Below, piece after piece: positions 1 to 64,000 of a stretch of DNA of 64,000 nt. Numbering within the stretch: the first letter of the stretch is position 1; the number at the start of each line of letters is the position of its first letter. Below the pieces are notes generated by a model that worked only from the letters and a program-made list of their open reading frames with translations, had not been told where the DNA came from and did no database searches. Source of the stretch: Magnetococcales bacterium (GTDB lineage: Bacteria > Pseudomonadota > Magnetococcia > Magnetococcales > JADFWU01). A program made the position numbers and the translations under genes. The DNA lies in the NCBI GenBank assembly GCA_015234045.1, contig JADFWU010000001.1, positions 186,001 to 250,000 of the forward strand, given 5' to 3'.

Positions 1-1206
1 AGAGGCAGTGGCATCCAGTGCACTATTACGTTGAGGGCCAAAGGCTTTGGGAAAACGATGGGCTACGATACGACCAAGAACAACATTGGCATCGGTAATG
101 GTGGCGGGTCCGCCCAGGCCGTAACAGGCTGGACCCGGATTAGCGCCGGCAGAGTCTGGACCAACGGTGAGTTTTCGTCCGTCAAAGCTCAGAATAGAGC
201 CACCACCAGCGGCAACGGTCTCCACATGCAGCATTGCTGCCTGATAGCGAATACCGGCGGTTTCCACCTCTAAAGTACGTTCCAAGGCACCATCATAGCG
301 ACACACATCGGTAGATGTGCCACCCATGTCAAAGCCGATGGATTGACTATCTCCTGTGGTCTCAGCTAGAGCTTGAACACCAAGTACACCGCCCGCTGGA
401 CCGGATAAAATGGCATCTTTACCAGAAAATCCTTCAGGTGGCAGAAGCGTGCCGGCACTGCTCATGAAATGGATTGGAATATCGCCGGTCCATTGGCGAA
501 CCTGACGAATATAGCGTTTGAGAACCGGTGTCAGATAGGCATCAACAAGGGTCGTTTGACCACGACCAACCGCTTGAATCAGTGATAGCGTTGCATGAGA
601 AGGAGAGACCTGTTCAAATCCCGCATGACGTGCAATTTCAGCAGCCTGTTGTTCATGCTGTGGATTTTTCCAGCTGTGCAGAAAAACAATCGCAATGGCT
701 TTAATACCGTGTGACTTGAATGACTGTAAGGCGGTTTTGATAGCATCCGTATTCAGGGATTCCAGGCACTTACCTTGAGCATTCATCCGTTCAGGGATTT
801 CAGCTACAGCTTGGTAGAGTTTTTCGGTTTTTTTAATTGCCAGAGCAAATAGTTCGGGTCGTTGTTGGGTGCCAATTTCCAGAAGATCACGAAAACCTTT
901 GGTAATTAACAGGCCGACCGGGCTGCCTTTGCGCTCTAGTAGGGCATTGGTTGCTACTGTTGTACCAAGCCGAATCCAGGCGACCTTACGCGCTGGTATG
1001 ATCTCATTCTGACCTAAACCAAGCAGTCTACGAATACCTTCAATGGCGGCATCCGGGTAGGTGCTGGATTGAGAAAGCAGTTTGCAGGCATGGTGCTGAC
1101 CGTCCGGAGCAATGCCAATGATATCAGTAAAGGTGCCGCCACGGTCTACGGCAAAACGCCACCGGTTGGAACCGGTGGCGTTAGTGGTATTTGTCTTGGT
1201 TTGCAT
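1..1206 (-). CDS. 5-oxoprolinase / hydantoinase A-type protein (5' part, runs off window)
   Basis: Only the first 402 codons are inside the window; the 3' end lies beyond base 1. The N-terminus reads RFAVDRGGTFTDIIGIAP, the HyuA/OplA N-terminal ATPase motif, then TTVATNALLERKG, then SGPAGGVLGVQ and GFDMGGTSTDVCRYDG, all typical of the hydantoinase/5-oxoprolinase family. Members hydrolyse 5-oxo-L-proline or hydantoins with ATP in the cytosol. Whether this one is a HyuA-HyuB fusion cannot be seen. The ATG at 1206 is the only start that keeps the conserved N-terminus, but it has no clear ribosome site, and a perfect palindrome lies within its first codons. It sits 42 bases downstream of the bactofilin gene on the same strand. 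Family assignment is firm; substrate is not. Confidence 0.88.
   Translation of the reverse strand, partial: MQTKTNTTNATGSNRWRFAVDRGGTFTDIIGIAPDGQHHACKLLSQSSTYPDAAIEGIRRLLGLGQNEIIPARKVAWIRLGTTVATNALLERKGSPVGLLITKGFRDLLEIGTQQRPELFALAIKKTEKLYQAVAEIPERMNAQGKCLESLNTDAIKTALQSFKSHGIKAIAIVFLHSWKNPQHEQQAAEIARHAGFEQVSPSHATLSLIQAVGRGQTTLVDAYLTPVLKRYIRQVRQWTGDIPIHFMSSAGTLLPPEGFSGKDAILSGPAGGVLGVQALAETTGDSQSIGFDMGGTSTDVCRYDGALERTLEVETAGIRYQAAMLHVETVAAGGGSILSFDGRKLTVGPDSAGANPGPACYGLGGPATITDANVVLGRIVAHRFPKAFGPQRNSALDATAS
1157..1180 (-). terminator. Perfect 24-bp palindrome inside the start of the oxoprolinase gene, terminator-like
   Basis: Arms of 11 bp (CGCCACCGGTT and its exact complement) flank a GG loop, followed on the minus strand by TTTT. 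It looks like an intrinsic terminator for the M23-bactofilin transcription unit, yet it is codons 10-17 of the next reading frame. It could act as a terminator or attenuator that limits read-through into the oxoprolinase gene. Confidence 0.45.
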
Positions 1207-1248
1207 AAAAAAGCGTGTATCCGATAGGTAGATGCACTGCTTGAAGGA

Positions 1249-1779
1249 TTAACTCTTTGTGGATTTTGATATACCAGGCGTACTGGCTGCACCCACCGTA
1301 CCGACATTGGGTAGTGGTGGTGGTGTCAATCGGCCTGTGTCACTCTTGTTCTTGTCGTTTTTATCGTCTTTCTGTTTATCTGCCTTGGTCGCAGCTTTCT
1401 GAGCGGTGTCTGCTGTTTCTTTACCTGTCTCTTTCAACTGGCTTTCACCTTGAAACAGGCTTCCACGTTCGATAACCAAAACACGGGAAGAGATGTTACC
1501 TGAAACATTACCACCAGATAGAATCTCTATTTCACCGCAATCAGCGGTGCCTTCAAAACGACCGGTAACAATCAGTTTCTTGGAATGAATCTCACCGTCA
1601 ACTTTACCTGTTTTACCAATGGTAATCAGGCTGTTGGAACGAATCTGGCCAGAGAATTCTCCATCCACATGTAGTTTGCATTCAATGGAGATCTCACCTG
1701 TTATTTTTGTGCCAGCTGCAATGACGGTGGTGTTGGATTTGTCAATTTTCGGTTCACTAGCTTTATTAAAGATTGCCAT
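1249..1779 (-). CDS. Bactofilin (polymer-forming cytoskeletal protein)
   Basis: 176 residues. A short N-terminal tail (MAIFNKASEPK) precedes the bactofilin beta-helix at about residues 17-110, with the repeating GxxxxGEI/GxVxGxI pattern (TKITGEISIECKLHVDGEFSGQI, GKVDGEIHSKKLIVTGRFEGTADCGEI). The tail after residue 115 is rich in Lys, Asp and Thr and probably disordered. Bactofilins self-assemble without nucleotide into membrane-associated filaments that localise cell-wall enzymes and other partners. The gene begins 79 bases inside the end of the upstream M23 peptidase gene; this pairing is conserved in many bacteria and implies joint control of cell shape or curvature. The start is supported by similarity to usual bactofilin N-termini. 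Confidence 0.93.
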   Translation of the reverse strand: MAIFNKASEPKIDKSNTTVIAAGTKITGEISIECKLHVDGEFSGQIRSNSLITIGKTGKVDGEIHSKKLIVTGRFEGTADCGEIEILSGGNVSGNISSRVLVIERGSLFQGESQLKETGKETADTAQKAATKADKQKDDKNDKNKSDTGRLTPPPLPNVGTVGAASTPGISKSTKS

Positions 1780-2771
1780 TTAACGCCCTTTTCCTTAAAC
1801 ACGACCTCATAATTGTCCAGGCTCCATTTCATAAACCGATCAGGATTCAGGGTATTATGGATAAAGCGCACTTCGTAATGAAGATGTGGACCGCTGCTCA
1901 TTCCGGTGTTGCCAGTTTTGGCTATGATATCGCCTTTTTTAACAAATTCACCATTGTCCACCAATACTTCGCTCAGATGACCATAGGAGGTTCTGAAACC
2001 ATAATTGTGTCGCAAGATGACCAAGTTACCGTAGCCACTTTTCTTATGGAATCCACCAAATTCCACAACGCCATCACCGGTTGCGATGACCGGTGTACCA
2101 GTCTCAGCCCGAAGATCAACACCGGCATGAAACTCCTTACGCTTCAGCGTAGGATGGATGCGCGAACCGTAACTGCTGGTCACTCCCTTATAAGCTAATG
2201 GGTAACCATTGGGAACATTTGCAAGCATCTGCTGTTTTTGTGAGATGGTTGTACCGGCTTTTACAACCCGGTCCATCAGAGAACTGCCTTCTCTGGCAGA
2301 GACACCGATCAGACCTTCAAGGTCACCAATTCTTGAGCCGATTGCCTGATTTTCTTTTTCGCGCCGATCAAGGATCAAACGCAGTTCTTGTTCTCGTTGA
2401 GCGATGACCAGACGGGCCAATTCCATCCGTTCAGGCAAGGTCAGATTGGGTGTTGCTTCCACACCAACCATTTGTTCGATAAAGTCTACTTTGTTGTCGA
2501 GTTCGTCAAACTCTTCCAACTTGCTGTTGATGGTGCGAGACAGATCGACATTTTCGTCTTGGAGTTGCGCCAAGCGTGCTTCAACATTCTGTTTTTTTGT
2601 TTGCAATTCAAAAAGGGAGCCCTGGAGATAAAAAATAAGTCCTAGGGTTAGCACCACCAGACCCAAGGCACCCAAAAGAAAATACCGGATGATATACCGA
2701 GTATTTTCGGGAACCTCAAAGTGTCGGGAGCCTGATGGCTCTGTGATAGTGACTGTGAATCGTTGACTCAT
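1701..2771 (-). CDS. M23 family peptidase (membrane-anchored LytM-type endopeptidase)
   Basis: 356 residues from the chosen ATG at 2771, which has AGAGGACGG about 12 bases upstream; a longer reading from 2810 adds only non-conserved residues. A transmembrane segment at about 25-48 is followed by a coiled coil (about 52-150) and a C-terminal LytM domain with the metal-binding motifs HAGVD, SYGHL and HLHYEV. All the usual zinc ligands are therefore visible, so it should be an active peptidoglycan endopeptidase in the periplasm, anchored by its N-terminus. Its last 26 codons overlap the bactofilin gene in another frame, so translation is likely coupled. The bactofilin-peptidase pair probably works in localised wall remodelling. 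Confidence 0.93.
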   Translation of the reverse strand: MSQRFTVTITEPSGSRHFEVPENTRYIIRYFLLGALGLVVLTLGLIFYLQGSLFELQTKKQNVEARLAQLQDENVDLSRTINSKLEEFDELDNKVDFIEQMVGVEATPNLTLPERMELARLVIAQREQELRLILDRREKENQAIGSRIGDLEGLIGVSAREGSSLMDRVVKAGTTISQKQQMLANVPNGYPLAYKGVTSSYGSRIHPTLKRKEFHAGVDLRAETGTPVIATGDGVVEFGGFHKKSGYGNLVILRHNYGFRTSYGHLSEVLVDNGEFVKKGDIIAKTGNTGMSSGPHLHYEVRFIHNTLNPDRFMKWSLDNYEVVFKEKGVKWQSLIKLVNRKLTNPTPPSLQLAQK

Positions 2772-3101
2772 GCGTAAGCACCGTCCTCTGATCCTGCAAA
2801 GATGGAACACATCCGAACAATGATAGCAGATCCATCATTGGTTCGTCACTTAGGATAATGCACTACTTATCGGTTTCAGGTGGCTATTCTGAAGGGATTT
2901 CTCTCAGAGGAAAAGCTTTTTTTTTCGATTTAAAATCCGATAGATGGGAATTTGACATAATGATTGATGTGAATTGAAAGATTGAGATAAACAGAGACTA
3001 TCCATTTTGTCACTAAGTCTGGAAAATAAGCCGAAAAAATAAAAAATTGTCTCAGAATGTTTGAGAGGACGCCAAAATAATCGGCGAAAGTAAAAAATTA
3101 A
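2772..3101. promoter_or_regulatory. AT-rich intergenic region with hairpin upstream of the M23 gene
   Basis: 330 bases without a gene. Positions 2814-2846 form an 11-bp stem (CGAAC-AATGAT against ATCATT-G-GTTCG, one bulged G) about 43 bases upstream of the peptidase start; it would lie in the leader or promoter of that gene. The rest is AT-rich, with a run of nine T at about 2920. It must also hold the end of the transcript from the kinase gene ending at 3102, but no clear terminator is visible. Confidence 0.35.
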
Positions 3102-4787
3102 TTAATTCTTCAATTCAGTTAAGATCTGTCGAACATCGGCGAGGTAGCCCATGGTCTTTTCGTGATCCTTTTTGCGTGCAGCCATGACAAGACGCAGCAA
3201 AGTAGGGCGTAATCCATCGGATTGAATGCGTTCAGCTGCATTTTTTAACCAGGTTCCTGCACGATCAGCAATATCTTCGTTGCCATCCGTAACAGCCTTT
3301 TCGAATAGCGCCAACTGCGATAAAGCGGCGGTATGAAGGGCATCATCGGAGAGTTGATCAGGGTTCTGGATATCACCATCCATAGCAGGTGGTTGATCCA
3401 AAAGAACTTCTTCATGTACTGTTGCGTTCACGGATGTTTCATTGGCGCGAATGGGCGTTTGCAGATAAAAAACGCTGCCGAAATTTTCCGCACTGACAAA
3501 TCCCAACTGACCGCCCAATAGTTGAGTGAGTTTTTGTGCCAGGCTGAGGCCAAGCCCGGTGCCGCCAAATTGGCGTGTGGCATCGCCGTCACCTTGTATG
3601 AAGGTCTGGAATATCTGGCCTTTTCGTTGTTCGGCAATACCGATACCACTGTCTTCAACAGAAAATCGAATGGTCGGTTCCTGCATTTTTTCTGAAATAC
3701 TATAGCAAACTACCGAGATATCCACGACAACTCTACCGTGTTCAGTAAATTTTACCGCATTATCGCATAACTGGCTTACAATGGCCCGAAGGCGTTGGAT
3801 GTCACCGATAAACATATCAGGCACATCGTGACGCACCCGCCCAAGAAAGCCGAGTCCTTTTTGGGCGGCTTTGTCAGAGAATACCTGGAAAAGTTGCTTC
3901 ATTTCACTACGCATGAAAAAGGGCTTGGGCTTGAGTTTCAGGTTTCCGCTTTCCAGATGTGCAAAGTCCAACAGGCTGTTGATCAGGTCCAAAAGCCGAT
4001 GAGATGATTGACTGACAATGTCGAGATTATGTTTATGTTCCTGATCAATATCCGCTGAGAGGACAAGTTCAGTCATGCCGATAATGGCGTTGAGCGGCGT
4101 ACGCAATTCATGAGTCATGTTGTTGATAAAATTGGTTTTGGCGTGATTGGCCTCTTCCAACTGTTTGGTGCGCTCTTGAACTTTCTCTTCCAACTGCTCA
4201 TTCAGTGCTTTAAGTGCCAGCTGTGTTTCTGAGAGCTGACGATTGCGTTGTACAGCGTTTTCGTAGGTGGATACCAATAGATTGAGAATCTGACGGCGAT
4301 TGGCGGTAACGAGATGTTCCTGATCAACAAACTGAACCACCAAGCCATCCGGCTGGCCTTCCTGGGTAGGTACTGTGCGGATTGGATGGTGAAGCAGGGT
4401 TTGGATACGCTCGAGTAGATCTTCGTCATCCCAAGGTTTGGTCAGATAGTTATCAGCACCCGCGCTTAAGCCTCGAATAACCTCTTGAGGATCGGCCAAA
4501 CTGGTGAGAATCATCACCGGAATGTCCTTTAAAGTGCTGTCCAGCTTTATCTGACGGCACATCTGATACCCATCCATATTGGGCATGTTGATGTCACTGA
4601 TAATCAGATGAGGTACAACTGCTGTCGCTTGTTCCAGACCGTGCTGACCATCATCGGCGGTATGTACCACAAAGCCATGCTTTTGAAGCAGGCGTTGCAG
4701 CATGACCCGTTGGATCGGGCTGTCTTCCACTATTAAAATAATATGGTCAGCATGTGCTGCGTTGCTGGTATCGTCTGAAGTAGCCAT
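3102..4787 (-). CDS. REC-histidine kinase (response receiver + HisKA + HATPase) of the chemosensory cluster
   Basis: 561 residues. An N-terminal receiver (about 17-130) has the acidic pair VEDS, phosphoacceptor Asp in ISDINMPNMDG and the TKPW lysine. A linker with RRQILNLLVSTYENA and a coiled coil lead into HisKA (NMTHELRTPLNAIIGM, His near 226) and HATPase_c (about 335-450; N box CDNAVKF, G boxes DSGIGI and GGTGLGL). No membrane segment: a cytosolic kinase. The C-terminal 85 residues are helical and Hpt-like but lack the histidine of HxLKG. It follows cheB by 14 bases and takes the place that the WspR diguanylate cyclase holds in Wsp operons. Inference: the CheA homologue phosphorylates its receiver, which then tunes kinase activity. 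Confidence 0.9.
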   Translation of the reverse strand: MATSDDTSNAAHADHIILIVEDSPIQRVMLQRLLQKHGFVVHTADDGQHGLEQATAVVPHLIISDINMPNMDGYQMCRQIKLDSTLKDIPVMILTSLADPQEVIRGLSAGADNYLTKPWDDEDLLERIQTLLHHPIRTVPTQEGQPDGLVVQFVDQEHLVTANRRQILNLLVSTYENAVQRNRQLSETQLALKALNEQLEEKVQERTKQLEEANHAKTNFINNMTHELRTPLNAIIGMTELVLSADIDQEHKHNLDIVSQSSHRLLDLINSLLDFAHLESGNLKLKPKPFFMRSEMKQLFQVFSDKAAQKGLGFLGRVRHDVPDMFIGDIQRLRAIVSQLCDNAVKFTEHGRVVVDISVVCYSISEKMQEPTIRFSVEDSGIGIAEQRKGQIFQTFIQGDGDATRQFGGTGLGLSLAQKLTQLLGGQLGFVSAENFGSVFYLQTPIRANETSVNATVHEEVLLDQPPAMDGDIQNPDQLSDDALHTAALSQLALFEKAVTDGNEDIADRAGTWLKNAAERIQSDGLRPTLLRLVMAARKKDHEKTMGYLADVRQILTELKN

Positions 4788-4801
4788 GGTCTATTTAGTG
4801 A

Positions 4802-5863
4802 CTATGTGTTGAGCAAACGTAACAGAGAGTCTGCGACATCCTGAATAGGTAATATTTTCTCAGCTGCACCCAATTGAATAGCTTGATTGGGCATACCAAA
4901 TACAACGCAGGTCTCTTCATCCTGGGCAATGGTGTGTGCGCCACTATTTCGCATGGCGTGCAGTCCGTCCGCACCATCGCGTCCCATACCGGTGAGCAGA
5001 ACACCAATGGCTGATGCGCCAAACTGTTTAGCCACAGAAAAAAAGGTCTTATCAATGGCCGGGATATGGTGTTCGGCTTCATTGCCATGCTTCGACACGA
5101 AGCAACCGTTATCATCCAAAGTGAGATGGCGATCTTCGGGTGGAAAATAGATTGTGCCCGGTTGGGGATGTCTACCATGTTGGGCAATTTCAACGTTGAG
5201 CGGCGTATGGCTGTCAAGCCAACTGACCATTTCGTTGAGAAATCCAGTACTGATGTGCTGAATACAGAGTATCGGAACTGGAAGATTACCGGGCAGTTCA
5301 GAAAAAATCTTTGCCAATGCTTGTGGACCACCAGTTGATGCACCGATGGTGATCAGCCGAATATTTCTTGAACCGATTTTATGAGCTATATCACGCTTGG
5401 GGAGGGCATTATCAGTTGTAATGGTAGGGAGTACACGATTTTTCCGTGAATGACGGCGAATGGGCACTACACCTGATAGTACCTTGATTTTTCGTGTCAA
5501 CTCCCGGCAGAGTCTGCGATTGTTTCCGTCCAAACCGCTACGAGGTTTGGGAAACACATCAACTGCACCAGCTTCCAGAAATTGAAAAACATTATGATTG
5601 TTGTCTGACTGAACAGAAATACTGATCGCCAGAATAGGCAGAGGCGCAATGCGCATGATCTCACGTGTCAGGGCGAGGCCATCCATTTTCGGCATGTGCA
5701 GGTCTGTACAGATCACCTGTGGTTTCAGGTGGGGGATCTGTTGCAGGGCATCCTTGCCGTCTGAAGCGGTGCCAACGACTTCAATCTCCGTCGAGGTGGC
5801 CAGCATCTTCTTCAGTACGCCTAAAGCCACTCGGGAGTCATCCACAAGCATTACCCGAATCAC
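4802..5863 (-). CDS. cheB: CheB: receptor methylesterase / glutamine deamidase with receiver domain
   Basis: 353 residues. Receiver at 1-125 (LVDDSRVALG, phosphoacceptor Asp in CTDLHMPKMDG, near 54). The CheB catalytic domain at about 165-350 carries GASTGGPQAL (Ser near 176), IQHIST (His near 200) and LLTGMGRDGADG (Asp near 293), so the Ser-His-Asp triad is complete. It removes methyl groups from the glutamates of chemoreceptors in the inner-membrane array when phosphorylated by CheA. The start overlaps the end of cheA by 4 bases (translational coupling). In this locus it is equivalent to WspF. Its targets are probably the two MCPs encoded just upstream. Confidence 0.96.
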   Translation of the reverse strand: MIRVMLVDDSRVALGVLKKMLATSTEIEVVGTASDGKDALQQIPHLKPQVICTDLHMPKMDGLALTREIMRIAPLPILAISISVQSDNNHNVFQFLEAGAVDVFPKPRSGLDGNNRRLCRELTRKIKVLSGVVPIRRHSRKNRVLPTITTDNALPKRDIAHKIGSRNIRLITIGASTGGPQALAKIFSELPGNLPVPILCIQHISTGFLNEMVSWLDSHTPLNVEIAQHGRHPQPGTIYFPPEDRHLTLDDNGCFVSKHGNEAEHHIPAIDKTFFSVAKQFGASAIGVLLTGMGRDGADGLHAMRNSGAHTIAQDEETCVVFGMPNQAIQLGAAEKILPIQDVADSLLRLLNT

Positions 5864-8343
5864 ACAAGTCTCCTCAAAGTTTCCAATAATTTCTTCTGTT
5901 CAAATGAACCTTTACTGATATAAGCATTGGCTCCTGCTTCCATGCCACGCTGCATATCTTGTTCTGATGAGAGCGAGGTAACAAGGATAATTGGCATATC
6001 CTGATAGGTGTCATTTTGACGGATTTTGGCAGTTAATGCCAGTCCATCAAGATTGGGCATTTCGACATCTGAGACAACGGCATCAAAGGTTTGTTTGCCA
6101 AGTTTATTTAAAGCGTCCATGCCATCAACAGCGGTTACTACGGTATAACCAGCGCTTTCCAGAATTCTCTTTTCCTGAGTTCGGGTGGTAATGGAGTCTT
6201 CAGCAAGCAGGATGGTTAACCGCTCTTGCTCATTTTGAGCCTCACGCGCCAATGGATCAATCAGTGGTGTGCCTTGGCCTTTCTGAACTGTCTTGATCAG
6301 ATCAGTTGGGTTGATCACCATACACACTTCACCAGTGCCAAGAATTGTAGCTCCTGAGATGTTACGCACCCGTTTAAGCGTATGTCCATGTGGTTTGAGG
6401 ACAATTTCCTGTTCATCCAGCAATTCGTCTACAAAAATACCGAGCTTTTGGCCATTGGCTTGGACAATGATACAGGGCATGACCTGATCTTCAGTACTCA
6501 TGTCCATGTCAGAATCCACAGTAGTGCTGGAAGGGAGTTCCAACAAGGCGGAAAGACGGGCTACAGAGACTGGATTGCCATGAAGATTGATTGTTTCCCG
6601 GCCTTCGATTGGAAACACTTCAGACAGGGCAATACGTTGAACTGAATGAACATAATCCAACGGAATGGCAAAGTGACGATCCGCAACAGAGACGATAAAC
6701 ACCGGTGTGGTGGCCAATGTGATGGGCAAACGGATGGTGAAATGTGATCCTTCACCAGGCGTTGATATAACGGTGATAACACCTTTGAGTTGTTCCACAG
6801 AAGAGCGCACAGCATCCATGCCGACACCGCGACCGGAAACATCAGTTACCATGGAAGTGGTGGAAAGACCTGAAGCAAAGATCAGATTGAACGCATCATT
6901 GTCGGACATTTCTTCCGCTTCTGCCTGCCCAATCAATTTTTTCTGAACTGCGGCTTGGCGGATAGCGTTGACATTCAATCCGCGTCCATCATCCATGATC
7001 TCAATGATTACATGGGTGGGTGTGCGCGAGGCTTTCATGGTCAGTGTGCCTTCTTCAGGCTTTCCCGCCGCCAAGCGCTCATCAGGGTTTTCCAATCCAT
7101 GATGCACGCCATTGCGTACCATGTGCATTAATGGATTTTTCATCTCTTCGATGATCAGCTTATCCGCTGTGGTGTCTCCGCCTTCAACCACAAGACGGGC
7201 TTTTTTGTTCAGTTGGCGGGCTAGATCGCGCACCGTACGCGGAAAAAGGTTGAACATGGTGGAAAGCGGTAGCAGGCGAAGATTGCGAATACCCTCTTCC
7301 AACTCTCTGGCTACCAGTTCAAGGCCAGTTTCATCGTCATAGACATTGTGGCGTAGTAGGGTCAGTTGTTGACTGATCAGCTCAACGTGATCACGTAGCT
7401 CAGTAGAGAGAGTGAGTGTGTTCTGATTGGGATCGTTTGGGTTGAGCTCACGGCTCAACTCCTCGAATTTGATTAAGGTGTCTTCAACTTCGGTCAAACG
7501 GCGCTTGATGCGGGTTTTGACTACAGAAAGTTCACCAGCCTGACTGAGCAACCAATCCAGTTTACGCGGATCAACTCGGATCGTGTCGATCTGAAAGTTT
7601 TTTGAATCTGGAGTTGGCGTTGCACTATTCGTAGCCGGTGAAGTAGCTGATTGTTCCGTTGGCTGTTCTACATGTGTTGAAACTGGTTCTGAAGGGTTTG
7701 GATCAATACGCTCTTTCGCAGGAGGCGCAACTGGTTGCGCTGGTTGCGCTGGCGCACTTACTGGCACGGAAACGGGTTCAGCTGGTACTTTTGTCGGTTT
7801 TGTTGTCTCAACGGCTGTTGGCGTAGGTGCTGGCACAGGTGTTGGCACAGGTGTTGGCACAGGTGTTGGCACAGGTGTTGGCACAGGTGTTGGCACAGGT
7901 GTTGGCACAGGTGCTGGCACAGGTGTTGGTTCAGGCACAGGCGCTGGTTCTTTCTGTCCACCTTCGACCGCTTCATCCTTCATACGAGCTAGAGCATCGA
8001 ATACAGAAATATTAGCCGCTTTACCGGTAACTGCTTCATCAACAAAGAGGCGAATATCATCCATACCCCGTGTCAGCCGATCAACCAGTTCAGGGGTGAA
8101 GGTGAGTGTCATCTTGGAGGCAGCACCAAGAATATCTTCAAAATGATGGGCCAGGGTTTCAACATCTCCAACACCCAGCATGCGGGCGGAGCCTTTTAGA
8201 CTGTGCGCCTCACGAAACAACTCTTTTAGCGTTGCCACGTCATCGGGCTGCTGCTCCAGGTGGAGCAGACCATCATCCAGCTTTTGAAGATGTTCTTCAC
8301 ACTCCGCCTTAAACAGTTCTCGGAGTTCCAGATCCTCAATCAT
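5860..8343 (-). CDS. cheA: CheA-REC hybrid chemosensory histidine kinase
   Basis: 827 residues: Hpt/P1 (1-105, phosphoacceptor in [14 protein letters not shown]), a Pro-rich linker with Pro-Val-Pro-Thr repeats (about 137-175), the P3 dimerisation domain (from about 250), HATPase (about 395-535), a CheW-like P5 (about 540-675) and a C-terminal receiver (705-827; AEDS, Asp in [11 protein letters not shown]). This order is that of WspE/FrzE, not flagellar CheA. There is no P2 domain. The N box reads [10 protein letters not shown] where CheA usually has D before HG, a departure at a Mg-binding position. The nucleotide glycine boxes (DDGRG, GRGVGMD) are intact. It is encoded between the two MCPs and cheB in one operon. 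The attached receiver may be a phosphate sink or an output for other proteins. Confidence 0.95.
7825..7932 (-). repeat. Tandem 12-bp repeat encoding the Pro-Val-Pro-Thr linker of CheA
   Basis: Nine 12-bp units (minus-strand sense GTGCCAACACCT), six of them (7837-7908) identical. Each adds PVPT to the linker between P1 and P3. Unit length is a multiple of three, so slippage would change linker length but keep frame. It is not a CRISPR array: there are no spacers. Confidence 0.95.
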
Positions 8344-8393
8344 CCCGGCCTCTCAATTGGCTGATTCATGTGTTGATCAAATTTAAGATGCAA

Positions 8394-9839
8394 TCAGACC
8401 ATATCCTTGAGCTTTTTCGCTGTGGCGTTGAGTGATTGAACGCCGCCTTTGACCTGGGTAATTCCTGCCGCACCCTCTTTGGTGCCAGCACTGATCAGTT
8501 TCATCGCACTGACCACTTGTTTGATGGCAACCGCTTGTTGACGTACATTCATGGAGATCTGTTGAGAACTGTCAGAGGCGCTGTTCACCGAATCGGCTAC
8601 ATCATTAAATGTGTCAGACATTTTTTCAGCGAGAGCCATGCTGCTGGAAACTGTTTTTGTGCCTTCTTCGGTGACCATGACAGTGGTGTTGGTGGCTTTC
8701 TGAATTTGTGAAACCAAGCCATTGATTTTTTCAGCTGAGCGTTTGCTTTCATCAGCCAATTTACGAATCTCAACTGAAAGCACAGAGAATCCTTTGCCAT
8801 GTTCACCAGCGCGAACCGCTTCTACAGCGGCATTCATAGCGAGCATTTTGGTCTCATTGGCAAAATCAGTGACCGTGTTGGTAATGTTGCCGATTTGTGA
8901 TGTATGTTCACTGAGGCTGAGAATCTGCTTGGCGATGGCTTCAACACGCTCTTTGGTTTCATGCATTCCATCACGCATTTCATTGACTCTATCAACACCG
9001 TCATCCACTAAATTTAGAGCATGGCGCGCATTTTCAGCGGCGTTTTCAGATTGCTCTGCGGTTTGGCGTGAGGAAGCACCGAGTTCTTCCATGGTGGTGT
9101 TGGTCTCGCTCACCGAGCTGTTTTGTTGATTCGCTACCCGTTCCTGCTGTGTCACGGTGGCTGCAATTTCGTTCGATGAAGAAGAGATGGATGAAATCGC
9201 TTGATTCAGGGCATTGGTAATGGAGTGAGCAAAAAACCAACCGATCACTATGGCCAACATAACAACGGCACAGGTGATGATCAGAGATTTGTCACGTTGG
9301 TTTTGAGCGGCTGAATAGAAGCCATTGGCTTTATTAGACGCAAAATCGATAAAGGCACCGATTGTTTCATAAAGGCGATGAACATGTTGAGCGCCTTTTT
9401 GTTGCGTGATCAATGCCGCTTCTCGACGTTTGCCAGTCATCATGAGATCAATCACCTCATCTCTGATAGGCTTCCAGGCGATAAACAGTGCGCGGGCTTT
9501 TTTTACCTGCTGTTTATCGCCCAGAAAACGGTCATTAATAATATCAAAATCTTCTAAAACCATTTGTTCAATGACATCCACAGTTTTTCGTGCTGCCTGG
9601 ATTCCGGTATTGTCGTGCGCGAGGGCAACATCCTTCATGGAGCGATGCATCTTGGTAATATTTCCCTCAATGCGCAGGGCAGCCGTGCTGACGGTATAGG
9701 GATGGTTAAAGAGTTTCTCCGTTAACTCTGACAGCCGCCACATTTCTGAAATGGAGAAAATACCCAACAAAAGAAGAAGGGAGATGATCAAGGCAAAACT
9801 GTATTTCAGGCGGATGTTAAGATTGAATCGGCCAAGCAT
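8394..9839 (-). CDS. Methyl-accepting chemotaxis protein (four-helix-bundle type sensor)
   Basis: 481 residues. TM1 at about 12-31 and TM2 at about 188-208 enclose a roughly 155-residue periplasmic helical domain of 4HB_MCP size (NITKMHRSMKDVALAH is characteristic). The cytoplasmic signalling domain fills the rest; its hairpin tip NETKMLAMNAAVEAVRAGEH lies near residue 330. No convincing HAMP domain is seen between TM2 and the methylation helices. No C-terminal pentapeptide for CheR tethering is present. It is the second of two receptor genes lying between the double-CheW gene and cheA, 50 bases from cheA. Its signalling domain is very close to that of the neighbouring receptor, so the two probably form mixed arrays. 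Ligand unknown. Confidence 0.94.
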   Translation of the reverse strand: MLGRFNLNIRLKYSFALIISLLLLLGIFSISEMWRLSELTEKLFNHPYTVSTAALRIEGNITKMHRSMKDVALAHDNTGIQAARKTVDVIEQMVLEDFDIINDRFLGDKQQVKKARALFIAWKPIRDEVIDLMMTGKRREAALITQQKGAQHVHRLYETIGAFIDFASNKANGFYSAAQNQRDKSLIITCAVVMLAIVIGWFFAHSITNALNQAISSISSSSNEIAATVTQQERVANQQNSSVSETNTTMEELGASSRQTAEQSENAAENARHALNLVDDGVDRVNEMRDGMHETKERVEAIAKQILSLSEHTSQIGNITNTVTDFANETKMLAMNAAVEAVRAGEHGKGFSVLSVEIRKLADESKRSAEKINGLVSQIQKATNTTVMVTEEGTKTVSSSMALAEKMSDTFNDVADSVNSASDSSQQISMNVRQQAVAIKQVVSAMKLISAGTKEGAAGITQVKGGVQSLNATAKKLKDMV

Positions 9840-9887
9840 GGCATTGTCTCCAGATGAATCACTAAGTTCAGATGTCAGGGCGTGTGA

Positions 9888-12032
9888 TTAAACCATTTTT
9901 CTTAGTTTTTGTACGGTTTCATTCAGGGTGTGTACACCGGATTTTATCTCTTTCATACCGATTGCGGTCTCTTTGGCACCGGTGTTAAGCGATTTCATTG
10001 CTTCACCAACCTGATTGACAGCAACAGATTGTTGTTGCAGGTTCAGAGAAATCTGTTGTGCATTGTCGCCTGAATTATTCACCGCTTCCAAAACTTCATG
10101 GAACGTCTCAGCCATGTTGTCCATCAGGGCACGTCCGTGAGCAACGGTTTTTGTACCTTCTTCTGTAACCATAACCGTGGTGTGTGTGGTTTTCTGTATC
10201 TCTTCGATCAGGCTATTAATCTGAGCCGCAGATTTTTTACTCTCATCGGCTAATTTACGGGTTTCAACAGCTAAAACTGAAAATCCTTTACCATGTTCTC
10301 CGGCTCTAACAGCTTCAACAGCGGCATTCATGGCGAGCATTTTTGTTTCATTGGCAAAGTCAGTCACCATCCGTGTAATACCACGGATCTGATCTGTACG
10401 TTCGCTCAATTGCAAAATCTGGTTGGCGATATCATCAGTACGTTGTTGAATGCCATCCATATTTTCTAGCATCTCCGAGGCACGCATTGAGCCATGTTCG
10501 GCCAGTTCAATGGCTTTTTCAGAGTTGGATGCTGCGGAATTGGATTGCTCGGAAGAGAGTCGCGCTGATGTGCTTAACTCTTCCATGGTGGTATTGGTTT
10601 CATTGACTGATGTTGCTTGTTGAGAGGAGATGCGTTCCTGTTGGTTGATGGTGGCGGCAATTTCGGTAGATGAACTGGATATGACCGTAATGGCTTCTTT
10701 GATAGGACGACTGATTGAGCGACCAATCAACCATGCAACAGCACTGATAATCACGATACAGATTAATCCAGCAACCCAAAGAGCCCAACGCAAATGATCA
10801 ACAGCAGCATAGGCCTCTTGATGTTGCCAAGAGGTAATCATCGCCCAATTCATGCCAAGCAAGTTAACAGGTTTATGTGCCAGCAGTACTGTGTTGCCCA
10901 GATAATCCGTGGCTATTTTTTCAAGATCAGACGCACCTTGAAATGTTTCAGTAATATGTTCATTACGATACGTAAGGTTTCCAATGGTGGTCTTGTGGCG
11001 TTTGATCCGATTTATGGCAGTGTCAGAAATGCCATGCGCTTTGAGTGCGGTGCTGAACGCTTCTGGTGATTGAATCATGGGTCTGGCATCACTACGGAAT
11101 TTGTAATCCGGTCCAATGAGAAAGCTTTCACCTGTCTTGCCTAAGCCCACTTTTTCCCACTGACGACTATTGGTCATAATCGCGTTGATCTTTTCGATGG
11201 GTATCTGAAGAATTATGACACCGGAAATGTCGTTATTGTCGTGAATGGGAGAGGCAATAAACGCGCTGGAGGCGTTGTAGGAGGGTGCATAGCGTTCAAA
11301 ATCTATCAAATGGACAGAGTTTTTCTGTTTGGATTCCAATGCCTGAATAAAGACTCTGCCAATATTAGCATCACTATAGGGTCCAGAAAACAGACTGGTA
11401 GCAAAATCAATTTCTTTGAACACTGAGTAGACCACGCGGCCAGCTTTGGCATCCACCAGAAATAGATCGTAGTAACCGAATTTTTCCAGATAAGCACGGA
11501 AAAAGGGGTGATAACGTGCATGTGCTTTATCGTAATCGTTATTATAGGAGCCGGAATCCAGTTGCTGTTTACTTCCAATAGGATGGGTGTTGGCTGCAAT
11601 GTAGTCATGTTGGAGAATCCGACTGGTTAGATCGGATGGCCACCAAAGCTTGAGTGCATCAGAGCTTGCATCCAGCGTATTTTCCACTTGGTATTGATAG
11701 CGATTACGCAGGGCTTGATCATTGGTTTCCAGGTTGTTGTTGTACTGCTTGCCAGACTGTTGTTCAACGCGAAAAAAACCTTTGCTGAGATCATTAAGTG
11801 CAGTCAACGTATTTCTATCACGGGCCAGAATCTCTGTTTGAGCCCGGATTGAGGAAAAATAGTCTGTTAGTCGCTCGGTTTTACTCTCTTGAATAAATTC
11901 CAACTGAGCAAAAATAGAGTCACGCAAGCTGTCAGCACTTTGATTTTGAGCATAGAGGCCAATAAACAAAAATGGTCCCAAGCCAAATATCCAAAACAGT
12001 GCGATCAATCTCGTAGAGAGAGGAAGTTTCAT
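9888..12032 (-). CDS. Methyl-accepting chemotaxis protein with large periplasmic dCache-type sensor
   Basis: 714 residues. TM1 at about 9-29; a periplasmic region of about 385 residues fits a double-Cache domain (YYDLFLVDAKAGRVVYSVFKE and GVIILQIPIEKINAIM are typical Cache strands); TM2 at about 415-437. The signalling domain follows directly, without an evident HAMP, and has the tip NETKMLAMNAAVEAVRAGEH near residue 564, identical to that of the adjacent MCP. dCache receptors commonly bind small organic ligands; the ligand here is unknown. The gene lies 12 bases downstream of the double-CheW gene. Sharing a tip sequence with the 4HB receptor suggests that the two signal to the same CheA. Confidence 0.94.
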   Translation of the reverse strand: MKLPLSTRLIALFWIFGLGPFLFIGLYAQNQSADSLRDSIFAQLEFIQESKTERLTDYFSSIRAQTEILARDRNTLTALNDLSKGFFRVEQQSGKQYNNNLETNDQALRNRYQYQVENTLDASSDALKLWWPSDLTSRILQHDYIAANTHPIGSKQQLDSGSYNNDYDKAHARYHPFFRAYLEKFGYYDLFLVDAKAGRVVYSVFKEIDFATSLFSGPYSDANIGRVFIQALESKQKNSVHLIDFERYAPSYNASSAFIASPIHDNNDISGVIILQIPIEKINAIMTNSRQWEKVGLGKTGESFLIGPDYKFRSDARPMIQSPEAFSTALKAHGISDTAINRIKRHKTTIGNLTYRNEHITETFQGASDLEKIATDYLGNTVLLAHKPVNLLGMNWAMITSWQHQEAYAAVDHLRWALWVAGLICIVIISAVAWLIGRSISRPIKEAITVISSSSTEIAATINQQERISSQQATSVNETNTTMEELSTSARLSSEQSNSAASNSEKAIELAEHGSMRASEMLENMDGIQQRTDDIANQILQLSERTDQIRGITRMVTDFANETKMLAMNAAVEAVRAGEHGKGFSVLAVETRKLADESKKSAAQINSLIEEIQKTTHTTVMVTEEGTKTVAHGRALMDNMAETFHEVLEAVNNSGDNAQQISLNLQQQSVAVNQVGEAMKSLNTGAKETAIGMKEIKSGVHTLNETVQKLRKMV

Positions 12033-12043
12033 AATAGCTGCCC

Positions 12044-13129
12044 TTAAATCGTTTCGTTAACGACAAGATCACCACTGGTTAAAATGCGCTCCAGATCCAA
12101 AATACTGAGCATGCGATTTTCATAAGGTGCTGCGCCCAAAAGATACTCCCTTTTTAACGCACCCAATGCAGCAGGAATAGGCGCGATATCATTCTCCTGA
12201 AGCTGAATAACATCAATAATATCATTTATTAAAACACCAAGATGGATGTCTCCATGATTGAGTACTACCGCTTTGTTTGGTTGTTTTTCATCGGGTGCTT
12301 TTAAGTTCAAAAAGCTGGACATGTCAACCACGGTGAGGATATCACCACGCAGGTTGATATCACCGATGATATGGCCGGGACAGCATGGCACAGGCGAGAT
12401 GTTGCGTACTTGAGCAAACCCGCGTACCAGATTGAGGTCAATGCCGAGAAATTCACCGTGAAGTGTGATTACGGCAAGGGATTTGAAAACAGTATCGCGT
12501 TCATCCTGATCGCCGGACAGTATCCGCATCAGCCGTTTGGCGCGTTGCTGTAGAATGGCGCGTTCTTCCTGTGTTGCCTCGGGATGAAAGCTACGCGGAT
12601 CAGTCAGCGCATCCAGCTCCATAAGTTCATCGTCTGAGCTGGTATCACCATCACCATTGGAAAAATCATAAACAATAGGGGCCAACAGCAGATCACCGGT
12701 TGAAAGCAGCATGATCATCTGCTCTTCAATGCGGGCAACGCCTTTAATGAATTGTTGTTGGGTGAGACGACGGCTATCACCATCGGAAAATGTTGGTGCG
12801 TCATCAATATTCTCATGAGGTATTTCCATGACATCTTGAATATCGGTGACGATAATGCCTAACTTTTCATTATCATTTCGAACAACGATGACCGCATCGG
12901 AGAGCTTATAGCTGTGCGGATGTCGGCCAAGGCGGATGTTGAGATCAAGAACCGGCACAACCTGACCGCGTAGATTGATCACACCGATAACATGGCTCGG
13001 TGCTTCTTCCATGGGTGTGATCTCTGGCAGACGGACAATCTCTTGGACATTATGGGCACTTACGCCATAATTTTTGTCCAGTAGATTAAATACCAGATAG
13101 GGATATGAGCTTGGTTGCACTGTTTCCAT
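12044..13129 (-). CDS. cheW: Double CheW coupling protein
   Basis: 361 residues containing two CheW domains, at about 8-150 (YLVFNLLDKNYGVSAHNVQEIVRLPEI, GVINLRGQVVPVLDLN) and about 205-350 (LHGEFLGIDLNLVRGFAQVR, GDINLRGDILTVVDM). CheW links receptors to CheA and sets array geometry. Wsp systems use two separate CheW proteins (WspB and WspD); here one polypeptide could serve both roles. The acidic linker between the domains (about 155-195) is rich in Asp and Glu. The gene stands between cheR and the dCache receptor; 122 bases separate it from cheR, enough for a promoter of its own, though none is obvious. Confidence 0.94.
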   Translation of the reverse strand: METVQPSSYPYLVFNLLDKNYGVSAHNVQEIVRLPEITPMEEAPSHVIGVINLRGQVVPVLDLNIRLGRHPHSYKLSDAVIVVRNDNEKLGIIVTDIQDVMEIPHENIDDAPTFSDGDSRRLTQQQFIKGVARIEEQMIMLLSTGDLLLAPIVYDFSNGDGDTSSDDELMELDALTDPRSFHPEATQEERAILQQRAKRLMRILSGDQDERDTVFKSLAVITLHGEFLGIDLNLVRGFAQVRNISPVPCCPGHIIGDINLRGDILTVVDMSSFLNLKAPDEKQPNKAVVLNHGDIHLGVLINDIIDVIQLQENDIAPIPAALGALKREYLLGAAPYENRMLSILDLERILTSGDLVVNETI

Positions 13130-13251
13130 CTGCGTCCCTATTCTAATTGCTTATAAAAGGATATCAGCTTAAAGGATTACGGTAAGCATATATCATTAAC
13201 ACTTTCAAGGCACTATTGTAACGCTTTTTGTGGCGTATTTCTGAGTACTGA

Positions 13252-14850
13252 TTATCGTTCAAGTTGTTCTTTTAATTGATCACATAATACACTGACCGGC
13301 CATGCTTCATAGCCTGTTATTTTCGCATCCTTCGGCATTTTCAGAAGCAGTTCCAAGGCGGTTTCACGCATTTTGCGGGCATGTTTGTTCTTTGATTCAT
13401 GTGCATAGATACCTGCTAATTCAAGATAGGCTGAGACATGATCATGGGAGAGATAGATGGTTTTTTTCAATGCTTTTTTAGCGTGTTCCGGTTGGCCTTG
13501 CTCTTGAGCCAGTTGCGCCAGTAGAAAATGTGGTTCAGCCGAGAAACCATTTTCTTTGATCGCTTTTTGGCACGCTTGATCAGCATCATCCAGACGACCT
13601 AAATTCGCTAGAGCGCGTGCCAGGATAAGGTGTGCTTGAAAAGTGAGATCACCTTTGGCCAATGTGGAATCTTTAATCAATGCGTTCTGTATTGATTCAA
13701 CCAGTTCAATGGATTTAGGGTAGGCACCATTCTGAAGTGCTTGTGCGGCTTCGGCTAAAAGTTGGTCCAGATCCGGTTTTGATTCTGAAACATTGGATCG
13801 ACGTCTTGAAAAAGCGCTATGGCGGTGGCTTTGCGCTGAACTCAATGTGTCAGGCCGTTTTTTAAATCTGTTTCGGCTGTTTGTTTCAGTGGTTTTTGAG
13901 CGATCAATTCTGGTGGGTCTATCTTTGCGTGCTTGGCGTTCAGAGCGGGTTGTTGCACGGATTGTCAGTGAAGATGTATGTGATGTTGTTATGGATTTTG
14001 GTGACTTGATTACAGGGGGTTTAGGTTTGTGATAGACCAGCGATTCAGGATAGAGACGTGCTTGAAGCCCAAATTGAGATTTGTTAGACACCTCAGCATG
14101 GCCGGTGAGAAAGTAACCACCCTGTGTCAGGCTTTCACCGAACTTCTTCACCAACCCGTTGATGGTCTCTGCATCAAAATAGATAAATACATTTCGGCAA
14201 ATGATTAAATCAAAATCATAAAGGTTGCTGCCAGATGCGGGAAACAGCTCTTTAATCAGATTCAGGTAACGAAACTCAACGGTCTGACGAATTGCATCAT
14301 TAAGTTGATAATATTGACCTTTTTTTTCAAAAAAAGTGTCGATAAAATAAGGTTCTACACGGCGAAAAGACCATTCGTTATAGGTGGCCTTTTTTGCAAA
14401 AGAGAGGGCTTGTTCATTGATGTCGCTGCCGAGGATGAAAACCTGCCAGGCATCCCAGTCAGGTAGGATATCACGGAGGATCATGGCCAGTGAGTAGGGC
14501 TCTTCACCGGTGGAGCACCCAGCACTCCAGATGCGTAATTGTTTGGAATTTTGCCGCTGTTGGATCAGGTCCGGCAATAGCACATCGCGCAGCAGAGAGA
14601 TTTGACCGGAATCTCGAAAGAAGTAACTTTCACCAGTGGTCAGTACTAAAACAAGCTGACGCCACTCTTCATTGGCTTGCAGCGTGTCACTATCAAGCAG
14701 TGTGAGATAGTGATCAAAAGTTTTGCATTTACATGTACGAGAACGGGTTGCCAAGGTCTTTTCCAACAGGCCGGTGTCATGACTTGGTATGACAAGACCT
14801 GTATGGGTTTCAACGACCCGCCGGAATCTCTCGATTAAATCGTTTTCCAA
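13252..14850 (-). CDS. cheR: CheR methyltransferase with C-terminal TPR domain (WspC-like)
   Basis: 532 residues. The CheR domain (1-275) shows the helical N-terminal part, GESYFFRDSGQ, the SAM-binding IWSAGCSTGEEPYSLA (about 105-120) and DLIICRNVFIYF. A basic, Ser/Thr/Arg-rich linker (about 280-350) leads to TPR repeats (about 355-500; ALQNGAYPKSIELVE, ALANLGRLDDADQAC, LAQEQGQPEHAKKAL). The CheR-TPR fusion is the WspC/FrzF architecture; in that family the TPR replaces pentapeptide docking, which fits the absence of a C-terminal pentapeptide on the neighbouring MCPs. It methylates receptor glutamates with S-adenosylmethionine. The receiver gene upstream ends 18 bases before it. Confidence 0.95.
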   Translation of the reverse strand: MENDLIERFRRVVETHTGLVIPSHDTGLLEKTLATRSRTCKCKTFDHYLTLLDSDTLQANEEWRQLVLVLTTGESYFFRDSGQISLLRDVLLPDLIQQRQNSKQLRIWSAGCSTGEEPYSLAMILRDILPDWDAWQVFILGSDINEQALSFAKKATYNEWSFRRVEPYFIDTFFEKKGQYYQLNDAIRQTVEFRYLNLIKELFPASGSNLYDFDLIICRNVFIYFDAETINGLVKKFGESLTQGGYFLTGHAEVSNKSQFGLQARLYPESLVYHKPKPPVIKSPKSITTSHTSSLTIRATTRSERQARKDRPTRIDRSKTTETNSRNRFKKRPDTLSSAQSHRHSAFSRRRSNVSESKPDLDQLLAEAAQALQNGAYPKSIELVESIQNALIKDSTLAKGDLTFQAHLILARALANLGRLDDADQACQKAIKENGFSAEPHFLLAQLAQEQGQPEHAKKALKKTIYLSHDHVSAYLELAGIYAHESKNKHARKMRETALELLLKMPKDAKITGYEAWPVSVLCDQLKEQLER

Positions 14851-14868
14851 AGTAGTCGTCCTATGGTA

Positions 14869-15282
14869 TCACTCGGGAAGTTCACTGAGCGTCCAGTACA
14901 TGTTGATGGTTTGTATGACATCAACAAACTGAACATAGTCTACCGGTTTTACCATATATCCTGCTACACCTAGATTGAAACTTTTTACCCGGTCCATTTC
15001 ATCTTTGGAGGTGGTAAGAATAATGACCGGTATGGTTTTTAATGCATTATCCTGTTTGACCACTTCCAGAAACTCGATGCCGTTCATTCTGGGCATATTG
15101 ATATCCAGCAGAACAATACACGGGCGTTCATTGTCGGGATTGCGGAGCCACGCCAGCGCCTCTTCACCATTTTTAGCGCGTTCAACGTTGTTGGTGACAT
15201 GGACCTTTTTTAGAGATCGTTTCACCGTCATGGCATCAACTTGATCATCCTCAACCAGAAGGATTGGTTTTTGATTACGCAT
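14869..15282 (-). CDS. Single-domain response regulator (Rcp1-like)
   Basis: 137 residues, one receiver domain and nothing else. Acidic pair VEDDQVDAMT, phosphoacceptor Asp in IVLLDINMPRMNGIEFL (near 57), conserved Thr in ILTTS and Lys in YMVKPVDY. The long beta4 region with 'RNPDNERPCIVLLDINMPRMNG' phrasing is typical of Rcp1-type regulators paired with phytochrome-like kinases. It lies 15 bases downstream of the gene for exactly such a kinase, so they are probably cognate. As a stand-alone receiver it may diffuse to a motor or another target, or carry phosphate between the kinases of this locus; the target is not visible. Confidence 0.92.
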   Translation of the reverse strand: MRNQKPILLVEDDQVDAMTVKRSLKKVHVTNNVERAKNGEEALAWLRNPDNERPCIVLLDINMPRMNGIEFLEVVKQDNALKTIPVIILTTSKDEMDRVKSFNLGVAGYMVKPVDYVQFVDVIQTINMYWTLSELPE

Positions 15283-15297
15283 CCGTTTTATCTCTCC

Positions 15298-16062
15298 TCA
15301 AGCGTCCACATGAACAGGCCAGGTAAAGTGAAACGTACAATTCAAACCTGGCTCAGATGTGACCCAGACAGTACCACTATGCAGTTGAACAATTTTTTTG
15401 ACCAGGGTAAGACCCACGCCGGTGCTTTCATACTCATCTCGGGCTTGAAGCGTCTGAAAGATTTGGAAAACGGTCTCATGGTGTTTTGGATCAATCCCTG
15501 GCCCATTATCGCTGACGGTGAATGTCCATAGATTATCTTCTGGGCCAGCGCAGTGGATACTGATTTCGCCCACTTCTTTATCATTGAATTTTATCGCATT
15601 GGATAACAGATTTTGAAACAGTTGGTGAATGCGGGTTTTGTCACCGGAAATTGTCGGTAAGTCGGTGGGATAGGTAATCTGATAGCGTTGAGGATCAGGA
15701 GCCAACAGGTCAATGACCTGTGGTAACAGTGTGTTTAAATTAACCAAACTGCTCGCTTCGCAGACGCGACCCACCCGCGAATATTGTAGAATGCCGTCAA
15801 TCAAGCCTTCCATCCGTTTGACCCGACTGCTTAACAGTTCCAACTGTTCCTGGCCATCTTCATCGACCACATCAACGTAATCTTCAGTGATCCATTGCAC
15901 CAGAGAGCTGATCGCACGCAGTGGTGCTTTGAGATCATGAGAAACGATATAGGCAAACTCTTTCAACGCCTGATTGGAGCGTTCCAACTCAGTGAGCAGT
16001 TTGTTCTGCTCTTCACGTGTTAAAGCACGGTCTGTTGGAAGGGTTTCAGAGGTATCACTCAT
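15298..16062 (-). CDS. Cytosolic histidine kinase without a sensor domain (phytochrome-kinase type)
   Basis: 254 residues: a short coiled coil, HisKA with AYIVSHDLKAPLRAI (His near 41) and HATPase_c (N box LLSNAIKF, G1 DNGPGI, G2 TGVGL). No sensor domain or membrane segment is present. The SHDLKAPLR motif belongs to the phytochrome/KaiC-associated HisKA class. It overlaps the end of the CheB-REC-kinase gene by 4 bases (ATGA) and its kinase core resembles the C-terminal kinase of that protein, so it may be a duplicated core that forms heterodimers with it or depends on it for input. The adjacent receiver is the probable phosphate acceptor. Confidence 0.92.
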   Translation of the reverse strand: MSDTSETLPTDRALTREEQNKLLTELERSNQALKEFAYIVSHDLKAPLRAISSLVQWITEDYVDVVDEDGQEQLELLSSRVKRMEGLIDGILQYSRVGRVCEASSLVNLNTLLPQVIDLLAPDPQRYQITYPTDLPTISGDKTRIHQLFQNLLSNAIKFNDKEVGEISIHCAGPEDNLWTFTVSDNGPGIDPKHHETVFQIFQTLQARDEYESTGVGLTLVKKIVQLHSGTVWVTSEPGLNCTFHFTWPVHVDA

Positions 16063-18551
16063 GCACTCTGCTCCTGTTGCTGTTCAAACCGTTTAGGTAG
16101 GGGATCGGGTTTCAGTGGCAAGGTAAAGGTAAAGGTCGATCCCTGGCCAAGTGTGCTGTTGACTTGTATTTTGCCTTGATATTGCATGATGATTTTTCGA
16201 GTAATCGCCAGGCCCATGCCGATGGTTTCTAAATCGTCACGGGGTTGGAGTGTTTGAAAAACTTGGAAAATCTTTTCAAAATAGCGCGAGTCAATGCCTG
16301 GTCCGGTATCACTGATCTGAAACTGATACCAATGATCACGCTGTTGCCAGTTGATGGTAACATGTCCTGTTGGTTGTTCCATGAAACGTATGGCATTGTC
16401 CAGCAGATGATGGAAAATCTGTTCAGCACGCCGTTCGTCAAAATGAATGTTGGGTAAAGGGATTGGGATCTGGATATCAATCTGATCTGACGGTTCAATC
16501 TGCTTGATAATACGTTTGATCAGGCGGTTTAGATTGACATCAGTCAGTGTGTCATTGATCCGGGATACCTTGGTGTATTGCAGCAAGGCATCGATGAGAT
16601 CATTGATGCGTGTGGCGCGTCGTGCCAATAACTCGACCATCTCCGTACCATCAGCGTCCAGTTGTTGACCGTAATCGGAAACAATCCAGTTGGCCAATGA
16701 TCCGATGCTTCGAAAAGGGGCTTTGAGATCATGGGAAATAATGTGGGCAAAGTCATCCAACTCGCTGTTGGCTTGTTCCAGCTCGGAAAGAAGTTTCTCC
16801 TGTCCGGCCTCGATGCGTACGCGCTCTTGAATCTCAGTCTCTAAGCGCTGGTTGAGTTGATCTCGATTCTGGACCTGTTCCACCAGTTTCATGTTGAGCA
16901 TTTTGAGATCCAACTGCTGATCAGACAGCGTTTGATTTTGATTCAAAGTGCGCTGGTAGGTGGCTAACAGTAGATTTAAGATCTGCCGTCGTGTAGAGGT
17001 GATCACATAAGTCTGGTCACCAAATGAAACTTCTAAACCGGGCGCATTGGCGGACTCTGCACTGTCAGCGGAATTGCTCTGTTTTAGGATCTCAGCAATA
17101 TGGAGCAGAATATCCGCTTCCTGCCAGGGTTTGGTCAGATAGTTGTCTGCACCGGCATCCAAGCCTTTTAGAATCTCGCCAGGATTGGTCAATGCGGTGA
17201 GTAGAATGACCGGAATATGTTTGATTGCCGGGTCACTCTTGATGGCCTGACACAGTTCAAAACCATCCATTCGCGGCATGGACACATCAGAAACGATCAG
17301 CTCAGGGTGTTCCTGATGGGTTTTTTCCAGCCCTTCCTGACCATCTTTGGCTGTTGTAATACGATAGCCATTTTGTTGAAGGGTCTTTTTGAGTTTAAAA
17401 GCTTGGGTTGGACTGTCTTCAACAATGAGTAGGTGTGGGCCGTTGGTTTCCAGTTCGGGTGAGGGCGTACTCTCTGACAGTCCCGACAGGGTGATTAACG
17501 CTTTGCCAATATCAGCACCGGACAAAATATATCGTGCCGCACCCAATTGCATGGCTTGACGCGGTAGATCAAAGGAGAGTGCGCTATCTCGACTTTGTAC
17601 CAGTGTGACACCACCTGCTTGATAAATCGCCTGAAGACCGCGCAAACCATCCGTGCCTGCACCGGAGAGCAAAACACCCGCTACTGTTTCCCCTAAATGA
17701 CGCGCAGCAGACTCCATTATACGGCTGATGGATGGGCGGCGATTGTTGATGGGCGGGCTCTCATCCAGCCGCACACGGCCCCGATTATCCAAATAGATAT
17801 GGTTATCAGCTGGTGGCAGATAGATGGCACCAGGTGCAGGGACGGTATTATCTTCCAAAATATGAATTGGCATGCGTACATGCTGTGAGAGCCATCCAGC
17901 TAATTCGGGCATCAATTGGGCGGGTAGATGAACAATGCACAAAATCGGGGCTGGAAAGGTGGTGGACAGAGGAGCCAGAACCTCTTTGATAGCCTGTGGA
18001 CCACCTAACGTTGCGCCAACAATGACCATATTCAGTGCGGGTGCTGGTTTGTCCGGTAACGGTGTTGGCCGATGCTGTAGATCGCTCTCCTTGGGGAGTG
18101 CCGCATGGTTGATACGTGCCAGAATACGAACCCGTTTGGCCAGTCTCTGGCGTTCATCCAGGTCACCTTGAAACAGATCGGAGAGCGGTGTTGGAAACAG
18201 ATCAGCGGCACCGGCTTCCAGTAAGTGGAACAGATTACACTCTTCCTGATCCTTGCTGTTTACACTGTAAAGCAGAATGGGCAAGGCGCTTTTCTGTAGT
18301 ATCTTACGGATAAAATGGTGTAGTTCCAGAACCGGATGATTGAGATTGGCACAGATCACCTGAACATTCAGATCATCCAGTTGGTTGATGCCATCTTGAG
18401 TCGATTTAGCGCTGCCAACCACGGTAATATCGGATTGAGATTCCAGATCGCGCCGAATCATGGTGAGTGCCAAGGGCGCACTTTCTAAAATGAATACCCG
18501 AATAGGCGTGGGCGTGGCGGGATGGATTCCTGAATCTGTATCAGCCATCAA
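16059..18551 (-). CDS. Fusion protein: degenerate receiver + CheB-like domain + receiver + histidine kinase
   Basis: 830 residues. An N-terminal receiver-like domain (about 15-130) lacks the phosphoacceptor: the usual D is in CANLNHPV, reading N. A CheB catalytic-like domain (about 175-355) follows with VGATLGGPQAI, where the catalytic Ser is replaced by Thr181; His (IVHLPAQL) and Asp (LSGAGTDG) positions remain. Then come an intact receiver (about 375-495; VEDS, Asp in VSDVSMPRMDG, LTKPW), a linker with RRQILNLLLATYQRT, a coiled coil, HisKA (HIISHDLKAPFRSI, His near 608) and HATPase_c. Inference: the CheB-like part may have lost methylesterase activity and act as a receptor-binding sensor for the kinase. 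I know of no standard family with this order. Confidence 0.9.
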   Translation of the reverse strand: MMADTDSGIHPATPTPIRVFILESAPLALTMIRRDLESQSDITVVGSAKSTQDGINQLDDLNVQVICANLNHPVLELHHFIRKILQKSALPILLYSVNSKDQEECNLFHLLEAGAADLFPTPLSDLFQGDLDERQRLAKRVRILARINHAALPKESDLQHRPTPLPDKPAPALNMVIVGATLGGPQAIKEVLAPLSTTFPAPILCIVHLPAQLMPELAGWLSQHVRMPIHILEDNTVPAPGAIYLPPADNHIYLDNRGRVRLDESPPINNRRPSISRIMESAARHLGETVAGVLLSGAGTDGLRGLQAIYQAGGVTLVQSRDSALSFDLPRQAMQLGAARYILSGADIGKALITLSGLSESTPSPELETNGPHLLIVEDSPTQAFKLKKTLQQNGYRITTAKDGQEGLEKTHQEHPELIVSDVSMPRMDGFELCQAIKSDPAIKHIPVILLTALTNPGEILKGLDAGADNYLTKPWQEADILLHIAEILKQSNSADSAESANAPGLEVSFGDQTYVITSTRRQILNLLLATYQRTLNQNQTLSDQQLDLKMLNMKLVEQVQNRDQLNQRLETEIQERVRIEAGQEKLLSELEQANSELDDFAHIISHDLKAPFRSIGSLANWIVSDYGQQLDADGTEMVELLARRATRINDLIDALLQYTKVSRINDTLTDVNLNRLIKRIIKQIEPSDQIDIQIPIPLPNIHFDERRAEQIFHHLLDNAIRFMEQPTGHVTINWQQRDHWYQFQISDTGPGIDSRYFEKIFQVFQTLQPRDDLETIGMGLAITRKIIMQYQGKIQVNSTLGQGSTFTFTLPLKPDPLPKRFEQQQEQSA

Positions 18552-18569
18552 AGATCCTGTCTATTCTAA

Positions 18570-18728
18570 AGGACCACGGAAAAAATTCATCATCCCATTC
18601 ACTGGTCTCTTGATCCGTCCACTGCGTTCCAGAAAGGGTTACGTGCAATAAGCACGCGCCCCTTTCTGCGCCTTGCGGACGAATCAATATCCTGCGCGAC
18701 TGGGATGATGAATTCTTTCCGTGGCCCT
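18570..18728. repeat. 159-bp palindromic repeat, family A, copy 1 (MITE-like)
   Basis: Near-identical (about four differences) to 38858-39016, same orientation. The ends are inverted repeats of about 28 bp (AGGGCCACGGAAA-AATTCATCATCCCA type), and the interior contains further inverted pairs (CAGAAAGGG with CCCTTTCTG; ACGTGC with GCACGC), so the whole unit can fold into one long hairpin. No open reading frame. It separates the CheB-fusion gene from the receiver gene upstream and probably breaks or terminates that transcript. Confidence 0.9.
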
Positions 18729-18796
18729 AATTGCGCGAGCACTTGTGTTCAGTGCAATGCCCCAGTGTTTAAACCGCATTCTGACCAGCTCAAAGA

Positions 18797-19198
18797 TCAG
18801 CTGAGTAAACCCAAGTTTTTCAGCTTGTCGGTCAGTGTGCCATGATTCACTGGTTTGACCATGTAATCAGTTGCGCCATCGCGATAGTAGGCTTTTATCA
18901 CATCCTTAGGTGAGTCGAGCGCGGTGACCATGATGATTTTTACTTCTCCCGAGGGATGAATGCCAAGCTCTTTTTCCTTGGTGCGGATGGCGCTGACTGC
19001 TTTGTGACCATCCATCTCCGGCATCATGATATCCATAAGGATTAAATTATAAGGTTCACCATCCGCATGGGCCATGACAAAGGCATCAACCGCTTCTTGA
19101 CCATCCACAACCATATCACTACTGGCATTATGTTGACTCATCAGTTTTTGTAGCAACATGCGATTATTGAACTCATCATCAGCAATCAAGACTTTCAT
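18797..19198 (-). CDS. Single-domain response regulator (CheY-like)
   Basis: 133 residues, receiver only: KVLIADDEFNNRM, phosphoacceptor Asp in LILMDIMMPEMDGHKAV (near 54), VTALDS, YMVKPVNHGTL. Two starts are possible. The ATG at 19198 begins the conserved domain exactly and is preferred; a GTG at 19216 would add GVLGGGN-like residues encoded by a nine-G run. That G run (19202-19210 as C on the plus strand) sits 4 bases before the ATG where a ribosome site would be. A repeat element separates it from the next gene. It may serve the large hybrid kinase upstream. Target unknown. Confidence 0.9.
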   Translation of the reverse strand: MKVLIADDEFNNRMLLQKLMSQHNASSDMVVDGQEAVDAFVMAHADGEPYNLILMDIMMPEMDGHKAVSAIRTKEKELGIHPSGEVKIIMVTALDSPKDVIKAYYRDGATDYMVKPVNHGTLTDKLKNLGLLS

Positions 19199-19201
19199 AT
19201 T

Positions 19202-19210
19202 CCCCCCCCC
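19202..19210 (-). promoter_or_regulatory. Nine-G homopolymer at the ribosome-binding position of a response-regulator gene
   Basis: On the minus strand the run reads GTTAGGGGGGGGGAATATG, ending just before the preferred ATG. It can pair with the 16S tail only partly. Length changes by strand slippage would alter initiation at the ATG or shift the frame from the upstream GTG. This resembles phase-variable tracts, but variation is not shown here. Confidence 0.5.
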
Positions 19211-19221
19211 TAACACAGGTC

Positions 19222-19390
19222 ACTATAGTAGTAGTTTCGTCTAAAATATGAACAGTCAGCCGTTCCAGCCCTGGTGATGTTTTTGCTCTGATGATCTGCT
19301 TCGCATATCAAAAGCGGCGCAAAAACATCACCAGGGCTTCCACTCAAGTTGTAATTCATTGTCTAATTTCGGATCGAAATCACTATATCT
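19222..19390. repeat. Repeat family C, copy 1, with a 19-bp perfect hairpin
   Basis: The left part (19222-19280) matches 40162-40216 at roughly four bases in five (shared GTCTAAAA, TGAACA, CAGCCGTTCCAGCC). Inside, 19268-19286 and 19319-19337 are exact 19-bp inverted repeats (GCCCTGGTGATGTTTTTGC). The right end, 19361-19386, carries the ATTTCGGATCGAAATCAC palindrome also seen at 56459-56476. Together these look like a MITE with an internal hairpin. It fills the gap between the large hybrid kinase gene and the receiver gene and may terminate transcription. Confidence 0.65.
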
Positions 19391-19425
19391 GAACAAATTA
19401 CTCTACCATCGGTATCTCTGTCTGG

Positions 19426-22400
19426 CTACAACTCTGATAACCGTTCTTCAAGGATTTCCAGGTGTTTATTAGCTTTGACCATATCCTCTTTACGGGCTGC
19501 GAGAATAAAATGAAAAGCGGATTGCCTGATTGTGCTGATACCTTGGGATTCTGCTACTCGTTTCATTTTTTGACCAAGGGCTTCAACGCGTTCGGGTTCA
19601 TTGGCGGTCAGTGCTTCTTTTAACACGGTAAGCAACTCAAACATAATCATTTTGAACTGCTCGGTATCTGGACAATTTGACGCACTTTTAGCCGCTTTTT
19701 TGGCCATCAGTGCTTGAGCGCGTTTACGCATGGTTTCTTTGTCTGGTCGATTGGGGCGGCGGGTTTGGTTGCGCTTGTCCATCACCCGTTCCAGCTCTCC
19801 CAACAATGTTTTGGCATGATAGGGCTTGGTGACAAAGCCATCCATGCCCACTGCTTTGGCTTGTTCTCGGTGATCATCCAAAGCGTGGGCTGTTGTGGCG
19901 ATTACTGGAATACGGGTGTTGAAACGCGGTGCCCGGTGATTGCGGATTTTCTGTGTGGTTTCAAATCCATTCATGTCGCCAATGAGTTTGAGATCCATCA
20001 GGACTACGTCAAATCGCTCGGTCTCCAGTATGGTAAGAGCCAGGGAACCGGAATCTGCAATCACCGCATTACAGCCGTGGCGCTTGAGAATCTCCATGGT
20101 GGTACGTTGACTGCCGGGATCATCTTCTACCAGGAGAATTCGCCAGTCGCGTTTTTTTGCAGCCTTTTGGATGCCTGTATTGTGTTCGATTGGCGTAAAT
20201 ATGCGCTGTAGTTCTTCCCGTTTAACCGGTTTAATTAAACAACGGGCGTTCACATCTTTAGCAAGAGCGATATCATCTTTACGGTGGTTGGCTTTGAGCA
20301 TCAGTCCGATGGGACCGCTAAAATTGATTTTATTTCTCAGCGTGCCAGCCAGTTCAAAACCACCGATATCCGGCATTCGGCTGTCGAGAATGACCGCATC
20401 AAATGGGCGACCAAGATTCTGAGCATTTTGGATCAGCTCCAGACCATTGAGGCCGTTTGCTGTTGTTTCCACTTGGGCACCGAAACCGGTGAAAATTTCT
20501 TGAATAATGGTCCGGTTGATCTTGCTGCTGTCCATAACCAAAATAGTGCGTTTTGACCAGCTGTTGTCCTGTATTTCAGTAAGAGGGCGCTTGAGGGTTT
20601 TGACCTGACTGGTAAAGGTAAATGTACTGCCTTTATGTTCTTCACTCTTAACCCGAATCTCTCCACCCATGAGTGCGACAAGGCGTTGAGAGATTGCCAG
20701 TCCCAAACCCGTTCCACCATGCTTGCGCGTGGTACTGCCATCCACTTGAGTAAAATTATCGAAAATTGCGCTGACGCGATGGGCTGGGATACCAATTCCA
20801 GTATCAATAATTGAAATAATCAGTTCGGTATCTCTGTTTTCAGACAGTTTATACTGAACATCCAGGATGATTTCGCCCTCTTCGGTGAACTTGATGGCAT
20901 TGTTGAGTAAGTTAACGACTACCTGTCTCAAACGGGCCGGATCGCCGCGCACCTGTTCTGGAATAAAGGGGTCAACTCGGCAGTAGATACCAAGTCCCTT
21001 ACGATGGGCCTGAATGGCCAACGCTTCGCTGGCCTTTTCAAATAGACCGCGTGGATTGAATGTGATCGACTCCAGTTCCAGTTTTCCGGCTTCGATTTTG
21101 GAAAAATCCAGAATGCCGTTAAGCAGAGAAAGCAGAGACTCTGCCGACTCCAAAACAATGGATAGAAATTTATTCTGTTCTGGATTCAGTGATGTCTGAA
21201 GGGTGAGTTCGGTCATGCCGATAATGGCGTTCATCGGCGTGCGGATTTCGTGGCTCATGTTGGCAAGAAAGTCGCTTTTGGCACGGCTGGCAGATTCGGC
21301 CAGCTCTTTTGCTTGCTTCAGATCCGCTTCCATTTGTGTTCGCTGGATAATACCAGCCAGTGTATCTGCAATGGAAATCAGGAACGATACTTCTTCAGGA
21401 TTGCTTTTTGTGCCTTGTCTGACATAGAGATTCAAGATGCCAAACAGCTGTTGATCAGAATCAATGGGCACAATATATTGACCGTGATCGTTGATGTCGG
21501 TCTGTTCTGAATCTGCAATCGGAATATAGCAACCATTATCTTTTTGAACATGGCCGGTATAGATTAACTCACGGGTTTGAGCGGCTTTTCCGCACAAACA
21601 ATGCCCAAAGGATATGTTGTGGCACGCTTTGGTGATTGTAGGCACCATGCCTCTATGGGCGTACATGGTCAGCGTATCACTGTTTTCCTGATCTACCAGA
21701 AATATAGAGCCTCGTTTCTCCAATGCTAACCATGAAATGGAAAGAATATGGTTGAGAATGCGGTCCAGTTGGTCATGCAGGTCGATGGACTCTAAAGAGA
21801 CTTGCAGCACTTTGCTGATGGTACGTTGAATATCGTGATTGCGTCGAACGCGCTCCTCAATGGCTTTTTGTTCGGTAATGTTACGTAACACGCCCATGGA
21901 GCCGATACGCTCGCCAGAACCACTTTTCAACGGTGAGGCTGAGAGAAAGCTTATGAATGTGGTGCCATCCAGGCGGCGATTGGTCACTTCACCAGAAAAG
22001 GCATTATCCAGATCCAGGGCATGGGTTATGGCGTGATATTGATCGGATTGAGCGTAAAGTAGTGAGAGTGGTTGACCGATCATCTCACTCCGGCTACAGG
22101 AAAAATTGTCCTGAGCGGCTTTGTTGAACTCTATGATATTGTGTTGCTGATCCACACCGATGATCATGTCCAGGGAGCTGTCTACCAGTCTTTGAGCGTA
22201 CTCTCTGGCATTGCCGAGATTTTCCATGGCCTGTTTGTGGCGAACCGCTTTTTTTACCACCACTGGTAACAGTTGCAGATAGTTGCGATCATGGTCTTTG
22301 ATCATATAGTCAAAGGCACCGGCCTTCATGGCTTGAACCGCGACTTCTTCGTCACCACCACCGGTAACAACGATGGTTGGAATCAGGCCAACAGCGTCAA

Positions 22401-22608
22401 AGATGTCCAGAGCCGTACCATCACCGAGTCGAAAATCAGCAATGATCACGTCAAAATCGTTTTGTCCCAGGGCTTCACGTGCGGAAGAGAGCGAACCGGC
22501 AATGGTAAACAGGTAGGGCAGCTTCTCACGCCGTACCAGACGCTTGAAGGCCATTTGATCCACCGTGTCATCTTCCACCAAAAGCAGTTTATACTTGGCT
22601 TCAGTCAT
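19426..22608 (-). CDS. Large hybrid histidine kinase: REC-PAS-GAF-HisKA-HATPase-REC-REC-helical tail
   Basis: 1060 residues, no membrane segment. Receiver 1 (1-125; VEDDTVDQ, Asp in [10 protein letters not shown]), PAS (about 140-255), GAF (about 275-430), HisKA ([16 protein letters not shown], His near 452), HATPase_c (about 560-680; N box [15 protein letters not shown]), receiver 2 (about 690-805; MDSSKINR in place of the usual acidic pair, Asp in [13 protein letters not shown]) and receiver 3 (about 820-945; VEDDPGSQ, Asp in [14 protein letters not shown]). The last 95 residues are helical and Hpt-like but have Gln where the phosphorylated His would be. It is the most upstream gene of the sensory block. 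The GAF domain is a likely small-ligand or redox input. Confidence 0.92.
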
Positions 22609-22723
22609 CGAGAAATATGTGACTCCCGGATGGAGGGTGAATGATAGGGATCAACAGGCTTTTGTATTGGTGGTACTATAAAGTATAACATCTGTACAGA
22701 TTTTTCATCTGCTCTGTGTGTTT

Positions 22724-22740
22724 AGGGTCGCGGAAAAAAT
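22724..22740 (+). repeat. Solitary end of repeat family A
   Basis: AGGGTCGCGGAAAAAAT matches the left end of the 159-bp element in 15 of 17 positions, but no right end or interior follows. It lies 17 bases before the cysM start, so it is probably in the cysM leader. It may be a remnant of an old insertion. Confidence 0.45.
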
Positions 22741-22757
22741 AGACAGGATACATCATT

Positions 22758-23648
22758 ATGGCAACACTGGAAGCCACCATTGGCATCTCACCACTTGTTC
22801 GGCTTAACAAGCTGGACGCACCGTATAAAAATGTTCGGATCATGGCCAAACTGGAAGGGAGTAATCCCGGCGGTTCGGTAAAGGACCGTGCAGCACTGGG
22901 TATGTTCATGGGTGCTGAAGCCCGTGGTGAACTGACACCGGGTACACGTATTATCGAACCCACCAGCGGTAATACCGGTATTGCTCTGGCAATGATCGCA
23001 GCTCGACGGGGCTATGATCTGACGCTGGTGATGCCGGAGAGTATGAGCCTGGAACGCCGTTCTACCATGACCGCCTATGGTGCGGATATCGCGTTGACAC
23101 CTGCTGAAGCCAGTATGGAGGGCGCAATTGATCTGGCGCGGCAGATGGTTGAAGCGGGTGAGGGGATCATGTTTGATCAATTCTCCAATGCAGATAACTG
23201 GAAAGCCCATTACCGCACCACTGGCCCTGAAATTTGGGAAGATACCGGCGGCCGTGTAACCCATTTTGTCAGCGCCATGGGTACGACTGGCACGATCATG
23301 GGTGTGTCGCGTGCATTGAAAGAGCGCAATTCCACTATTGAAATCGTTGGTGTTCAACCGGAAGAAGGCTCGCAAATCCCAGGTATTCGCCGCTGGCCGG
23401 TGGCGTATCTCCCCAAGATATTTGATCCCAAACGGGTAGATCAGGTATGGGATGTGTCCGAAGAAGCAGCGCGAGAAATGACCCATCGTCTGGCCAAGGA
23501 AGAGGGGGTCTTTGCGGGTATGTCTTCGGGTGGTGCAGTGGCCGTGGCTGAAGGGTTGGCCAGTGAGTTGGAAGAGCCAGGTATGATCGTGGTCATCCTG
23601 CCTGATCGTGGTGACCGATATCTTTCTACAGATCTGTTTACAGGCTGA
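22758..23648 (+). CDS. cysM: Cysteine synthase B (O-acetylserine sulfhydrylase), PLP-dependent
   Basis: 296 residues, the usual length for CysM. The PLP lysine lies in NPGGSVKDRAALGMF (near 36), the substrate loop in EPTSGNTGIALAMIAA, the phosphate-binding glycines in AMGTTGTIMGVSRAL, and the C-terminal SSGGAV is present. It makes L-cysteine from O-acetylserine and sulfide or thiosulfate in the cytosol. The EEGSQIPGIRRWPVAYLPKIFD segment is typical of CysM rather than CysK. It starts with ATG after ACAGGA. Its direction is opposite to the kinase gene upstream, and no other sulfur gene is nearby, so it appears to be a single-gene unit. Confidence 0.95.
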   Translation: MATLEATIGISPLVRLNKLDAPYKNVRIMAKLEGSNPGGSVKDRAALGMFMGAEARGELTPGTRIIEPTSGNTGIALAMIAARRGYDLTLVMPESMSLERRSTMTAYGADIALTPAEASMEGAIDLARQMVEAGEGIMFDQFSNADNWKAHYRTTGPEIWEDTGGRVTHFVSAMGTTGTIMGVSRALKERNSTIEIVGVQPEEGSQIPGIRRWPVAYLPKIFDPKRVDQVWDVSEEAAREMTHRLAKEEGVFAGMSSGGAVAVAEGLASELEEPGMIVVILPDRGDRYLSTDLFTG

Positions 23649-23796
23649 TAGTCAGCGCGCATGATACGCTTTGAAGTGTACGAAAATACAGACCTATTTG
23701 GCTGCAATTGATAGATCATTGCTTGAATCCATGGTTTATCAGTGGTAAAGAGAACGGTCTGAATATTTTCAATAATCATGTTGGGGAGGAAATAAC

Positions 23797-24036
23797 ATGG
23801 GTAAGAAAGTAAAAATTAAAGACAAGGCCATGCGTCAGAAATACGGCGGGAAAAAGATGAAAGCCGCTGTGATGGAAGATATGGCACGTCAAGAAGAAGT
23901 TGCACGTTTACAAGCGCTTGCCGCAGCTGGTGCTGAAGTAATCAGCGAGCTTGGTGAAGGCGCAGCTGAAGCAGTTGATGCTGTGGAAGATGCCGCTGAA
24001 GCCGTTGAAGAAGTTGCAGAAAAAGCCGCTGAATAA
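23797..24036 (+). CDS. Small Ala/Glu-rich protein, function unknown
   Basis: 79 residues with an excellent ribosome site (GGGGAGGAAATAAC before the ATG). The first 25 residues are strongly basic (GKKVKIKDKAMRQKYGGKKM), and the remainder is acidic, helical and Ala/Glu/Val-rich with a heptad-like rhythm (AAEAVDAVEDAAEAVEEVAEK). This charge split suggests an amphipathic helix or coiled coil with a nucleic-acid- or membrane-contacting head. I do not recognise a family. It stands alone between cysM and a converging kinase gene and is followed by a hairpin. The strong ribosome site and clean codon use make a real gene likely. Confidence 0.75.
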   Translation: MGKKVKIKDKAMRQKYGGKKMKAAVMEDMARQEEVARLQALAAAGAEVISELGEGAAEAVDAVEDAAEAVEEVAEKAAE

Positions 24037-24062
24037 GTTTTCTGAGCGCTTTTAGAAGAATC

Positions 24063-24108
24063 AATCAGCTACGGTATTCATGGTTCACGATGGCTGCCGT
24101 GGCTGATT
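24063..24108. terminator. Hairpin between converging genes, possible terminator
   Basis: AATCAGCTACGG pairs with CCGTGGCTGATT (12 bp with one G-T pair) around a 22-base loop. No strong T run follows on either strand, so it may be a weak or factor-assisted terminator for the small gene upstream. Confidence 0.45.
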
Positions 24109-24120
24109 CGTCCCGCTTTA

Positions 24121-27100
24121 TTATCCTGTTTTTTCAGTAGTCATTTTTTGCAGAAACCGCAACAATTCCCGTTTTTTAATAGGTTTGGTCAAATGATCAT
24201 TACAGCCTGCTGCAAGGCTGTGTTTTTTGGCATCTGAAAAGGCATGGGCTGAAAGGGCGTAGATTGGGGTTGGTTTGAGTCCTTGTTGGGTTTCCCATGT
24301 GCGAATTTCACGGGTAGCGGCGTATCCATCCATATTGGGCATCTGTACATCCATGAATACAAGGTCAAAACTGTTTTTCTTGAATAGTTCAACCGCAATG
24401 CGCCCATCTTGAGCAATGGTCAGTTGGTGTGGTGCGGTTTTCAGGTAGGCCTGAATCAGCATGGCGTTATCTTCGGAATCCTCTGCCATGAGAATAGTCA
24501 AAGCGGCCTTGTCTGTTTTAATAGACTGGGATGAAGAGGTGTTATTGTCTTGGATAATCGGTGGTTTGATTGTTTTCAGAGGTAATTCAATCTGGAATGA
24601 ACTGCCTTGTCCTTCTGTACTATCCGCCCAGATATAGCCGTTCATTTTTTCTACAATCCGGCGACAAATTGCCAATCCAAGACCAGTGCCGCCATATTGG
24701 CGCGAAATAGTGGTATCCACCTGAGTGAAGGGTTTGAAAATGGCTTCCAGTTTATCCGCTGGGATGCCTATACCGGTATCTACAACAGAGATAATGAGTG
24801 TTTCTATTTTAGGGCTGTCCAGTTGGATGGTGACATGGCCTTTATCTGTAAACTTCAGGGCATTGCCGGTTAAATTAATCAGAAGCTGACGCAGGCGGGC
24901 AGGGTCTCCACCAATCCATTGTGGCACATTGGCATTGATCAGGGTATTTAGATGAATGCCTTTATCTATCGCAGGTTGGGTGAAAATATGTGCGACATCC
25001 TCAATAAGCGTACGGGTCTCTATTGGACTCTGTTCCAGAATAATTTCGCCAGCCTCAATTTTGGATAGATCCAGAATATCATTGATCAAGGTTAACAGGA
25101 CTTCACCAGAGCTGTTAGCGACATTGATAAAGTGTTGCTTCTCACTGTCGTGTTCGTTCTCACTTAGAAGCTCAATCATGCCGAGTAACACATTCATGGG
25201 TGTACGGATTTCATGACTCATGGTGGCGAGAAATTCGGTTTTTGCCTTGTTGGCTTGTTCAGCCTCTTCTTTGGCTATACGAAGTGCATTTTCCATCTGT
25301 TTGCGTTCCGTGATATCACGCAATACGCCAACTGCATTCCACTGACCATCCAGACGCATGGCACCGATATTCATCTCAACAGGAAAAGTTCTGCCATCCT
25401 GATGACGGGCATTAAGCTCCAGAAAATGTCCAAAGGCTTCACCATCACCTGTTTCTTGAAATAGAGTGAGTCCTTGAATGGCTTTTTGTCGGTAAGCGTC
25501 AGCCATGAAAAAATCATCGGTATAGATCTCTCTACCAATCGCTTCATCACGACTCCAGCCAAACATCTGTTCTGCCGCTCGGTTCCAAAAAGAGATACGG
25601 CCCAAAGCGTCCAGATGGATAATGGCATCACGGGCTGCATGTGCCATGCTGCGCAGGCGAATTTCTGCTGCTTCACGTTGGCGGATCTGTTTGCGAAGTG
25701 TGGCACTCCAAGCCAAAGCAACCACCAAAATCAGCGAAAATATAGAAATGGTCCAGGCGAGCAAAGTGTAATCAATCCGGGTCCCAATCTGAATTTTTGC
25801 CCAGTTTTGCATGATTTTGGTGCGTTCATCACTGGGAAGAAGCGCAAAGGCTTTATCCATAATGGAGACCAATAGGGCGTTGGATGGTCGGGTCAATAAA
25901 TAGATGCCTAAGCGCTGTTGTAGTAAACCAGAGATTTTCAGCGATTCATCACCATCACTGATCAGCTTCTGACGACACACTGGCGCCAGATCCACAAATG
26001 CAAAGGCGCGTCCCTTTTTGACAAGTTTCAGTCCGGTTTCCATGTCTGGAACCAGAAGGATTTGCTCATCGGGCAGATGTTCCGAAAGAAGCTTCCTTGC
26101 CTCAGGCCGGACAACAGTGACGATTTTATTACCTATATGATCAAGAGATTCTACATAACTGACCGAGTCTCTGGTGACGATGGCTAAAGGGACTTGAACC
26201 AAAGGTTGGGTCGTGATGAAGGATTTATTCTGTCGGGTATCTTCCAGTTTCAGGATAAAATCAAGCTGACCAAACAGAAGGGATTTGCTGGATGGTTCAC
26301 CTTCTGAATTGGGTTCCAAAGAGAGTTCCACATGCAGTGCTGTTGCCGCTTTGTTTAATAGCTCACCAATGATGCCATGGAGTTGATTATTCTCATGAAT
26401 GGATAGCATGGCGATGGATGGTGCACTAAATCTCAAGATAGGATGATTTTTCAGCCATCGTTTTTCATTCGGCATCAGCGGAACGTTGTAACTGCCAGAT
26501 TGATTGGGTAAGGAGACCCATTTTTTTTGCAAATCTGCCAGTTCTTGTACAGAAACGGCATTCAAGCCTTTTTGAATGATTTGTCCCAATAATGGCCAGT
26601 CGTTACGAGCCGCAAAGTGCATCTCACCAGCGGTCAGACGACCATCCAGTGTGGTTTCTCCGGCAATACTCAAACCGTGAATCATGCCTTTGCGGATTGC
26701 ATAGGTGATGGAGCCAAGCGTGCCGAGATAGGCATCCGCTTGACCATAGGCGACAGCACGCAACCCCTGAGAGGTGTTTTCGGTTTCCAGTACCGTGATC
26801 TCAGGGAAATGTTTTTTTGCTTCCTGGGTGTCAGCATACCCTTTGACACCAGCCAGGGTTTTTCCTTTAAGATCTGTAATGGTGTGAATGGATGTCTCCT
26901 CCTTGCGGACGATCAGAATATGCGGTGTGTCCACATAGGACGTTGTAAAATCCAGAAACTGAAGGCGATCCTCATTTTTCCATATTGCAGGGAACAGATC
27001 TATTTTGCGTTCCTGACCCATGGTCAGCAGAGTATTCCAGGTATGACCGTTGATAAAATTGAGGGTCAACCCTGTTTTGAGCGCGGCCAGACTGATCAAC

Positions 27101-27336
27101 TCAATGGAATATCCTTTTGGAATGCCCTCTTCAGCAAAATCATAGGGTGGCCAGTCGGTTTCATTAGCCACACGAATAATGGGATTTTGTGCAATCCAGG
27201 CTTGCTCTTGATCGGTCAGAAAAACGGAGGGAGTGGTATGAGAATCTGGGTTGGCAAAAGCAGGACGGACAGCAACAGAAAAGGCCGTTAATACACAAAA
27301 AATAAAGACAATTTGGAAAGTGCCAGATAACCGCAT
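24121..27336 (-). CDS. BvgS/EvgS-like hybrid sensor kinase with two periplasmic solute-binding domains
   Basis: 1071 residues from the ATG at 27336, which has GAGG seven bases upstream (preferred over a TTG four codons earlier). A signal peptide (FIFCVLTAFSVAV...AFA) leads to two SBP_bac_3 (Venus-flytrap) domains, about 30-265 (RVANETDWPPYDFAEEG) and about 280-505 (ILRFSAPSIAMLSIHEN). A transmembrane helix (about 522-545) precedes PAS (about 565-680), HisKA ([16 protein letters not shown], His near 707), HATPase_c (GNALKF, GGTGLGL) and a receiver (AEDSEDNAML, Asp in LVFMDVQMPNMDG near 992). Unlike BvgS it has no Hpt domain. It senses a periplasmic solute or lack of it. No partner regulator is adjacent. 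Confidence 0.95.
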   Translation of the reverse strand: MRLSGTFQIVFIFCVLTAFSVAVRPAFANPDSHTTPSVFLTDQEQAWIAQNPIIRVANETDWPPYDFAEEGIPKGYSIELISLAALKTGLTLNFINGHTWNTLLTMGQERKIDLFPAIWKNEDRLQFLDFTTSYVDTPHILIVRKEETSIHTITDLKGKTLAGVKGYADTQEAKKHFPEITVLETENTSQGLRAVAYGQADAYLGTLGSITYAIRKGMIHGLSIAGETTLDGRLTAGEMHFAARNDWPLLGQIIQKGLNAVSVQELADLQKKWVSLPNQSGSYNVPLMPNEKRWLKNHPILRFSAPSIAMLSIHENNQLHGIIGELLNKAATALHVELSLEPNSEGEPSSKSLLFGQLDFILKLEDTRQNKSFITTQPLVQVPLAIVTRDSVSYVESLDHIGNKIVTVVRPEARKLLSEHLPDEQILLVPDMETGLKLVKKGRAFAFVDLAPVCRQKLISDGDESLKISGLLQQRLGIYLLTRPSNALLVSIMDKAFALLPSDERTKIMQNWAKIQIGTRIDYTLLAWTISIFSLILVVALAWSATLRKQIRQREAAEIRLRSMAHAARDAIIHLDALGRISFWNRAAEQMFGWSRDEAIGREIYTDDFFMADAYRQKAIQGLTLFQETGDGEAFGHFLELNARHQDGRTFPVEMNIGAMRLDGQWNAVGVLRDITERKQMENALRIAKEEAEQANKAKTEFLATMSHEIRTPMNVLLGMIELLSENEHDSEKQHFINVANSSGEVLLTLINDILDLSKIEAGEIILEQSPIETRTLIEDVAHIFTQPAIDKGIHLNTLINANVPQWIGGDPARLRQLLINLTGNALKFTDKGHVTIQLDSPKIETLIISVVDTGIGIPADKLEAIFKPFTQVDTTISRQYGGTGLGLAICRRIVEKMNGYIWADSTEGQGSSFQIELPLKTIKPPIIQDNNTSSSQSIKTDKAALTILMAEDSEDNAMLIQAYLKTAPHQLTIAQDGRIAVELFKKNSFDLVFMDVQMPNMDGYAATREIRTWETQQGLKPTPIYALSAHAFSDAKKHSLAAGCNDHLTKPIKKRELLRFLQKMTTEKTG

Positions 27337-27419
27337 GTATAACCTCAATGCACTGCGATATCAATCGATAAATCAAGCTTATGCTTTATTTGCCGACATG
27401 TCCATATGTTGGACATTAT

Positions 27420-28853
27420 TTACTGTCTAAGCAGCTGATATACCGCCTGTTCCAAAACAGACAAACCAGCCCGTGCATCGGCCATATGGGTTAGTTCGCT
27501 GTTGTGATGACTGACTCCACCAGCTTCACTGGCCACGAAAACCAGTCCACGATTGGAGACTGAAGGCACTTGAACATCATGTCCTGCACCTGAGGCCATT
27601 TTAACTACCGGAATGGATAATTGATTTGCTGATTCAATGAGTAGATTGGCAATTTCAGGTGTTGTCTGTGCGGGTTCAGTGCGGCTTATGATCTGCCAGT
27701 GGGCGTGACTGTTGTAGTGCTTTAGTATTTGATTTCCGGTTGTTTGGATCTCATTTAGTCCAGTATTGAGGATTTCAGAATCGCCGCCTCGGATATCCAG
27801 TTGCAGGTGGCATGAATCATTGATCATAAATTGTGGCCATTGGATGTCAGAAGCGTCTGGTAAACTGGTGATAAATTGCGCTGCTGCCACAATTTGATCA
27901 ATTCCATCGCGCATGTGCATGGGTTGTGAACCGGTGTGAAACGTATGTGGACCTGAGAGAATCAGTTCAAGGCCATTTCGTTGTATGGTGCTTTGAACCT
28001 GTTTTTGTGCTGCAATTGCTTGAGCCTCGTTTCGACAGCGGAGTAGGGTTTGATCTCTGCCAATATTGGGTGGTTTGTCAATGGGTGTGAATGTGGCACG
28101 GAATGGACGTTGTTGATGGTCCAAACCTAGGGCAATCCTATGGACAGCCAAAATAAGTTCTGCAATTACCTTAATTGGCAGTGCAGAACAGTGAATCTGT
28201 AGCCGAATTGCACCGGCAATGCGTTGTGTAACCACGCCTATGGGGGGTCTGCCATGGGAAACGGTTTGGCGGTGATGGGATAGAATAGGCCCTTGTTCGA
28301 TATGCATCTCCAGTAGGGTATGGCAATTCCCTCTCTCAACAGGGGAAGGGGCAGGGCCTGAACGTTTAATAACCGATTGATAAAGAGAATTTCTTTGTGA
28401 ATCGTGAAACTGTTTTGTCTCCTGTATGGAAAGCTTTCCCGCTGCGCCTTTGGAACCGATACAGGAGATTTTAAATCGTGAAGACTCTTCGCCACGCCAG
28501 GCAATGATTCTCAGTGGACGAGTAAGCAATTTGTCCAACTGAATGATGGATTGAAGGACCGCAACACCTGCCGCAACGCCCAGTACACCATCATAAACAC
28601 CACCGTTTGTAACGCTATCTAAATGGGAGCCAATCGCAACAACGGCTGTCTGTTTAGTTGTGCCCTTTGGGTAGAATGTGCCGTAGGTATTGCCCCAGAC
28701 ATCTATCTGTTCAGGTATGCCCAAGGCGTTGAGCTGTCGGATAAAGCAATGGTGCGCGGTGTCTTCCTGGCTACTGTAGGCGAGGCAGTTTCGTCCAGCT
28801 TTGGTGTTGCCGATGTTGGCTAATTGATAGAAAAGTCTTTTAAAATCAGTCAT
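27420..28853 (-). CDS. M20-family zinc amidohydrolase (hydantoinase/carbamoylase type)
   Basis: 477 residues; the family is usually about 410. Metal-site motifs are present: GSHLDSVTNGG, YDGVLGVAAG, RGEESSRF, EMHIEQGPIL and the C-terminal SHHNSE. The family includes N-carbamoyl-L-amino-acid hydrolase, allantoate amidohydrolase and ureidoglycolate amidohydrolase. The lid/dimerisation domain motif (FHTGSQPMHMRDG) comes later than usual because about 80 residues (about 225-305) are inserted before it. The gene sits between the BvgS-like kinase and a divergent antiporter. No other purine or hydantoin gene is adjacent; the hydantoinase-like gene at the window start is 26 kb away. Exact substrate cannot be read from sequence. 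Confidence 0.88.
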   Translation of the reverse strand: MTDFKRLFYQLANIGNTKAGRNCLAYSSQEDTAHHCFIRQLNALGIPEQIDVWGNTYGTFYPKGTTKQTAVVAIGSHLDSVTNGGVYDGVLGVAAGVAVLQSIIQLDKLLTRPLRIIAWRGEESSRFKISCIGSKGAAGKLSIQETKQFHDSQRNSLYQSVIKRSGPAPSPVERGNCHTLLEMHIEQGPILSHHRQTVSHGRPPIGVVTQRIAGAIRLQIHCSALPIKVIAELILAVHRIALGLDHQQRPFRATFTPIDKPPNIGRDQTLLRCRNEAQAIAAQKQVQSTIQRNGLELILSGPHTFHTGSQPMHMRDGIDQIVAAAQFITSLPDASDIQWPQFMINDSCHLQLDIRGGDSEILNTGLNEIQTTGNQILKHYNSHAHWQIISRTEPAQTTPEIANLLIESANQLSIPVVKMASGAGHDVQVPSVSNRGLVFVASEAGGVSHHNSELTHMADARAGLSVLEQAVYQLLRQ

Positions 28854-28980
28854 AGGTTTGTGGGTTACCTTGAATTGAGCGGTTTTGCCCTGTCTGCTGG
28901 GTAGGCATCAGCCGTATAGTAACGGGAAAACGTTTGTTAAGGGATGCTTAAAAATTGGCAATGAGGTTGGTTTATTATTC

Positions 28981-30804
28981 ATGTCACCTTTGATTCTCAC
29001 TCCTGATTCTGCGCTTCTGTTAAGTCTGAGTATCTGTGCGTTTGCTGGTATCGTGGTGCATATCGTTGCGGACCACTTTCGTCAGCCTGCTATTGGACCT
29101 CTGTTGTTGGTGGGGCTTGTGTTGGGTCCGTCCGGCTTTGGTGTTATTCATCCTGATGCGATTGATCCGGTTTTTAAGCCATTTCTCTCGGTGCTGGTGG
29201 CTCTGATTCTATTTGAGGGCGGATTGACACTGAATGCATCCCGCTGGCATTCGATAGCACCGGAGATTCGTGGTTTGCTCTCCATAGGTGTGTTTGTGGC
29301 CTGGTTGGGTTCGGCGGGGTTGGTTTTTGTATTGTTTGACCTGCCCGTGGTGCATGCGTTGTTGGCAGGTAGTTTGGTCATTGTCAGTGGTCCCACCGTT
29401 GTCCGACCCATGTTACGCCGTATCCGTTTGAAGCCGCCGTTACCGCAAATTTTACAGTGGGAATCTGTTCTTATTGATCCTGTTGGTGTCTTCCTGACTT
29501 TGCTCTGTTTTGACTGGTTGGTGACTCAAGGGGATGGATGGGCGCATGTGGGCACCTTTCTGGCACGTTTTTCCATTGGGCTGATTGCTGGCTTGGTGGG
29601 CGGTCTGGTGATGAGTCGTATCCTGAAATCACCCAAATTGCCTGATCATATGGTCAATATGCTGGTTATTGCCTGTATGATGCTGGTCTATAGTCTGTGC
29701 GAAGCAATGGCCGCTGAATCGGGCTTGATGGCGGTTGTTATGGCTGGTCTGGTCATCAGCATTCAAGCGGGTGAGCGGATGCGGCGGTTGGTATACTTTA
29801 AGCGTCAGATCACGCCGCTATTGATCTCTTTGCTGTTTGTCCTGCTGGCAACCAAACTGGAGTTAAGCAAAATCGGAGAATTGGGCCAAAATGGCCTGTT
29901 TGCTGTGCTGGGTGTGATGTTTGTCGTGCGTCCGGTTTCCGTATTTATCGGTACGTTTTTCTCTGACACACTGGGCTGGAAAGAAAAAACAGCCTTGGCT
30001 TGGGTGGCTCCTAAAGGCATTGTTGCTGCGGCGATGTCGATGCTGCTCTCTCTGGAACTCGGGCAGGATTATCCGGTATTGGGTGATTTTCTGGTGGCGT
30101 TTACTTATGCCATCATTTTGAGCACGATTTTGGTGCAGAGTCTGACAGCTGGGGTGTTGGCCCGTTGGTTGGGTGTTGGCCGTAGTGATCCGGGCTGTTG
30201 GCTGGTGGTGGGTGGTAATCCCTTTGCCCGTGCTGTGGCTCGTGCGTTGAAATCTTCAGGAAATATGGTGATTCTACTGGATCACCGTATTCAGCGGATT
30301 GGACAAGCCAGAAAGGAAGGATTGTCTGCTATTCACTCGGATATCTTTAATCTGCGTTTGTTGGATGATCCGGCTTTGGTGAATGTGGAGCAGGTTATCT
30401 GCTTGACTGAGAATGATATTTTGAATCAGTTGGCCTGCCGGCATCTTTTGGCTTTAGTAGGGTGTAACTGTGTTTACCGATTAACAACGACACAAGAAAC
30501 CGCTCTGAATATCAAAAAAAGGGACAAACAGACCTACTGTGATAGTTTTGGTATCCCTATTTGGCCTCAGTTGGGAAAAGTGCGGCCTCATTTTAAGAAA
30601 TTATCCCATGGCTCAGAGCAGGTAATATCCAGTTTTGAGCTTGAAGATATTCTTGCAGATGAAAGGACGCTGCCGTTGTTTCAAATACGGCATAATATGG
30701 CGCAGGTGTTGACCTCTTGTGAGCCGCCGTCTGATATGTCTGAGGGAATTGTAGCTTTGGTGAGCAGCAACGGGAAATCGGTAGCTGGTGTAGATGTGAA
30801 ATAA
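28981..30804 (+). CDS. CPA-type cation/proton antiporter with C-terminal TrkA-N-like domain
   Basis: 607 residues from the ATG at 28981, with GAGG about 13 bases upstream; an earlier ATG at 28885 would add residues without membrane character. The first 400 residues form about 12 hydrophobic helices, with conserved NhaP-type stretches (FRQPAIGPLLLVGLVLGPSGFG, LILFEGGLTLN, SGPTVVRPMLRRIR, ILQWESVLIDPVGVF, APKGIVAAAMSMLLSLEL). A Rossmann-like domain (about 405-510; WLVVGGNPFARAVARAL) resembles TrkA-N, where nucleotide controls transport. Sits in the inner membrane and exchanges Na+ or K+ for protons. It is divergent from the M20 gene and ends at a strong terminator. Confidence 0.92.
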   Translation: MSPLILTPDSALLLSLSICAFAGIVVHIVADHFRQPAIGPLLLVGLVLGPSGFGVIHPDAIDPVFKPFLSVLVALILFEGGLTLNASRWHSIAPEIRGLLSIGVFVAWLGSAGLVFVLFDLPVVHALLAGSLVIVSGPTVVRPMLRRIRLKPPLPQILQWESVLIDPVGVFLTLLCFDWLVTQGDGWAHVGTFLARFSIGLIAGLVGGLVMSRILKSPKLPDHMVNMLVIACMMLVYSLCEAMAAESGLMAVVMAGLVISIQAGERMRRLVYFKRQITPLLISLLFVLLATKLELSKIGELGQNGLFAVLGVMFVVRPVSVFIGTFFSDTLGWKEKTALAWVAPKGIVAAAMSMLLSLELGQDYPVLGDFLVAFTYAIILSTILVQSLTAGVLARWLGVGRSDPGCWLVVGGNPFARAVARALKSSGNMVILLDHRIQRIGQARKEGLSAIHSDIFNLRLLDDPALVNVEQVICLTENDILNQLACRHLLALVGCNCVYRLTTTQETALNIKKRDKQTYCDSFGIPIWPQLGKVRPHFKKLSHGSEQVISSFELEDILADERTLPLFQIRHNMAQVLTSCEPPSDMSEGIVALVSSNGKSVAGVDVK

Positions 30805-30836
30805 AAAAGGGTGGCGGTTTCCTACCACCCTTATTT
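30803..30836. terminator. Bidirectional intrinsic terminator
   Basis: AAGGGTGG and CCACCCTT form an 8-bp stem around a 10-base loop, with A-rich and T-rich flanks on both sides. It lies between the converging antiporter and DHH genes and can serve both. Confidence 0.85.
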
Positions 30837-30859
30837 CATCTTATCAGTACGTAATCGTA

Positions 30860-32401
30860 CTAATACTCAGTTTCAGCTTCCACCTCAATCTCACGCTCAT
30901 TCAAAAAGCCCTTAATCTGCTCCATGACCGCCGAAAAGTGGGCCGAGACAAATTTAATCGCACCCGCCATCTCATGACCACCACCATCCACATTGGCTTC
31001 AGGCAACGCTTTTTGCAAACGGTCAATAATGGTCTGAACCGGCAGAATAGGCTGATTAGCCCGAACAATAACCATATCCGACAAGCAACCTAAAGAAAGC
31101 ACCGGCTGATTATCATTCTCACGGGTTACAGTGTCGTGGATCAAACCAATAACTCGGCCTGGATTGGGATAGGTGAATCGTAAGGTGTATTTTTCCAGAT
31201 CAATATGGGCCAGAGTAACGCCTTTGATCTTTTGAGTACGCAGGTAGGGCAGGGTGCTTTGCAGTTGCGTATCTTCACCCTCTTTGACCAATTCATTGAT
31301 AGAGGTCACCAGTTGTTCATTGGTGTACAGCTCTTCAAACAACCCTTTGCCCGGCTGATGACGCATGTGATAGGCGGTAAAATCAATGGCAATACCGATT
31401 TTACCCAGCTCTTCACGACTTTTGCCGGTTCTTTCAATATAGGCATCGGTCTCTGGAATTCTACATCGGTCACTGATGCCGGCTACAGCTGGGATCAGTT
31501 TATTTTCAAAGTCTTCACAGATAAATCGGGCGATCTCATAACTGAGCATTCCAGCACAGGTCTGACTGTCCAAGCCGAACATGTATGGATTAACATGATC
31601 CAGAAGATACGGACATACCGATGTTTTACCATTTTCCAATTGAACCGGATTATGATGGTCAATAACAATCACATCCTTGCCCATGGCATGCATGGTTTTC
31701 ATGCCGAAAACATCTTCAGGCGTTGAACCATTGTCCAGAATCAGGATCAATGGACTGCCTTGATCAAAGTTCTCAAACCGTTTGGCTTGGACAATATCCC
31801 GAAATACGTCAGCTACTTCGTAAAATGGGGCTTTGGAAGGTGAACGATAGAGAGCATACTCCGGTTTAATGCCAATTTTTACCATCAACATGCGAATGGC
31901 AGACTCCATGGCAATACCGGAGTTAATGCCATCGGAATCGTTGTGATGCCGGATCAACACCGGTTGATTATTAAATATTGCCTTACGAATACGTGCAGCG
32001 ATTCGTACCATCACAGTACGCATTTTATCTAAGCGGTCTGAAGAGATGGAAAAATCAGTGCGAACAGGTTGAGATTTTTGTTCAACAATGGTGTCGAAAT
32101 CCAATTCTGACGGCGTAATATTCCGAATTTCAATCTGCATGCGACCGGCACGTGCATTGACATCACCGGACAGACGGACCACATCACCGGCCTTATAGTC
32201 GGAATCCCGTGTTACCGCATCAAAATTGCCGCTGCCATCACTGATCTGAAAAATAACCGGTCCTGGCTTGACCTTGCGGACAATTTTGACATCCCCTTCA
32301 AAAAAATCACCAGCTTTCAGGCCAATAAGAGCGTTCTTCTTTGGGCCTTGTTTGTACTCTCTACGGGGTCGGGATGGTCTGCTTGAGTGTGGCTTTGTCA
32401 C
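30860..32401 (-). CDS. DHH-family phosphoesterase with OB-fold (RecJ-like nuclease)
   Basis: 513 residues. An N-terminal OB-fold (about 25-100; GDFFEGDVKIVRKVKPGPVIFQISDG) precedes the DHH domain (about 120-400) with RHHNDSDGINSGIA, ILILDNGSTPED and VIDHHNPV, and a DHHA1-like end with VDGGGHEMAGAIKF. These Asp and His residues bind the two metals of the family. Members cleave single-stranded nucleic acids or small phosphodiesters. The OB-fold suggests nucleic acid. It is not a standard bacterial RecJ, which has its OB-fold at the C-terminus; the arrangement is closer to archaeal RecJ-like proteins. It follows the coiled-coil gene by 26 bases in the same direction and probably shares its transcript. 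Confidence 0.88.
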   Translation of the reverse strand: MTKPHSSRPSRPRREYKQGPKKNALIGLKAGDFFEGDVKIVRKVKPGPVIFQISDGSGNFDAVTRDSDYKAGDVVRLSGDVNARAGRMQIEIRNITPSELDFDTIVEQKSQPVRTDFSISSDRLDKMRTVMVRIAARIRKAIFNNQPVLIRHHNDSDGINSGIAMESAIRMLMVKIGIKPEYALYRSPSKAPFYEVADVFRDIVQAKRFENFDQGSPLILILDNGSTPEDVFGMKTMHAMGKDVIVIDHHNPVQLENGKTSVCPYLLDHVNPYMFGLDSQTCAGMLSYEIARFICEDFENKLIPAVAGISDRCRIPETDAYIERTGKSREELGKIGIAIDFTAYHMRHQPGKGLFEELYTNEQLVTSINELVKEGEDTQLQSTLPYLRTQKIKGVTLAHIDLEKYTLRFTYPNPGRVIGLIHDTVTRENDNQPVLSLGCLSDMVIVRANQPILPVQTIIDRLQKALPEANVDGGGHEMAGAIKFVSAHFSAVMEQIKGFLNEREIEVEAETEY

Positions 32402-32427
32402 TGTGTATTCCTTATCTTTACAATTAT

Positions 32428-33123
32428 TTATTCTGTATTTGATTCAAGGACAATTGTCCCTGGTTCAATCACAATGGTTTGATGCGTTTGAGGTTGTTCA
32501 CTATTTTCAAGTGCTTCTTGGAGTTGGTCAACTTTCTGTTGTTGGCGTTTAATTTTCCGGTTCAGTATCTCAATGGCATCTAAGGCATGGATGGACAATT
32601 GGGTTTTGAGTTGTTTCTGTTGTTTTTGCAATGCTTCAATCTCGGAGGCGACACTTTTTTGTGTGGCTTGTTTTACATCAATTTCAGATCGAACGCTTTG
32701 TGCTACCTTACGATAGCTGGATGTGTCTACCTGAAGTGAGTCGAGAAAGCGCACTTTTTCCGCATCAAATAGTTTTTTGCGGTATTTAAGCGCTTTTTTG
32801 ACCACTTTGTTGGCCCGATCAGCAAGCGTTTTTTCTGCCTGTTCAAGGGCTGTAATTTGTTTTTGTACCTTTTTTTGAGCCTTTTTCAATGCGGACTTGG
32901 CCTGCTTGATTCCTTTAACATGATCGACTTGATTATAGAGCTCTTTTGCTGACATTGGTTCCTGGTAGGCAGGAATGTCCTTTGATTGATCAAGCAGCAT
33001 TTGATCAAACTGTTGATCAGGATCAGTAAGCTCTATCTGGACAAAGACCGGACCTTCTTCCACATCATCCAAATCAGCACTGTGATCATCATGTGGGTTT
33101 GATTGGGTATGATCATGTGTCAT
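32428..33123 (-). CDS. Coiled-coil protein of unknown function
   Basis: 231 residues, strongly charged. After an acidic, His-rich N-terminus (THDHTQSNPHDDHSADLDD) and a short segment PVFVQIELTDPDQQFDQML, residues 75-220 are Lys/Gln/Glu/Ala-rich and read as two long coiled coils (KSALKKAQKKVQKQITALEQ; KQATQKSVASEIEALQKQQK). No signal peptide or membrane helix. Start is supported by AGGAAC 12 bases upstream. It lies immediately upstream of the DHH phosphoesterase gene (26 bases) and may be a partner or structural subunit; that is inference from position only. No family recognised. Confidence 0.78.
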   Translation of the reverse strand: MTHDHTQSNPHDDHSADLDDVEEGPVFVQIELTDPDQQFDQMLLDQSKDIPAYQEPMSAKELYNQVDHVKGIKQAKSALKKAQKKVQKQITALEQAEKTLADRANKVVKKALKYRKKLFDAEKVRFLDSLQVDTSSYRKVAQSVRSEIDVKQATQKSVASEIEALQKQQKQLKTQLSIHALDAIEILNRKIKRQQQKVDQLQEALENSEQPQTHQTIVIEPGTIVLESNTE

Positions 33124-33442
33124 GGCAGAAAGTTCCTGATAATTCGTGGTTGGGCTGAAGATTGGTTAAAATAATCTGATATTTGATAGCCTGAAAGCCA
33201 TTATGATCTGCCTAATTGCCTGAGTGCCACGGAAAAAATAGAGCACGCCTGTTAAATTCATTGATTATTTTGCAGAATTGCATGTTTTATTTTTATTAGG
33301 TGATAAAGAGCAACAATTGATCGACAAATTGTGTCATGATGATGAGGAGTGTCAAAGCTTGATATATTGTTGGATGAGTCATGTTGGTTTTTTCGATACC
33401 TATGGCACAATCAGTTTATGATTTTCAGACTTTGAGCGAATA
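33124..33442. other. Intergenic region with an orphan repeat end and an open reading-frame remnant
   Basis: 319 bases between divergent genes. 33223-33239 (AGTGCCACGGAAAAAAT) matches the left end of repeat family A in 16 of 17 bases. Directly after it, 33254-33421 (plus) is open for 55 codons, reading KFIDYFAELHVLFLLGD ... FFDTYGTISL then TGA, but with no ATG, GTG or plausible ribosome site at its head. It could be the 3' remnant of a gene cut by an insertion, or a gene with a non-standard start. The promoter of the kinase gene at 33443 must lie here too. Confidence 0.35.
33223..33239 (+). repeat. Solitary end of repeat family A
   Basis: AGTGCCACGGAAAAAAT matches the left end of the 159-bp repeat in 16 of 17 bases; no interior or right end follows. 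It lies 15 bases before an open reading-frame remnant. Confidence 0.5.
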
Positions 33443-35917
33443 ATGACACTATCTTTTGCCGATCTCATAAATTTGGATAAGGTTCAATCTCTCATTGAAT
33501 CCAGTAATAAAATTACTGGTGCGCCGATTGGTATCTTGGATCTTGATGGAAATATCCTGGTTGGTGCAGGTTGGCAAAGGCTCTGTATGCAGTTTCACCG
33601 AGTCCATCCCGAGACATGTTCGCGTTGTCAACAGAGTGACCATTATATCCTTGAAAGAGTACATGCTGCGCCTGATAAGGGGTATGTTGCCAATCATTGT
33701 GGTAATGGGCTTTGGGATGTTGGTATTCCCATTGTGGTGTCTGATACACATGTGGCGACCTGCTTTTTGGGTCAATTTTTTTATGAGGATGAGCAGCCTG
33801 ATCAGGCCTTTTTTGTTGAACAGGCTGAGCAGTTTGGTTTTGATGAGCAGGATTATCTTGCGGCGCTTGATAAAGTGCCGGTATTTTCGCGCAATAAAGT
33901 CGGCGAACTCATAGAGTACATAAAAGAGCTGGTCACTTTGATCTCTTTCATTAGCCTTCAGAGCTATCAGGTAGAGCAGGAGATCACCGCACGCTTGAAA
34001 AAACAGAATCTTTTCTCAAAAACAATAATCCAAAGTCTACCGGGTCTATTTTATCTGTTTGACCAAGATATGAAATTGATTCAGTGGAATGAAAACTTTG
34101 CCAAAGCAGCCGGATATCCAGTTCAAGAACTGTATGGAAAGCATCCATTGGTATTTATCGCGCCTTCTGAACATGAACATATTACCGTCAAGATTCAAGA
34201 AGTGTTTGCCAAAGGGTATGCGGCTATAGAATCGGTATTTCTGACAAAAGAGGGGCAGGAAGTGCCTTTCTACTTCACTGGTGTTCGCTTTGATGTGGAT
34301 GGAAAATCCCATCTCATGGGTTCTGGTGTGGATATCGCAGAACGTATTCGCGCTGAACAAGCATTGAAGCAGAGTGAAGCACGGTTGAAAGCCATTATTG
34401 ATAACACGCCTGCTGTGGTATTCCTCAAGGATCTGGAAGGGCGTTTTATGCTGGTAAATCCACGCTGGGAAAGCATGGTTGGTTTCACAGAGCAAGAGGT
34501 GATAGGCAAAACAGTTTTTGAAATATTTCCAGATTCATACGCTCAGAAGCTTCATGAGAATGATCAAAAAGTTGTCAGGAGTGGTGTCTTACATCAATTT
34601 GAAGATGAAATATTTGCAAATGGTATGGTACGCGCGTTTATCAGTTCCAAATTTATAATTACTGATGAACATGGCCAACCATATGCGCTGTGTGGCATGG
34701 CTGAAGATATTACTGAACGCAAAAAACTTGAAGAGGAAAACGAGCGTGCTTTGATGCGTGCCGAAGCCGCAAACCGTGCAAAAAGTACCTTTTTAGCCAC
34801 CATGTCACACGAAATCCGCACGCCTTTAAATGCGATTCTCGGCATGGGTGAGTTGTTGCTGGAAACCGAGTTGACCGAAACGCAGACTTGGTGTGCTAAT
34901 ACTTTGAGCCGCTCAGGCAAAACTCTTCTATCATTGATAAACGATATTCTTGATCTATCCAAAATTGAGGCAGGTCAGTTTACGCTGGAGAATACCACCT
35001 TAAACCTTCATAAATTGATCGCCGAAATAGTAGGCTTGTTTGAACTAACTGTCCTGGATAAGGGGCTAATACTTGATTTAAAAATAGAGCGTTCTGTACC
35101 ACACCATGTGAATGGAGATCCAATACGAATACGTCAGGTTCTTATGAATCTCATAGGCAATGGCGTTAAGTTTACAGTGAAAGGGAGTGTCAACGTTCAC
35201 GTGACTCAAGGAGAGGGCGAGCGTATCCAGTTTACAGTAAAGGATACTGGTCCGGGTATTCCACTCGAGAAACAAGAAGAGATTTTCCAACCGTTTACTC
35301 AAGCAGATTCTTCTACAACCAGAAAATATGGTGGTACTGGTCTGGGGCTGACCATATGTAGACGTATCGTTGAATTGATGGGCGGTACGATTGCTCTTGA
35401 AAGCAAGCTTGATCAAGGAAGTGCATTCTCTTTTTCAGTACCCCTTCCTGCCGTAAGAAGCAATAAGGAAACGGTGTTATACAGCGTTTCTAATGTCGAA
35501 CACGTTGATCTTTTGGAAGAGCCGATTGAAGAAAATATTTCAAAACTGCGTATTCTCCTTGTGGATGATGCAGAAGATAACCGATTGCTCATCCAAGCAT
35601 TTTTAAAAAAAATGCCACATCATATCGTAATGGCCGTCAATGGCGCAGAAGCGGTTGCCAGATTTAAAGAAGATGTGTTCGACCTAATCTTGATGGACAT
35701 TCAAATGCCAATCATGGATGGCTATGAAGCCACCCGACGCATTCGCCTATGGGAGCAAGAGACACACCGTGATCCAACCACGATTATTGCTTTAACCGCC
35801 CATGCCATGGTCGAAGAGTCTCAACAGATCATGGCATCTGGTTGTAATGTACACCTTACCAAACCTATCGGAAAAAAGAGGCTTATCAAAGCAATTAATA
35901 AGATATCAAGAAGATGA
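33443..35917 (+). CDS. Hybrid histidine kinase with PocR ligand-binding domain
   Basis: 824 residues, cytosolic. Domains: PocR (1-175; [69 protein letters not shown]), PAS (about 190-300), PAS (about 310-430), HisKA ([16 protein letters not shown], His near 456), HATPase_c (about 560-670; GNGVKF, DTGPGI, GGTGLGL) and a receiver (about 705-820; [10 protein letters not shown], Asp in [13 protein letters not shown] near 751). PocR domains, named after the propanediol regulator, are thought to bind hydrocarbon-derived small molecules and hold conserved Cys that may bind metal. The stop overlaps the start region of a downstream long reading, and the DUF3050 gene starts 44 bases later. Output regulator not seen. 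Confidence 0.93.
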
Positions 35918-35961
35918 AAATATTAGACAGTACACGAAAGTATCAGGATAGGAGGTTTTTG

Positions 35962-36750
35962 ATGAGTCGTACCGTTTCCCTAAACTCTATCATACCGTTG
36001 CGTGAACAATTGACTCAACATCCCGTTTACGGTGCTGTAAGATCTATCACGGATTTACGCCTGTTTATGGAACATCATATTTTTTCGGTATGGGACTTTA
36101 TGTCTTTGCTGAAATTTTTGCAGGGGAATTTGGCACCATCAAGCCAGCCTTGGGCACCAACGGGTAACCCTGCTGTTCGGCGTTTCGTCAACGATATTGT
36201 CTTGGAGGAAGAAACAGATTTGGGTTTACCTGATTCAGACGGTAATCCCACATACGCGAGTCACTTTGAGTTGTACGCTCAGGCGATGAGAGAGATAGGA
36301 GCTGATCCTGAACCTGCCAACACCTTAGCGACTGGAGCCAGTAAGTTTGGTTTCAAGGATGCCTTGGAGAATGCTGGTGATGATATTCCAGTGGCATCAC
36401 GGGATTTTATGTGTTCCACCTTTGATTTTATCGCCAGTAGTAAATCACATGTCGTTGCTGCGGCTTTTGCGCTGGGTCGGGAACATGTCATTCCCTCAAT
36501 GTTTCGATCTCTTCTTCGGGATATGGAGATTTCTCAAGATCAGGCCCCGTCATTCCATTACTACTTGGAGCGGCACATTCATTTGGATGAGGACCACCAT
36601 GGGCCGCTGTCACTTTTGATGTTGAACGAGCTATGTGGTGGGAACGAAAAGAAAATAGCCGAGGCAGAAACGGCTTCGTGCTTGGCATTGCAGGCTCGTA
36701 TCAAGTTTTGGGATGGTGTACTAATTGCGCTGGAAGCGCGTCCGGTCTGA
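35962..36750 (+). CDS. DUF3050 family protein (heme-oxygenase-like fold)
   Basis: 262 residues from the ATG at 35962, chosen because AGGAGG lies six bases before it; a reading from 35914 lacks this. Characteristic DUF3050 features are TQHPVYGAVRSITDLRLFMEHHIFSVWDFMSLLK, VRRFVNDIVLEEETDLG and FHYYLERHIHLDEDHHGPLS. The pattern of Glu and His residues (EHH, EE, HIHLDEDHH) suggests a metal-binding helical bundle of the heme-oxygenase-like diiron superfamily, but the function of DUF3050 is unknown to me. It follows the PocR kinase by 44 bases in the same direction and likely shares its transcript, so its product may be linked to the PocR signal. Confidence 0.88.
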   Translation: MSRTVSLNSIIPLREQLTQHPVYGAVRSITDLRLFMEHHIFSVWDFMSLLKFLQGNLAPSSQPWAPTGNPAVRRFVNDIVLEEETDLGLPDSDGNPTYASHFELYAQAMREIGADPEPANTLATGASKFGFKDALENAGDDIPVASRDFMCSTFDFIASSKSHVVAAAFALGREHVIPSMFRSLLRDMEISQDQAPSFHYYLERHIHLDEDHHGPLSLLMLNELCGGNEKKIAEAETASCLALQARIKFWDGVLIALEARPV

Positions 36751-36937
36751 TCGGTTTTTGATGGGGTGGGCTGTACCGGGAAAGGCTATGTATCTAGGTT
36801 CAAAATTTATAAGAAAGATCCACACTCCATAGCCGTTCCAATTTGTTGGTGTCAGCGGTGACAGTTGGAAATAGGGGTGCCATCCACGCCACTCTGTAGC
36901 TTTTACAAGATTATCATGATGTCCGTATAGAGAATTT

Positions 36938-37474
36938 ATGGTCAGAGCTCAAATCTATGTGGCACATTATAATGAATTGAATGGTTGTTCCACTTCTCAA
37001 TATGAAAGTGTATATATGGAATTTCGAGTTGGTGTTGAGGAAATAAAAAAGCGTAATAGAAATTTAGTGTTGGGAGGAGTGTTCGCTGGGATTCTCGTTT
37101 TGATTACCTGGATGGGCCATCAACGAAGCAGTGAGCAGTACAATGCTACGCTTCTGTTTTCGGTGTTAGTCTTTGTGGTCCTAGCTACGGTGATAAATCT
37201 CATTGGCCATGTTCGCTACCTTAAAAGGATAAGAAACCATGTCTTAATGGTTCAAAAAGGTGTCATTATTTTTAGAACCGGAAAAAATGACACCCAGTTG
37301 AAAGTGACAGATATTCAAAGCCTTCAACAGCAAAAACGCTGGCGAGAAGGGCCTTCCATCCTATTGAGATTAAAAAACAAACGAATCATTCGGCTTGTCG
37401 GCTATGAGAATTTGGGCACCCTTGAAAACCAGATTCGCAGTCAAATGGAATCTGTAGAATCACAGGCGGAGTGA
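36938..37474 (+). CDS. Two-helix membrane protein with PH-like C-terminus, unknown function
   Basis: 178 residues from 36938; a shorter start at 37016 (MEFRVGVEE) is equally possible because neither has a clear ribosome site. Two transmembrane helices at about 45-62 (VLGGVFAGILVLITWMG) and 70-92 (TLLFSVLVFVVLATVINLIG) are followed by a soluble region of about 80 residues (VQKGVIIFRTGKNDTQLKVTDIQSL) resembling bacterial PH domains. A shape common to small membrane proteins of no known role. It stands alone between the DUF3050 gene and a converging Rpn nuclease gene. Confidence 0.7.
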   Translation: MVRAQIYVAHYNELNGCSTSQYESVYMEFRVGVEEIKKRNRNLVLGGVFAGILVLITWMGHQRSSEQYNATLLFSVLVFVVLATVINLIGHVRYLKRIRNHVLMVQKGVIIFRTGKNDTQLKVTDIQSLQQQKRWREGPSILLRLKNKRIIRLVGYENLGTLENQIRSQMESVESQAE

Positions 37475-37546
37475 GTACCATTGTGATATTTGGTTAGACA
37501 ACCTGTTTCCTATGAAATTACTGTCGTTCAGGATGCCATTAAGCGG

Positions 37547-38566
37547 TTATCCAAACACTTCTGCCAAGGTCTGGGCCTCTATTGCCTGATCACTCCACAG
37601 CTCTAAAGTGGTTTGATCTGCACTATTGACCTTTTCTGGAACCCAGTCAGGCAGCGGGCCAAAACGGTGGTTTAGAAATCGAAGAAGGAAATAGGCTCCT
37701 CCCTCTAAGCGACCTTCTTGCCGACCTTCTTGCCGACCTTCTTGCCGACCTTCTTGCCGACCTTCTTGCCGACCTTCTTGCCGACCTTCTTGCAAACCTT
37801 CTTGCTTCCACTGTTGTGTCCACTCTTGGACTGTTTCAGCCAACATAGCATCTACCTCCTGCAAATTATTCAACTCTGGAACTATTTGTCCTGGCACTTT
37901 CCTTGGTAGTAAAACTCGGCCAAGCATTATTGTGAAAGCGCGGCGAAGACTTAACTGTTCAGGGGATTTTAACCATTCGATCAAATGCACCAGAACCTTT
38001 CTAATTTCCTCTGGGCTCTGACTTTTTTCCAAGCGGAACAGTGCTGCTACCAGATTACGCATTGAAGCCAATTCAGAGATGCCATAACGGATTTCATCAA
38101 TAAGAAGGTAGCGCATGTTTGGCCGATATTGGTCAATGCCTCCTGGAACATCCATGATCAGTTCAGCAATGTTGTGTACCGCTGTCCACTTCGGTTTGCC
38201 ATTGTATAGGACAACTGGTAGTACAGCTGGTAACTTCGCTCCTTTTCTGATTTGACCGGATTTGATCAAATCTTGATACAATAACATTACGTAAGCTGTC
38301 ATTCGTACAGCCATGAATTGATCTACCGAAGATTGAAACTCAATGAGTGCATAAATGTAGATCCATTCTTTTGCCCAACGGATTCTCCAAATGATGTCGT
38401 CTTCACGATCTCGGAGATCATCCGTAACAAAACTTCCGCTGACCTTCTCCAGCGTGCTGAAATCCAACTGTGTGACCCATTCTTCCCGAACGAAACCCTG
38501 CAATAGGTCTTTGACCATTTCCGGGTGGCTGAAGATCTGTTTATAACTATGATCGTGGTCTGCCAT
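37547..38566 (-). CDS. Rpn-family recombination-promoting nuclease / PD-(D/E)XK transposase-like protein
   Basis: 339 residues. Begins HDHSYKQIFSHPEMVKDLLQGFV and continues with DLRDREDDIIWRIRW and YALIEFQSSVDQFMAVRMTAYVMLLYQDL, the core of the Rpn/YhgA (Transposase_31) family; the catalytic D...E-x-Q of the PD-(D/E)XK fold is visible. Rpn proteins are DNA nucleases that promote RecA-independent recombination and travel as scattered mobile-looking genes. The region near residues 254-285 is a run of Gln-Glu-Gly-Arg repeats, common in this family. Two palindromic repeat elements lie just upstream. Function in this host is unknown. Confidence 0.88.
   Translation of the reverse strand: MADHDHSYKQIFSHPEMVKDLLQGFVREEWVTQLDFSTLEKVSGSFVTDDLRDREDDIIWRIRWAKEWIYIYALIEFQSSVDQFMAVRMTAYVMLLYQDLIKSGQIRKGAKLPAVLPVVLYNGKPKWTAVHNIAELIMDVPGGIDQYRPNMRYLLIDEIRYGISELASMRNLVAALFRLEKSQSPEEIRKVLVHLIEWLKSPEQLSLRRAFTIMLGRVLLPRKVPGQIVPELNNLQEVDAMLAETVQEWTQQWKQEGLQEGRQEGRQEGRQEGRQEGRQEGRQEGRLEGGAYFLLRFLNHRFGPLPDWVPEKVNSADQTTLELWSDQAIEAQTLAEVFG
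37710..37805 (-). repeat. Tandem 12-bp repeat encoding Gln-Glu-Gly-Arg units
   Basis: Seven identical 12-bp units (CGACCTTCTTGC on the plus strand) plus one degenerate unit. Each encodes QEGR within the Rpn protein. Copy-number change would keep frame. The perfect identity of the units points to recent expansion. Confidence 0.95.
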
Positions 38567-38599
38567 GGTTTGGTTTCATTCAATCCGATAAAAATAGGA

Positions 38600-38741
38600 G
38601 TTACGCAATTGAAAGAATTTTGTACCCATCATTTCTGTGGAAGCAGGAATCCAGTTTAGTGCTCTGCCCTCTGGATTCCCACTTTTGCGGGAATGATGGT
38701 ACACGCTTTGATGTCTGTTTCAACCGGCAACTGCGTAACGC
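38600..38741. repeat. Palindromic repeat family B, copy 1
   Basis: Ends are inverted (GTTACGCAATTG and CAACTGCGTAAC). The right 40 bases (ACGCTTTGATGTCTGTTTCAA then CCGGCAACTGCGTAACG) match the element at 57273-57377. The middle has its own inverted pairs (GGAATCCAG with CTGGATTCC; ATCATT with GAATGAT). No reading frame. It lies upstream of the Rpn gene and next to a family A element. Confidence 0.8.
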
Positions 38742-38857
38742 TTAAAAAATATAAAATACGTTTCTATTGTCTGAAAATCATGATTTTTAGGCAAGTAAAA
38801 TCGGTAATTCGGAATTTGATGCACCATCCCAGAGTCATCACCACTTTTTGACTTTTT

Positions 38858-39016
38858 AGGGCCACGGAAAAAATTCATCATCCCATTCACTGGTCTCTTG
38901 ATCCGTCCACTGAGTTCCAGAAAGGGTTACGTGCAATAAGCACGCGCCCCTTTCTGCGCCTTGCGGACGAATCAATATCCTGCGCGACTGGGATGATTAA
39001 TTTTTTCCGTGGCCCT
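38858..39016. repeat. 159-bp palindromic repeat, family A, copy 2 (MITE-like)
   Basis: Same length and orientation as 18570-18728 with about four base differences. Flanked by TTA on both sides if the element is taken as GGGCC...GGCCC, which may be a short target-site duplication. Its right end is 9 bases from the stop of the acetyltransferase gene, so it could act as that gene's terminator. With 38600-38741 it accounts for most of the 459-base gap between the Rpn and acetyltransferase genes. Confidence 0.9.
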
Positions 39017-39025
39017 TATAGTTGA

Positions 39026-40060
39026 TCAGACAGCGGTGAAAAAGTTCTTTAACGATGCTGAGAACTGATAAAATATTCCTTTGGGTTCATGTCTGAATAC
39101 GCAACCCAGGGTCCAGCGCTCTCGACGATCAGACATCCACTCCTTTTTGTAGGCATCATTGCCGTATAGATAATCAATTTCTTCGACTTTATCAACATCA
39201 ATCACATGTTCCATCAAGTACCGGGTTAAAATGGAACCTGGTGAATAACATTTCCAGGTCTCATCGTAGGCGAGTCTGAATATGCTGGCTTTTTTATGTA
39301 CAACAAACCAAATTTGCGCAGCGGCTGGCTGTTCGTCAATGTAGAGAATAGCCAAGCGTAACCATCCTTGTTTGGATAGATGATTTACCAGACCTTCAAC
39401 GAACTCTTCAAGATTGGGTTCAAATGCCTTCCAACTGGCCTGATGGATGAGAAGGTAGTCCGCTACAGCGTGTTGAAGATCCTCATTGGTATAAAGGCGA
39501 ATATGGGCGCTATGTTCACGCTCAAGCTTGCGGAATTTGCGCGTGATGGTATTGCGGACCTGTCCGGGACGCGCGGCCATATATGTTTTAAATGACACGC
39601 CTTCCAATCGTTTAAACCAGCTATAAGAGTGAAAGCGTCGATAACACTCAAATCCAGCAGATTCCATAGCCCGTTGCAGAAGGAGTATAGTCTTGTCGTG
39701 CTCATCAAAAGGATACAATTGCAGGCCTTGAATCGGCAATTGGCGTAGTCCTTGTGCTAAACAATCAAGTGTTTTTTTCTGTGCATTGTCAGTAATTAAG
39801 AGGGTGAAAAGAGTTGTATAGTGACTCCTCAAAGCGTACCAGTTTTTGCTGGATTGTTGCATGAGAGGCAGGATGGCAAGTACACTTTCTCCTTCAATCA
39901 CACAAGCGAGCCGCATCAGCTGATTATCTTCAAGTGAATTGGCTACCAGATTCTCAAACCAGGGACGTGAGAAAAAAACGCTCTCTTTCTCGCCCTTCTC
40001 AAAAAGTACTTTGGCGCTTTTGGGAAGTTGATTCCAGTCGGTATAACATACAAATTTCAT
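39026..40060 (-). CDS. GNAT-type acyltransferase of the BioF2-like (Acetyltransf_6) family
   Basis: 344 residues. Typical family features are the N-terminal FFSRPWFENLVANSL, the middle VRNTITRKFRKLERE, and the C-terminal GNAT half with WLRLAILYIDEQPAAAQIWFVV, IFRLAYDETWKCYSPGSILTRYLMEHV and IDYLYGNDAYKKEWM. Members act in exopolysaccharide or envelope polymer synthesis and are often found in capsule loci (BcsL/FemAB-like), but none of those genes is adjacent here. It is cytosolic with no signal peptide. The 3' end abuts a family A repeat and the 5' region holds a partial family C repeat, so the gene is bracketed by mobile-looking DNA and may have been acquired. Confidence 0.87.
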   Translation of the reverse strand: MKFVCYTDWNQLPKSAKVLFEKGEKESVFFSRPWFENLVANSLEDNQLMRLACVIEGESVLAILPLMQQSSKNWYALRSHYTTLFTLLITDNAQKKTLDCLAQGLRQLPIQGLQLYPFDEHDKTILLLQRAMESAGFECYRRFHSYSWFKRLEGVSFKTYMAARPGQVRNTITRKFRKLEREHSAHIRLYTNEDLQHAVADYLLIHQASWKAFEPNLEEFVEGLVNHLSKQGWLRLAILYIDEQPAAAQIWFVVHKKASIFRLAYDETWKCYSPGSILTRYLMEHVIDVDKVEEIDYLYGNDAYKKEWMSDRRERWTLGCVFRHEPKGIFYQFSASLKNFFTAV

Positions 40061-40382
40061 CTGACAGGTTGCCCTTCATTAAAAATTCAGTGCCTATCCG
40101 ACCCAAAATCAAGAGGTATCCGACCTGAAAAGTCACGCATGCATGGCGAATATAACTGTTTAGTATAGTGGTCTTGTCTAAAACCTGAACAACGGCCAGC
40201 CGTTCCAGCCTTGGTATGGCACTATTTTAATGGTCTTAGGATGTTCCCTATAAGAATTTTATGTAATATTATTATTTTTTTCTTAGGTTGAGATGTATGG
40301 TAAGTTGTTCTGGTTGTTTTTTTAACAAGTGTTTATGATATGAGTGTGGTATTGCTTCGTGTTGTGGTGGACTGTATTAGGA
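40061..40382. other. Intergenic region holding a partial family C repeat
   Basis: 322 bases with no gene. 40162-40216 resembles the left part of the family C element at 19222-19280. A direct repeat TATCCGACC occurs at about 40094 and 40118. The rest (about 40230-40380) is AT-rich with no clear structure; it lies between the divergent start of the acetyltransferase gene and the end of the HIT gene. Confidence 0.4.
40162..40216. repeat. Repeat family C, copy 2 (left part only)
   Basis: Shares TATAGT, GTCTAAAA, TGAACA and CAGCCGTTCCAGCC in the same order and spacing with 19222-19280. The internal 19-bp hairpin of the first copy is absent, so this looks truncated. Confidence 0.6.
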
Positions 40383-40796
40383 TCAATCTTTATTTTTTCT
40401 CTGGTAATAGGCTTTGTCGGGAATAACATGGCGCACGCCACCTTGTGGCTTTGGATTGTCGCCGAAGCGCCTGGGGATGAGGTGAACGTGAACATGGCGT
40501 ATGCTTTGTCCGGCAGCCTTACCACAGTTAACACCAACATTGAAGCCATCAATGCTGTCATCTTCGGCCATCAAAGTAGCACGTCGTTGATGTAACAGCG
40601 CTTCGATGGCTTCTCGTTCTTCACGAGTCAAGTCAAAGTAATCGGCAACATGGCGGTGAGGTATGGCCAAACAATGGCCGTTACTGACCGGGTTTGAATC
40701 TGCCCAAAGCATGGCATGTTCATTTTCTGACAAAAGCCATTCGGCTTTGACCGATGGACGACAAAACAGGCAGGGATTATTAGGATCGTTACTCAT
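40383..40796 (-). CDS. HIT-family nucleotide hydrolase/transferase
   Basis: 137 residues. The histidine triad HVHVHLIPRR (near 99-108) is intact, with the upstream HCLAIPHRHVADYFDL and NVGVNCGKAAGQSIRHVH typical of bacterial HIT proteins. CLFCRPS at the N-terminus and a His nearby could bind zinc, as in several HIT branches. HIT proteins split nucleoside phosphoramidates or dinucleoside polyphosphates in the cytosol; the substrate here is not known. The gene lies 33 bases downstream of tRNA-Ala on the same strand. No operon partner is evident. Confidence 0.93.
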   Translation of the reverse strand: MSNDPNNPCLFCRPSVKAEWLLSENEHAMLWADSNPVSNGHCLAIPHRHVADYFDLTREEREAIEALLHQRRATLMAEDDSIDGFNVGVNCGKAAGQSIRHVHVHLIPRRFGDNPKPQGGVRHVIPDKAYYQRKNKD

Positions 40797-40829
40797 TGTT
40801 AGTCAATTTTCTAACTGATTGATTTTATA

Positions 40830-40905
40830 TGGTGGAGCCGGGGGGAATCGAACCCCCGACCTTTGCATTGCGAACGCAACGCTCTCCCATCTGAGCTACG
40901 GCCCC
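40830..40905 (-). tRNA. tRNA-Ala (anticodon CGC)
   Basis: 76 bases with an encoded CCA. On the minus strand: acceptor GGGGCCG pairing with CGGCTCC, D arm GCTC...GAGC, anticodon stem TTGCG/TGCAA with loop TTCGCAA giving anticodon CGC, T arm GGGGG-TTCGAAT-CCCCC. It reads codon GCG. Lies between uppP and the HIT gene, in their direction. Confidence 0.97.
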
Positions 40906-40940
40906 ATCATTGAAGAGTTCGCATTATGTACACATCATCA

Positions 40941-41747
40941 TCAGAGTACAAGGGCAAAGATGAGGCCGCCGAGTAGGAGTCGATAGACAACAAAAACCGT
41001 CATGGTTTGCCGGCGTAGCCAGGACATGAGCCAGTGGATGACGATATAAGCGGATAGGGCGGAAACCACTAAGCCGATACTCATGCCGATCCATCCATCT
41101 GTGGTTAGGTTGGCTTCCAGGAGATCTTTGAAATCCAGGCCTGCGGCGATAAATCCTACTGGTACAGCCATCAAAAATGAAAAACGGGCTGCGGCTTCAC
41201 GGTCCAATCCGGCAAACAAGGCAGCGGTCATGGTGACGCCACTGCGGGATGTGCCGGGAATCAAGGCCAACGCTTGGGCACAGCCGATGAATAGCACATC
41301 TTTCCAGGTGATGCTTTCCATAATCCGGTTTCGTGATCCGCGTTGGTCAGACCACCAGAGCAGTAGACCAAATAGAATGGAGGTAACACCAATAACCAGG
41401 GGATCGCGCGCCAATGTAGCGACTTCTGTCTTAAATGTCAGACCCGCCAGACCAACCGGCACAGTCGCCCAACCAAGTGCCCAGGCAATCCGCGCATCTT
41501 CGTTATCTTTCAGCGAACGTTGCGAGATTGAGCGAAACAGACCGTTTAATAGTCGAATGATGTCCCTGCGAAAATAAAAAACCACCGCCAAAAGGGTGCC
41601 CGTGTTGGCGGCGATGTCAAACATCAAGCCCTGATCGCTCCAGCCAAACAGGTAAGGCGCTAAAACCAAATGTCCTGACGAACTGATCGGCAGAAACTCA
41701 GTAATGCCTTGAATCAAGGCCAGAATGACTGCGTTGGTCCATTCCAT
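40941..41747 (-). CDS. uppP: Undecaprenyl-diphosphatase UppP (BacA family)
   Basis: 268 residues, normal length. An integral membrane protein of about eight helices with the family motifs LIQGITEFLPISSSGHLVL (near 12-30; catalytic Glu and Ser/His) and PGTSRSGVTMTAALFAGLDR (near 165-184; catalytic Arg). It removes a phosphate from undecaprenyl diphosphate, recycling the lipid carrier of peptidoglycan and other envelope polymers, and gives bacitracin resistance when over-produced. It lies downstream of truA on the same strand, 54 bases apart; tRNA-Ala follows it. The two may be co-transcribed. Confidence 0.96.
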   Translation of the reverse strand: MEWTNAVILALIQGITEFLPISSSGHLVLAPYLFGWSDQGLMFDIAANTGTLLAVVFYFRRDIIRLLNGLFRSISQRSLKDNEDARIAWALGWATVPVGLAGLTFKTEVATLARDPLVIGVTSILFGLLLWWSDQRGSRNRIMESITWKDVLFIGCAQALALIPGTSRSGVTMTAALFAGLDREAAARFSFLMAVPVGFIAAGLDFKDLLEANLTTDGWIGMSIGLVVSALSAYIVIHWLMSWLRRQTMTVFVVYRLLLGGLIFALVL

Positions 41748-41801
41748 GATGTGTCTACCAGTTGAATTTTATCCTACAGAAATCAAATGCGCTTCAGATA
41801 T

Positions 41802-42593
41802 CTATGGAGAATAGCCATCCAGCACTTTGATCAAATAGAGTCCATGAGCCGGGGCCGTTGGGCCTGCAAGCTCTCTGTCTCGACCTTTTAATACCGCTTC
41901 CATCTGCTCAACTGGCCAACGTTTTTGACCAACCATGACCAAAGATCCAACAATGTTACGCACCATATGATGTAAAAACGCATTGGCACCAATCGTGATG
42001 GTTAACTCATTACCACTACGGACAAGTTCCAGTTTTTGCATCACTTTGATGGGCGTTTTGGCCTGACAGGAAGAGGCACGAAAAGCGGAAAAATCATGTT
42101 TTCCAAGCAGTGTCTTTAGCGCTTCGGACATGGCACCATCATCCAACCGCTCTGGACCAAGATGCCAGAGTCGATTACGCTCAAGCGGGCAGGGTACCGG
42201 TGCGTCACTGAGTCGATAGTGATACTCCCGAAAAAAAGCCGTGTAGCGGGCGTTGTATTCCGCAGGCACCTGTTGAACATCCAATACACTCATTGTTCGC
42301 GGAGTGGTGGCGTTCAACGCTTTCAGGAATGTCTTAACCGGTCGTGGTCGGTTGGTCTGAAAATGAGCAAGCTGACCCGTTGCATGGACACCTGAATCAG
42401 TGCGCCCAGCTCCCATGATGGTGACAGGGTGTTTACAGAGACGCTCAAGCGCACTCTCCAACGCACCCTGAACCGTGGGCAGTTTCGGTTGATACTGCCA
42501 GCCAGCAAAGGCTCCGCCATCGTAAGCAACCAGGAGACGATAGCGTACTATCGTCTCCTGAGGATCATCAGCCCAATCAGGCTTTGGTCTCAC
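41802..42593 (-). CDS. truA: tRNA pseudouridine(38-40) synthase TruA
   Basis: 263 residues, normal for TruA. VAYDGGAFAGWQYQPKLPTVQGALE and the catalytic GAGRTDSGVHATGQLAHF (Asp near 72) are clear, as are FREYHYRL and FLHHMVRNIVGSLVMVG. It isomerises U38-U40 in the tRNA anticodon arm. The start is a GTG whose sequence overlaps the stop of the RnfH-like gene (GTGA), so translation is coupled to it. A perfect 30-base palindrome (42531-42560) falls within codons 12-21 and contains AGGAG. No start lies downstream of it that would keep the YDG motif with a usual leader, so the GTG is preferred. Confidence 0.96.
   Translation of the reverse strand: MRPKPDWADDPQETIVRYRLLVAYDGGAFAGWQYQPKLPTVQGALESALERLCKHPVTIMGAGRTDSGVHATGQLAHFQTNRPRPVKTFLKALNATTPRTMSVLDVQQVPAEYNARYTAFFREYHYRLSDAPVPCPLERNRLWHLGPERLDDGAMSEALKTLLGKHDFSAFRASSCQAKTPIKVMQKLELVRSGNELTITIGANAFLHHMVRNIVGSLVMVGQKRWPVEQMEAVLKGRDRELAGPTAPAHGLYLIKVLDGYSP
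42531..42560 (-). promoter_or_regulatory. Perfect 30-bp palindrome within the 5' end of truA
   Basis: 13-bp arms (CAGGAGACGATAG and exact complement) around a 4-base loop CGTA. It would form a strong hairpin about 35 bases after the GTG start and could slow ribosomes or act as a control element of the rnfH-truA mRNA. It is too GC-balanced and symmetric to be expected from codon choice alone. Confidence 0.5.
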
Positions 42594-43159
42594 TCGCCTT
42601 CGGCCGCGGCTTTTTTCAGGCCAGCGGCTTTTTTAGCCTTGGCGGCAGCGACTTTGGCTTTCATGGCGGCCATGCGTTTGGCTTTCTCATCGTCTGCCGA
42701 ACCGGTATCCTCTGCTGGAACATTACCCGCAGCAGCGGCTTTTTTAGCCTTGGCAGCAGCGACTTTGGCCTTCATAGCTGCAATGCGCTTGGCTTTTTCA
42801 TCATCGCCACCGGCAGCGGCATCACCATTGCCCTCTTTGGCAGCTTTGGCTTTTGCCGCAGCAGCTCGGGCTTTGGCAGCAGCCGGACCGGCACCCGCTT
42901 TACGCGGTGGACGTTTCTTTTTGACCGGTTTACCTTTGGCAGGGCGGTAGATTTCTACACGGTCTCCTTCCTCCAGCACTTGATCAAGCTTGGCCAGTTT
43001 GCCATAAATACCAACTTTGTTGGTTGCGAGATCGATTTGAGAAAATTTGTCCAGAACACCGGATCGTTTAATCGCTTCTTCAGTTGTGGTTCCATCAGGA
43101 ACATCAAACTCAAGAAGTATCTGACGACTAGGCTCTGCATAGGTGACGGCTACTTGCAT
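42590..43159 (-). CDS. RnfH-family ubiquitin-like protein with a histone-H1-like Ala/Lys tail
   Basis: 189 residues. Residues 1-80 match the RnfH/UPF0125 beta-grasp fold (MQVAVTYAEPSRQILLEFDVPDG, SQIDLATNKVGIYGKLAKLDQVLEEGDRVEIYRP). Ordinary RnfH proteins end near residue 100; this one adds about 100 residues of Lys/Ala-rich repeats (KAKVAAAKAKKAAAAG), like histone H1 or bacterial H1-like tails, suggesting DNA or RNA binding. Two 71-bp direct DNA repeats (42624-42694 and 42735-42805) build the tail. The start has GGAG eight bases upstream. It is coupled to truA through overlapping GTGA. The usual RnfH neighbours are not seen. Confidence 0.85.
   Translation of the reverse strand: MQVAVTYAEPSRQILLEFDVPDGTTTEEAIKRSGVLDKFSQIDLATNKVGIYGKLAKLDQVLEEGDRVEIYRPAKGKPVKKKRPPRKAGAGPAAAKARAAAAKAKAAKEGNGDAAAGGDDEKAKRIAAMKAKVAAAKAKKAAAAGNVPAEDTGSADDEKAKRMAAMKAKVAAAKAKKAAGLKKAAAEGE
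42624..42805 (-). repeat. Two imperfect 71-bp direct repeats in the tail of the RnfH-like gene
   Basis: Copies at 42624-42694 and 42735-42805, 111 bases apart, differ at several mostly silent positions. Both encode the KxxRxAAMKAKVAAAKAKKAA-type segment. They point to growth of the tail by in-frame duplication. Confidence 0.8.
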
Positions 43160-43347
43160 GAAGCGGTCTCCAAACTGGTTTGTTTACCCTGAATTCCGTT
43201 AAGATGATTAGGATTCGCACGCAGGATGCCGTAATTTCGGTTTCCTTTCAACCGGCAATCCCAGTATCTTATACTATATTTGCGAATCATCCAGCTCCGC
43301 GACCATTGTGGAAGCGGTCCGTCCAATCCGGGAGGGATGGGAGAAAT

Positions 43348-44100
43348 ATGAAAATTTATGCAGTTTACAATCTCAAAGGTGGCGTGGGCAAAACCACTAC
43401 AGCGGTCAATCTGGCCTACCTTTCCGCCATGGATGGAGCGCGCACACTGATTTGGGATTTAGATCCTCAAGGCGGTACGAGCTACTATCTATGTGTCAAA
43501 CCTGCGATCAAAGGCGGTAGTAAGTCTTTGGTCAAGAAAAAGACAGATATCACCTCGTATCTGCGTATGACCGGTTATCCGAACCTGGACATGTTGCCTT
43601 CGGATATCTCCAACCGGGAAATGGATCATCAGTTGCGTAAGCAGAAAACACCGGATGAGGCCCTTGAAAAACGGGTCAAACCGTTACGTGGTATGTATGA
43701 CACGCTTATCCTGGATTGTCCGCCAGACCTTTCTATGGTTGCGGAAAACGTGTTCCAAATGGCGCATGTGCTGTTGGTGCCACTGATTCCAACCACCTTG
43801 TCACTGCGGGCTTATAATCGTCTGGTGCGTTTTCTGGTTAAGCGGCGCAGTAATAAGCGATTGAAAGTTCTGCCATTTTTTAATCAAGTCAACCTGAATA
43901 AGCCGATCCATCAGGTGGTGACTAAAAACGTCCGGGCCAAACATCCGATCTTCCTACAGGAAGCGGTGATGGACTCCAATGTGATCGAAGCTATGGGTGT
44001 GAAACGTGCGCCAGTCTTTACTTTTGCTGATAAATCCAATGAAGCGGAAGTGTTCCGCAGACTTTGGGCAGAAGTGAAGGAACGTAGCCAGCATGGTTGA
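43348..44100 (+). CDS. ParA-family ATPase (orphan, no ParB)
   Basis: 250 residues from the ATG at 43348, which begins exactly at the conserved KIYAVYNLKGGVGKTTTAVNL (deviant Walker A) and has GGGAG upstream; an upstream extension to 43180 is not family-like. IWDLDPQGGTSYYL and LILDCPPDLSMVAENVF complete the ATPase site. ParA/MinD-type ATPases position DNA or protein cargo on the nucleoid or membrane. An insertion (VKPAIKGGSKSLVKKKTDITSYL) follows switch I. No ParB or centromere-like repeats are nearby, so a cargo other than the chromosome is likely. A stable hairpin separates it from three envelope-protein genes downstream. Confidence 0.9.
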   Translation: MKIYAVYNLKGGVGKTTTAVNLAYLSAMDGARTLIWDLDPQGGTSYYLCVKPAIKGGSKSLVKKKTDITSYLRMTGYPNLDMLPSDISNREMDHQLRKQKTPDEALEKRVKPLRGMYDTLILDCPPDLSMVAENVFQMAHVLLVPLIPTTLSLRAYNRLVRFLVKRRSNKRLKVLPFFNQVNLNKPIHQVVTKNVRAKHPIFLQEAVMDSNVIEAMGVKRAPVFTFADKSNEAEVFRRLWAEVKERSQHG

Positions 44101-44105
44101 TTGAG

Positions 44106-44143
44106 TATTCCGACTCACCGAATCCGTTTGGTGAGTCGGAATA
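44106..44143. terminator. Perfect 14-bp stem hairpin after the ParA gene
   Basis: TATTCCGACTCACC and its exact complement flank a 10-base loop (GAATCCGTTT), 6 bases after the ParA stop. No T run follows, so it may be an mRNA-stabilising or processing hairpin, or an operator, rather than a classic terminator. It sits about 50 bases before the next gene in the same direction. Confidence 0.6.
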
Positions 44144-44194
44144 GCACCTCATTTCCGTTCATAACACCATTGCCCTGTGGTTGGAGAGTCTGAC

Positions 44195-45112
44195 ATGAAA
44201 GATGATCTGCCAGCATTCCAGCCCGAATCTGAGCCTGTGGAAGCGTCTGAGTCAGAGATTGACGTTGAGCCTATACCAGAGTCTAAGCGTGAGATAGAGC
44301 CTGAGAAAAGCAGCCAACGTGCGCTCATTGGGCCATTGATTGCCTTGGTCAGTGTTCTAATTCTAGTGGCTGTGGTGTGGAAAAAAACAGTCAATCCAAC
44401 GGTAGAGTGGATGGAGCGGGACACCATTGTCTTCAATCGGCTCCACTTCAACCGTTATTTGGTCTATGGCAATGCGTTCGAAAAATCAGCGGGTCTGCTG
44501 CGTCTGGGTAAATCAGAGCTGTTCTCACGTCAAATCATTCTGCATGTCCAAGGCCGTGCCAATATTGCTTTTAAAACCAGTCAACTCCACCGAGATGGTA
44601 AACGTGCCATTTATGCGCCTGATAAGCAGGATGATGGCTTTGCCTTTGATCTTCAGGTGGATATTGATACCGATGATATCCGCATTGTCGATGAATTAAA
44701 GCCCAGGCCGGTGAATAGCCGCGAGGCTGCTGTTGCGGGTGGTGTTCTGGCTCTGGCTGGTGGATTTGCAGGTGCTCAGGCAGGGGATGCCATTGCCTCT
44801 GTGATACCGGGCGGTTTTTTTAATCTGCAAGGTCACGTTGCTCGATTGGTCGGATTGGCAGGTGGTGCGGGCGTTGGGTTTGGTGTGGGTTATGGTTTGG
44901 CCAAGGATGTTCAATTGGCCGAGCAGGTGAGTCAAACTGAGCTTGAGACGGTCAAAGGTCAAGCAGCGGTTTTTATCACTGGTGCTTTGAGACGACAGTC
45001 TTTTGTTCAGCAGCAATCTGAAAAACGTTTCCGACAGTTTCTGATTGAAAAATTTCGTCAAAGTGGGGTGAAGATTACTTCAGTCCGCGTTGATCAAGAG
45101 GTGGGATCATGA
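44195..45112 (+). CDS. Membrane protein with glycine-rich helical hairpin, unknown function
   Basis: 305 residues from the ATG at 44195 (GGAGAG seven bases upstream; a GTG at 44177 is less likely). The first 42 residues are acidic (Glu/Pro/Ser). TM1 at about 44-63 (ALIGPLIALVSVLILVAVVW), then a soluble region, then two Gly/Ala-rich hydrophobic stretches at about 180-205 (VAGGVLALAGGFAGAQAG) and 225-245 (VGLAGGAGVGFGVGYGLA), like glycine-zipper hairpins. The C-terminus is basic and amphipathic. No family recognised. Its last 4 bases overlap the next gene start (ATGA), and the ParA gene lies upstream, so the three following genes and perhaps ParA form one system. Confidence 0.8.
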   Translation: MKDDLPAFQPESEPVEASESEIDVEPIPESKREIEPEKSSQRALIGPLIALVSVLILVAVVWKKTVNPTVEWMERDTIVFNRLHFNRYLVYGNAFEKSAGLLRLGKSELFSRQIILHVQGRANIAFKTSQLHRDGKRAIYAPDKQDDGFAFDLQVDIDTDDIRIVDELKPRPVNSREAAVAGGVLALAGGFAGAQAGDAIASVIPGGFFNLQGHVARLVGLAGGAGVGFGVGYGLAKDVQLAEQVSQTELETVKGQAAVFITGALRRQSFVQQQSEKRFRQFLIEKFRQSGVKITSVRVDQEVGS

Positions 45113-46521
45113 ACCGCCTTATGGAAATTATTAAAACAGTGATGGCGGACTATGGACGCTGGTTATTTATCGCTGCGCTTGCGCTGTTGGCCGCGCTGGG
45201 CTTCTCCATTTGGGATAACTTTCGTTCGCATACCACACCAACCACTGTTCATGTAACAGCCATAGAAAACGCAGAAGATCTGATCAGTGCCAGCTATTCC
45301 AGCGATTTTTATTTTAGACTGAGCCGATATGAGAGCGGTAAATTAAAAGCGGCTTATTCAGCATTGGTGCCTTTACGTGCCAATATTGGATTGGATTTGG
45401 GCACACTGGATTATCAAAATCACCATGCTCCGGCACCGGCTGTACTGGATACAGAAATCGACTGGTCAAACCTGTTGGTTTTTCAAGATGACGAAGGTCG
45501 AAGTCTGGAAGAGATCATCCAAGGATTGATGCGCTATTCAGAAATCAATATCCGTACTGTTGCGTTGTCTGACCCTTATTTTATCAATGGAATTTCAGAT
45601 AGAACCGCCCAACTTCTCACCGATTTTCTAGGGCAGTCCTATACCGTAGAATCGGTGGATGTTGATAGCCATTTTGCAGTGGAAAAGACCGCTGTTGATC
45701 ACGTGAGCATCAAGCGGTTTATATCGGATGATTTTCCAGAATTAGAGCTGCAAGAGTCTGCCACTCAGCAACAGTGGAACCCGAATCTCAAACTGTGGCG
45801 ATTTCAGGGCGATAATCAGATACAGCTTCAGTATCTTAGTAAAGTATCTCAGACTGATATGGACCGTTTTTTTGCCAGCATGGAAGCGGATGCCTTGGAG
45901 TTGGATGAACCGGTGGTTTTGATCCGACTCTATAAGAGTTTGGGTGATCGTAAGCGACTGTTTGTTATGCTGCGTGAAGAAAAAAACAAAGTATCTGCCT
46001 TTCATATGGATGCCAATGGTCATATCTATCTTTTGCAGATGGTGACCAAACATCGCAAAGCATTGATGAATTCTTTGCCATATTTTCTGAGCATGGTTCA
46101 CGGTTTGGCATTCAGTTCTGAAGAGATGGATAACCGTTATGCGGATCAGACACAGACGAAGAATAAGCGCTACCAACAGGCTGTTGTATTGTTGAATGAA
46201 ATTAATGAAATAAAACAGGATCTGATGGAAGAGGGTGAAGAGGATTTGATGCCGGTTCTTGAACGGTTGTATCTCACCAAAGAGCCGATTAATTTGGATC
46301 AATCAGTAGAATGGGATCAACGCTTTTATCAATTGCGTGATAGGTATGATCAATTCCCAGATGCCGCTTTGATTGATCTTTTGACAAAAAAACGTGATGA
46401 TCATCTCATGTTGGCAGAAGGGCTCGACCAGTGTGATGTGGCAGCTTTAAAGCGTTGTACATTTGACATGGAAGCCCGAGTTTGTTTTGCCAAACTGGCT
46501 AAAGGAGAGTGTGGTCCATGA
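45109..46521 (+). CDS. Membrane-anchored protein with Cys-rich C-terminus, unknown function
   Basis: 470 residues. One N-terminal membrane helix (about 18-36; WLFIAALALLAALGFSIWD) and a large, probably periplasmic, domain. The C-terminus holds four Cys in 30 residues (DQCDVAALKRC...ARVCFAKLAKGEC), likely disulfide-bonded. No known domain is recognised. Start overlaps the previous stop (ATGA) and its stop overlaps the ATG of the next small gene, so all three are translationally coupled. The chain of three exported proteins with a ParA ATPase upstream suggests an envelope complex placed by ParA; that is inference. Confidence 0.82.
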   Translation: MNRLMEIIKTVMADYGRWLFIAALALLAALGFSIWDNFRSHTTPTTVHVTAIENAEDLISASYSSDFYFRLSRYESGKLKAAYSALVPLRANIGLDLGTLDYQNHHAPAPAVLDTEIDWSNLLVFQDDEGRSLEEIIQGLMRYSEINIRTVALSDPYFINGISDRTAQLLTDFLGQSYTVESVDVDSHFAVEKTAVDHVSIKRFISDDFPELELQESATQQQWNPNLKLWRFQGDNQIQLQYLSKVSQTDMDRFFASMEADALELDEPVVLIRLYKSLGDRKRLFVMLREEKNKVSAFHMDANGHIYLLQMVTKHRKALMNSLPYFLSMVHGLAFSSEEMDNRYADQTQTKNKRYQQAVVLLNEINEIKQDLMEEGEEDLMPVLERLYLTKEPINLDQSVEWDQRFYQLRDRYDQFPDAALIDLLTKKRDDHLMLAEGLDQCDVAALKRCTFDMEARVCFAKLAKGECGP

Positions 46522-46637
46522 AGTGTGCTTGGTCTTATGTTGTGATAATTGCGTTAATGGTGGCATCGCTTACCGGTTGCTGGAGTGAGGAAAGCAGTGA
46601 AGAGGAAACAGTACTGGAGCGGGTATTAGATCGATAA
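46518..46637 (+). CDS. Small lipoprotein, 39 residues
   Basis: Starts with an ATG overlapping the preceding stop (ATGA), 39 codons, ends with TAA. The protein begins MKCAWSYVVIIALMVASLTG then Cys: a short positive end, a hydrophobic core and the lipobox SLTGC, followed by a Glu/Ser-rich tail (WSEESSEEETVLERVLDR). This is a clear type II signal peptide, so the mature form has only about 19 residues attached to a lipid anchor. The tight coupling to the two upstream membrane-protein genes argues that it belongs to the same complex. Very short genes of this kind are easily missed. Confidence 0.8.
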   Translation: MKCAWSYVVIIALMVASLTGCWSEESSEEETVLERVLDR

Positions 46638-46663
46638 TTCCTGATGGTGTCGTTGATTATTTT

Positions 46664-49600
46664 TTAAAGCCCATTAGCGGGTGTTTGTTCAGCCTTTTGA
46701 AAGTCATTTACACTGAGAAAATTTTCGAAATCAGCGCTGGAGAGTGGTTTGCTGAAGTAATATCCCTGAACCTCACCGCATTGATGGTCCTTGAGAAATC
46801 CAAGTTGTTCTTCCGTTTCCACGCCTTCAGCAATCACGCCGAGGCTCAATGCTTTGGCCATTGAGATAATGGAATTTACAATCGCTGCATCATCGGAATC
46901 AATGGCCAGATCTCGCACAAACGATTGATCGATTTTCAGCGAATGGAGCGGGAATTTCTTTAAATAGCTCAGAGAAGAGTAGCCTGTACCAAAGTCATCA
47001 ATGGAGATATGGATTCCGATATCACGCAGTTTTTCAATAACTGCAATGGCATCATTGGGATCTTCCATCACCACGCTTTCAGTGATTTCAAGTTCAAGCA
47101 TGGCCGTTGGCAAGCCGGTTTCATCCAAGGTTTCCATGATCATATCCAATAATTTGGGATCCTGGAACTGTTTGGACGACAGATTAACGGCAACGCGTAG
47201 CGGTTTATATCCTTGATTATGCCATGTTTTAGCCTGTTGGCAGGCAGTTTTTAAGATCCATTCACCCATGGGAATGATCATACCCGTTTCTTCAGCCAAT
47301 GGGATAAAATCTGCTGGTGAGATCATGCCGCGTTTAGGATGTATCCAACGAATGAGCGCTTCCATACCAATGACACGACTGCTTGATAGAGAAATTTTTG
47401 GTTGATAGAAGACCAGAAACTCTTGTCGTTCAATTGCGCGTCTCAGATCAGCTTCCAGTGAGAGTCTGAGTTCGTTGCTTGCGTTCATTTCTTTGGTATA
47501 GAAACGGTAAGTGCCACGGCCAGCTTCTTTGGCTTGATACATGGCCAAATCAGCGTTTTTGGTCATTGTTTCGAAGTTTGTTCCATCATCAGGGAAGAGT
47601 GAAATCCCGATGCTTGCACCGATAAATACTTCATGACCATCAATGTCAAAGGGGCGTTGCAGGGCTTTAATAATGCCCATGGCAATTGAGCCGATCTCAT
47701 CCACATTGCCCGAGTGTGGCAGTATGACTGTAAATTCATCACCGCCCAGACGGCTGACCGTATCACTGTGACGGAGTTTTTGTTGGGTGCGTTCGGCAAC
47801 CCGTATCAACAGTCTATCGCCTGAATCATGACCGAGAGTGTCATTGACATATTTAAATCTATCCAGATCGATAAAGAACAGGCCAACGGTGTTTTTGTTA
47901 CGATTGGCAAGTTCAATTTCATGTTCCAAACGATCACGAAACAGCGCTCGGTTGGGCAGTTTTGTGAGCGGATCATAAAAAGCCAGTTGCTCTAATTTTT
48001 CTTCAGTGGATTTCTGTCGGCTAATATCCATGAAGATGCCTACATAGTGACCAACTTTTCCTGATTTATTTTTAATGGCATTGATAGTTAGCCATTTGGG
48101 AAATACTTCACCATCTTTGCGCCGATCCCAAATTTCACCTTCCCAGAAGTTGTTTTGCTTTAGATCGGTCCACATTTTACTGTAAAATTCAGAGTCATGC
48201 CGACCAGATTGTGTGATGGATGGGGATTGTCCAATGGCTTCATCCCGACTGAAACCGGTGATCTTTTCATAAGCTGGATTGATGTCAGTGATGATGCCTT
48301 TTATATCGGTAATGACGATGGCTTCACTGGCATTTTCAATGACCATTTTGGAGAGCATCAGGTTTTCTTCTGTCTGACGAATCTCTGTAATGTCCTGAAT
48401 GGTTCCGCGCATAAAGGTAGGTTGGCCATCATCATCACGGCTGACTTCACCACGCTCCAATACCAAACGTTCAGTGCCATCCGGTTGAATAATGCGATGC
48501 TCAACCTGATAGGGCATATCAGGATTTGTTAGAGCATTGTTTACAGCTTCTTCTACCAAATGGCGATCGTCAGGGTGGATATATGTCAATAAGCTCTCAT
48601 AAGAGGGTTGATGCTGCTGTGGTTCTAGTCCAAAAATGCGGTAGATTTCATCTGACCATGTCAGTGTGTTGCCAGCAATATTCCAATCCCAATTGCCTAA
48701 TTTAGCAATACTTTGGGCTTTGGACAGGCTATCTCTACTGTTTTCAAGCGCTGTTGTCAGTTCATTGCGCTGTATTTCATATTTATTGGCATGGATGATA
48801 TTGGCCATCGTGGTAATCAACGGTTTGAGAAGATCAATTAAGGGGGTGTTGTAACCCTCTGGTCGGTTGGCAAAACCGAGCAGACCAATCACCTCATCCG
48901 CTTGGGAAATAGGTAGACCCAGGAAGGCATTGATTGGAGGATGATCCTCATCGGCATGTGTGCCATTGGTCGCATCATTGAGAATGAACGGTTGGTCAGT
49001 TTGTAAGGTCGTTTCAATCAGGGTGTCCAGCTGTGTAAATGTCTGACCACTTTGTTCATGCATTTGGAAGAGACTACGGCTTAGAGAATCTCTTGAAACA
49101 TCTGTGATGGCCAGCATGTTCAGCTTGATTTTTTGCCCTGTACCTACAATTGTTTCACCGATCAGACCAAATTCGCTGTTAGTCAGGCTGAGCATTTCAT
49201 TGAGTAATTGATCAAATACCTGATGTGGATTTGTGCTGCGAATATATTGAGACTGAGCCTGATGGATAGCAGAGAGTAGGGTATTTGTTTGGCGTCGGGC
49301 TTCTTCACTCTTCTTTCTGGTTGTGATTTCATTGGATAGAGACGTGTTTGCTTTTTGTAATTGCGCGGTACGACGAATGACGCGCGACTCCATATCCTTT
49401 TGAAAGGTTTGGAGTTTATCTGCCATTACATTAAAGCTTGCTGCCAGACTTCCCACTTCATCGCCTGATACAATTTCAGCCCTTTGGCTCATGTCGCCAG
49501 AAGCAATTTTGGCAGTAACATGGTTAAGATTATCCAGGGGAACGATAATGGAACGTCCCAGGATAATTCCCGTTATCACGACCATGCCAAGAATAGCGGC

Positions 49601-50569
49601 AAGAATCACAATGCCCCAGTTGTTCAATGCGATGACATTGGCCATGGCTTCGTTGGCATCGACTTTCACAACCATACCCATACGTGCCAGAGCAACATAG
49701 CGCCAAGCGGCGAGCACTACTGTGCCGCGATAGTCGTGGGAAAGATTTTGATCTCTTTCTCCTTGAAGAGCGAGACGGATGGGGGCGGCAAAAGTGTCAT
49801 CATCCACTTTGTTGGTTTTTTTAATCTTGGATAGATCTGAAAACTTTAAAGGAAACAGGAAGGTGATTTCATCACCAGAATCCGTGGCAACAACGGTTTC
49901 TCCGGTATTGCCAAGACCGGTTTGATCGGTGACGACATTTTGAAAATGTTTATTGTTTATTTGTAAAACCAACGCGCCTACAACCTGCTTGTTATCTATC
50001 ACAGGCGTTGCAATATAAGCTGCTGATTCTTTGGATGGTGTGTGGAAGCGATAGCCGGAAAAGCTGGTTTCACGGTGTGTTATTGAATGATTAACAACGC
50101 TGGCCAATTCAGAATCACCAGATGGTACACTTTGGATATTGGAAGTACTATATTCTTCCTGTTTGATAGTGAAAACGATCTCACCATCGGCAGAAATCAG
50201 GAGCAGATCATAGTAGTTACCATGCGTTGTATAGTGTTCATAATAGCTTCTTTGCTGTTTGGTTAGAAGATTATACTCTTCGGATCTTGATCCATGAAGT
50301 TGATGTAATTTGATGAATTTTTTCAGATCACTTAACGTTCTTGGTGATTGGCTCAGTAGCAGAGCATCTTTTTGGCGTTCGCGGATGAAGTCTTCAATTT
50401 GAACTACTTTTTTGTCAGCCACATGAGCCAGGCTTTGCAATACCATTTCCTGCAAAGAGGCATCATACTGTTGAATCATCCAGCTACCCAACAGCAGGAT
50501 TGGCAACAGGGTAAGCGCAATAAGCACGCTAAGCAGACGGGTTCTAATTGAAGAAAACAGACGGACCAT
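46664..50569 (-). CDS. Bifunctional GGDEF-EAL c-di-GMP protein with periplasmic Cache, HAMP, GAF and two PAS domains
   Basis: 1301 residues. TM1 (about 12-30), a periplasmic double-Cache-like region (about 35-310), TM2 (about 315-340), HAMP (about 340-395), GAF (about 430-600), PAS (about 630-735), PAS (about 750-865), GGDEF (about 870-1030) and EAL (about 1045-1285). The cyclase site is intact (SRLGGDEFTVIL) and preceded by an RxxD inhibitory site (RHSD). The phosphodiesterase site is intact too (GMEALIRWIHP, ELEITESV, IDDFGTGYSSL). It may therefore make or break c-di-GMP depending on periplasmic and cytosolic signals. Convergent with the ParA operon; it is the only c-di-GMP gene in the window and could be linked to the Wsp-like array functionally, though unlinked genetically. 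Confidence 0.95.
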   Translation of the reverse strand: MVRLFSSIRTRLLSVLIALTLLPILLLGSWMIQQYDASLQEMVLQSLAHVADKKVVQIEDFIRERQKDALLLSQSPRTLSDLKKFIKLHQLHGSRSEEYNLLTKQQRSYYEHYTTHGNYYDLLLISADGEIVFTIKQEEYSTSNIQSVPSGDSELASVVNHSITHRETSFSGYRFHTPSKESAAYIATPVIDNKQVVGALVLQINNKHFQNVVTDQTGLGNTGETVVATDSGDEITFLFPLKFSDLSKIKKTNKVDDDTFAAPIRLALQGERDQNLSHDYRGTVVLAAWRYVALARMGMVVKVDANEAMANVIALNNWGIVILAAILGMVVITGIILGRSIIVPLDNLNHVTAKIASGDMSQRAEIVSGDEVGSLAASFNVMADKLQTFQKDMESRVIRRTAQLQKANTSLSNEITTRKKSEEARRQTNTLLSAIHQAQSQYIRSTNPHQVFDQLLNEMLSLTNSEFGLIGETIVGTGQKIKLNMLAITDVSRDSLSRSLFQMHEQSGQTFTQLDTLIETTLQTDQPFILNDATNGTHADEDHPPINAFLGLPISQADEVIGLLGFANRPEGYNTPLIDLLKPLITTMANIIHANKYEIQRNELTTALENSRDSLSKAQSIAKLGNWDWNIAGNTLTWSDEIYRIFGLEPQQHQPSYESLLTYIHPDDRHLVEEAVNNALTNPDMPYQVEHRIIQPDGTERLVLERGEVSRDDDGQPTFMRGTIQDITEIRQTEENLMLSKMVIENASEAIVITDIKGIITDINPAYEKITGFSRDEAIGQSPSITQSGRHDSEFYSKMWTDLKQNNFWEGEIWDRRKDGEVFPKWLTINAIKNKSGKVGHYVGIFMDISRQKSTEEKLEQLAFYDPLTKLPNRALFRDRLEHEIELANRNKNTVGLFFIDLDRFKYVNDTLGHDSGDRLLIRVAERTQQKLRHSDTVSRLGGDEFTVILPHSGNVDEIGSIAMGIIKALQRPFDIDGHEVFIGASIGISLFPDDGTNFETMTKNADLAMYQAKEAGRGTYRFYTKEMNASNELRLSLEADLRRAIERQEFLVFYQPKISLSSSRVIGMEALIRWIHPKRGMISPADFIPLAEETGMIIPMGEWILKTACQQAKTWHNQGYKPLRVAVNLSSKQFQDPKLLDMIMETLDETGLPTAMLELEITESVVMEDPNDAIAVIEKLRDIGIHISIDDFGTGYSSLSYLKKFPLHSLKIDQSFVRDLAIDSDDAAIVNSIISMAKALSLGVIAEGVETEEQLGFLKDHQCGEVQGYYFSKPLSSADFENFLSVNDFQKAEQTPANGL

Positions 50570-50641
50570 AAGTGATAATACTCCAACTAAATCATTTCAT
50601 TGTGCATTTATTGAAAATTATCTCCAAGGCCCTAATATTCC

Positions 50642-51736
50642 CTAACAACATCCACCAGAGCTAGAGCTATTTATCTCTTCATTGCCTTTATCGTTGTCAC
50701 TGTTTGGAGATACAGAGTTTGCTGCACCATTGCAACCGCAATCAAACGGCCCAAAATGGGTTTGTGTATCACCCATAACCGTGAAATGTGGGCTGTATCG
50801 GCTCTTCTGGAGCATTGCGGCGGTGTTGCCGCAAACCAGTTGAGGCTTGCCTGAGAGAAAGCGTGTACCACTGTCTAAATCAAAATAGTGTAGCGATTGG
50901 GGCAGGGTGCCTTTGTAAGTGGCAATCTGGCCATAATCTTCACACCGATCTTCAAGACTGTCGATTTTAAACGCCCGGATGGTTTTTGAAAAAAAATCAA
51001 CCATACCGATTTTCTCATAAACCTTGGGATCATCCAGGGTAATTGGTTTACTGGAAACAACACGGTAATCCAACAGACCCACTTTTTCCATCAAGCGGCG
51101 AAAATCGTCGATATAGAGTGCGCCTGACAGGCATTCACCGAGTAATATGGGATCGTTGTGGAGTGCTTCAGGTACACGGCGAGCAGTGAAAACATCGGAA
51201 AAATAGAGTTCACCGCCGGGCTTGAGAATCCGATGAATTTCGGAGAACACCGCCTCTTTATTGCCGGAAAGATTCAAGACACAATTGGATGTAATGACAT
51301 CCACACTGTTGTCAGCGATATCCAGAGCCTTCAGGTCTTCGATCTGTCCCAGACGGAAGTCAATATTGGTTCGATCAAAGCCAAAGCGGGACATCTGTTC
51401 ATCCCGATATTTAAGAGCGACATTGAGTTGCTCCGGTGTCATGTCCACACCGATTACCTGACCATTCTGGCCCACCAGTTTTGCCATGATATAGGCATCA
51501 CGACCGGTTCCACAGCCCAAATCAACCACTGTGCAACCCTCTAGCAGTGGTGGAATGGGCGAGCCGCAACCATAGAATTTGCTGACAATTTCATCAGCAA
51601 TCAAAGGCGCGACTTCTTTTGCGGAGTCTGGCAGCGCTTCAGCACTGCAACAGGAGCTGGTTTTTAGATCCTGGGATGAGCTGAGTGTTTGGCCGTAGTA
51701 AGTTTGCACAGATTGGACAATGGGAATGGTCTTCAT
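50642..51736 (-). CDS. Arsenite methyltransferase-like SAM enzyme (ArsM family)
   Basis: 364 residues. SAM-binding VVDLGCGTGRDAYIMAKLVG and GVDMTPEQL are followed by the three family Cys: LKTSSCCSAEA (near 28), SNCVLNL (near 161) and GECLSGALY (near 204), which bind As(III) in ArsM. The C-terminus has CGCNG and ends SSSSGGCC, adding possible metalloid-binding Cys. ArsM methylates arsenite in the cytosol. No arsR, arsB or arsC gene is nearby. The gene follows a 59-residue gene by 12 bases. Assignment to ArsM is supported by Cys spacing, but the exact metalloid is not proven. Confidence 0.88.
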   Translation of the reverse strand: MKTIPIVQSVQTYYGQTLSSSQDLKTSSCCSAEALPDSAKEVAPLIADEIVSKFYGCGSPIPPLLEGCTVVDLGCGTGRDAYIMAKLVGQNGQVIGVDMTPEQLNVALKYRDEQMSRFGFDRTNIDFRLGQIEDLKALDIADNSVDVITSNCVLNLSGNKEAVFSEIHRILKPGGELYFSDVFTARRVPEALHNDPILLGECLSGALYIDDFRRLMEKVGLLDYRVVSSKPITLDDPKVYEKIGMVDFFSKTIRAFKIDSLEDRCEDYGQIATYKGTLPQSLHYFDLDSGTRFLSGKPQLVCGNTAAMLQKSRYSPHFTVMGDTQTHFGPFDCGCNGAANSVSPNSDNDKGNEEINSSSSGGCC

Positions 51737-51748
51737 ATTCTTTGCCTA

Positions 51749-51928
51749 TTATTTAGCGGTATTTTTTTTCTGATTGGTTTGTTGTACTTTATTTTTCTTT
51801 GGGTTGCTTTGCTCGGAAAAGGAGCGAAATTGGGGGTGTGGTTCAGTCACACCAGGACCAAGTTTGTGAACTTGACCACGGCGTGCGCGTTCTTCAGGGG
51901 TATCGAAAAGTTTCTTAAGCAGAGACAT
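51749..51928 (-). CDS. Small basic protein upstream of arsM-like gene, unknown function
   Basis: 59 residues from the ATG at 51928, which has GGAG five bases upstream; a longer reading from 51985 is less likely. The sequence begins MSLLKKLFDTPEERARRGQV and continues VHKLGPGVTEPHPQF, then a Lys/Gln/Asn-rich tail. The DTPEERARRG segment looks like a short folded motif and the tail is likely disordered. It ends 12 bases before the ArsM-like gene and probably shares its transcript. No family recognised; could be a small regulator or partner of the methyltransferase. Confidence 0.7.
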   Translation of the reverse strand: MSLLKKLFDTPEERARRGQVHKLGPGVTEPHPQFRSFSEQSNPKKNKVQQTNQKKNTAK

Positions 51929-52015
51929 GGTAACTCCAAACGCATTTTCAGGAAAAAGGCAGTAGCCTTTCCCTATGAGTGTCACTATCAGTGCATGCTA
52001 GGTAGGTTGGGTACA

Positions 52016-53128
52016 CTAGCCAGGTTGGACAACATTTTTTCTGATGAAATCCAGATCGCGGTGTAGTCTATGCCATTTGGTCATCGGTGTAATCATGAGC
52101 AGGACCAATCCATTGGTTAAAAATGACTCTTTAACAGTTTGTGCCAATCTCATTCGACTTGTACTAAATCGTATCAACGCTTCATCACTCAGTTGATGTT
52201 GTCCATCCACACTTCTGGCCGCCTGTAAGTCGGGCTTAAGAAAGCTGGGACGCATGTCACGATCACTATGCCAGAAATGGCTATATGCGTCTTGTTTGAT
52301 CAACAGATTTTTAATTTTGGACGCTTCCAATCCTTCGAAGAGATAGGCAATGATTTCATCTTTGATACGCAATAGTGGCTGGTTATCTTGTGAATAAATA
52401 AGAGAATTGAGCAACCAGTGTACCCCATGACCCAACTCATGGCGCACGGTATTGCGTTGTTCATCGGAATTATTTTCAAGCACACAAAGATTGACCAGTA
52501 TAATGGAGCCCGCCATATCTGGAAATTTGGATATGGGGCGACCATCTATCAACGCAGCATGTGACACGCCTATATTTTGTTTGGTTACAGCTTCAAAATC
52601 TTCTTTACGATCAAAAAATATGACCAGATGTCCCCATTGAAAAGAGAGTTTTGGTGTCCCTTTAATCTGTTTTGGATCTAAATCATACATCTTGGAAAGC
52701 AATAGCGTAGGATTGGTTCCATAGTGTTGCAGAACCTTGGCAATTTCATTGGCCGTTCGGCAATAGTAGTAAACGATCTTTAGGGTCATATAATTTTGAA
52801 TGATTGTGAACTGCTCTGGTTTGTTGATAAGATCGAATAAAAAAGATTTGAAATCAATTTGTTGTCCGTTGTCAAACAATGCTTTGCTGAGGTGAAGGGC
52901 GCGTTTTGGCAATGCGGAAAGCCGAATCAATTGCCGGTAATGACCGCGTTTGATTTTTGCACATTTGTTGCGCCGGGAAGATCGTGAATTGTCTGGCAAA
53001 TCATTTGGATCTATACTCCTATTGAGAAAGTCGATCAGCTTAGTGCCAGAGTGTTGTACAACCCCCTGAATCCAATCTGATTCTTTCGCAGGCAGATCCT
53101 GAATTAATGTATGAAAAGGGCTATCCAA
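52016..53128 (-). CDS. Putative zinc metallopeptidase (HExxH), unknown family
   Basis: 370 residues. The zinc motif RHELGHGVHWLLNS (HELGH near 230) is followed 20-30 residues later by IKDEIIAYLFEG, giving a possible third ligand Glu in gluzincin style. An earlier segment (LSFQWGHLVIFFDRKEDFEAV) looks like beta-strands of the catalytic core. No signal peptide or membrane helix, so probably cytosolic. The first codon is TTG: an in-frame TAA lies two codons upstream and no ATG is near, so a shorter start is possible. Same direction as the small gene and ArsM-like gene, with 87 bases between. Substrate unknown. Confidence 0.7.
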   Translation of the reverse strand: MDSPFHTLIQDLPAKESDWIQGVVQHSGTKLIDFLNRSIDPNDLPDNSRSSRRNKCAKIKRGHYRQLIRLSALPKRALHLSKALFDNGQQIDFKSFLFDLINKPEQFTIIQNYMTLKIVYYYCRTANEIAKVLQHYGTNPTLLLSKMYDLDPKQIKGTPKLSFQWGHLVIFFDRKEDFEAVTKQNIGVSHAALIDGRPISKFPDMAGSIILVNLCVLENNSDEQRNTVRHELGHGVHWLLNSLIYSQDNQPLLRIKDEIIAYLFEGLEASKIKNLLIKQDAYSHFWHSDRDMRPSFLKPDLQAARSVDGQHQLSDEALIRFSTSRMRLAQTVKESFLTNGLVLLMITPMTKWHRLHRDLDFIRKNVVQPG

Positions 53129-53193
53129 TTGGGTTTACTCACATCTGTTCACAAAGTGGCAGGGATGTGCATCAATAAATAGGGATAAAGTTT

Positions 53194-53658
53194 ATGGGAC
53201 TTTGGGACAGTTTGAAAGCGGTTTCTAATCTTGTAACGGGTGGCGGAGCCAAAGTCACGCTTGAAGTGATCGCACCTTCTGTTCGTGAACCGATTCAAGT
53301 CACCATTCGTGCAGAGGTGGGAGACTCTGATTTAAATGTACGCCGGGTCTATCTGATGGTCCGGGCCGAAGAGGATGTGGAAATACCCGATGTGCCCATG
53401 GCTGATGAAGATGGTACAATCATTCGGCAGGAGCTTGAGCGGGAAACAGAAACCTGTCGTTTGTCTTTTGATATTGCTGGTGAAATAGAGCTGCCTGCTG
53501 GATCAAGCCATGAATGGCAGGCTCAAATCGAACTGCCAGTTAATGCACAACCCACTTATAAAGGTCGGTATGCCGAGCATGAGTGGAAATTTTTTGCCGG
53601 ATTGGATACCTTTGGTAACGATCCTGATTCCGGTTGGATGGAAATTATTATCCAATAA
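53194..53658 (+). CDS. Arrestin-like / Spo0M-like beta-sandwich protein
   Basis: 154 residues. Begins MGLWDSLKAVSNLVTGGGAKVTLEV, alternates short strands (PIQVTIRAEVGDSDLNVRRVYLMVRAEEDVEI) and ends LPAGSSHEWQAQIELPVNAQPTYKGRYAEHEWKFFAGLDTFGNDPD. The pattern fits sporulation-control Spo0M/arrestin-N type beta-sandwiches, which act as scaffolds. It is acidic and soluble. The gene stands between the HExxH gene (divergent) and the large hemerythrin fusion gene (same direction, 113 bases downstream). Function unknown; the assignment is structural resemblance by eye only. Confidence 0.7.
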   Translation: MGLWDSLKAVSNLVTGGGAKVTLEVIAPSVREPIQVTIRAEVGDSDLNVRRVYLMVRAEEDVEIPDVPMADEDGTIIRQELERETETCRLSFDIAGEIELPAGSSHEWQAQIELPVNAQPTYKGRYAEHEWKFFAGLDTFGNDPDSGWMEIIIQ

Positions 53659-53771
53659 CGGTTTTTTCGTTTAGGTTGGATAGAAAACACAGGCTGTCAG
53701 AAGGGTGGGATGAGTTGGTATAGAGGTAGGTCGATTTTCAGGGTAGAGTCTGTTCGTCAGATGAGGGCAGC

Positions 53772-56396
53772 ATGAAAAAAATCAAAAAAATAAAAATATC
53801 CAATGGTCTGTTCTGGGTAGAGATTCCAGAGGTACAACTCTATATCCAGTGCGGATGCCCGGCTGATAGTGTTAAGCACTTGATGAAACGTGGTATTATT
53901 GTTGACCAGGAAAAAGGCGGTGCAACCTGTGAAACAGGGCCAAATGCCATTGTACTGTCCGATATGATGATCCAAAACGGTAGTTTTGCCAATCTGGCAG
54001 AGTTTCCGGTGCTGCAAATGTTTTACCGCCAGGGCATGATTATTCCCAATCATCCCAATAATAGCGGCGATAATCCCATTCTGATCGGTCTGCGCGAGCA
54101 GGTGGAAGCGCAGATGCGTTACATCTTTCGCGGAAATTATGGCCTGACCTCAAAAGAGGAGATGCTGGCCGCTGGCGTACCACCCGATCAAGTGGATGAG
54201 CAAATGCGTATGAAATTGCGCTTTGCTTTTGGCAATATCCGTGCTTCTGAAGCCCTTCTTGATCATAGATTCGTTGATTCTGACCCTGTAGAAGTGCGTG
54301 ATGGTGTAGTAATTCAACGTCTTAGAGTGAATTTGTTCAGAATAACCTACGGTTCTGAACATGTGGATGTCGATCTCAATCTCTCATACTCTGCCAACTA
54401 TCAGGCACCCTATCCGCTCAGTTTCCATAGTATCAGACGCGAATATTTCGGTATCATCCATTCAGGTGACGGTGATGGATGGGATATCAATCGGCCCTCC
54501 ATGGCCAGTATCCTGATGTTTCAAGGCAAGATTTATTTGATTGATGCGGGTCCAAATATCATGGCCAGTTTGTCTGCACTGGGTATCGGTATTAATGAGA
54601 TAGAAGGGCTGTTTCATACCCATGCGCATGATGACCATTTTGCTGGTATTCCAACTCTAATCCGGGCTGGGCACCGTATCAAATATTATGCAACACCGCC
54701 TGTACGTGCCTCTGTAGCTAAAAAACTGGCTGCGCTGCTGACCATGCCTGAAGAAGATTTTGGTGAATACTTTGAAGTGCATGATCTGGAATACGATGTT
54801 TGGAATAATATCGAAAGCCTGGATGTGATGCCGTTGTTCTCACCCCATCCGGTAGAGACATCGATTTTTCATTTTCGTACGATCTGGCAAAATGGGTACA
54901 GCAGTTACGCCCATTACGCCGATATCGTTGATTTGGATGTGCTGGATGGTATGGCTGGGCCTTCTGAAGAGAATGGTATTACCGCTACCTTGGTTGCCAA
55001 GGTCAAGGCCGATTATGCCAAGCCTGCACAGATCAAAAAACTGGATATTGGCGGTGGAATGATCCACGGAAAAGCGGAAGATTTCCGCCATGACCGTTCA
55101 GAAAAAATGATTCTGGCACATACGGCACTGGAGTTGACCGACCAGGAGAAGGAGATTGGTTCCGGTGCGCCTTTCGGCACTGTTGATGTACTGATCCCAA
55201 CCCTTCAGGAGTATGTCTGGAAATATGCTTATGAGTTTTTGGAATCCTACTTTCCAAACGCACCTATCGACCAAATCCGTATTCTGCTAAATAATGAAGT
55301 GGTTACGTTCAATCCAGAAAGTATTATACTCAAATCAGGTAATATCAATGATGATATCTTTCTGATTCTTACCGGTAGTGTTGAGATGATCAATGCCAAT
55401 TCCGGTATGCGTGACATGATGTCAGCTGGTGTCTTAGTGGGTGATATCTCCGCGCTGAACAATGAGCCATCATCAAGAACCTATCGGGCTGCTAGCTTTG
55501 TTCAGGCACTACGCATGCCCTGTAGTGTCTATATGTACTTTATCAAAACCAATGGACTATATGATGAGGTGGAGCGGTTACAGGTTAAGCGCTCCTTTCT
55601 GCAACGCACCTTCTTGTTGGGTGGTGCACTCTCCTATACTACACAAAATCAAATAGCCCGCCGTATGCAAGAGATCACTGTTAAAGCAGGTGAGAAGCTG
55701 GAGCATGAAAACCAGCCTGATCTGTTTGTGATCATTGATGGTGAAATGGAACGGGCTCTGGGTGATGATATCCTGGAGATTCTCGGACCTACCGATGTGT
55801 TTGGTGAAGAGTTGGCGGTATTCGATACGCCACCGCTGTTTGAAACGCGTGCTTCAGTGAATACGCGTATCTATTCCATTGCTGGTGAATCAGTACGTGA
55901 TATTCCATTGATTCGTTGGAAATTGTTCGAGATTTTTGAACGTCGTCGTCGCCGTGTGTTGGAAGTGGGTGAAGGCGGACAGGTGCCTTTGATATGGCGT
56001 GCTGAATACCATGTTCATATCAATGAAATGGATCAGCAACACCAGGAACTGTTCCGGTTGGGTAAAGATGTTCTTGATCTGATTGACTCTCAGACCGGTG
56101 GAGAACCTCTGAAACACGCATTCTGCCAATTAATCAAGTATACACACTTCCATTTTGATGATGAAATCAGCTTGTTACGCAGGCGTGATTACCCAGAACT
56201 GGCAGCTCATGAAAGACAGCATCACGTGCTGTTAAATCAAATAGAAGAATTGAAAGAAAAAATGGTTGCTCAGGATTATGTTATTTCTGAAAATTGCGAT
56301 TTTATAGAATTTTTCAAGAAGTGGCTTGTTGATCATATTCTTTCAGAAGATCGTAAATATGGCACATTCTTTCGGGTGTCTGGTTGGGGTATGTAG
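53772..56396 (+). CDS. Fusion of metallo-beta-lactamase fold, two cyclic-nucleotide-binding domains and hemerythrin
   Basis: 874 residues. About 200 N-terminal residues of unknown type, then a metallo-beta-lactamase fold with GLFHTHAHDDHFAGIP (near 280-296) and later His (SPHP near 358), two cNMP-binding-like domains (about 500-610, 615-735; DDIFLILTGSVEMI, DLFVIIDGEMERAL) and a C-terminal bacteriohemerythrin (about 745-874) whose diiron ligands are all visible: HQELF, YTHFHFDDE, AHERQHHVLL and WLVDHILSEDRKY. The hemerythrin would bind O2. The lactamase site could hydrolyse a cyclic nucleotide or similar ester, or be a flavodiiron-like metal site. No helix-turn-helix and no membrane helix: a cytosolic oxygen-responsive sensor/enzyme is the best guess. 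Confidence 0.9.
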   Translation: MKKIKKIKISNGLFWVEIPEVQLYIQCGCPADSVKHLMKRGIIVDQEKGGATCETGPNAIVLSDMMIQNGSFANLAEFPVLQMFYRQGMIIPNHPNNSGDNPILIGLREQVEAQMRYIFRGNYGLTSKEEMLAAGVPPDQVDEQMRMKLRFAFGNIRASEALLDHRFVDSDPVEVRDGVVIQRLRVNLFRITYGSEHVDVDLNLSYSANYQAPYPLSFHSIRREYFGIIHSGDGDGWDINRPSMASILMFQGKIYLIDAGPNIMASLSALGIGINEIEGLFHTHAHDDHFAGIPTLIRAGHRIKYYATPPVRASVAKKLAALLTMPEEDFGEYFEVHDLEYDVWNNIESLDVMPLFSPHPVETSIFHFRTIWQNGYSSYAHYADIVDLDVLDGMAGPSEENGITATLVAKVKADYAKPAQIKKLDIGGGMIHGKAEDFRHDRSEKMILAHTALELTDQEKEIGSGAPFGTVDVLIPTLQEYVWKYAYEFLESYFPNAPIDQIRILLNNEVVTFNPESIILKSGNINDDIFLILTGSVEMINANSGMRDMMSAGVLVGDISALNNEPSSRTYRAASFVQALRMPCSVYMYFIKTNGLYDEVERLQVKRSFLQRTFLLGGALSYTTQNQIARRMQEITVKAGEKLEHENQPDLFVIIDGEMERALGDDILEILGPTDVFGEELAVFDTPPLFETRASVNTRIYSIAGESVRDIPLIRWKLFEIFERRRRRVLEVGEGGQVPLIWRAEYHVHINEMDQQHQELFRLGKDVLDLIDSQTGGEPLKHAFCQLIKYTHFHFDDEISLLRRRDYPELAAHERQHHVLLNQIEELKEKMVAQDYVISENCDFIEFFKKWLVDHILSEDRKYGTFFRVSGWGM

Positions 56397-56422
56397 AGAT
56401 ACCTCCACCGGACGATACCAAC

Positions 56423-56454
56423 AAAAAAGCCGACCTCATAGGGTCGGCTTTTTT
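56423..56454. terminator. Strong bidirectional intrinsic terminator
   Basis: AAAAAAGCCGACC and GGTCGGCTTTTTT form a 13-bp stem around a 6-base loop. It lies between converging genes (hemerythrin fusion and sco). Confidence 0.93.
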
Positions 56455-56480
56455 GTCTGATTTCGGATCGAAATCACGAT
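56455..56480. repeat. Short palindromic repeat shared with 19361-19386
   Basis: GTCTGATTTCGGATCGAAATCACGAT differs from GTCTAATTTCGGATCGAAATCACTAT at 19361 by two bases. The core GATTTCG-GAT-CGAAATC is an inverted repeat. It directly follows the terminator and may be a solo end of repeat family C. Confidence 0.6.
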
Positions 56481-56486
56481 ACTATG

Positions 56487-57167
56487 TTATTTCAATGACG
56501 CGTAATATTTCTGAACTTCACGGATCTCAGCAAACAAAGAGTCCATACTCATCCTGTCTGGATAGATCATGCCGACAAACCGACCATCAGGATCAATCAG
56601 ATAAAAAGCGGAAGTGTGATTTACCACATAGTCGCCATGCTCATCTTTATCACCGATTATATAGCCAGCACCAACGGGTTTAGCCAGCTTGTCAACGGCA
56701 TCCTGTGACGGGCCGGTAACACCGACAAAATCTGGGTTGAAATAGCCGATATACTCTTTGAGGACATCAGCTGTATCACGTAATGGATCTACAGAGACAA
56801 ATACTGCCCGTGTTGTCTTGGCAATAGGATCGTCAACCTCACCTAATCGGGTAAAAAGCTCGGCCATTTTACCTAACGCCAATGGACAGACATCCGGGCA
56901 ATGGGTATAGCCAAAAAAGGTAATATTCCATTGTCCTTTCAAATTATCTTGAGTGAATGGCTGGCCAGCCTGATCAATCAGATCAAAATCCGGCACCACT
57001 TTTGGAGAGTCCAATAAAAGCGCCTTCAAAGCTTCAGGGGCTTTTTGCGTGGGTTGGTTCAAATTGAAATAGTTCAGGCCGATACTGAGTGCTGCAAAGA
57101 AAAGGGAGGCACCTATGAAGATGATGGCTACCTGTTTCATTGAAATGCCATTTTCAGTGTTTGACAT
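56487..57167 (-). CDS. SCO1/SenC-family copper chaperone
   Basis: 226 residues. An N-terminal membrane anchor (about 11-30; VAIIFIGASLFFAALSIGLNYF) and a thioredoxin-like domain with the copper-binding GYTHCPDVCPLALG (CxxxC near 81-85) and the distal His in DYVVNHTSAFYLID. SCO proteins load copper into the CuA site of cytochrome oxidase subunit II from the periplasmic face. It is the last gene of the oxidase assembly group (ctaB upstream, with a repeat element between). A second SCO-like gene lies within the oxidase operon at 61643-62464, so two copper-delivery proteins are encoded in the cluster. Confidence 0.94.
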   Translation of the reverse strand: MSNTENGISMKQVAIIFIGASLFFAALSIGLNYFNLNQPTQKAPEALKALLLDSPKVVPDFDLIDQAGQPFTQDNLKGQWNITFFGYTHCPDVCPLALGKMAELFTRLGEVDDPIAKTTRAVFVSVDPLRDTADVLKEYIGYFNPDFVGVTGPSQDAVDKLAKPVGAGYIIGDKDEHGDYVVNHTSAFYLIDPDGRFVGMIYPDRMSMDSLFAEIREVQKYYASLK

Positions 57168-57272
57168 AGTGATAGGTCTTTATGAAAGCAGTGATTTGAC
57201 ATGTATAGAATCAGATTCCATGGTTTATTTCTGATTCTGGACTCAAGTGTAATTTATTTTCAATCTACACTG

Positions 57273-57377
57273 TTAGGCGTTACGCAGTTGAATGAACGTG
57301 TACCCGTTTCCCGCAGAAGCGGGAATGACGCTCTACGCTTTGATGCCTGTTCAACCGGCAATTGCGTAACGTCTAAC
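57273..57377. repeat. Palindromic repeat family B, copy 2
   Basis: Ends GTTAGGCGTTACGCAGTTG and the complement of CAATTGCGTAACGTCTAAC are a 19-bp inverted pair with two mismatches. The right 40 bases match 38702-38741. The centre holds TTCCCGC-AGAA-GCGGGAA. It lies in the 250-base gap between ctaB and the SCO gene and may end the ctaB transcript. Confidence 0.8.
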
Positions 57378-57417
57378 TGTTAACAGCAAGAGCGTGCAGA
57401 AAAAAAAGAGTGTCAAC

Positions 57418-58305
57418 TCAAAACAGGTAATTCAAAAAGTCTTCAGGGGTTTGGGCATCAATAACAAGGAATAGAAATAGGATTCCGAGATAACGCATCG
57501 AACCGATGAAGTTTTTCCAGGCTTCTTGTCGGGTAGGTGTCTGAACCATCTTCCAGTTACCAGCTAACAGAAGAACGCCAGCGATTAGCGCACCAATACC
57601 GTATATCACCCCAAGCTCGCCCAGATACCAAGGCACCAGTGACGATCCGACCAATAAAATACTATTGACCAAAACCCAGTTGGCTGCCCGTTGTTCACCG
57701 ACAACGACAGGAAGCATAGGCACGCCTACCTTGCGATACTCCTCTTTAAGGAAAATCGCCAAAGCCCAGAAATGAGAGGGTGTCCAAAGGAACAGTACCA
57801 CAGCCAGCAACAACGGCAGAACACACAACTCAGGGCAAACAGAAGCCGCACCAGCCAACACGGCAAAGCTACCAGCCGCACCGCCAATGATGATATTTAC
57901 CCAGTGCCGACGCTTCAGCCAAACCGTATAGACGATGCCATAGACAAAGGCACCCAAGAACAGGTGCAGTCCAACGATAGGATTGAAATACCAACTGGCT
58001 ATACCGACACCCGTTATAATCAATCCACCAGCCAGCCACAGCGCGTTATAAGGATTGCCCATCTCCTTGGTCGCCAATGGGCGGGTGGAAGTGCGCTCCA
58101 TTTTGCGATCAATATCACGATCATAGAAGTGATTGAAAACCGCACTGCTGGCAGAACCCAGCATCATCACCAAAATCAACATAGCAATGTGCGCCAAGCT
58201 GACCTGTTCAGCCATGGCCAGATAAGAGACCAAAGCTGTTAACGTGATCATGCCGCCGATACGCAGCTTGAGCAGTTCGATATAGCGTTTTGCTGTCATA
58301 GCCAT
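57418..58305 (-). CDS. ctaB: Protoheme IX farnesyltransferase (heme O synthase)
   Basis: 295 residues, normal length, with about nine membrane helices. The prenyltransferase motif FNHFYDRDIDRKMERTSTRPLA (near 60-82) supplies the Mg-diphosphate Asp residues, and LKRRHWVNIIIGGAAGSFAVLAG and FLWTPSHFWALAIFLKEEYR are the other family signatures. It adds a farnesyl group to heme B to make heme O for the oxidase. Heme A synthase (CtaA) is not in the window, so heme A versus O in the oxidase cannot be decided here. It is 12 bases downstream of the DUF420 gene in the assembly operon. Confidence 0.96.
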   Translation of the reverse strand: MAMTAKRYIELLKLRIGGMITLTALVSYLAMAEQVSLAHIAMLILVMMLGSASSAVFNHFYDRDIDRKMERTSTRPLATKEMGNPYNALWLAGGLIITGVGIASWYFNPIVGLHLFLGAFVYGIVYTVWLKRRHWVNIIIGGAAGSFAVLAGAASVCPELCVLPLLLAVVLFLWTPSHFWALAIFLKEEYRKVGVPMLPVVVGEQRAANWVLVNSILLVGSSLVPWYLGELGVIYGIGALIAGVLLLAGNWKMVQTPTRQEAWKNFIGSMRYLGILFLFLVIDAQTPEDFLNYLF

Positions 58306-58317
58306 GCCGAACGATTC

Positions 58318-58797
58318 CTAACTTGATGTATAGATGTGAAAGGCCATCCAGTAGACCACCACACCTGTAACAGAGACATACAGCCAGATAAAGGCCGTTT
58401 TATAGGCGATTCGCCGGTGTGCTTCAAGCTGTGTTGATCCATCACCACCTGAACGTTCAAGTCGAATCCCTTTCCAGGCTCTAAGAACGGTCATGATGAT
58501 CATGACGAGGGCAATGGCTGCAAACAACACATGAGAGATTAAAATGGTGAAGTAGATGGCGCGTACCTCGCCAACACCGGCAAATTCAACATGCCCAACA
58601 TAGGCATGATATACCAGATAAGAAGCAAGGAAAATCGACGAAGTGATCAATGCTAAGATCATCGCCATAATATGTCCACTGCGATTATTACGTCGAATAC
58701 GACCCACGCCTAATAGAATGAACAGGGTCGAAAGGACGTTCAAAGCCGCTTGTAGATGAGGGAGATAGCCAATGAATTCAGGCTGATGTTCAAACAT
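58318..58797 (-). CDS. DUF420 membrane protein of the oxidase assembly operon
   Basis: 159 residues with four predicted membrane helices. It starts MFEHQPEFIGYLPHLQAALNV and has the DUF420 stretches RIRRNNRSGHIMAMILAL, ASYLVYHAYVGHVEF and EAHRRIAYKTAFIWLYVSVTGVVVYWM. DUF420 proteins commonly lie with ctaB and cytochrome oxidase genes and are assumed to help in assembly or heme handling (the conserved His residues could bind heme or copper). The start lies 6 bases after the stop of the small membrane-protein gene; ctaB follows after 12. Molecular role is unproved. Confidence 0.9.
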   Translation of the reverse strand: MFEHQPEFIGYLPHLQAALNVLSTLFILLGVGRIRRNNRSGHIMAMILALITSSIFLASYLVYHAYVGHVEFAGVGEVRAIYFTILISHVLFAAIALVMIIMTVLRAWKGIRLERSGGDGSTQLEAHRRIAYKTAFIWLYVSVTGVVVYWMAFHIYTSS

Positions 58798-58803
58798 AAT
58801 GGA

Positions 58804-58965
58804 TCAGGCTCCGAAGTGGAATACCTTGAAGAATAAAGAGGCGTACATAAAGACAGCCAAGCCAATCAGTACAATGGCGAAGATGAATTTGCCTTTATTA
58901 TTTGATTTCGGCGCACTCTCCGAAGAGGGTGTCGTAGAGACATTGGATTCCTGATTCTCAGCCAT
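58804..58965 (-). CDS. Small single-span membrane protein of the oxidase cluster
   Basis: 53 residues from the ATG at 58965 with GGAG ten bases upstream; a longer open reading upstream to 59196 lacks a ribosome site and family character. Residues 1-25 are polar (Ser/Asn/Glu-rich), then one membrane helix (FIFAIVLIGLAVFMYASLFFKVFHF). Its place directly before DUF420 and ctaB suggests a small oxidase subunit (subunit IV-like) or an assembly factor. No direct homology is recognised. Confidence 0.8.
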   Translation of the reverse strand: MAENQESNVSTTPSSESAPKSNNKGKFIFAIVLIGLAVFMYASLFFKVFHFGA

Positions 58966-59268
58966 GTGTGACTCCAAAGAAGAATAGCCCGATTGACAAA
59001 TTCCTACTATACGCGCTTTGTCTGTCCAGGGCACTAGACAGGCTCTAAGAAATATCAAATAGCTAAAAAAATCAAGGGCTGGTGAAACAATATTCGTATA
59101 AATGGTGCCGTATTCAGATAATGAAATTCTATAAAAGAATAAAATACAAAACGGATGCTGTTTATCAATGAAACAGTAATGGGTCGTGATGCACACTATT
59201 TTGAGCGATTAAGGCAAAAAAAAAGCGGGGAAACAAAGTCCCCCCGCTTTTTAAATTCAACATACGAC
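58966..59268. promoter_or_regulatory. Gap between ctaD and the assembly operon: terminator plus likely promoter
   Basis: 303 bases. The ctaD terminator occupies 59220-59252. The rest is AT-rich and must contain the promoter for the small-protein/DUF420/ctaB group, but no convincing -35/-10 pair can be assigned by eye. No other gene seen. Confidence 0.4.
59220..59252. terminator. Intrinsic terminator after ctaD
   Basis: AAAAAGCGGGG pairs with CCCCGCTTTTT (11 bp) around an 11-base loop; on the minus strand it ends in a run of T. It lies 17 bases after the ctaD stop. Confidence 0.92.
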
Positions 59269-60870
59269 TTAGCGTTTATCGTAGTTGTAAGGTGTCCAGT
59301 CAGCTGTCAACTCAACATCCTTGGGGAAGTTACCCGGACCAGGAGGTGAGGGGCAGTGAGTCCATTCCAGGGAGGCAGAATTCCAGGGATTCTCAGGGGC
59401 TTTCTCGCCGCCGATTGCACTGAAGAGCCAGTTCAGAATGGTAATTGCCATACCAACTGCAACGATCACAGCACCATAGAAGGCAATTTGATGATATCCC
59501 TCAAATTGAGGAAACATCTGGTAGTCCCAGTAACGACGGGGCATGCCCTGGATGCCGATGATGAACAGTGGCCAGAAGGTCACGTTCACACCAACAAAGT
59601 TGATCAAGAAGCCAAGTTTACCCATTTTTTCATTCGGCATACGACCACTGATTTTTGGGAACCAGTAGTAGACACCAGAAAAGATTGCGAAGGTCGCAAA
59701 GATGGCCATCACATAGTGGAAATGGGCATGTACAAAGGCAGTCTCACTCAGATGCACAGTCATGGAGGTCATGGCGAGCGGAATACCGGTCAAACCACCA
59801 ATCAGTACCAGGAAGAGACAGGAACCAGCATACAACATGGCTGTGTTGTATGTGATGGCACCGCGATAGAGCGTGCCCCACATGGACATAACCATCAGGC
59901 CAACTGGTACGGAGATCAGCAAGGTGGAAACCATCTGACCAACACGAATCCAGTCGGGCATGCCGGCAACGTAAAGATGGTGAACCCAAACTTCACCAGC
60001 CAGCAGGGTAATACCCCAGACACCGCCATAAACGCAGGCTTTATAGTTAAAGATACGGTTCTTAGCCATGCCAGCGATAACCTCAAAGAGGACACCCATG
60101 GCAGGCAGGAAGATAACGTACACGGCAGGATGTGAATAGAACCAGAACAGATTCTGATACAACAACACATCACCGCCAGCAGCGGGATCAAAGAAGTGCG
60201 TACCCAGATACTTGTCGAACAGCAGCATGGTTACGGCAGCAGCCAGAACCGGGATGAAGATCAGCTGGATGACAAAGGCCGCTACGGTTGTCCATACGAA
60301 CACGTTGAGCTGGTTCCAGCCCATTCCGGGTGCGCGCATGTAAACCACAGTGACAAGGAAGTTGACCGCACCCAGGATCGACGAGAACCCCAACAGATGG
60401 ACAGTGAACACATAAAAGGATGTGTTGGCACTGGTCATAACCGAGTAGGGTGGATAGCCGGTCCACATGATGTCCGGGGTGTCCGGGATCACAAAACCTG
60501 CCAGCGCAAGTACGATGGCCACAAAGAAGAGCCAGACGCTGAAGGCGTTGATCCGAGGAAAGGCCACGTCATTGGCCCCGATCATCAACGGGATAAAGTA
60601 GTTGGCAAAGTAGCCGGTCAACCCTGGAATCAAAAATGCCAGGATCATGGCAGCACCGTGAAAGTACAGCCAAGTGTTATAGGTGTCGCCGCCGGTGAAG
60701 GCGTCGCCAACCAGGTTTGGTCCCAATTGGGACTGTTCAATACGAATCAAAAGGGCCATGGTGCCGGCCACAGCGAAAGCGGCTAAAGAGCCGACGAGGT
60801 ACATTACCCCGATTCGCTTATGGTCGGTCGTAAAGACCCACTCTTTCCAAGATGATTGTGCTGCGCTCAT
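59269..60870 (-). CDS. ctaD: Cytochrome c oxidase subunit I (A2-type heme-copper oxidase)
   Basis: 533 residues from the ATG at 60870 (GAGG about 10 bases upstream; a TTG three codons earlier is less likely). About twelve helices. The heme a ligand lies in YFHGAAMILAFLIPG, the CuB ligand and cross-linked Tyr in YSHPAVYVIFLPAMG, the His pair in VWVHHLYVAG and the heme a/a3 ligands in HLSETAFVHAHFHYVMAI. YSHPxVY instead of GHPEVY marks the A2 subfamily, where a Tyr-Ser pair replaces the D-channel Glu. IGANDVAFPRIN retains the channel Asp. It reduces O2 to water and pumps protons in the inner membrane. It follows ctaC in the operon. Confidence 0.97.
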   Translation of the reverse strand: MSAAQSSWKEWVFTTDHKRIGVMYLVGSLAAFAVAGTMALLIRIEQSQLGPNLVGDAFTGGDTYNTWLYFHGAAMILAFLIPGLTGYFANYFIPLMIGANDVAFPRINAFSVWLFFVAIVLALAGFVIPDTPDIMWTGYPPYSVMTSANTSFYVFTVHLLGFSSILGAVNFLVTVVYMRAPGMGWNQLNVFVWTTVAAFVIQLIFIPVLAAAVTMLLFDKYLGTHFFDPAAGGDVLLYQNLFWFYSHPAVYVIFLPAMGVLFEVIAGMAKNRIFNYKACVYGGVWGITLLAGEVWVHHLYVAGMPDWIRVGQMVSTLLISVPVGLMVMSMWGTLYRGAITYNTAMLYAGSCLFLVLIGGLTGIPLAMTSMTVHLSETAFVHAHFHYVMAIFATFAIFSGVYYWFPKISGRMPNEKMGKLGFLINFVGVNVTFWPLFIIGIQGMPRRYWDYQMFPQFEGYHQIAFYGAVIVAVGMAITILNWLFSAIGGEKAPENPWNSASLEWTHCPSPPGPGNFPKDVELTADWTPYNYDKR

Positions 60871-60899
60871 AATTCCCAATCCTCTATTAAAATGGCGAA

Positions 60900-61622
60900 T
60901 CAGGCCTCAGATTCCATTTTTTTGACCCAGGCTTCATACTGTGCTGGAGGCACGGCTTTGACTGGAGCATACATATAAGAGTGACGTGTTCCACAGAACT
61001 CAACACAGGTCACCCAGCTCTCTTTGGCTTCAACAGGGTTGAACCAGATATAGGTGATACGGCCTGGCATCACGTCTTCTTTAACCCGGTAGGTGGCCAT
61101 GCCGAATGAGTGGATAACATCGATGGATTCCATGCGAAGCACAACAGGTGTGCCAACGGGAACCACGAGTCCACTACCTTCTTTGGAGTCAACGTCATAG
61201 GTTGAGATGATGCCGTTCTCATATTCAAATTCCCAGTTCCACATGGAACCGGTCACTTTGACTTCCATGGCATTTTCAGGAACAGTCCGGTAGGTGTTCC
61301 AGAGTGTCCATCCCTTGGCAGCCATGAAGAAGTCATCGGCCATGAAGATCGTTGCAGGAATCAAAGCCCAGGCCAAAGCCTGTGCGCGGGACAATTTAGG
61401 TCCACGACCTACTTGGTCCGGGCTGGTAGCACGGTACTTGAACAGCATGATTAAAGCGGCGATGCCGAAAATGGCACCGATTACTACCAAGTCCCAGAGT
61501 ACTTTATTCCAAAGCACGTCCCAGTCTGCGGCGGGGTTGGGCAGCCCGCCCTCAGACGCAACGGCACCGGTCGCCATCAATGCGATAGCAATACCGGTCA
61601 GTGCCGAAAGTCTCCCTTTCAT
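60900..61622 (-). CDS. ctaC: Cytochrome c oxidase subunit II
   Basis: 240 residues from the ATG at 61622, nine bases after AGGAGG; the ATG at 61631 lies inside that ribosome site. A signal peptide (ALTGIAIALMATGAVA), two membrane helices (VIGAIFGIAALIMLFKY; ALAWALIPATIFMADDFFM) and a periplasmic cupredoxin domain with the CuA site: IHSFG, CVEFCGTRHSYM (two Cys, His, Met) and the Glu between. It takes electrons from cytochrome c. It lacks the C-terminal cytochrome c domain found in many A2-type caa3 oxidases, so an external donor is needed. Confidence 0.96.
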   Translation of the reverse strand: MKGRLSALTGIAIALMATGAVASEGGLPNPAADWDVLWNKVLWDLVVIGAIFGIAALIMLFKYRATSPDQVGRGPKLSRAQALAWALIPATIFMADDFFMAAKGWTLWNTYRTVPENAMEVKVTGSMWNWEFEYENGIISTYDVDSKEGSGLVVPVGTPVVLRMESIDVIHSFGMATYRVKEDVMPGRITYIWFNPVEAKESWVTCVEFCGTRHSYMYAPVKAVPPAQYEAWVKKMESEA

Positions 61623-61642
61623 GATTGACATCCTCCTTCTAC

Positions 61643-62464
61643 CTAACTTTTACGAAATTTACGAAAATAGACTAAGGAACCAACTAAAATCGAAACACCC
61701 AGGATAAACGACCCGGCCCCGACAAAAAGGGGGATGTTATAGGTGTAACGGCCTTCTTTGTAGTTGTAACTGTAACAAATGCTTACTGCCAGTTCGATGA
61801 CCTGGCTAGGCCGGAATTTTCCCTGATGAGCATCCAGTATGGCCAGTTCCATGTCCGTTTGATCGTTGGTTAATGCGTACAGATAGCGAACAACCCGACC
61901 TTCAGGAGAGAGAAAAATGTATACATTGGGATGAAAAAATGTCTGATCCTGAGCACTCCAGAAGTATTTAAAGCCGACACTCTTCGTGAGTGCTTCCATT
62001 ACCTCTGGATCTTTAATCAGGCCCAGTTTCCACCCCTTCTTCAACTTCTCTGAAAGTGCCAGTTCCTGCTGGAAATTGGCCATTGTGTCAACCGTGTCTT
62101 CCTTGTCGAAAGAGAGGGTAAGAACGCGGTAATCTTTGCCAATTTCGGTACGCTCAATGTCCTCAAGCATCTCCTTGAGCACACTGTTAACTGCTGAACA
62201 ACTGCCATCACAGGTATAGTAGGAAAAAACCAGAATGGTCGGCTCGCCCTGAAAATCCCGGAATGTAAACGCTTTTCCGTCTACATCGAGCATTTCCAGA
62301 TCAGGGCTGATTTTCACCCCCATGAACTTCTTATCATCAATCTTGAAGATGTTGGGATCAATGTCAGAGTCCGGGTTGCGAAAATAACGACCCTCCACCA
62401 CGACCGGCAAGGTGATTCCCAGGAGAATCAGGATGATGCCGATAATGGTGTTAGGTCGATACAT
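61643..62464 (-). CDS. SCO-family protein with C-terminal membrane helix, within the oxidase operon
   Basis: 273 residues. Starts with a membrane helix (NTIIGIILILLGITLPVVV). The SCO-like domain has FSYYTCDGSCSAVNSVL (CxxxC near 82-86), a 'DKEDT' strand and the distal His in FFHPNVYIFLSPEG. A C-terminal helix (FVGAGSFILGVSILVGSLVYF) near 245-268 is unusual for plain SCO1. Likely a copper-loading chaperone or thiol reductase for the CuA Cys in subunit II, encoded directly downstream (20 bases). It differs clearly from the SCO at 56487-57167, so the two may act at different steps. Confidence 0.88.
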   Translation of the reverse strand: MYRPNTIIGIILILLGITLPVVVEGRYFRNPDSDIDPNIFKIDDKKFMGVKISPDLEMLDVDGKAFTFRDFQGEPTILVFSYYTCDGSCSAVNSVLKEMLEDIERTEIGKDYRVLTLSFDKEDTVDTMANFQQELALSEKLKKGWKLGLIKDPEVMEALTKSVGFKYFWSAQDQTFFHPNVYIFLSPEGRVVRYLYALTNDQTDMELAILDAHQGKFRPSQVIELAVSICYSYNYKEGRYTYNIPLFVGAGSFILGVSILVGSLVYFRKFRKS

Positions 62465-62526
62465 GATTCCACAATTCCTTGATGATGCCGCTCAATTAAG
62501 CAGTTAACAAAACTACGTTACGTGCT

Positions 62527-63285
62527 CTACCAGAAATAGATCTGGGAGGCGACGAAAAACCACACCACGTCAACAAAGTGCCAGTAGACACCGACTGAAG
62601 CTGTGAGTGTGTGATTGCTTCTACCCTTAAATGCGGGGATAAGAACCGCAAGAAAGCTGCCCAAACCAACAAGCACATGCGAAGCGTGGAAACCAGTGAT
62701 GGTATAGAACGCTGTGCTGAATGCATTGGCGGATGGACCGAAACCAATATGAAGCAGATGTTGATATTCGTAGACAGTCAGACCCAGGAAGATGGTGCCG
62801 AGGATCAGAGTGATGATCAACCATTTACGGAAGCCCGCCATATCACCCGCTTCATCTTTCATTTCAGCGACATGATAGGTGATGGACGATCCGACCAGGA
62901 AGAAGGTCATGATTACAGGAATGAGCAAATTCAGCTCTGGCGTACCTTCTGGCGGCCAATTTCCACCTTGGGAAAGACGCATGGTCCAGTAAGCGGTAAA
63001 CAGCCCCAGGAAGATGAAGATCTCAGAAACGATAAAGATCGGCAGTGCCGTAGCAGCCAGACCAGCAACCAATGGTTTCTGGGTCAAGCCCTCATGTACC
63101 CAACGGGCGATTCCGGCCAGGAGTATAGGTGTGCCCAGGCCAGTAAAGAGGATTGTCAGCATAGTGTCTTCATAGACGAAATATGCCGAAAATCCGAGAG
63201 GTACGAGAAGGAAGGTACCGATGACAACGGCTGTCGGTGCCCAACTCCACTCCCAGTGATGCTCATGTCCAGCGGCTGTACTCAT
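62527..63285 (-). CDS. ctaE: Cytochrome c oxidase subunit III
   Basis: 252 residues, about seven membrane helices. Family signatures are FIVSEIFIFLGLFTAYWTMRLSQGG, LLIPVIMTFFLVGSSITYHVAEM, GLTVYEYQHLLHIGFGPSANAFSTAFYTITGFHASHVLVG and the C-terminal GVYWHFVDVVWFFVASQIYFW. It stabilises subunit I and helps proton uptake. It is the first gene of the oxidase operon; the usual order places ctaE last, so the arrangement ctaE-sco-ctaC-ctaD differs from common clusters. Ribosome site GAGGAGAG lies about nine bases before the ATG. Confidence 0.95.
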   Translation of the reverse strand: MSTAAGHEHHWEWSWAPTAVVIGTFLLVPLGFSAYFVYEDTMLTILFTGLGTPILLAGIARWVHEGLTQKPLVAGLAATALPIFIVSEIFIFLGLFTAYWTMRLSQGGNWPPEGTPELNLLIPVIMTFFLVGSSITYHVAEMKDEAGDMAGFRKWLIITLILGTIFLGLTVYEYQHLLHIGFGPSANAFSTAFYTITGFHASHVLVGLGSFLAVLIPAFKGRSNHTLTASVGVYWHFVDVVWFFVASQIYFW

Positions 63286-64000
63286 TGTTGGTCTCTCCTC
63301 AGTGGAATAGTGAGGTATTTCACTTATAAAAAAGTGTAAATAGGAATAGCCTATTTACGTAACATCCGTGTGGACGGCCTGTCAATAAATAAAACCTGTG
63401 CAGCCCAAATAACCATGACCCGTAAAAAATCATGCCAAAACAATGTACTGTGATCATGACGAAAATGCTAAAAAAATAAGCATTTCAAACAAGGTGTTAG
63501 CGCTTTGTCATAACAATAAACGACCATTCTACACCTTAGAACGCAGCCTCACCGTGTGAGACACTGTGCAATACGGTGAAATGAACCTTTGAATCTAAAA
63601 AGTGTCGTATCGGCAGTTAATTGAAATTCTTAAATAAAAAAAACTATCCCGACCATAAAAAAACAGCGTTTCGGAGCGCATCACTCCTAAAACTGCCCAA
63701 ACATGCTGCATTCTAACGCGCCTTCCAACCAAACACCAGGAAGCAAGCACCTTTTTTACGGTATTTGACATAATAGCTGTGTGGCATTTGCCGCACTTTG
63801 AGTGGTCGTAACGTGCAACAGGTTAATTTTTCGTTGGTTATATGTATTTATCAGCCCATTGGAAAAAATTATTCACTCTGTTAATGAATTTTTTTTTCAA
63901 ACTTGGTAGGGTGTTTCCTCATTCAAAATCCACAAATCAATACGTTGATCTATTTAGCGATTAACAAAAGATAACCTGGTTTCAAATGTAACGCCTATCT
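63286..64000. promoter_or_regulatory. Long non-coding region upstream of the oxidase operon
   Basis: 715 bases without a convincing gene on either strand. It contains the probable operon promoter and operator near 63336-63385. Farther up: AAATGCT...AGCATTT (about 63464-63486), CACCGT...ACGGTG (about 63550-63578) and many A/T runs. The region may extend to a divergent gene outside the window. Confidence 0.4.
63336..63385 (-). promoter_or_regulatory. Candidate ctaE promoter with adjoining inverted repeat
   Basis: On the minus strand TTGACA (63380-63385) matches the -35 consensus; the -10 would fall at about 63356-63361 (TACGTA, weak). Immediately downstream 63336-63358 is an exact 9-bp inverted repeat (GTAAATAGG-AATAG-CCTATTTAC) placed 51 bases before the ATG, a likely operator or leader hairpin. 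Confidence 0.4.

Follow-up and report, generated by a model that had tools for sequence, protein, structure and literature searches.

A widespread family of metallo-beta-lactamase proteins with variable sensor domains, including a predicted oxygen- or redox-controlled phosphodiesterase from Magnetococcales

Described relatives and the gene from Magnetococcales

Apyc1 and YhfI, which are class II phosphodiesterases with the metallo-beta-lactamase (MBL) fold, hydrolyse cyclic mononucleotides (cNMPs), and catalysis by Apyc1 also involves two residues from the opposite subunit, E74 and Y112 (PMC9117128). Both enzymes are single-domain homodimers. In Dictyostelium, GbpA and GbpB combine an MBL domain with two downstream cNMP-binding domains (CNBDs) and are cNMP-activated cNMP phosphodiesterases (PMC11988041). 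These type IIb enzymes (GbpA for cGMP and GbpB for cAMP) have the MBL domain and then the two CNBDs on a single intracellular chain. Long-form RNase Z (ELAC2) has two MBL domains in tandem, of which the N-terminal one is degenerate, and has no sensor domains or CNBDs. Hemerythrin domains gate second-messenger enzymes that act on c-di-GMP: Bhr-DGC from Vibrio cholerae (VcBhr-DGC) and Bhr-HD-GYP from Ferrovum (PMC8846402). Chimeric hemerythrins of Magnetococcus have been tallied in surveys, which left the partner domains unidentified in about 20 chimeras overall (PMC2556348).

Here we describe an 874-amino-acid protein from a Magnetococcales bacterium that resembles each of these systems in part. 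Magnetotactic cocci locate the oxic-anoxic boundary and contain many hemerythrins and class III cyclases; we know of no described route from oxygen to cyclic-nucleotide signalling in these bacteria.

The gene lies at 53772..56396 of a 64,000-nucleotide stretch (the window) of a 3.65 Mb MAG. (Coordinates are window positions; the gene is on the + strand.) The open reading frame is intact, with an ATG start, 874 codons, and no internal stops. Homologues from independent genomes are about 50% identical across their full length, so this is not a chance open reading frame. The initial annotation described one polypeptide in which a pair of CNBD folds lies between an MBL domain and a hemerythrin domain, and Pfam and NCBIfam matches that exceed the curated cut-offs along this intact frame bear this out.

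Two MBL domains in one chain

Residues 226-480 (54447..55211) form the predicted catalytic MBL domain, which resembles Apyc1 and the other class II phosphodiesterases in both fold and profile matches. In Pfam, the protein matches Lactamase_B_2 (E = 2e-8) and Lactamase_B (E = 2e-7). The HxHxDH site had been noticed before, and the ligand set that we predict from the sequence is complete: the motif HAHDDH (residues 284-289, within THAHDDH; 54621..54638) includes H284, H286, D288, and H289, and these are joined by H359 of the third metal motif (54846..54848), D384, which is the probable bridging aspartate (54921..54923), and H450 of the fifth metal motif (55119..55121). None of the seven varies among the 111 family members that we aligned, and neither does D287. 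Alignment to Apyc1 backs these assignments: H359 falls in the column of an Apyc1 histidine, D384 in that of the aspartate in the SSD motif, and H450 in that of the histidine in the L-x-H-Y/H motif. D425 and H432, in DIGGGMIH (55044..55067), are also invariant and are aligned with active-site residues of Apyc1. In all, nine columns (the seven ligands, D425, and H432) are identical with the Apyc1-like rows of our alignment, which are from phages and Magnetococcales; one of the four Apyc1-like rows has glutamate in the D425 column.

The best fold matches by VIA were three Apyc1 structures (Z = 23.2, 23.1, and 22.6; rmsd 2.6-2.7 Å), with 7u2r at the top (Z = 23.2, 220 residues aligned, 2.6 Å). About 2-3 Z units or less separated Apyc1 from PqqB, a Brucella nucleotide-bound protein, YhfI, PhnP, and RNase Z, and the absence of a family from such a list does not exclude it. 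When a profile of the domain was compared to all PDB chains with hmmsearch, Apyc1 was also the best sequence match (E = 4e-7), and a profile-profile comparison with Apyc1 (hhalign) gave a probability of 97. The Pfam model for Apyc1 (PF23023) scored 19.5 bits, below its curated cut-off of 50. By these sequence comparisons, the catalytic domain is a relative of Apyc1 that lies outside the Apyc1 family proper. A search of a phage collection gave weak partial matches only, with the known phage Apyc1 among them. We rejected the idea of an O2-binding lactamase in the antibiotic sense, as the models for true beta-lactamases scored far under their cut-offs.

The catalytic domain differs from Apyc1 at the position of E74. 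The Apyc1 of SBSphiJ7 has E74 and Y112 at the expected places, but the corresponding residue of the catalytic domain (residue 294) is proline or threonine in 104 of the 111 members.

The initial annotation did not recognise the N-terminus. Structure prediction (AlphaFold2, followed by VIA and Foldseek) now shows that residues 1-225 (53772..54446) are a second, degenerate MBL domain, fused to the active one. The AlphaFold2 model of this region alone had a pLDDT of 91 (from 62 sequences), and the top 50 VIA matches to it were MBL-fold enzymes throughout. RNase Z (1y44) was first (Z = 11.8, 156 residues aligned, 4.1 Å) and Apyc1 (7t28) was next (Z = 11.2, 152 residues aligned, 3.0 Å). The best Foldseek match was also Apyc1 (7u2s, E = 3e-3, probability 1.0). 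The Z scores are middling, but the match list is uniform and the alignments cover nearly the whole domain, so we consider this to be the MBL fold. The kinship is visible by fold alone: in hhalign comparisons of the N-terminal domain to Apyc1 and to the catalytic domain, there was no sequence signal (probabilities of 0.6 and 0.4). The strand that leads into the metal motif is retained (NAILLSD), and HxHxDH is replaced by S63-D64-xxx-Q68-N69.

This pseudo-MBL domain is as conserved as the catalytic one. Mean pairwise identity is 59% for each of them, as compared to 33% and 32% for the two CNBDs, and the numbers of invariant positions are 30 (pseudo-MBL), 38 (catalytic MBL), and 2 and 1 (CNBDs). 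The equal conservation of the two MBL domains argues that the pseudo-MBL domain takes part directly in catalysis. One of its residues, E77 (54000..54002), opens the helix that follows the lost metal motif and is identical in 111 of 111 members; its presumed role comes from its place in the fold, which makes it a candidate for the in-trans E74 of Apyc1. Besides E77, the invariant residues include Y117, R120, G121, G124, and L125. E77, Y117, and the RGNYGL motif are candidates for in-trans catalytic residues, although the sequence alignment does not support this. Complementary losses within a fused dimer would explain why the catalytic domain lacks E74 while the pseudo-MBL domain has an invariant E77. 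In contrast to the homodimers Apyc1 and YhfI, the place of the partner subunit would be taken by the fused pseudo-MBL domain.

The CNBD tandem, the hemerythrin domain, and the variable sensors

The two CNBD folds are at residues 497-612 (55260..55607) and 613-731 (55608..55964), based on Pfam, Foldseek, and the alignment. cNMP_binding (PF00027) matches in two stretches (60.7 bits, E = 1.3e-16), and structures of the regulatory subunit of PKA are the top Foldseek matches for the tandem. The canonical phosphate-binding cassette, with a glutamate and an arginine, is incomplete in both. In CNBD1, the glutamate position is D558 and the arginine position is S567 (arginine in 9 of 111 members); CNBD2 retains FGE, with E679, and has P688 at the arginine position (arginine in 16 of 111). 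The other CNBD genes in this genome have an intact canonical cassette (for instance, FFGELSLIYEKPRNATI), so the loss of the arginine is specific to this tandem.

We therefore rejected the view that these domains are ordinary cAMP receptors, and the label of cyclic-nucleotide sensor, which the initial annotation gave to both, is doubtful given these residues. Unlike in GbpA and GbpB, the phosphate arginine is absent, and allosteric activation of the GbpA type, by cNMPs at the CNBDs, is not supported by the sequence; the mode of activation is probably different. The regulatory subunit of PKA in trypanosomatids, in which the phosphate arginine is replaced, binds purine nucleosides (PMC10959531). 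Like our protein, it has tandem CNBD folds with these replacements, but it regulates a kinase, and we view its nucleoside binding as a precedent and not as evidence about our protein.

The bacteriohemerythrin domain is at residues 742-867 (55995..56372). It matches Hemerythrin in Pfam (PF01814, residues 750-863, E = 1.1e-12, 48.9 bits versus a cut-off of 25.3) and bacteriohemerythrin in NCBIfam (NF033749, E = 4.2e-28, 98.1 bits versus a cut-off of 84). As the initial annotation stated, all of the diiron ligands are present, namely five histidines and two carboxylates (H757, H794, E798, H813, H817, H855, and D860). In one subclade of the family (L138, L119, L122, and L130), the histidine ligand of helix B (H794) is replaced by cysteine or serine, and judging by these residues its members may have an altered diiron site. 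The family may include some of the surveyed chimeras whose partner domains were not identified. As in VcBhr-DGC and Bhr-HD-GYP, a hemerythrin domain is joined to a putative second-messenger enzyme, but those act on c-di-GMP and have other folds, and the hemerythrin domain of Bhr-HD-GYP is N-terminal.

The domain order had been thought unusual, but it is common in Magnetococcales. All 48 of the Magnetococcales genomes that we searched have family members, and at least 39 have a full-length member with the hemerythrin domain. The genome we studied encodes three of them: besides the present protein, there is another of the hemerythrin type (49% identity) and one of the receiver type. Within the phylum, the core (both MBL domains and the CNBD tandem) is found in 55 of 398 genomes, and 7 of those 55 are outside of Magnetococcales. 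When we scanned GTDB with the family alignment, the core was encoded by at least 552 stretches. Among the 80 of these that were listed are Mariprofundus, Desulfamplus, Desulfobacterales, Nitrospinota, SAR324, Betaproteobacteria, Rhodospirillales, Neomarinimicrobiota, and Candidatus Anammoxibacter. The full domain order, with hemerythrin, is also found in a few genomes from Desulfobacterota, Rhodospirillales, and anammox bacteria; the hemerythrin-bearing members from beyond Magnetococcales are L136, L144, L147, and L051 (from genome G169). The order is widely found, but no known role for it turned up in the literature that we searched: we found no paper on the combination of hemerythrin, MBL, and CNBD or on output proteins with receiver (REC) and MBL domains. 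The family is apparently undescribed so far.

The domains around the core vary. By Pfam, representatives have an N-terminal Response_reg domain, an N-terminal SBP_bac_3 domain (a periplasmic sensor), a C-terminal hemerythrin domain, both REC and hemerythrin (L004), or no additional domain. In a quick, midpoint-rooted tree of the core from 111 members, the architectures require 15 changes, as compared to 62 with shuffled labels, and the tree splits into one half with hemerythrin or no sensor and another half with receiver or SBP domains. Since the sensors changed 15 times around a fixed core, the core is the output and the variable domains are the inputs. In other words, the MBL domains and the tandem CNBDs are a module for signalling output, which can take its input from hemerythrin among other sensors. 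These swappable sensors, along with the pseudo-MBL domain that precedes the catalytic domain, are further differences from GbpA and GbpB. The likeness to those proteins is one of layout, taken from their description, and membership in their family cannot be claimed.

We also note some individual members. The SAR324 member L137:3974-6661 has the same core, and at its C-terminus, where hemerythrin would be, there is a zinc protease domain (Zn_protease, PF05618); we had considered this extension as a hemerythrin candidate and rejected it. In G017:C14:32600-35196, a shortened core is followed by hemerythrin as a separate, adjacent open reading frame in a different frame, which could be natural or could be an assembly error. 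Several receiver-type members (L078, L089, L025, L099, L110, L111, and L113) adjoin genes that we assigned by eye as CheC-like or CheD-like, which suggests a link to chemotaxis.

Predicted activity and genomic context

The protein is a real and complete member of a widespread multidomain family, and it is predicted to be a signalling enzyme because the core is fixed while the sensors change and because the MBL domains (59% identity) are more conserved than the CNBDs (32-33%). We are highly confident that it is a regulated hydrolase of the MBL phosphodiesterase type that acts on some messenger. More specifically, we think that it is probably an oxygen- or redox-controlled phosphodiesterase for cNMPs, with Apyc1 being nearest by both fold and sequence and with nine active-site columns in common. 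The layout of GbpA and GbpB and the precedents of Bhr-DGC and Bhr-HD-GYP also point this way. We infer the substrate, the in-trans contribution of the pseudo-MBL domain, the ligand of the CNBDs, and the direction of the effect of oxygen.

The genome is consistent with a role for cNMPs. It encodes nine class III cyclase domains (matches to PF00211), receptors with canonical CNBDs, and a 577-amino-acid protein that joins a receiver and a class III cyclase domain to hemerythrin (L191:1490-3223; G000:C95:51989-53722, minus strand). Open reading frames that combine cyclase and hemerythrin are found in 8 of 48 Magnetococcales genomes (G000, G004, G008, G011, G018, G020, G022, and G025), and all eight also encode the hemerythrin-MBL protein. 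No class I phosphodiesterase (PF00233) was above the cut-off in the genomes of 61 relatives, which also favors a cNMP phosphodiesterase. Together with the Apyc1-like MBL domain, the cyclase-hemerythrin protein makes the link between oxygen or redox and nucleotide signalling, as originally suggested, plausible. The loss of E74 from the catalytic domain weakens the case, as does the absence of cyclase genes from the recurrent neighbors of family members.

If the protein is a cNMP phosphodiesterase, then the dimetal site would be in the second MBL domain, and the first, having lost its own site, would pack against it as a built-in partner, in the way that Apyc1 and other dimeric enzymes use their second subunit. 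E77, Y117, and RGNYGL of the first domain would probably be part of the active site. The tandem CNBD folds would act as a relay and may have a ligand of their own, bound without the canonical contacts to cAMP, and the C-terminal hemerythrin would sense oxygen or redox via its diiron site and switch the enzyme. Paralogues have, in place of this sensor, either a receiver domain, to which histidine kinases would feed the signal, or a periplasmic binding protein.

The substrate is less sure, as enzymes with the MBL fold act on many different substrates, and Apyc1 is closely followed in Z score by PqqB, PhnP, and RNase Z. With the same architecture and regulation, the enzyme might act on another phosphodiester or messenger (a cyclic dinucleotide, a ppGpp-like compound, or a cyclic ribose phosphate) rather than on 3',5'-cNMPs. 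This would fit the missing E74 as well as invariant residues that are specific to the family (in HSGEGDGWD, H381, and D441) and that suggest a dedicated pocket; but Apyc1 tops the matches of both kinds, and a class III cyclase that is linked to hemerythrin is encoded in the same genome, so we consider another substrate to be rather unlikely. It is improbable that the protein is an oxygen-controlled RNA-processing nuclease related to RNase Z or its long form, which would then be the source of the tandem MBL arrangement. The pairing of a pseudo-MBL with an MBL domain does recall ELAC2 (the full model aligns with it by VIA at 380 residues over 1-476, Z = 19.5, 4.3 Å), and there are weak matches to RNase Z models, but identity to ELAC2 along the aligned chain is just 12-13%, the NCBIfam equivalog for RNase Z scores 37.3 bits against a cut-off of 292.95, so we rejected membership in that family, and several paralogues per genome are wired to signalling inputs. 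It is very improbable that the MBL domain has no catalytic function and that the protein works as a switch by binding a ligand or as a scaffold: catalysis is predicted here from sequence and fold, and nine residues of the active site show no variation in the 111 members, whatever their sensor type or phylum.

Returning to the cNMP phosphodiesterase, we tentatively suggest a more detailed proposal, which as a whole is possible but speculative: that the family is a widespread, unnamed class of bacterial signalling phosphodiesterases in which an Apyc1-like dimer was fused into an asymmetric pseudo-dimer, with the metals kept by one half and the in-trans catalytic residues by the other, and in which the tandem CNBDs have switched from cyclic nucleotides to another ligand (such as nucleosides). 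If so, oxygen, phosphorelays, or extracellular solutes would be integrated with a purine signal at the breakdown of cNMPs. Apart from this proposal, if the protein is an oxygen- or redox-controlled cNMP phosphodiesterase, one genome would encode a matched cyclase and hydrolase, with hemerythrin on each; and the core, which at least 552 stretches in public genomes encode and which is now annotated as an MBL fold/cNMP-binding protein, would be an output module with modularity comparable to GGDEF or EAL, and a bacterial counterpart to the layout of GbpA and GbpB.

In another genome (G007, L156:98-2280), an Apyc1-like MBL gene (above the cut-off for PF23023) is directly downstream of a gene with CHASE2 and class III cyclase domains, and a hemerythrin gene adjoins this pair. 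These two could be a host pair for the synthesis and breakdown of cNMPs.

The neighbors of hemerythrin-bearing members differ, and the recurrent ones are two-component genes. Because the gene neighborhood varies, we dropped it as a source of operon clues. In the window, the upstream open reading frames 52016-53128 and 53194-53658 have no match in Pfam; the first has a HELGH motif like that of zinc metallopeptidases. Also nearby, at 46664-50569, is a 1301-amino-acid dCache-HAMP-GAF-PAS-GGDEF-EAL protein. Downstream, on the minus strand and convergent with our gene, are genes for SCO1, a heme O synthase-like protein, and cytochrome c oxidase (56487-63285). Between our gene and SCO1, we identified by eye an inverted repeat flanked by runs of A and T (56424..56455). 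This is a probable two-way terminator and would give the gene its own transcript end, which, along with the convergent SCO1 gene, suggests that it is a single-gene unit.
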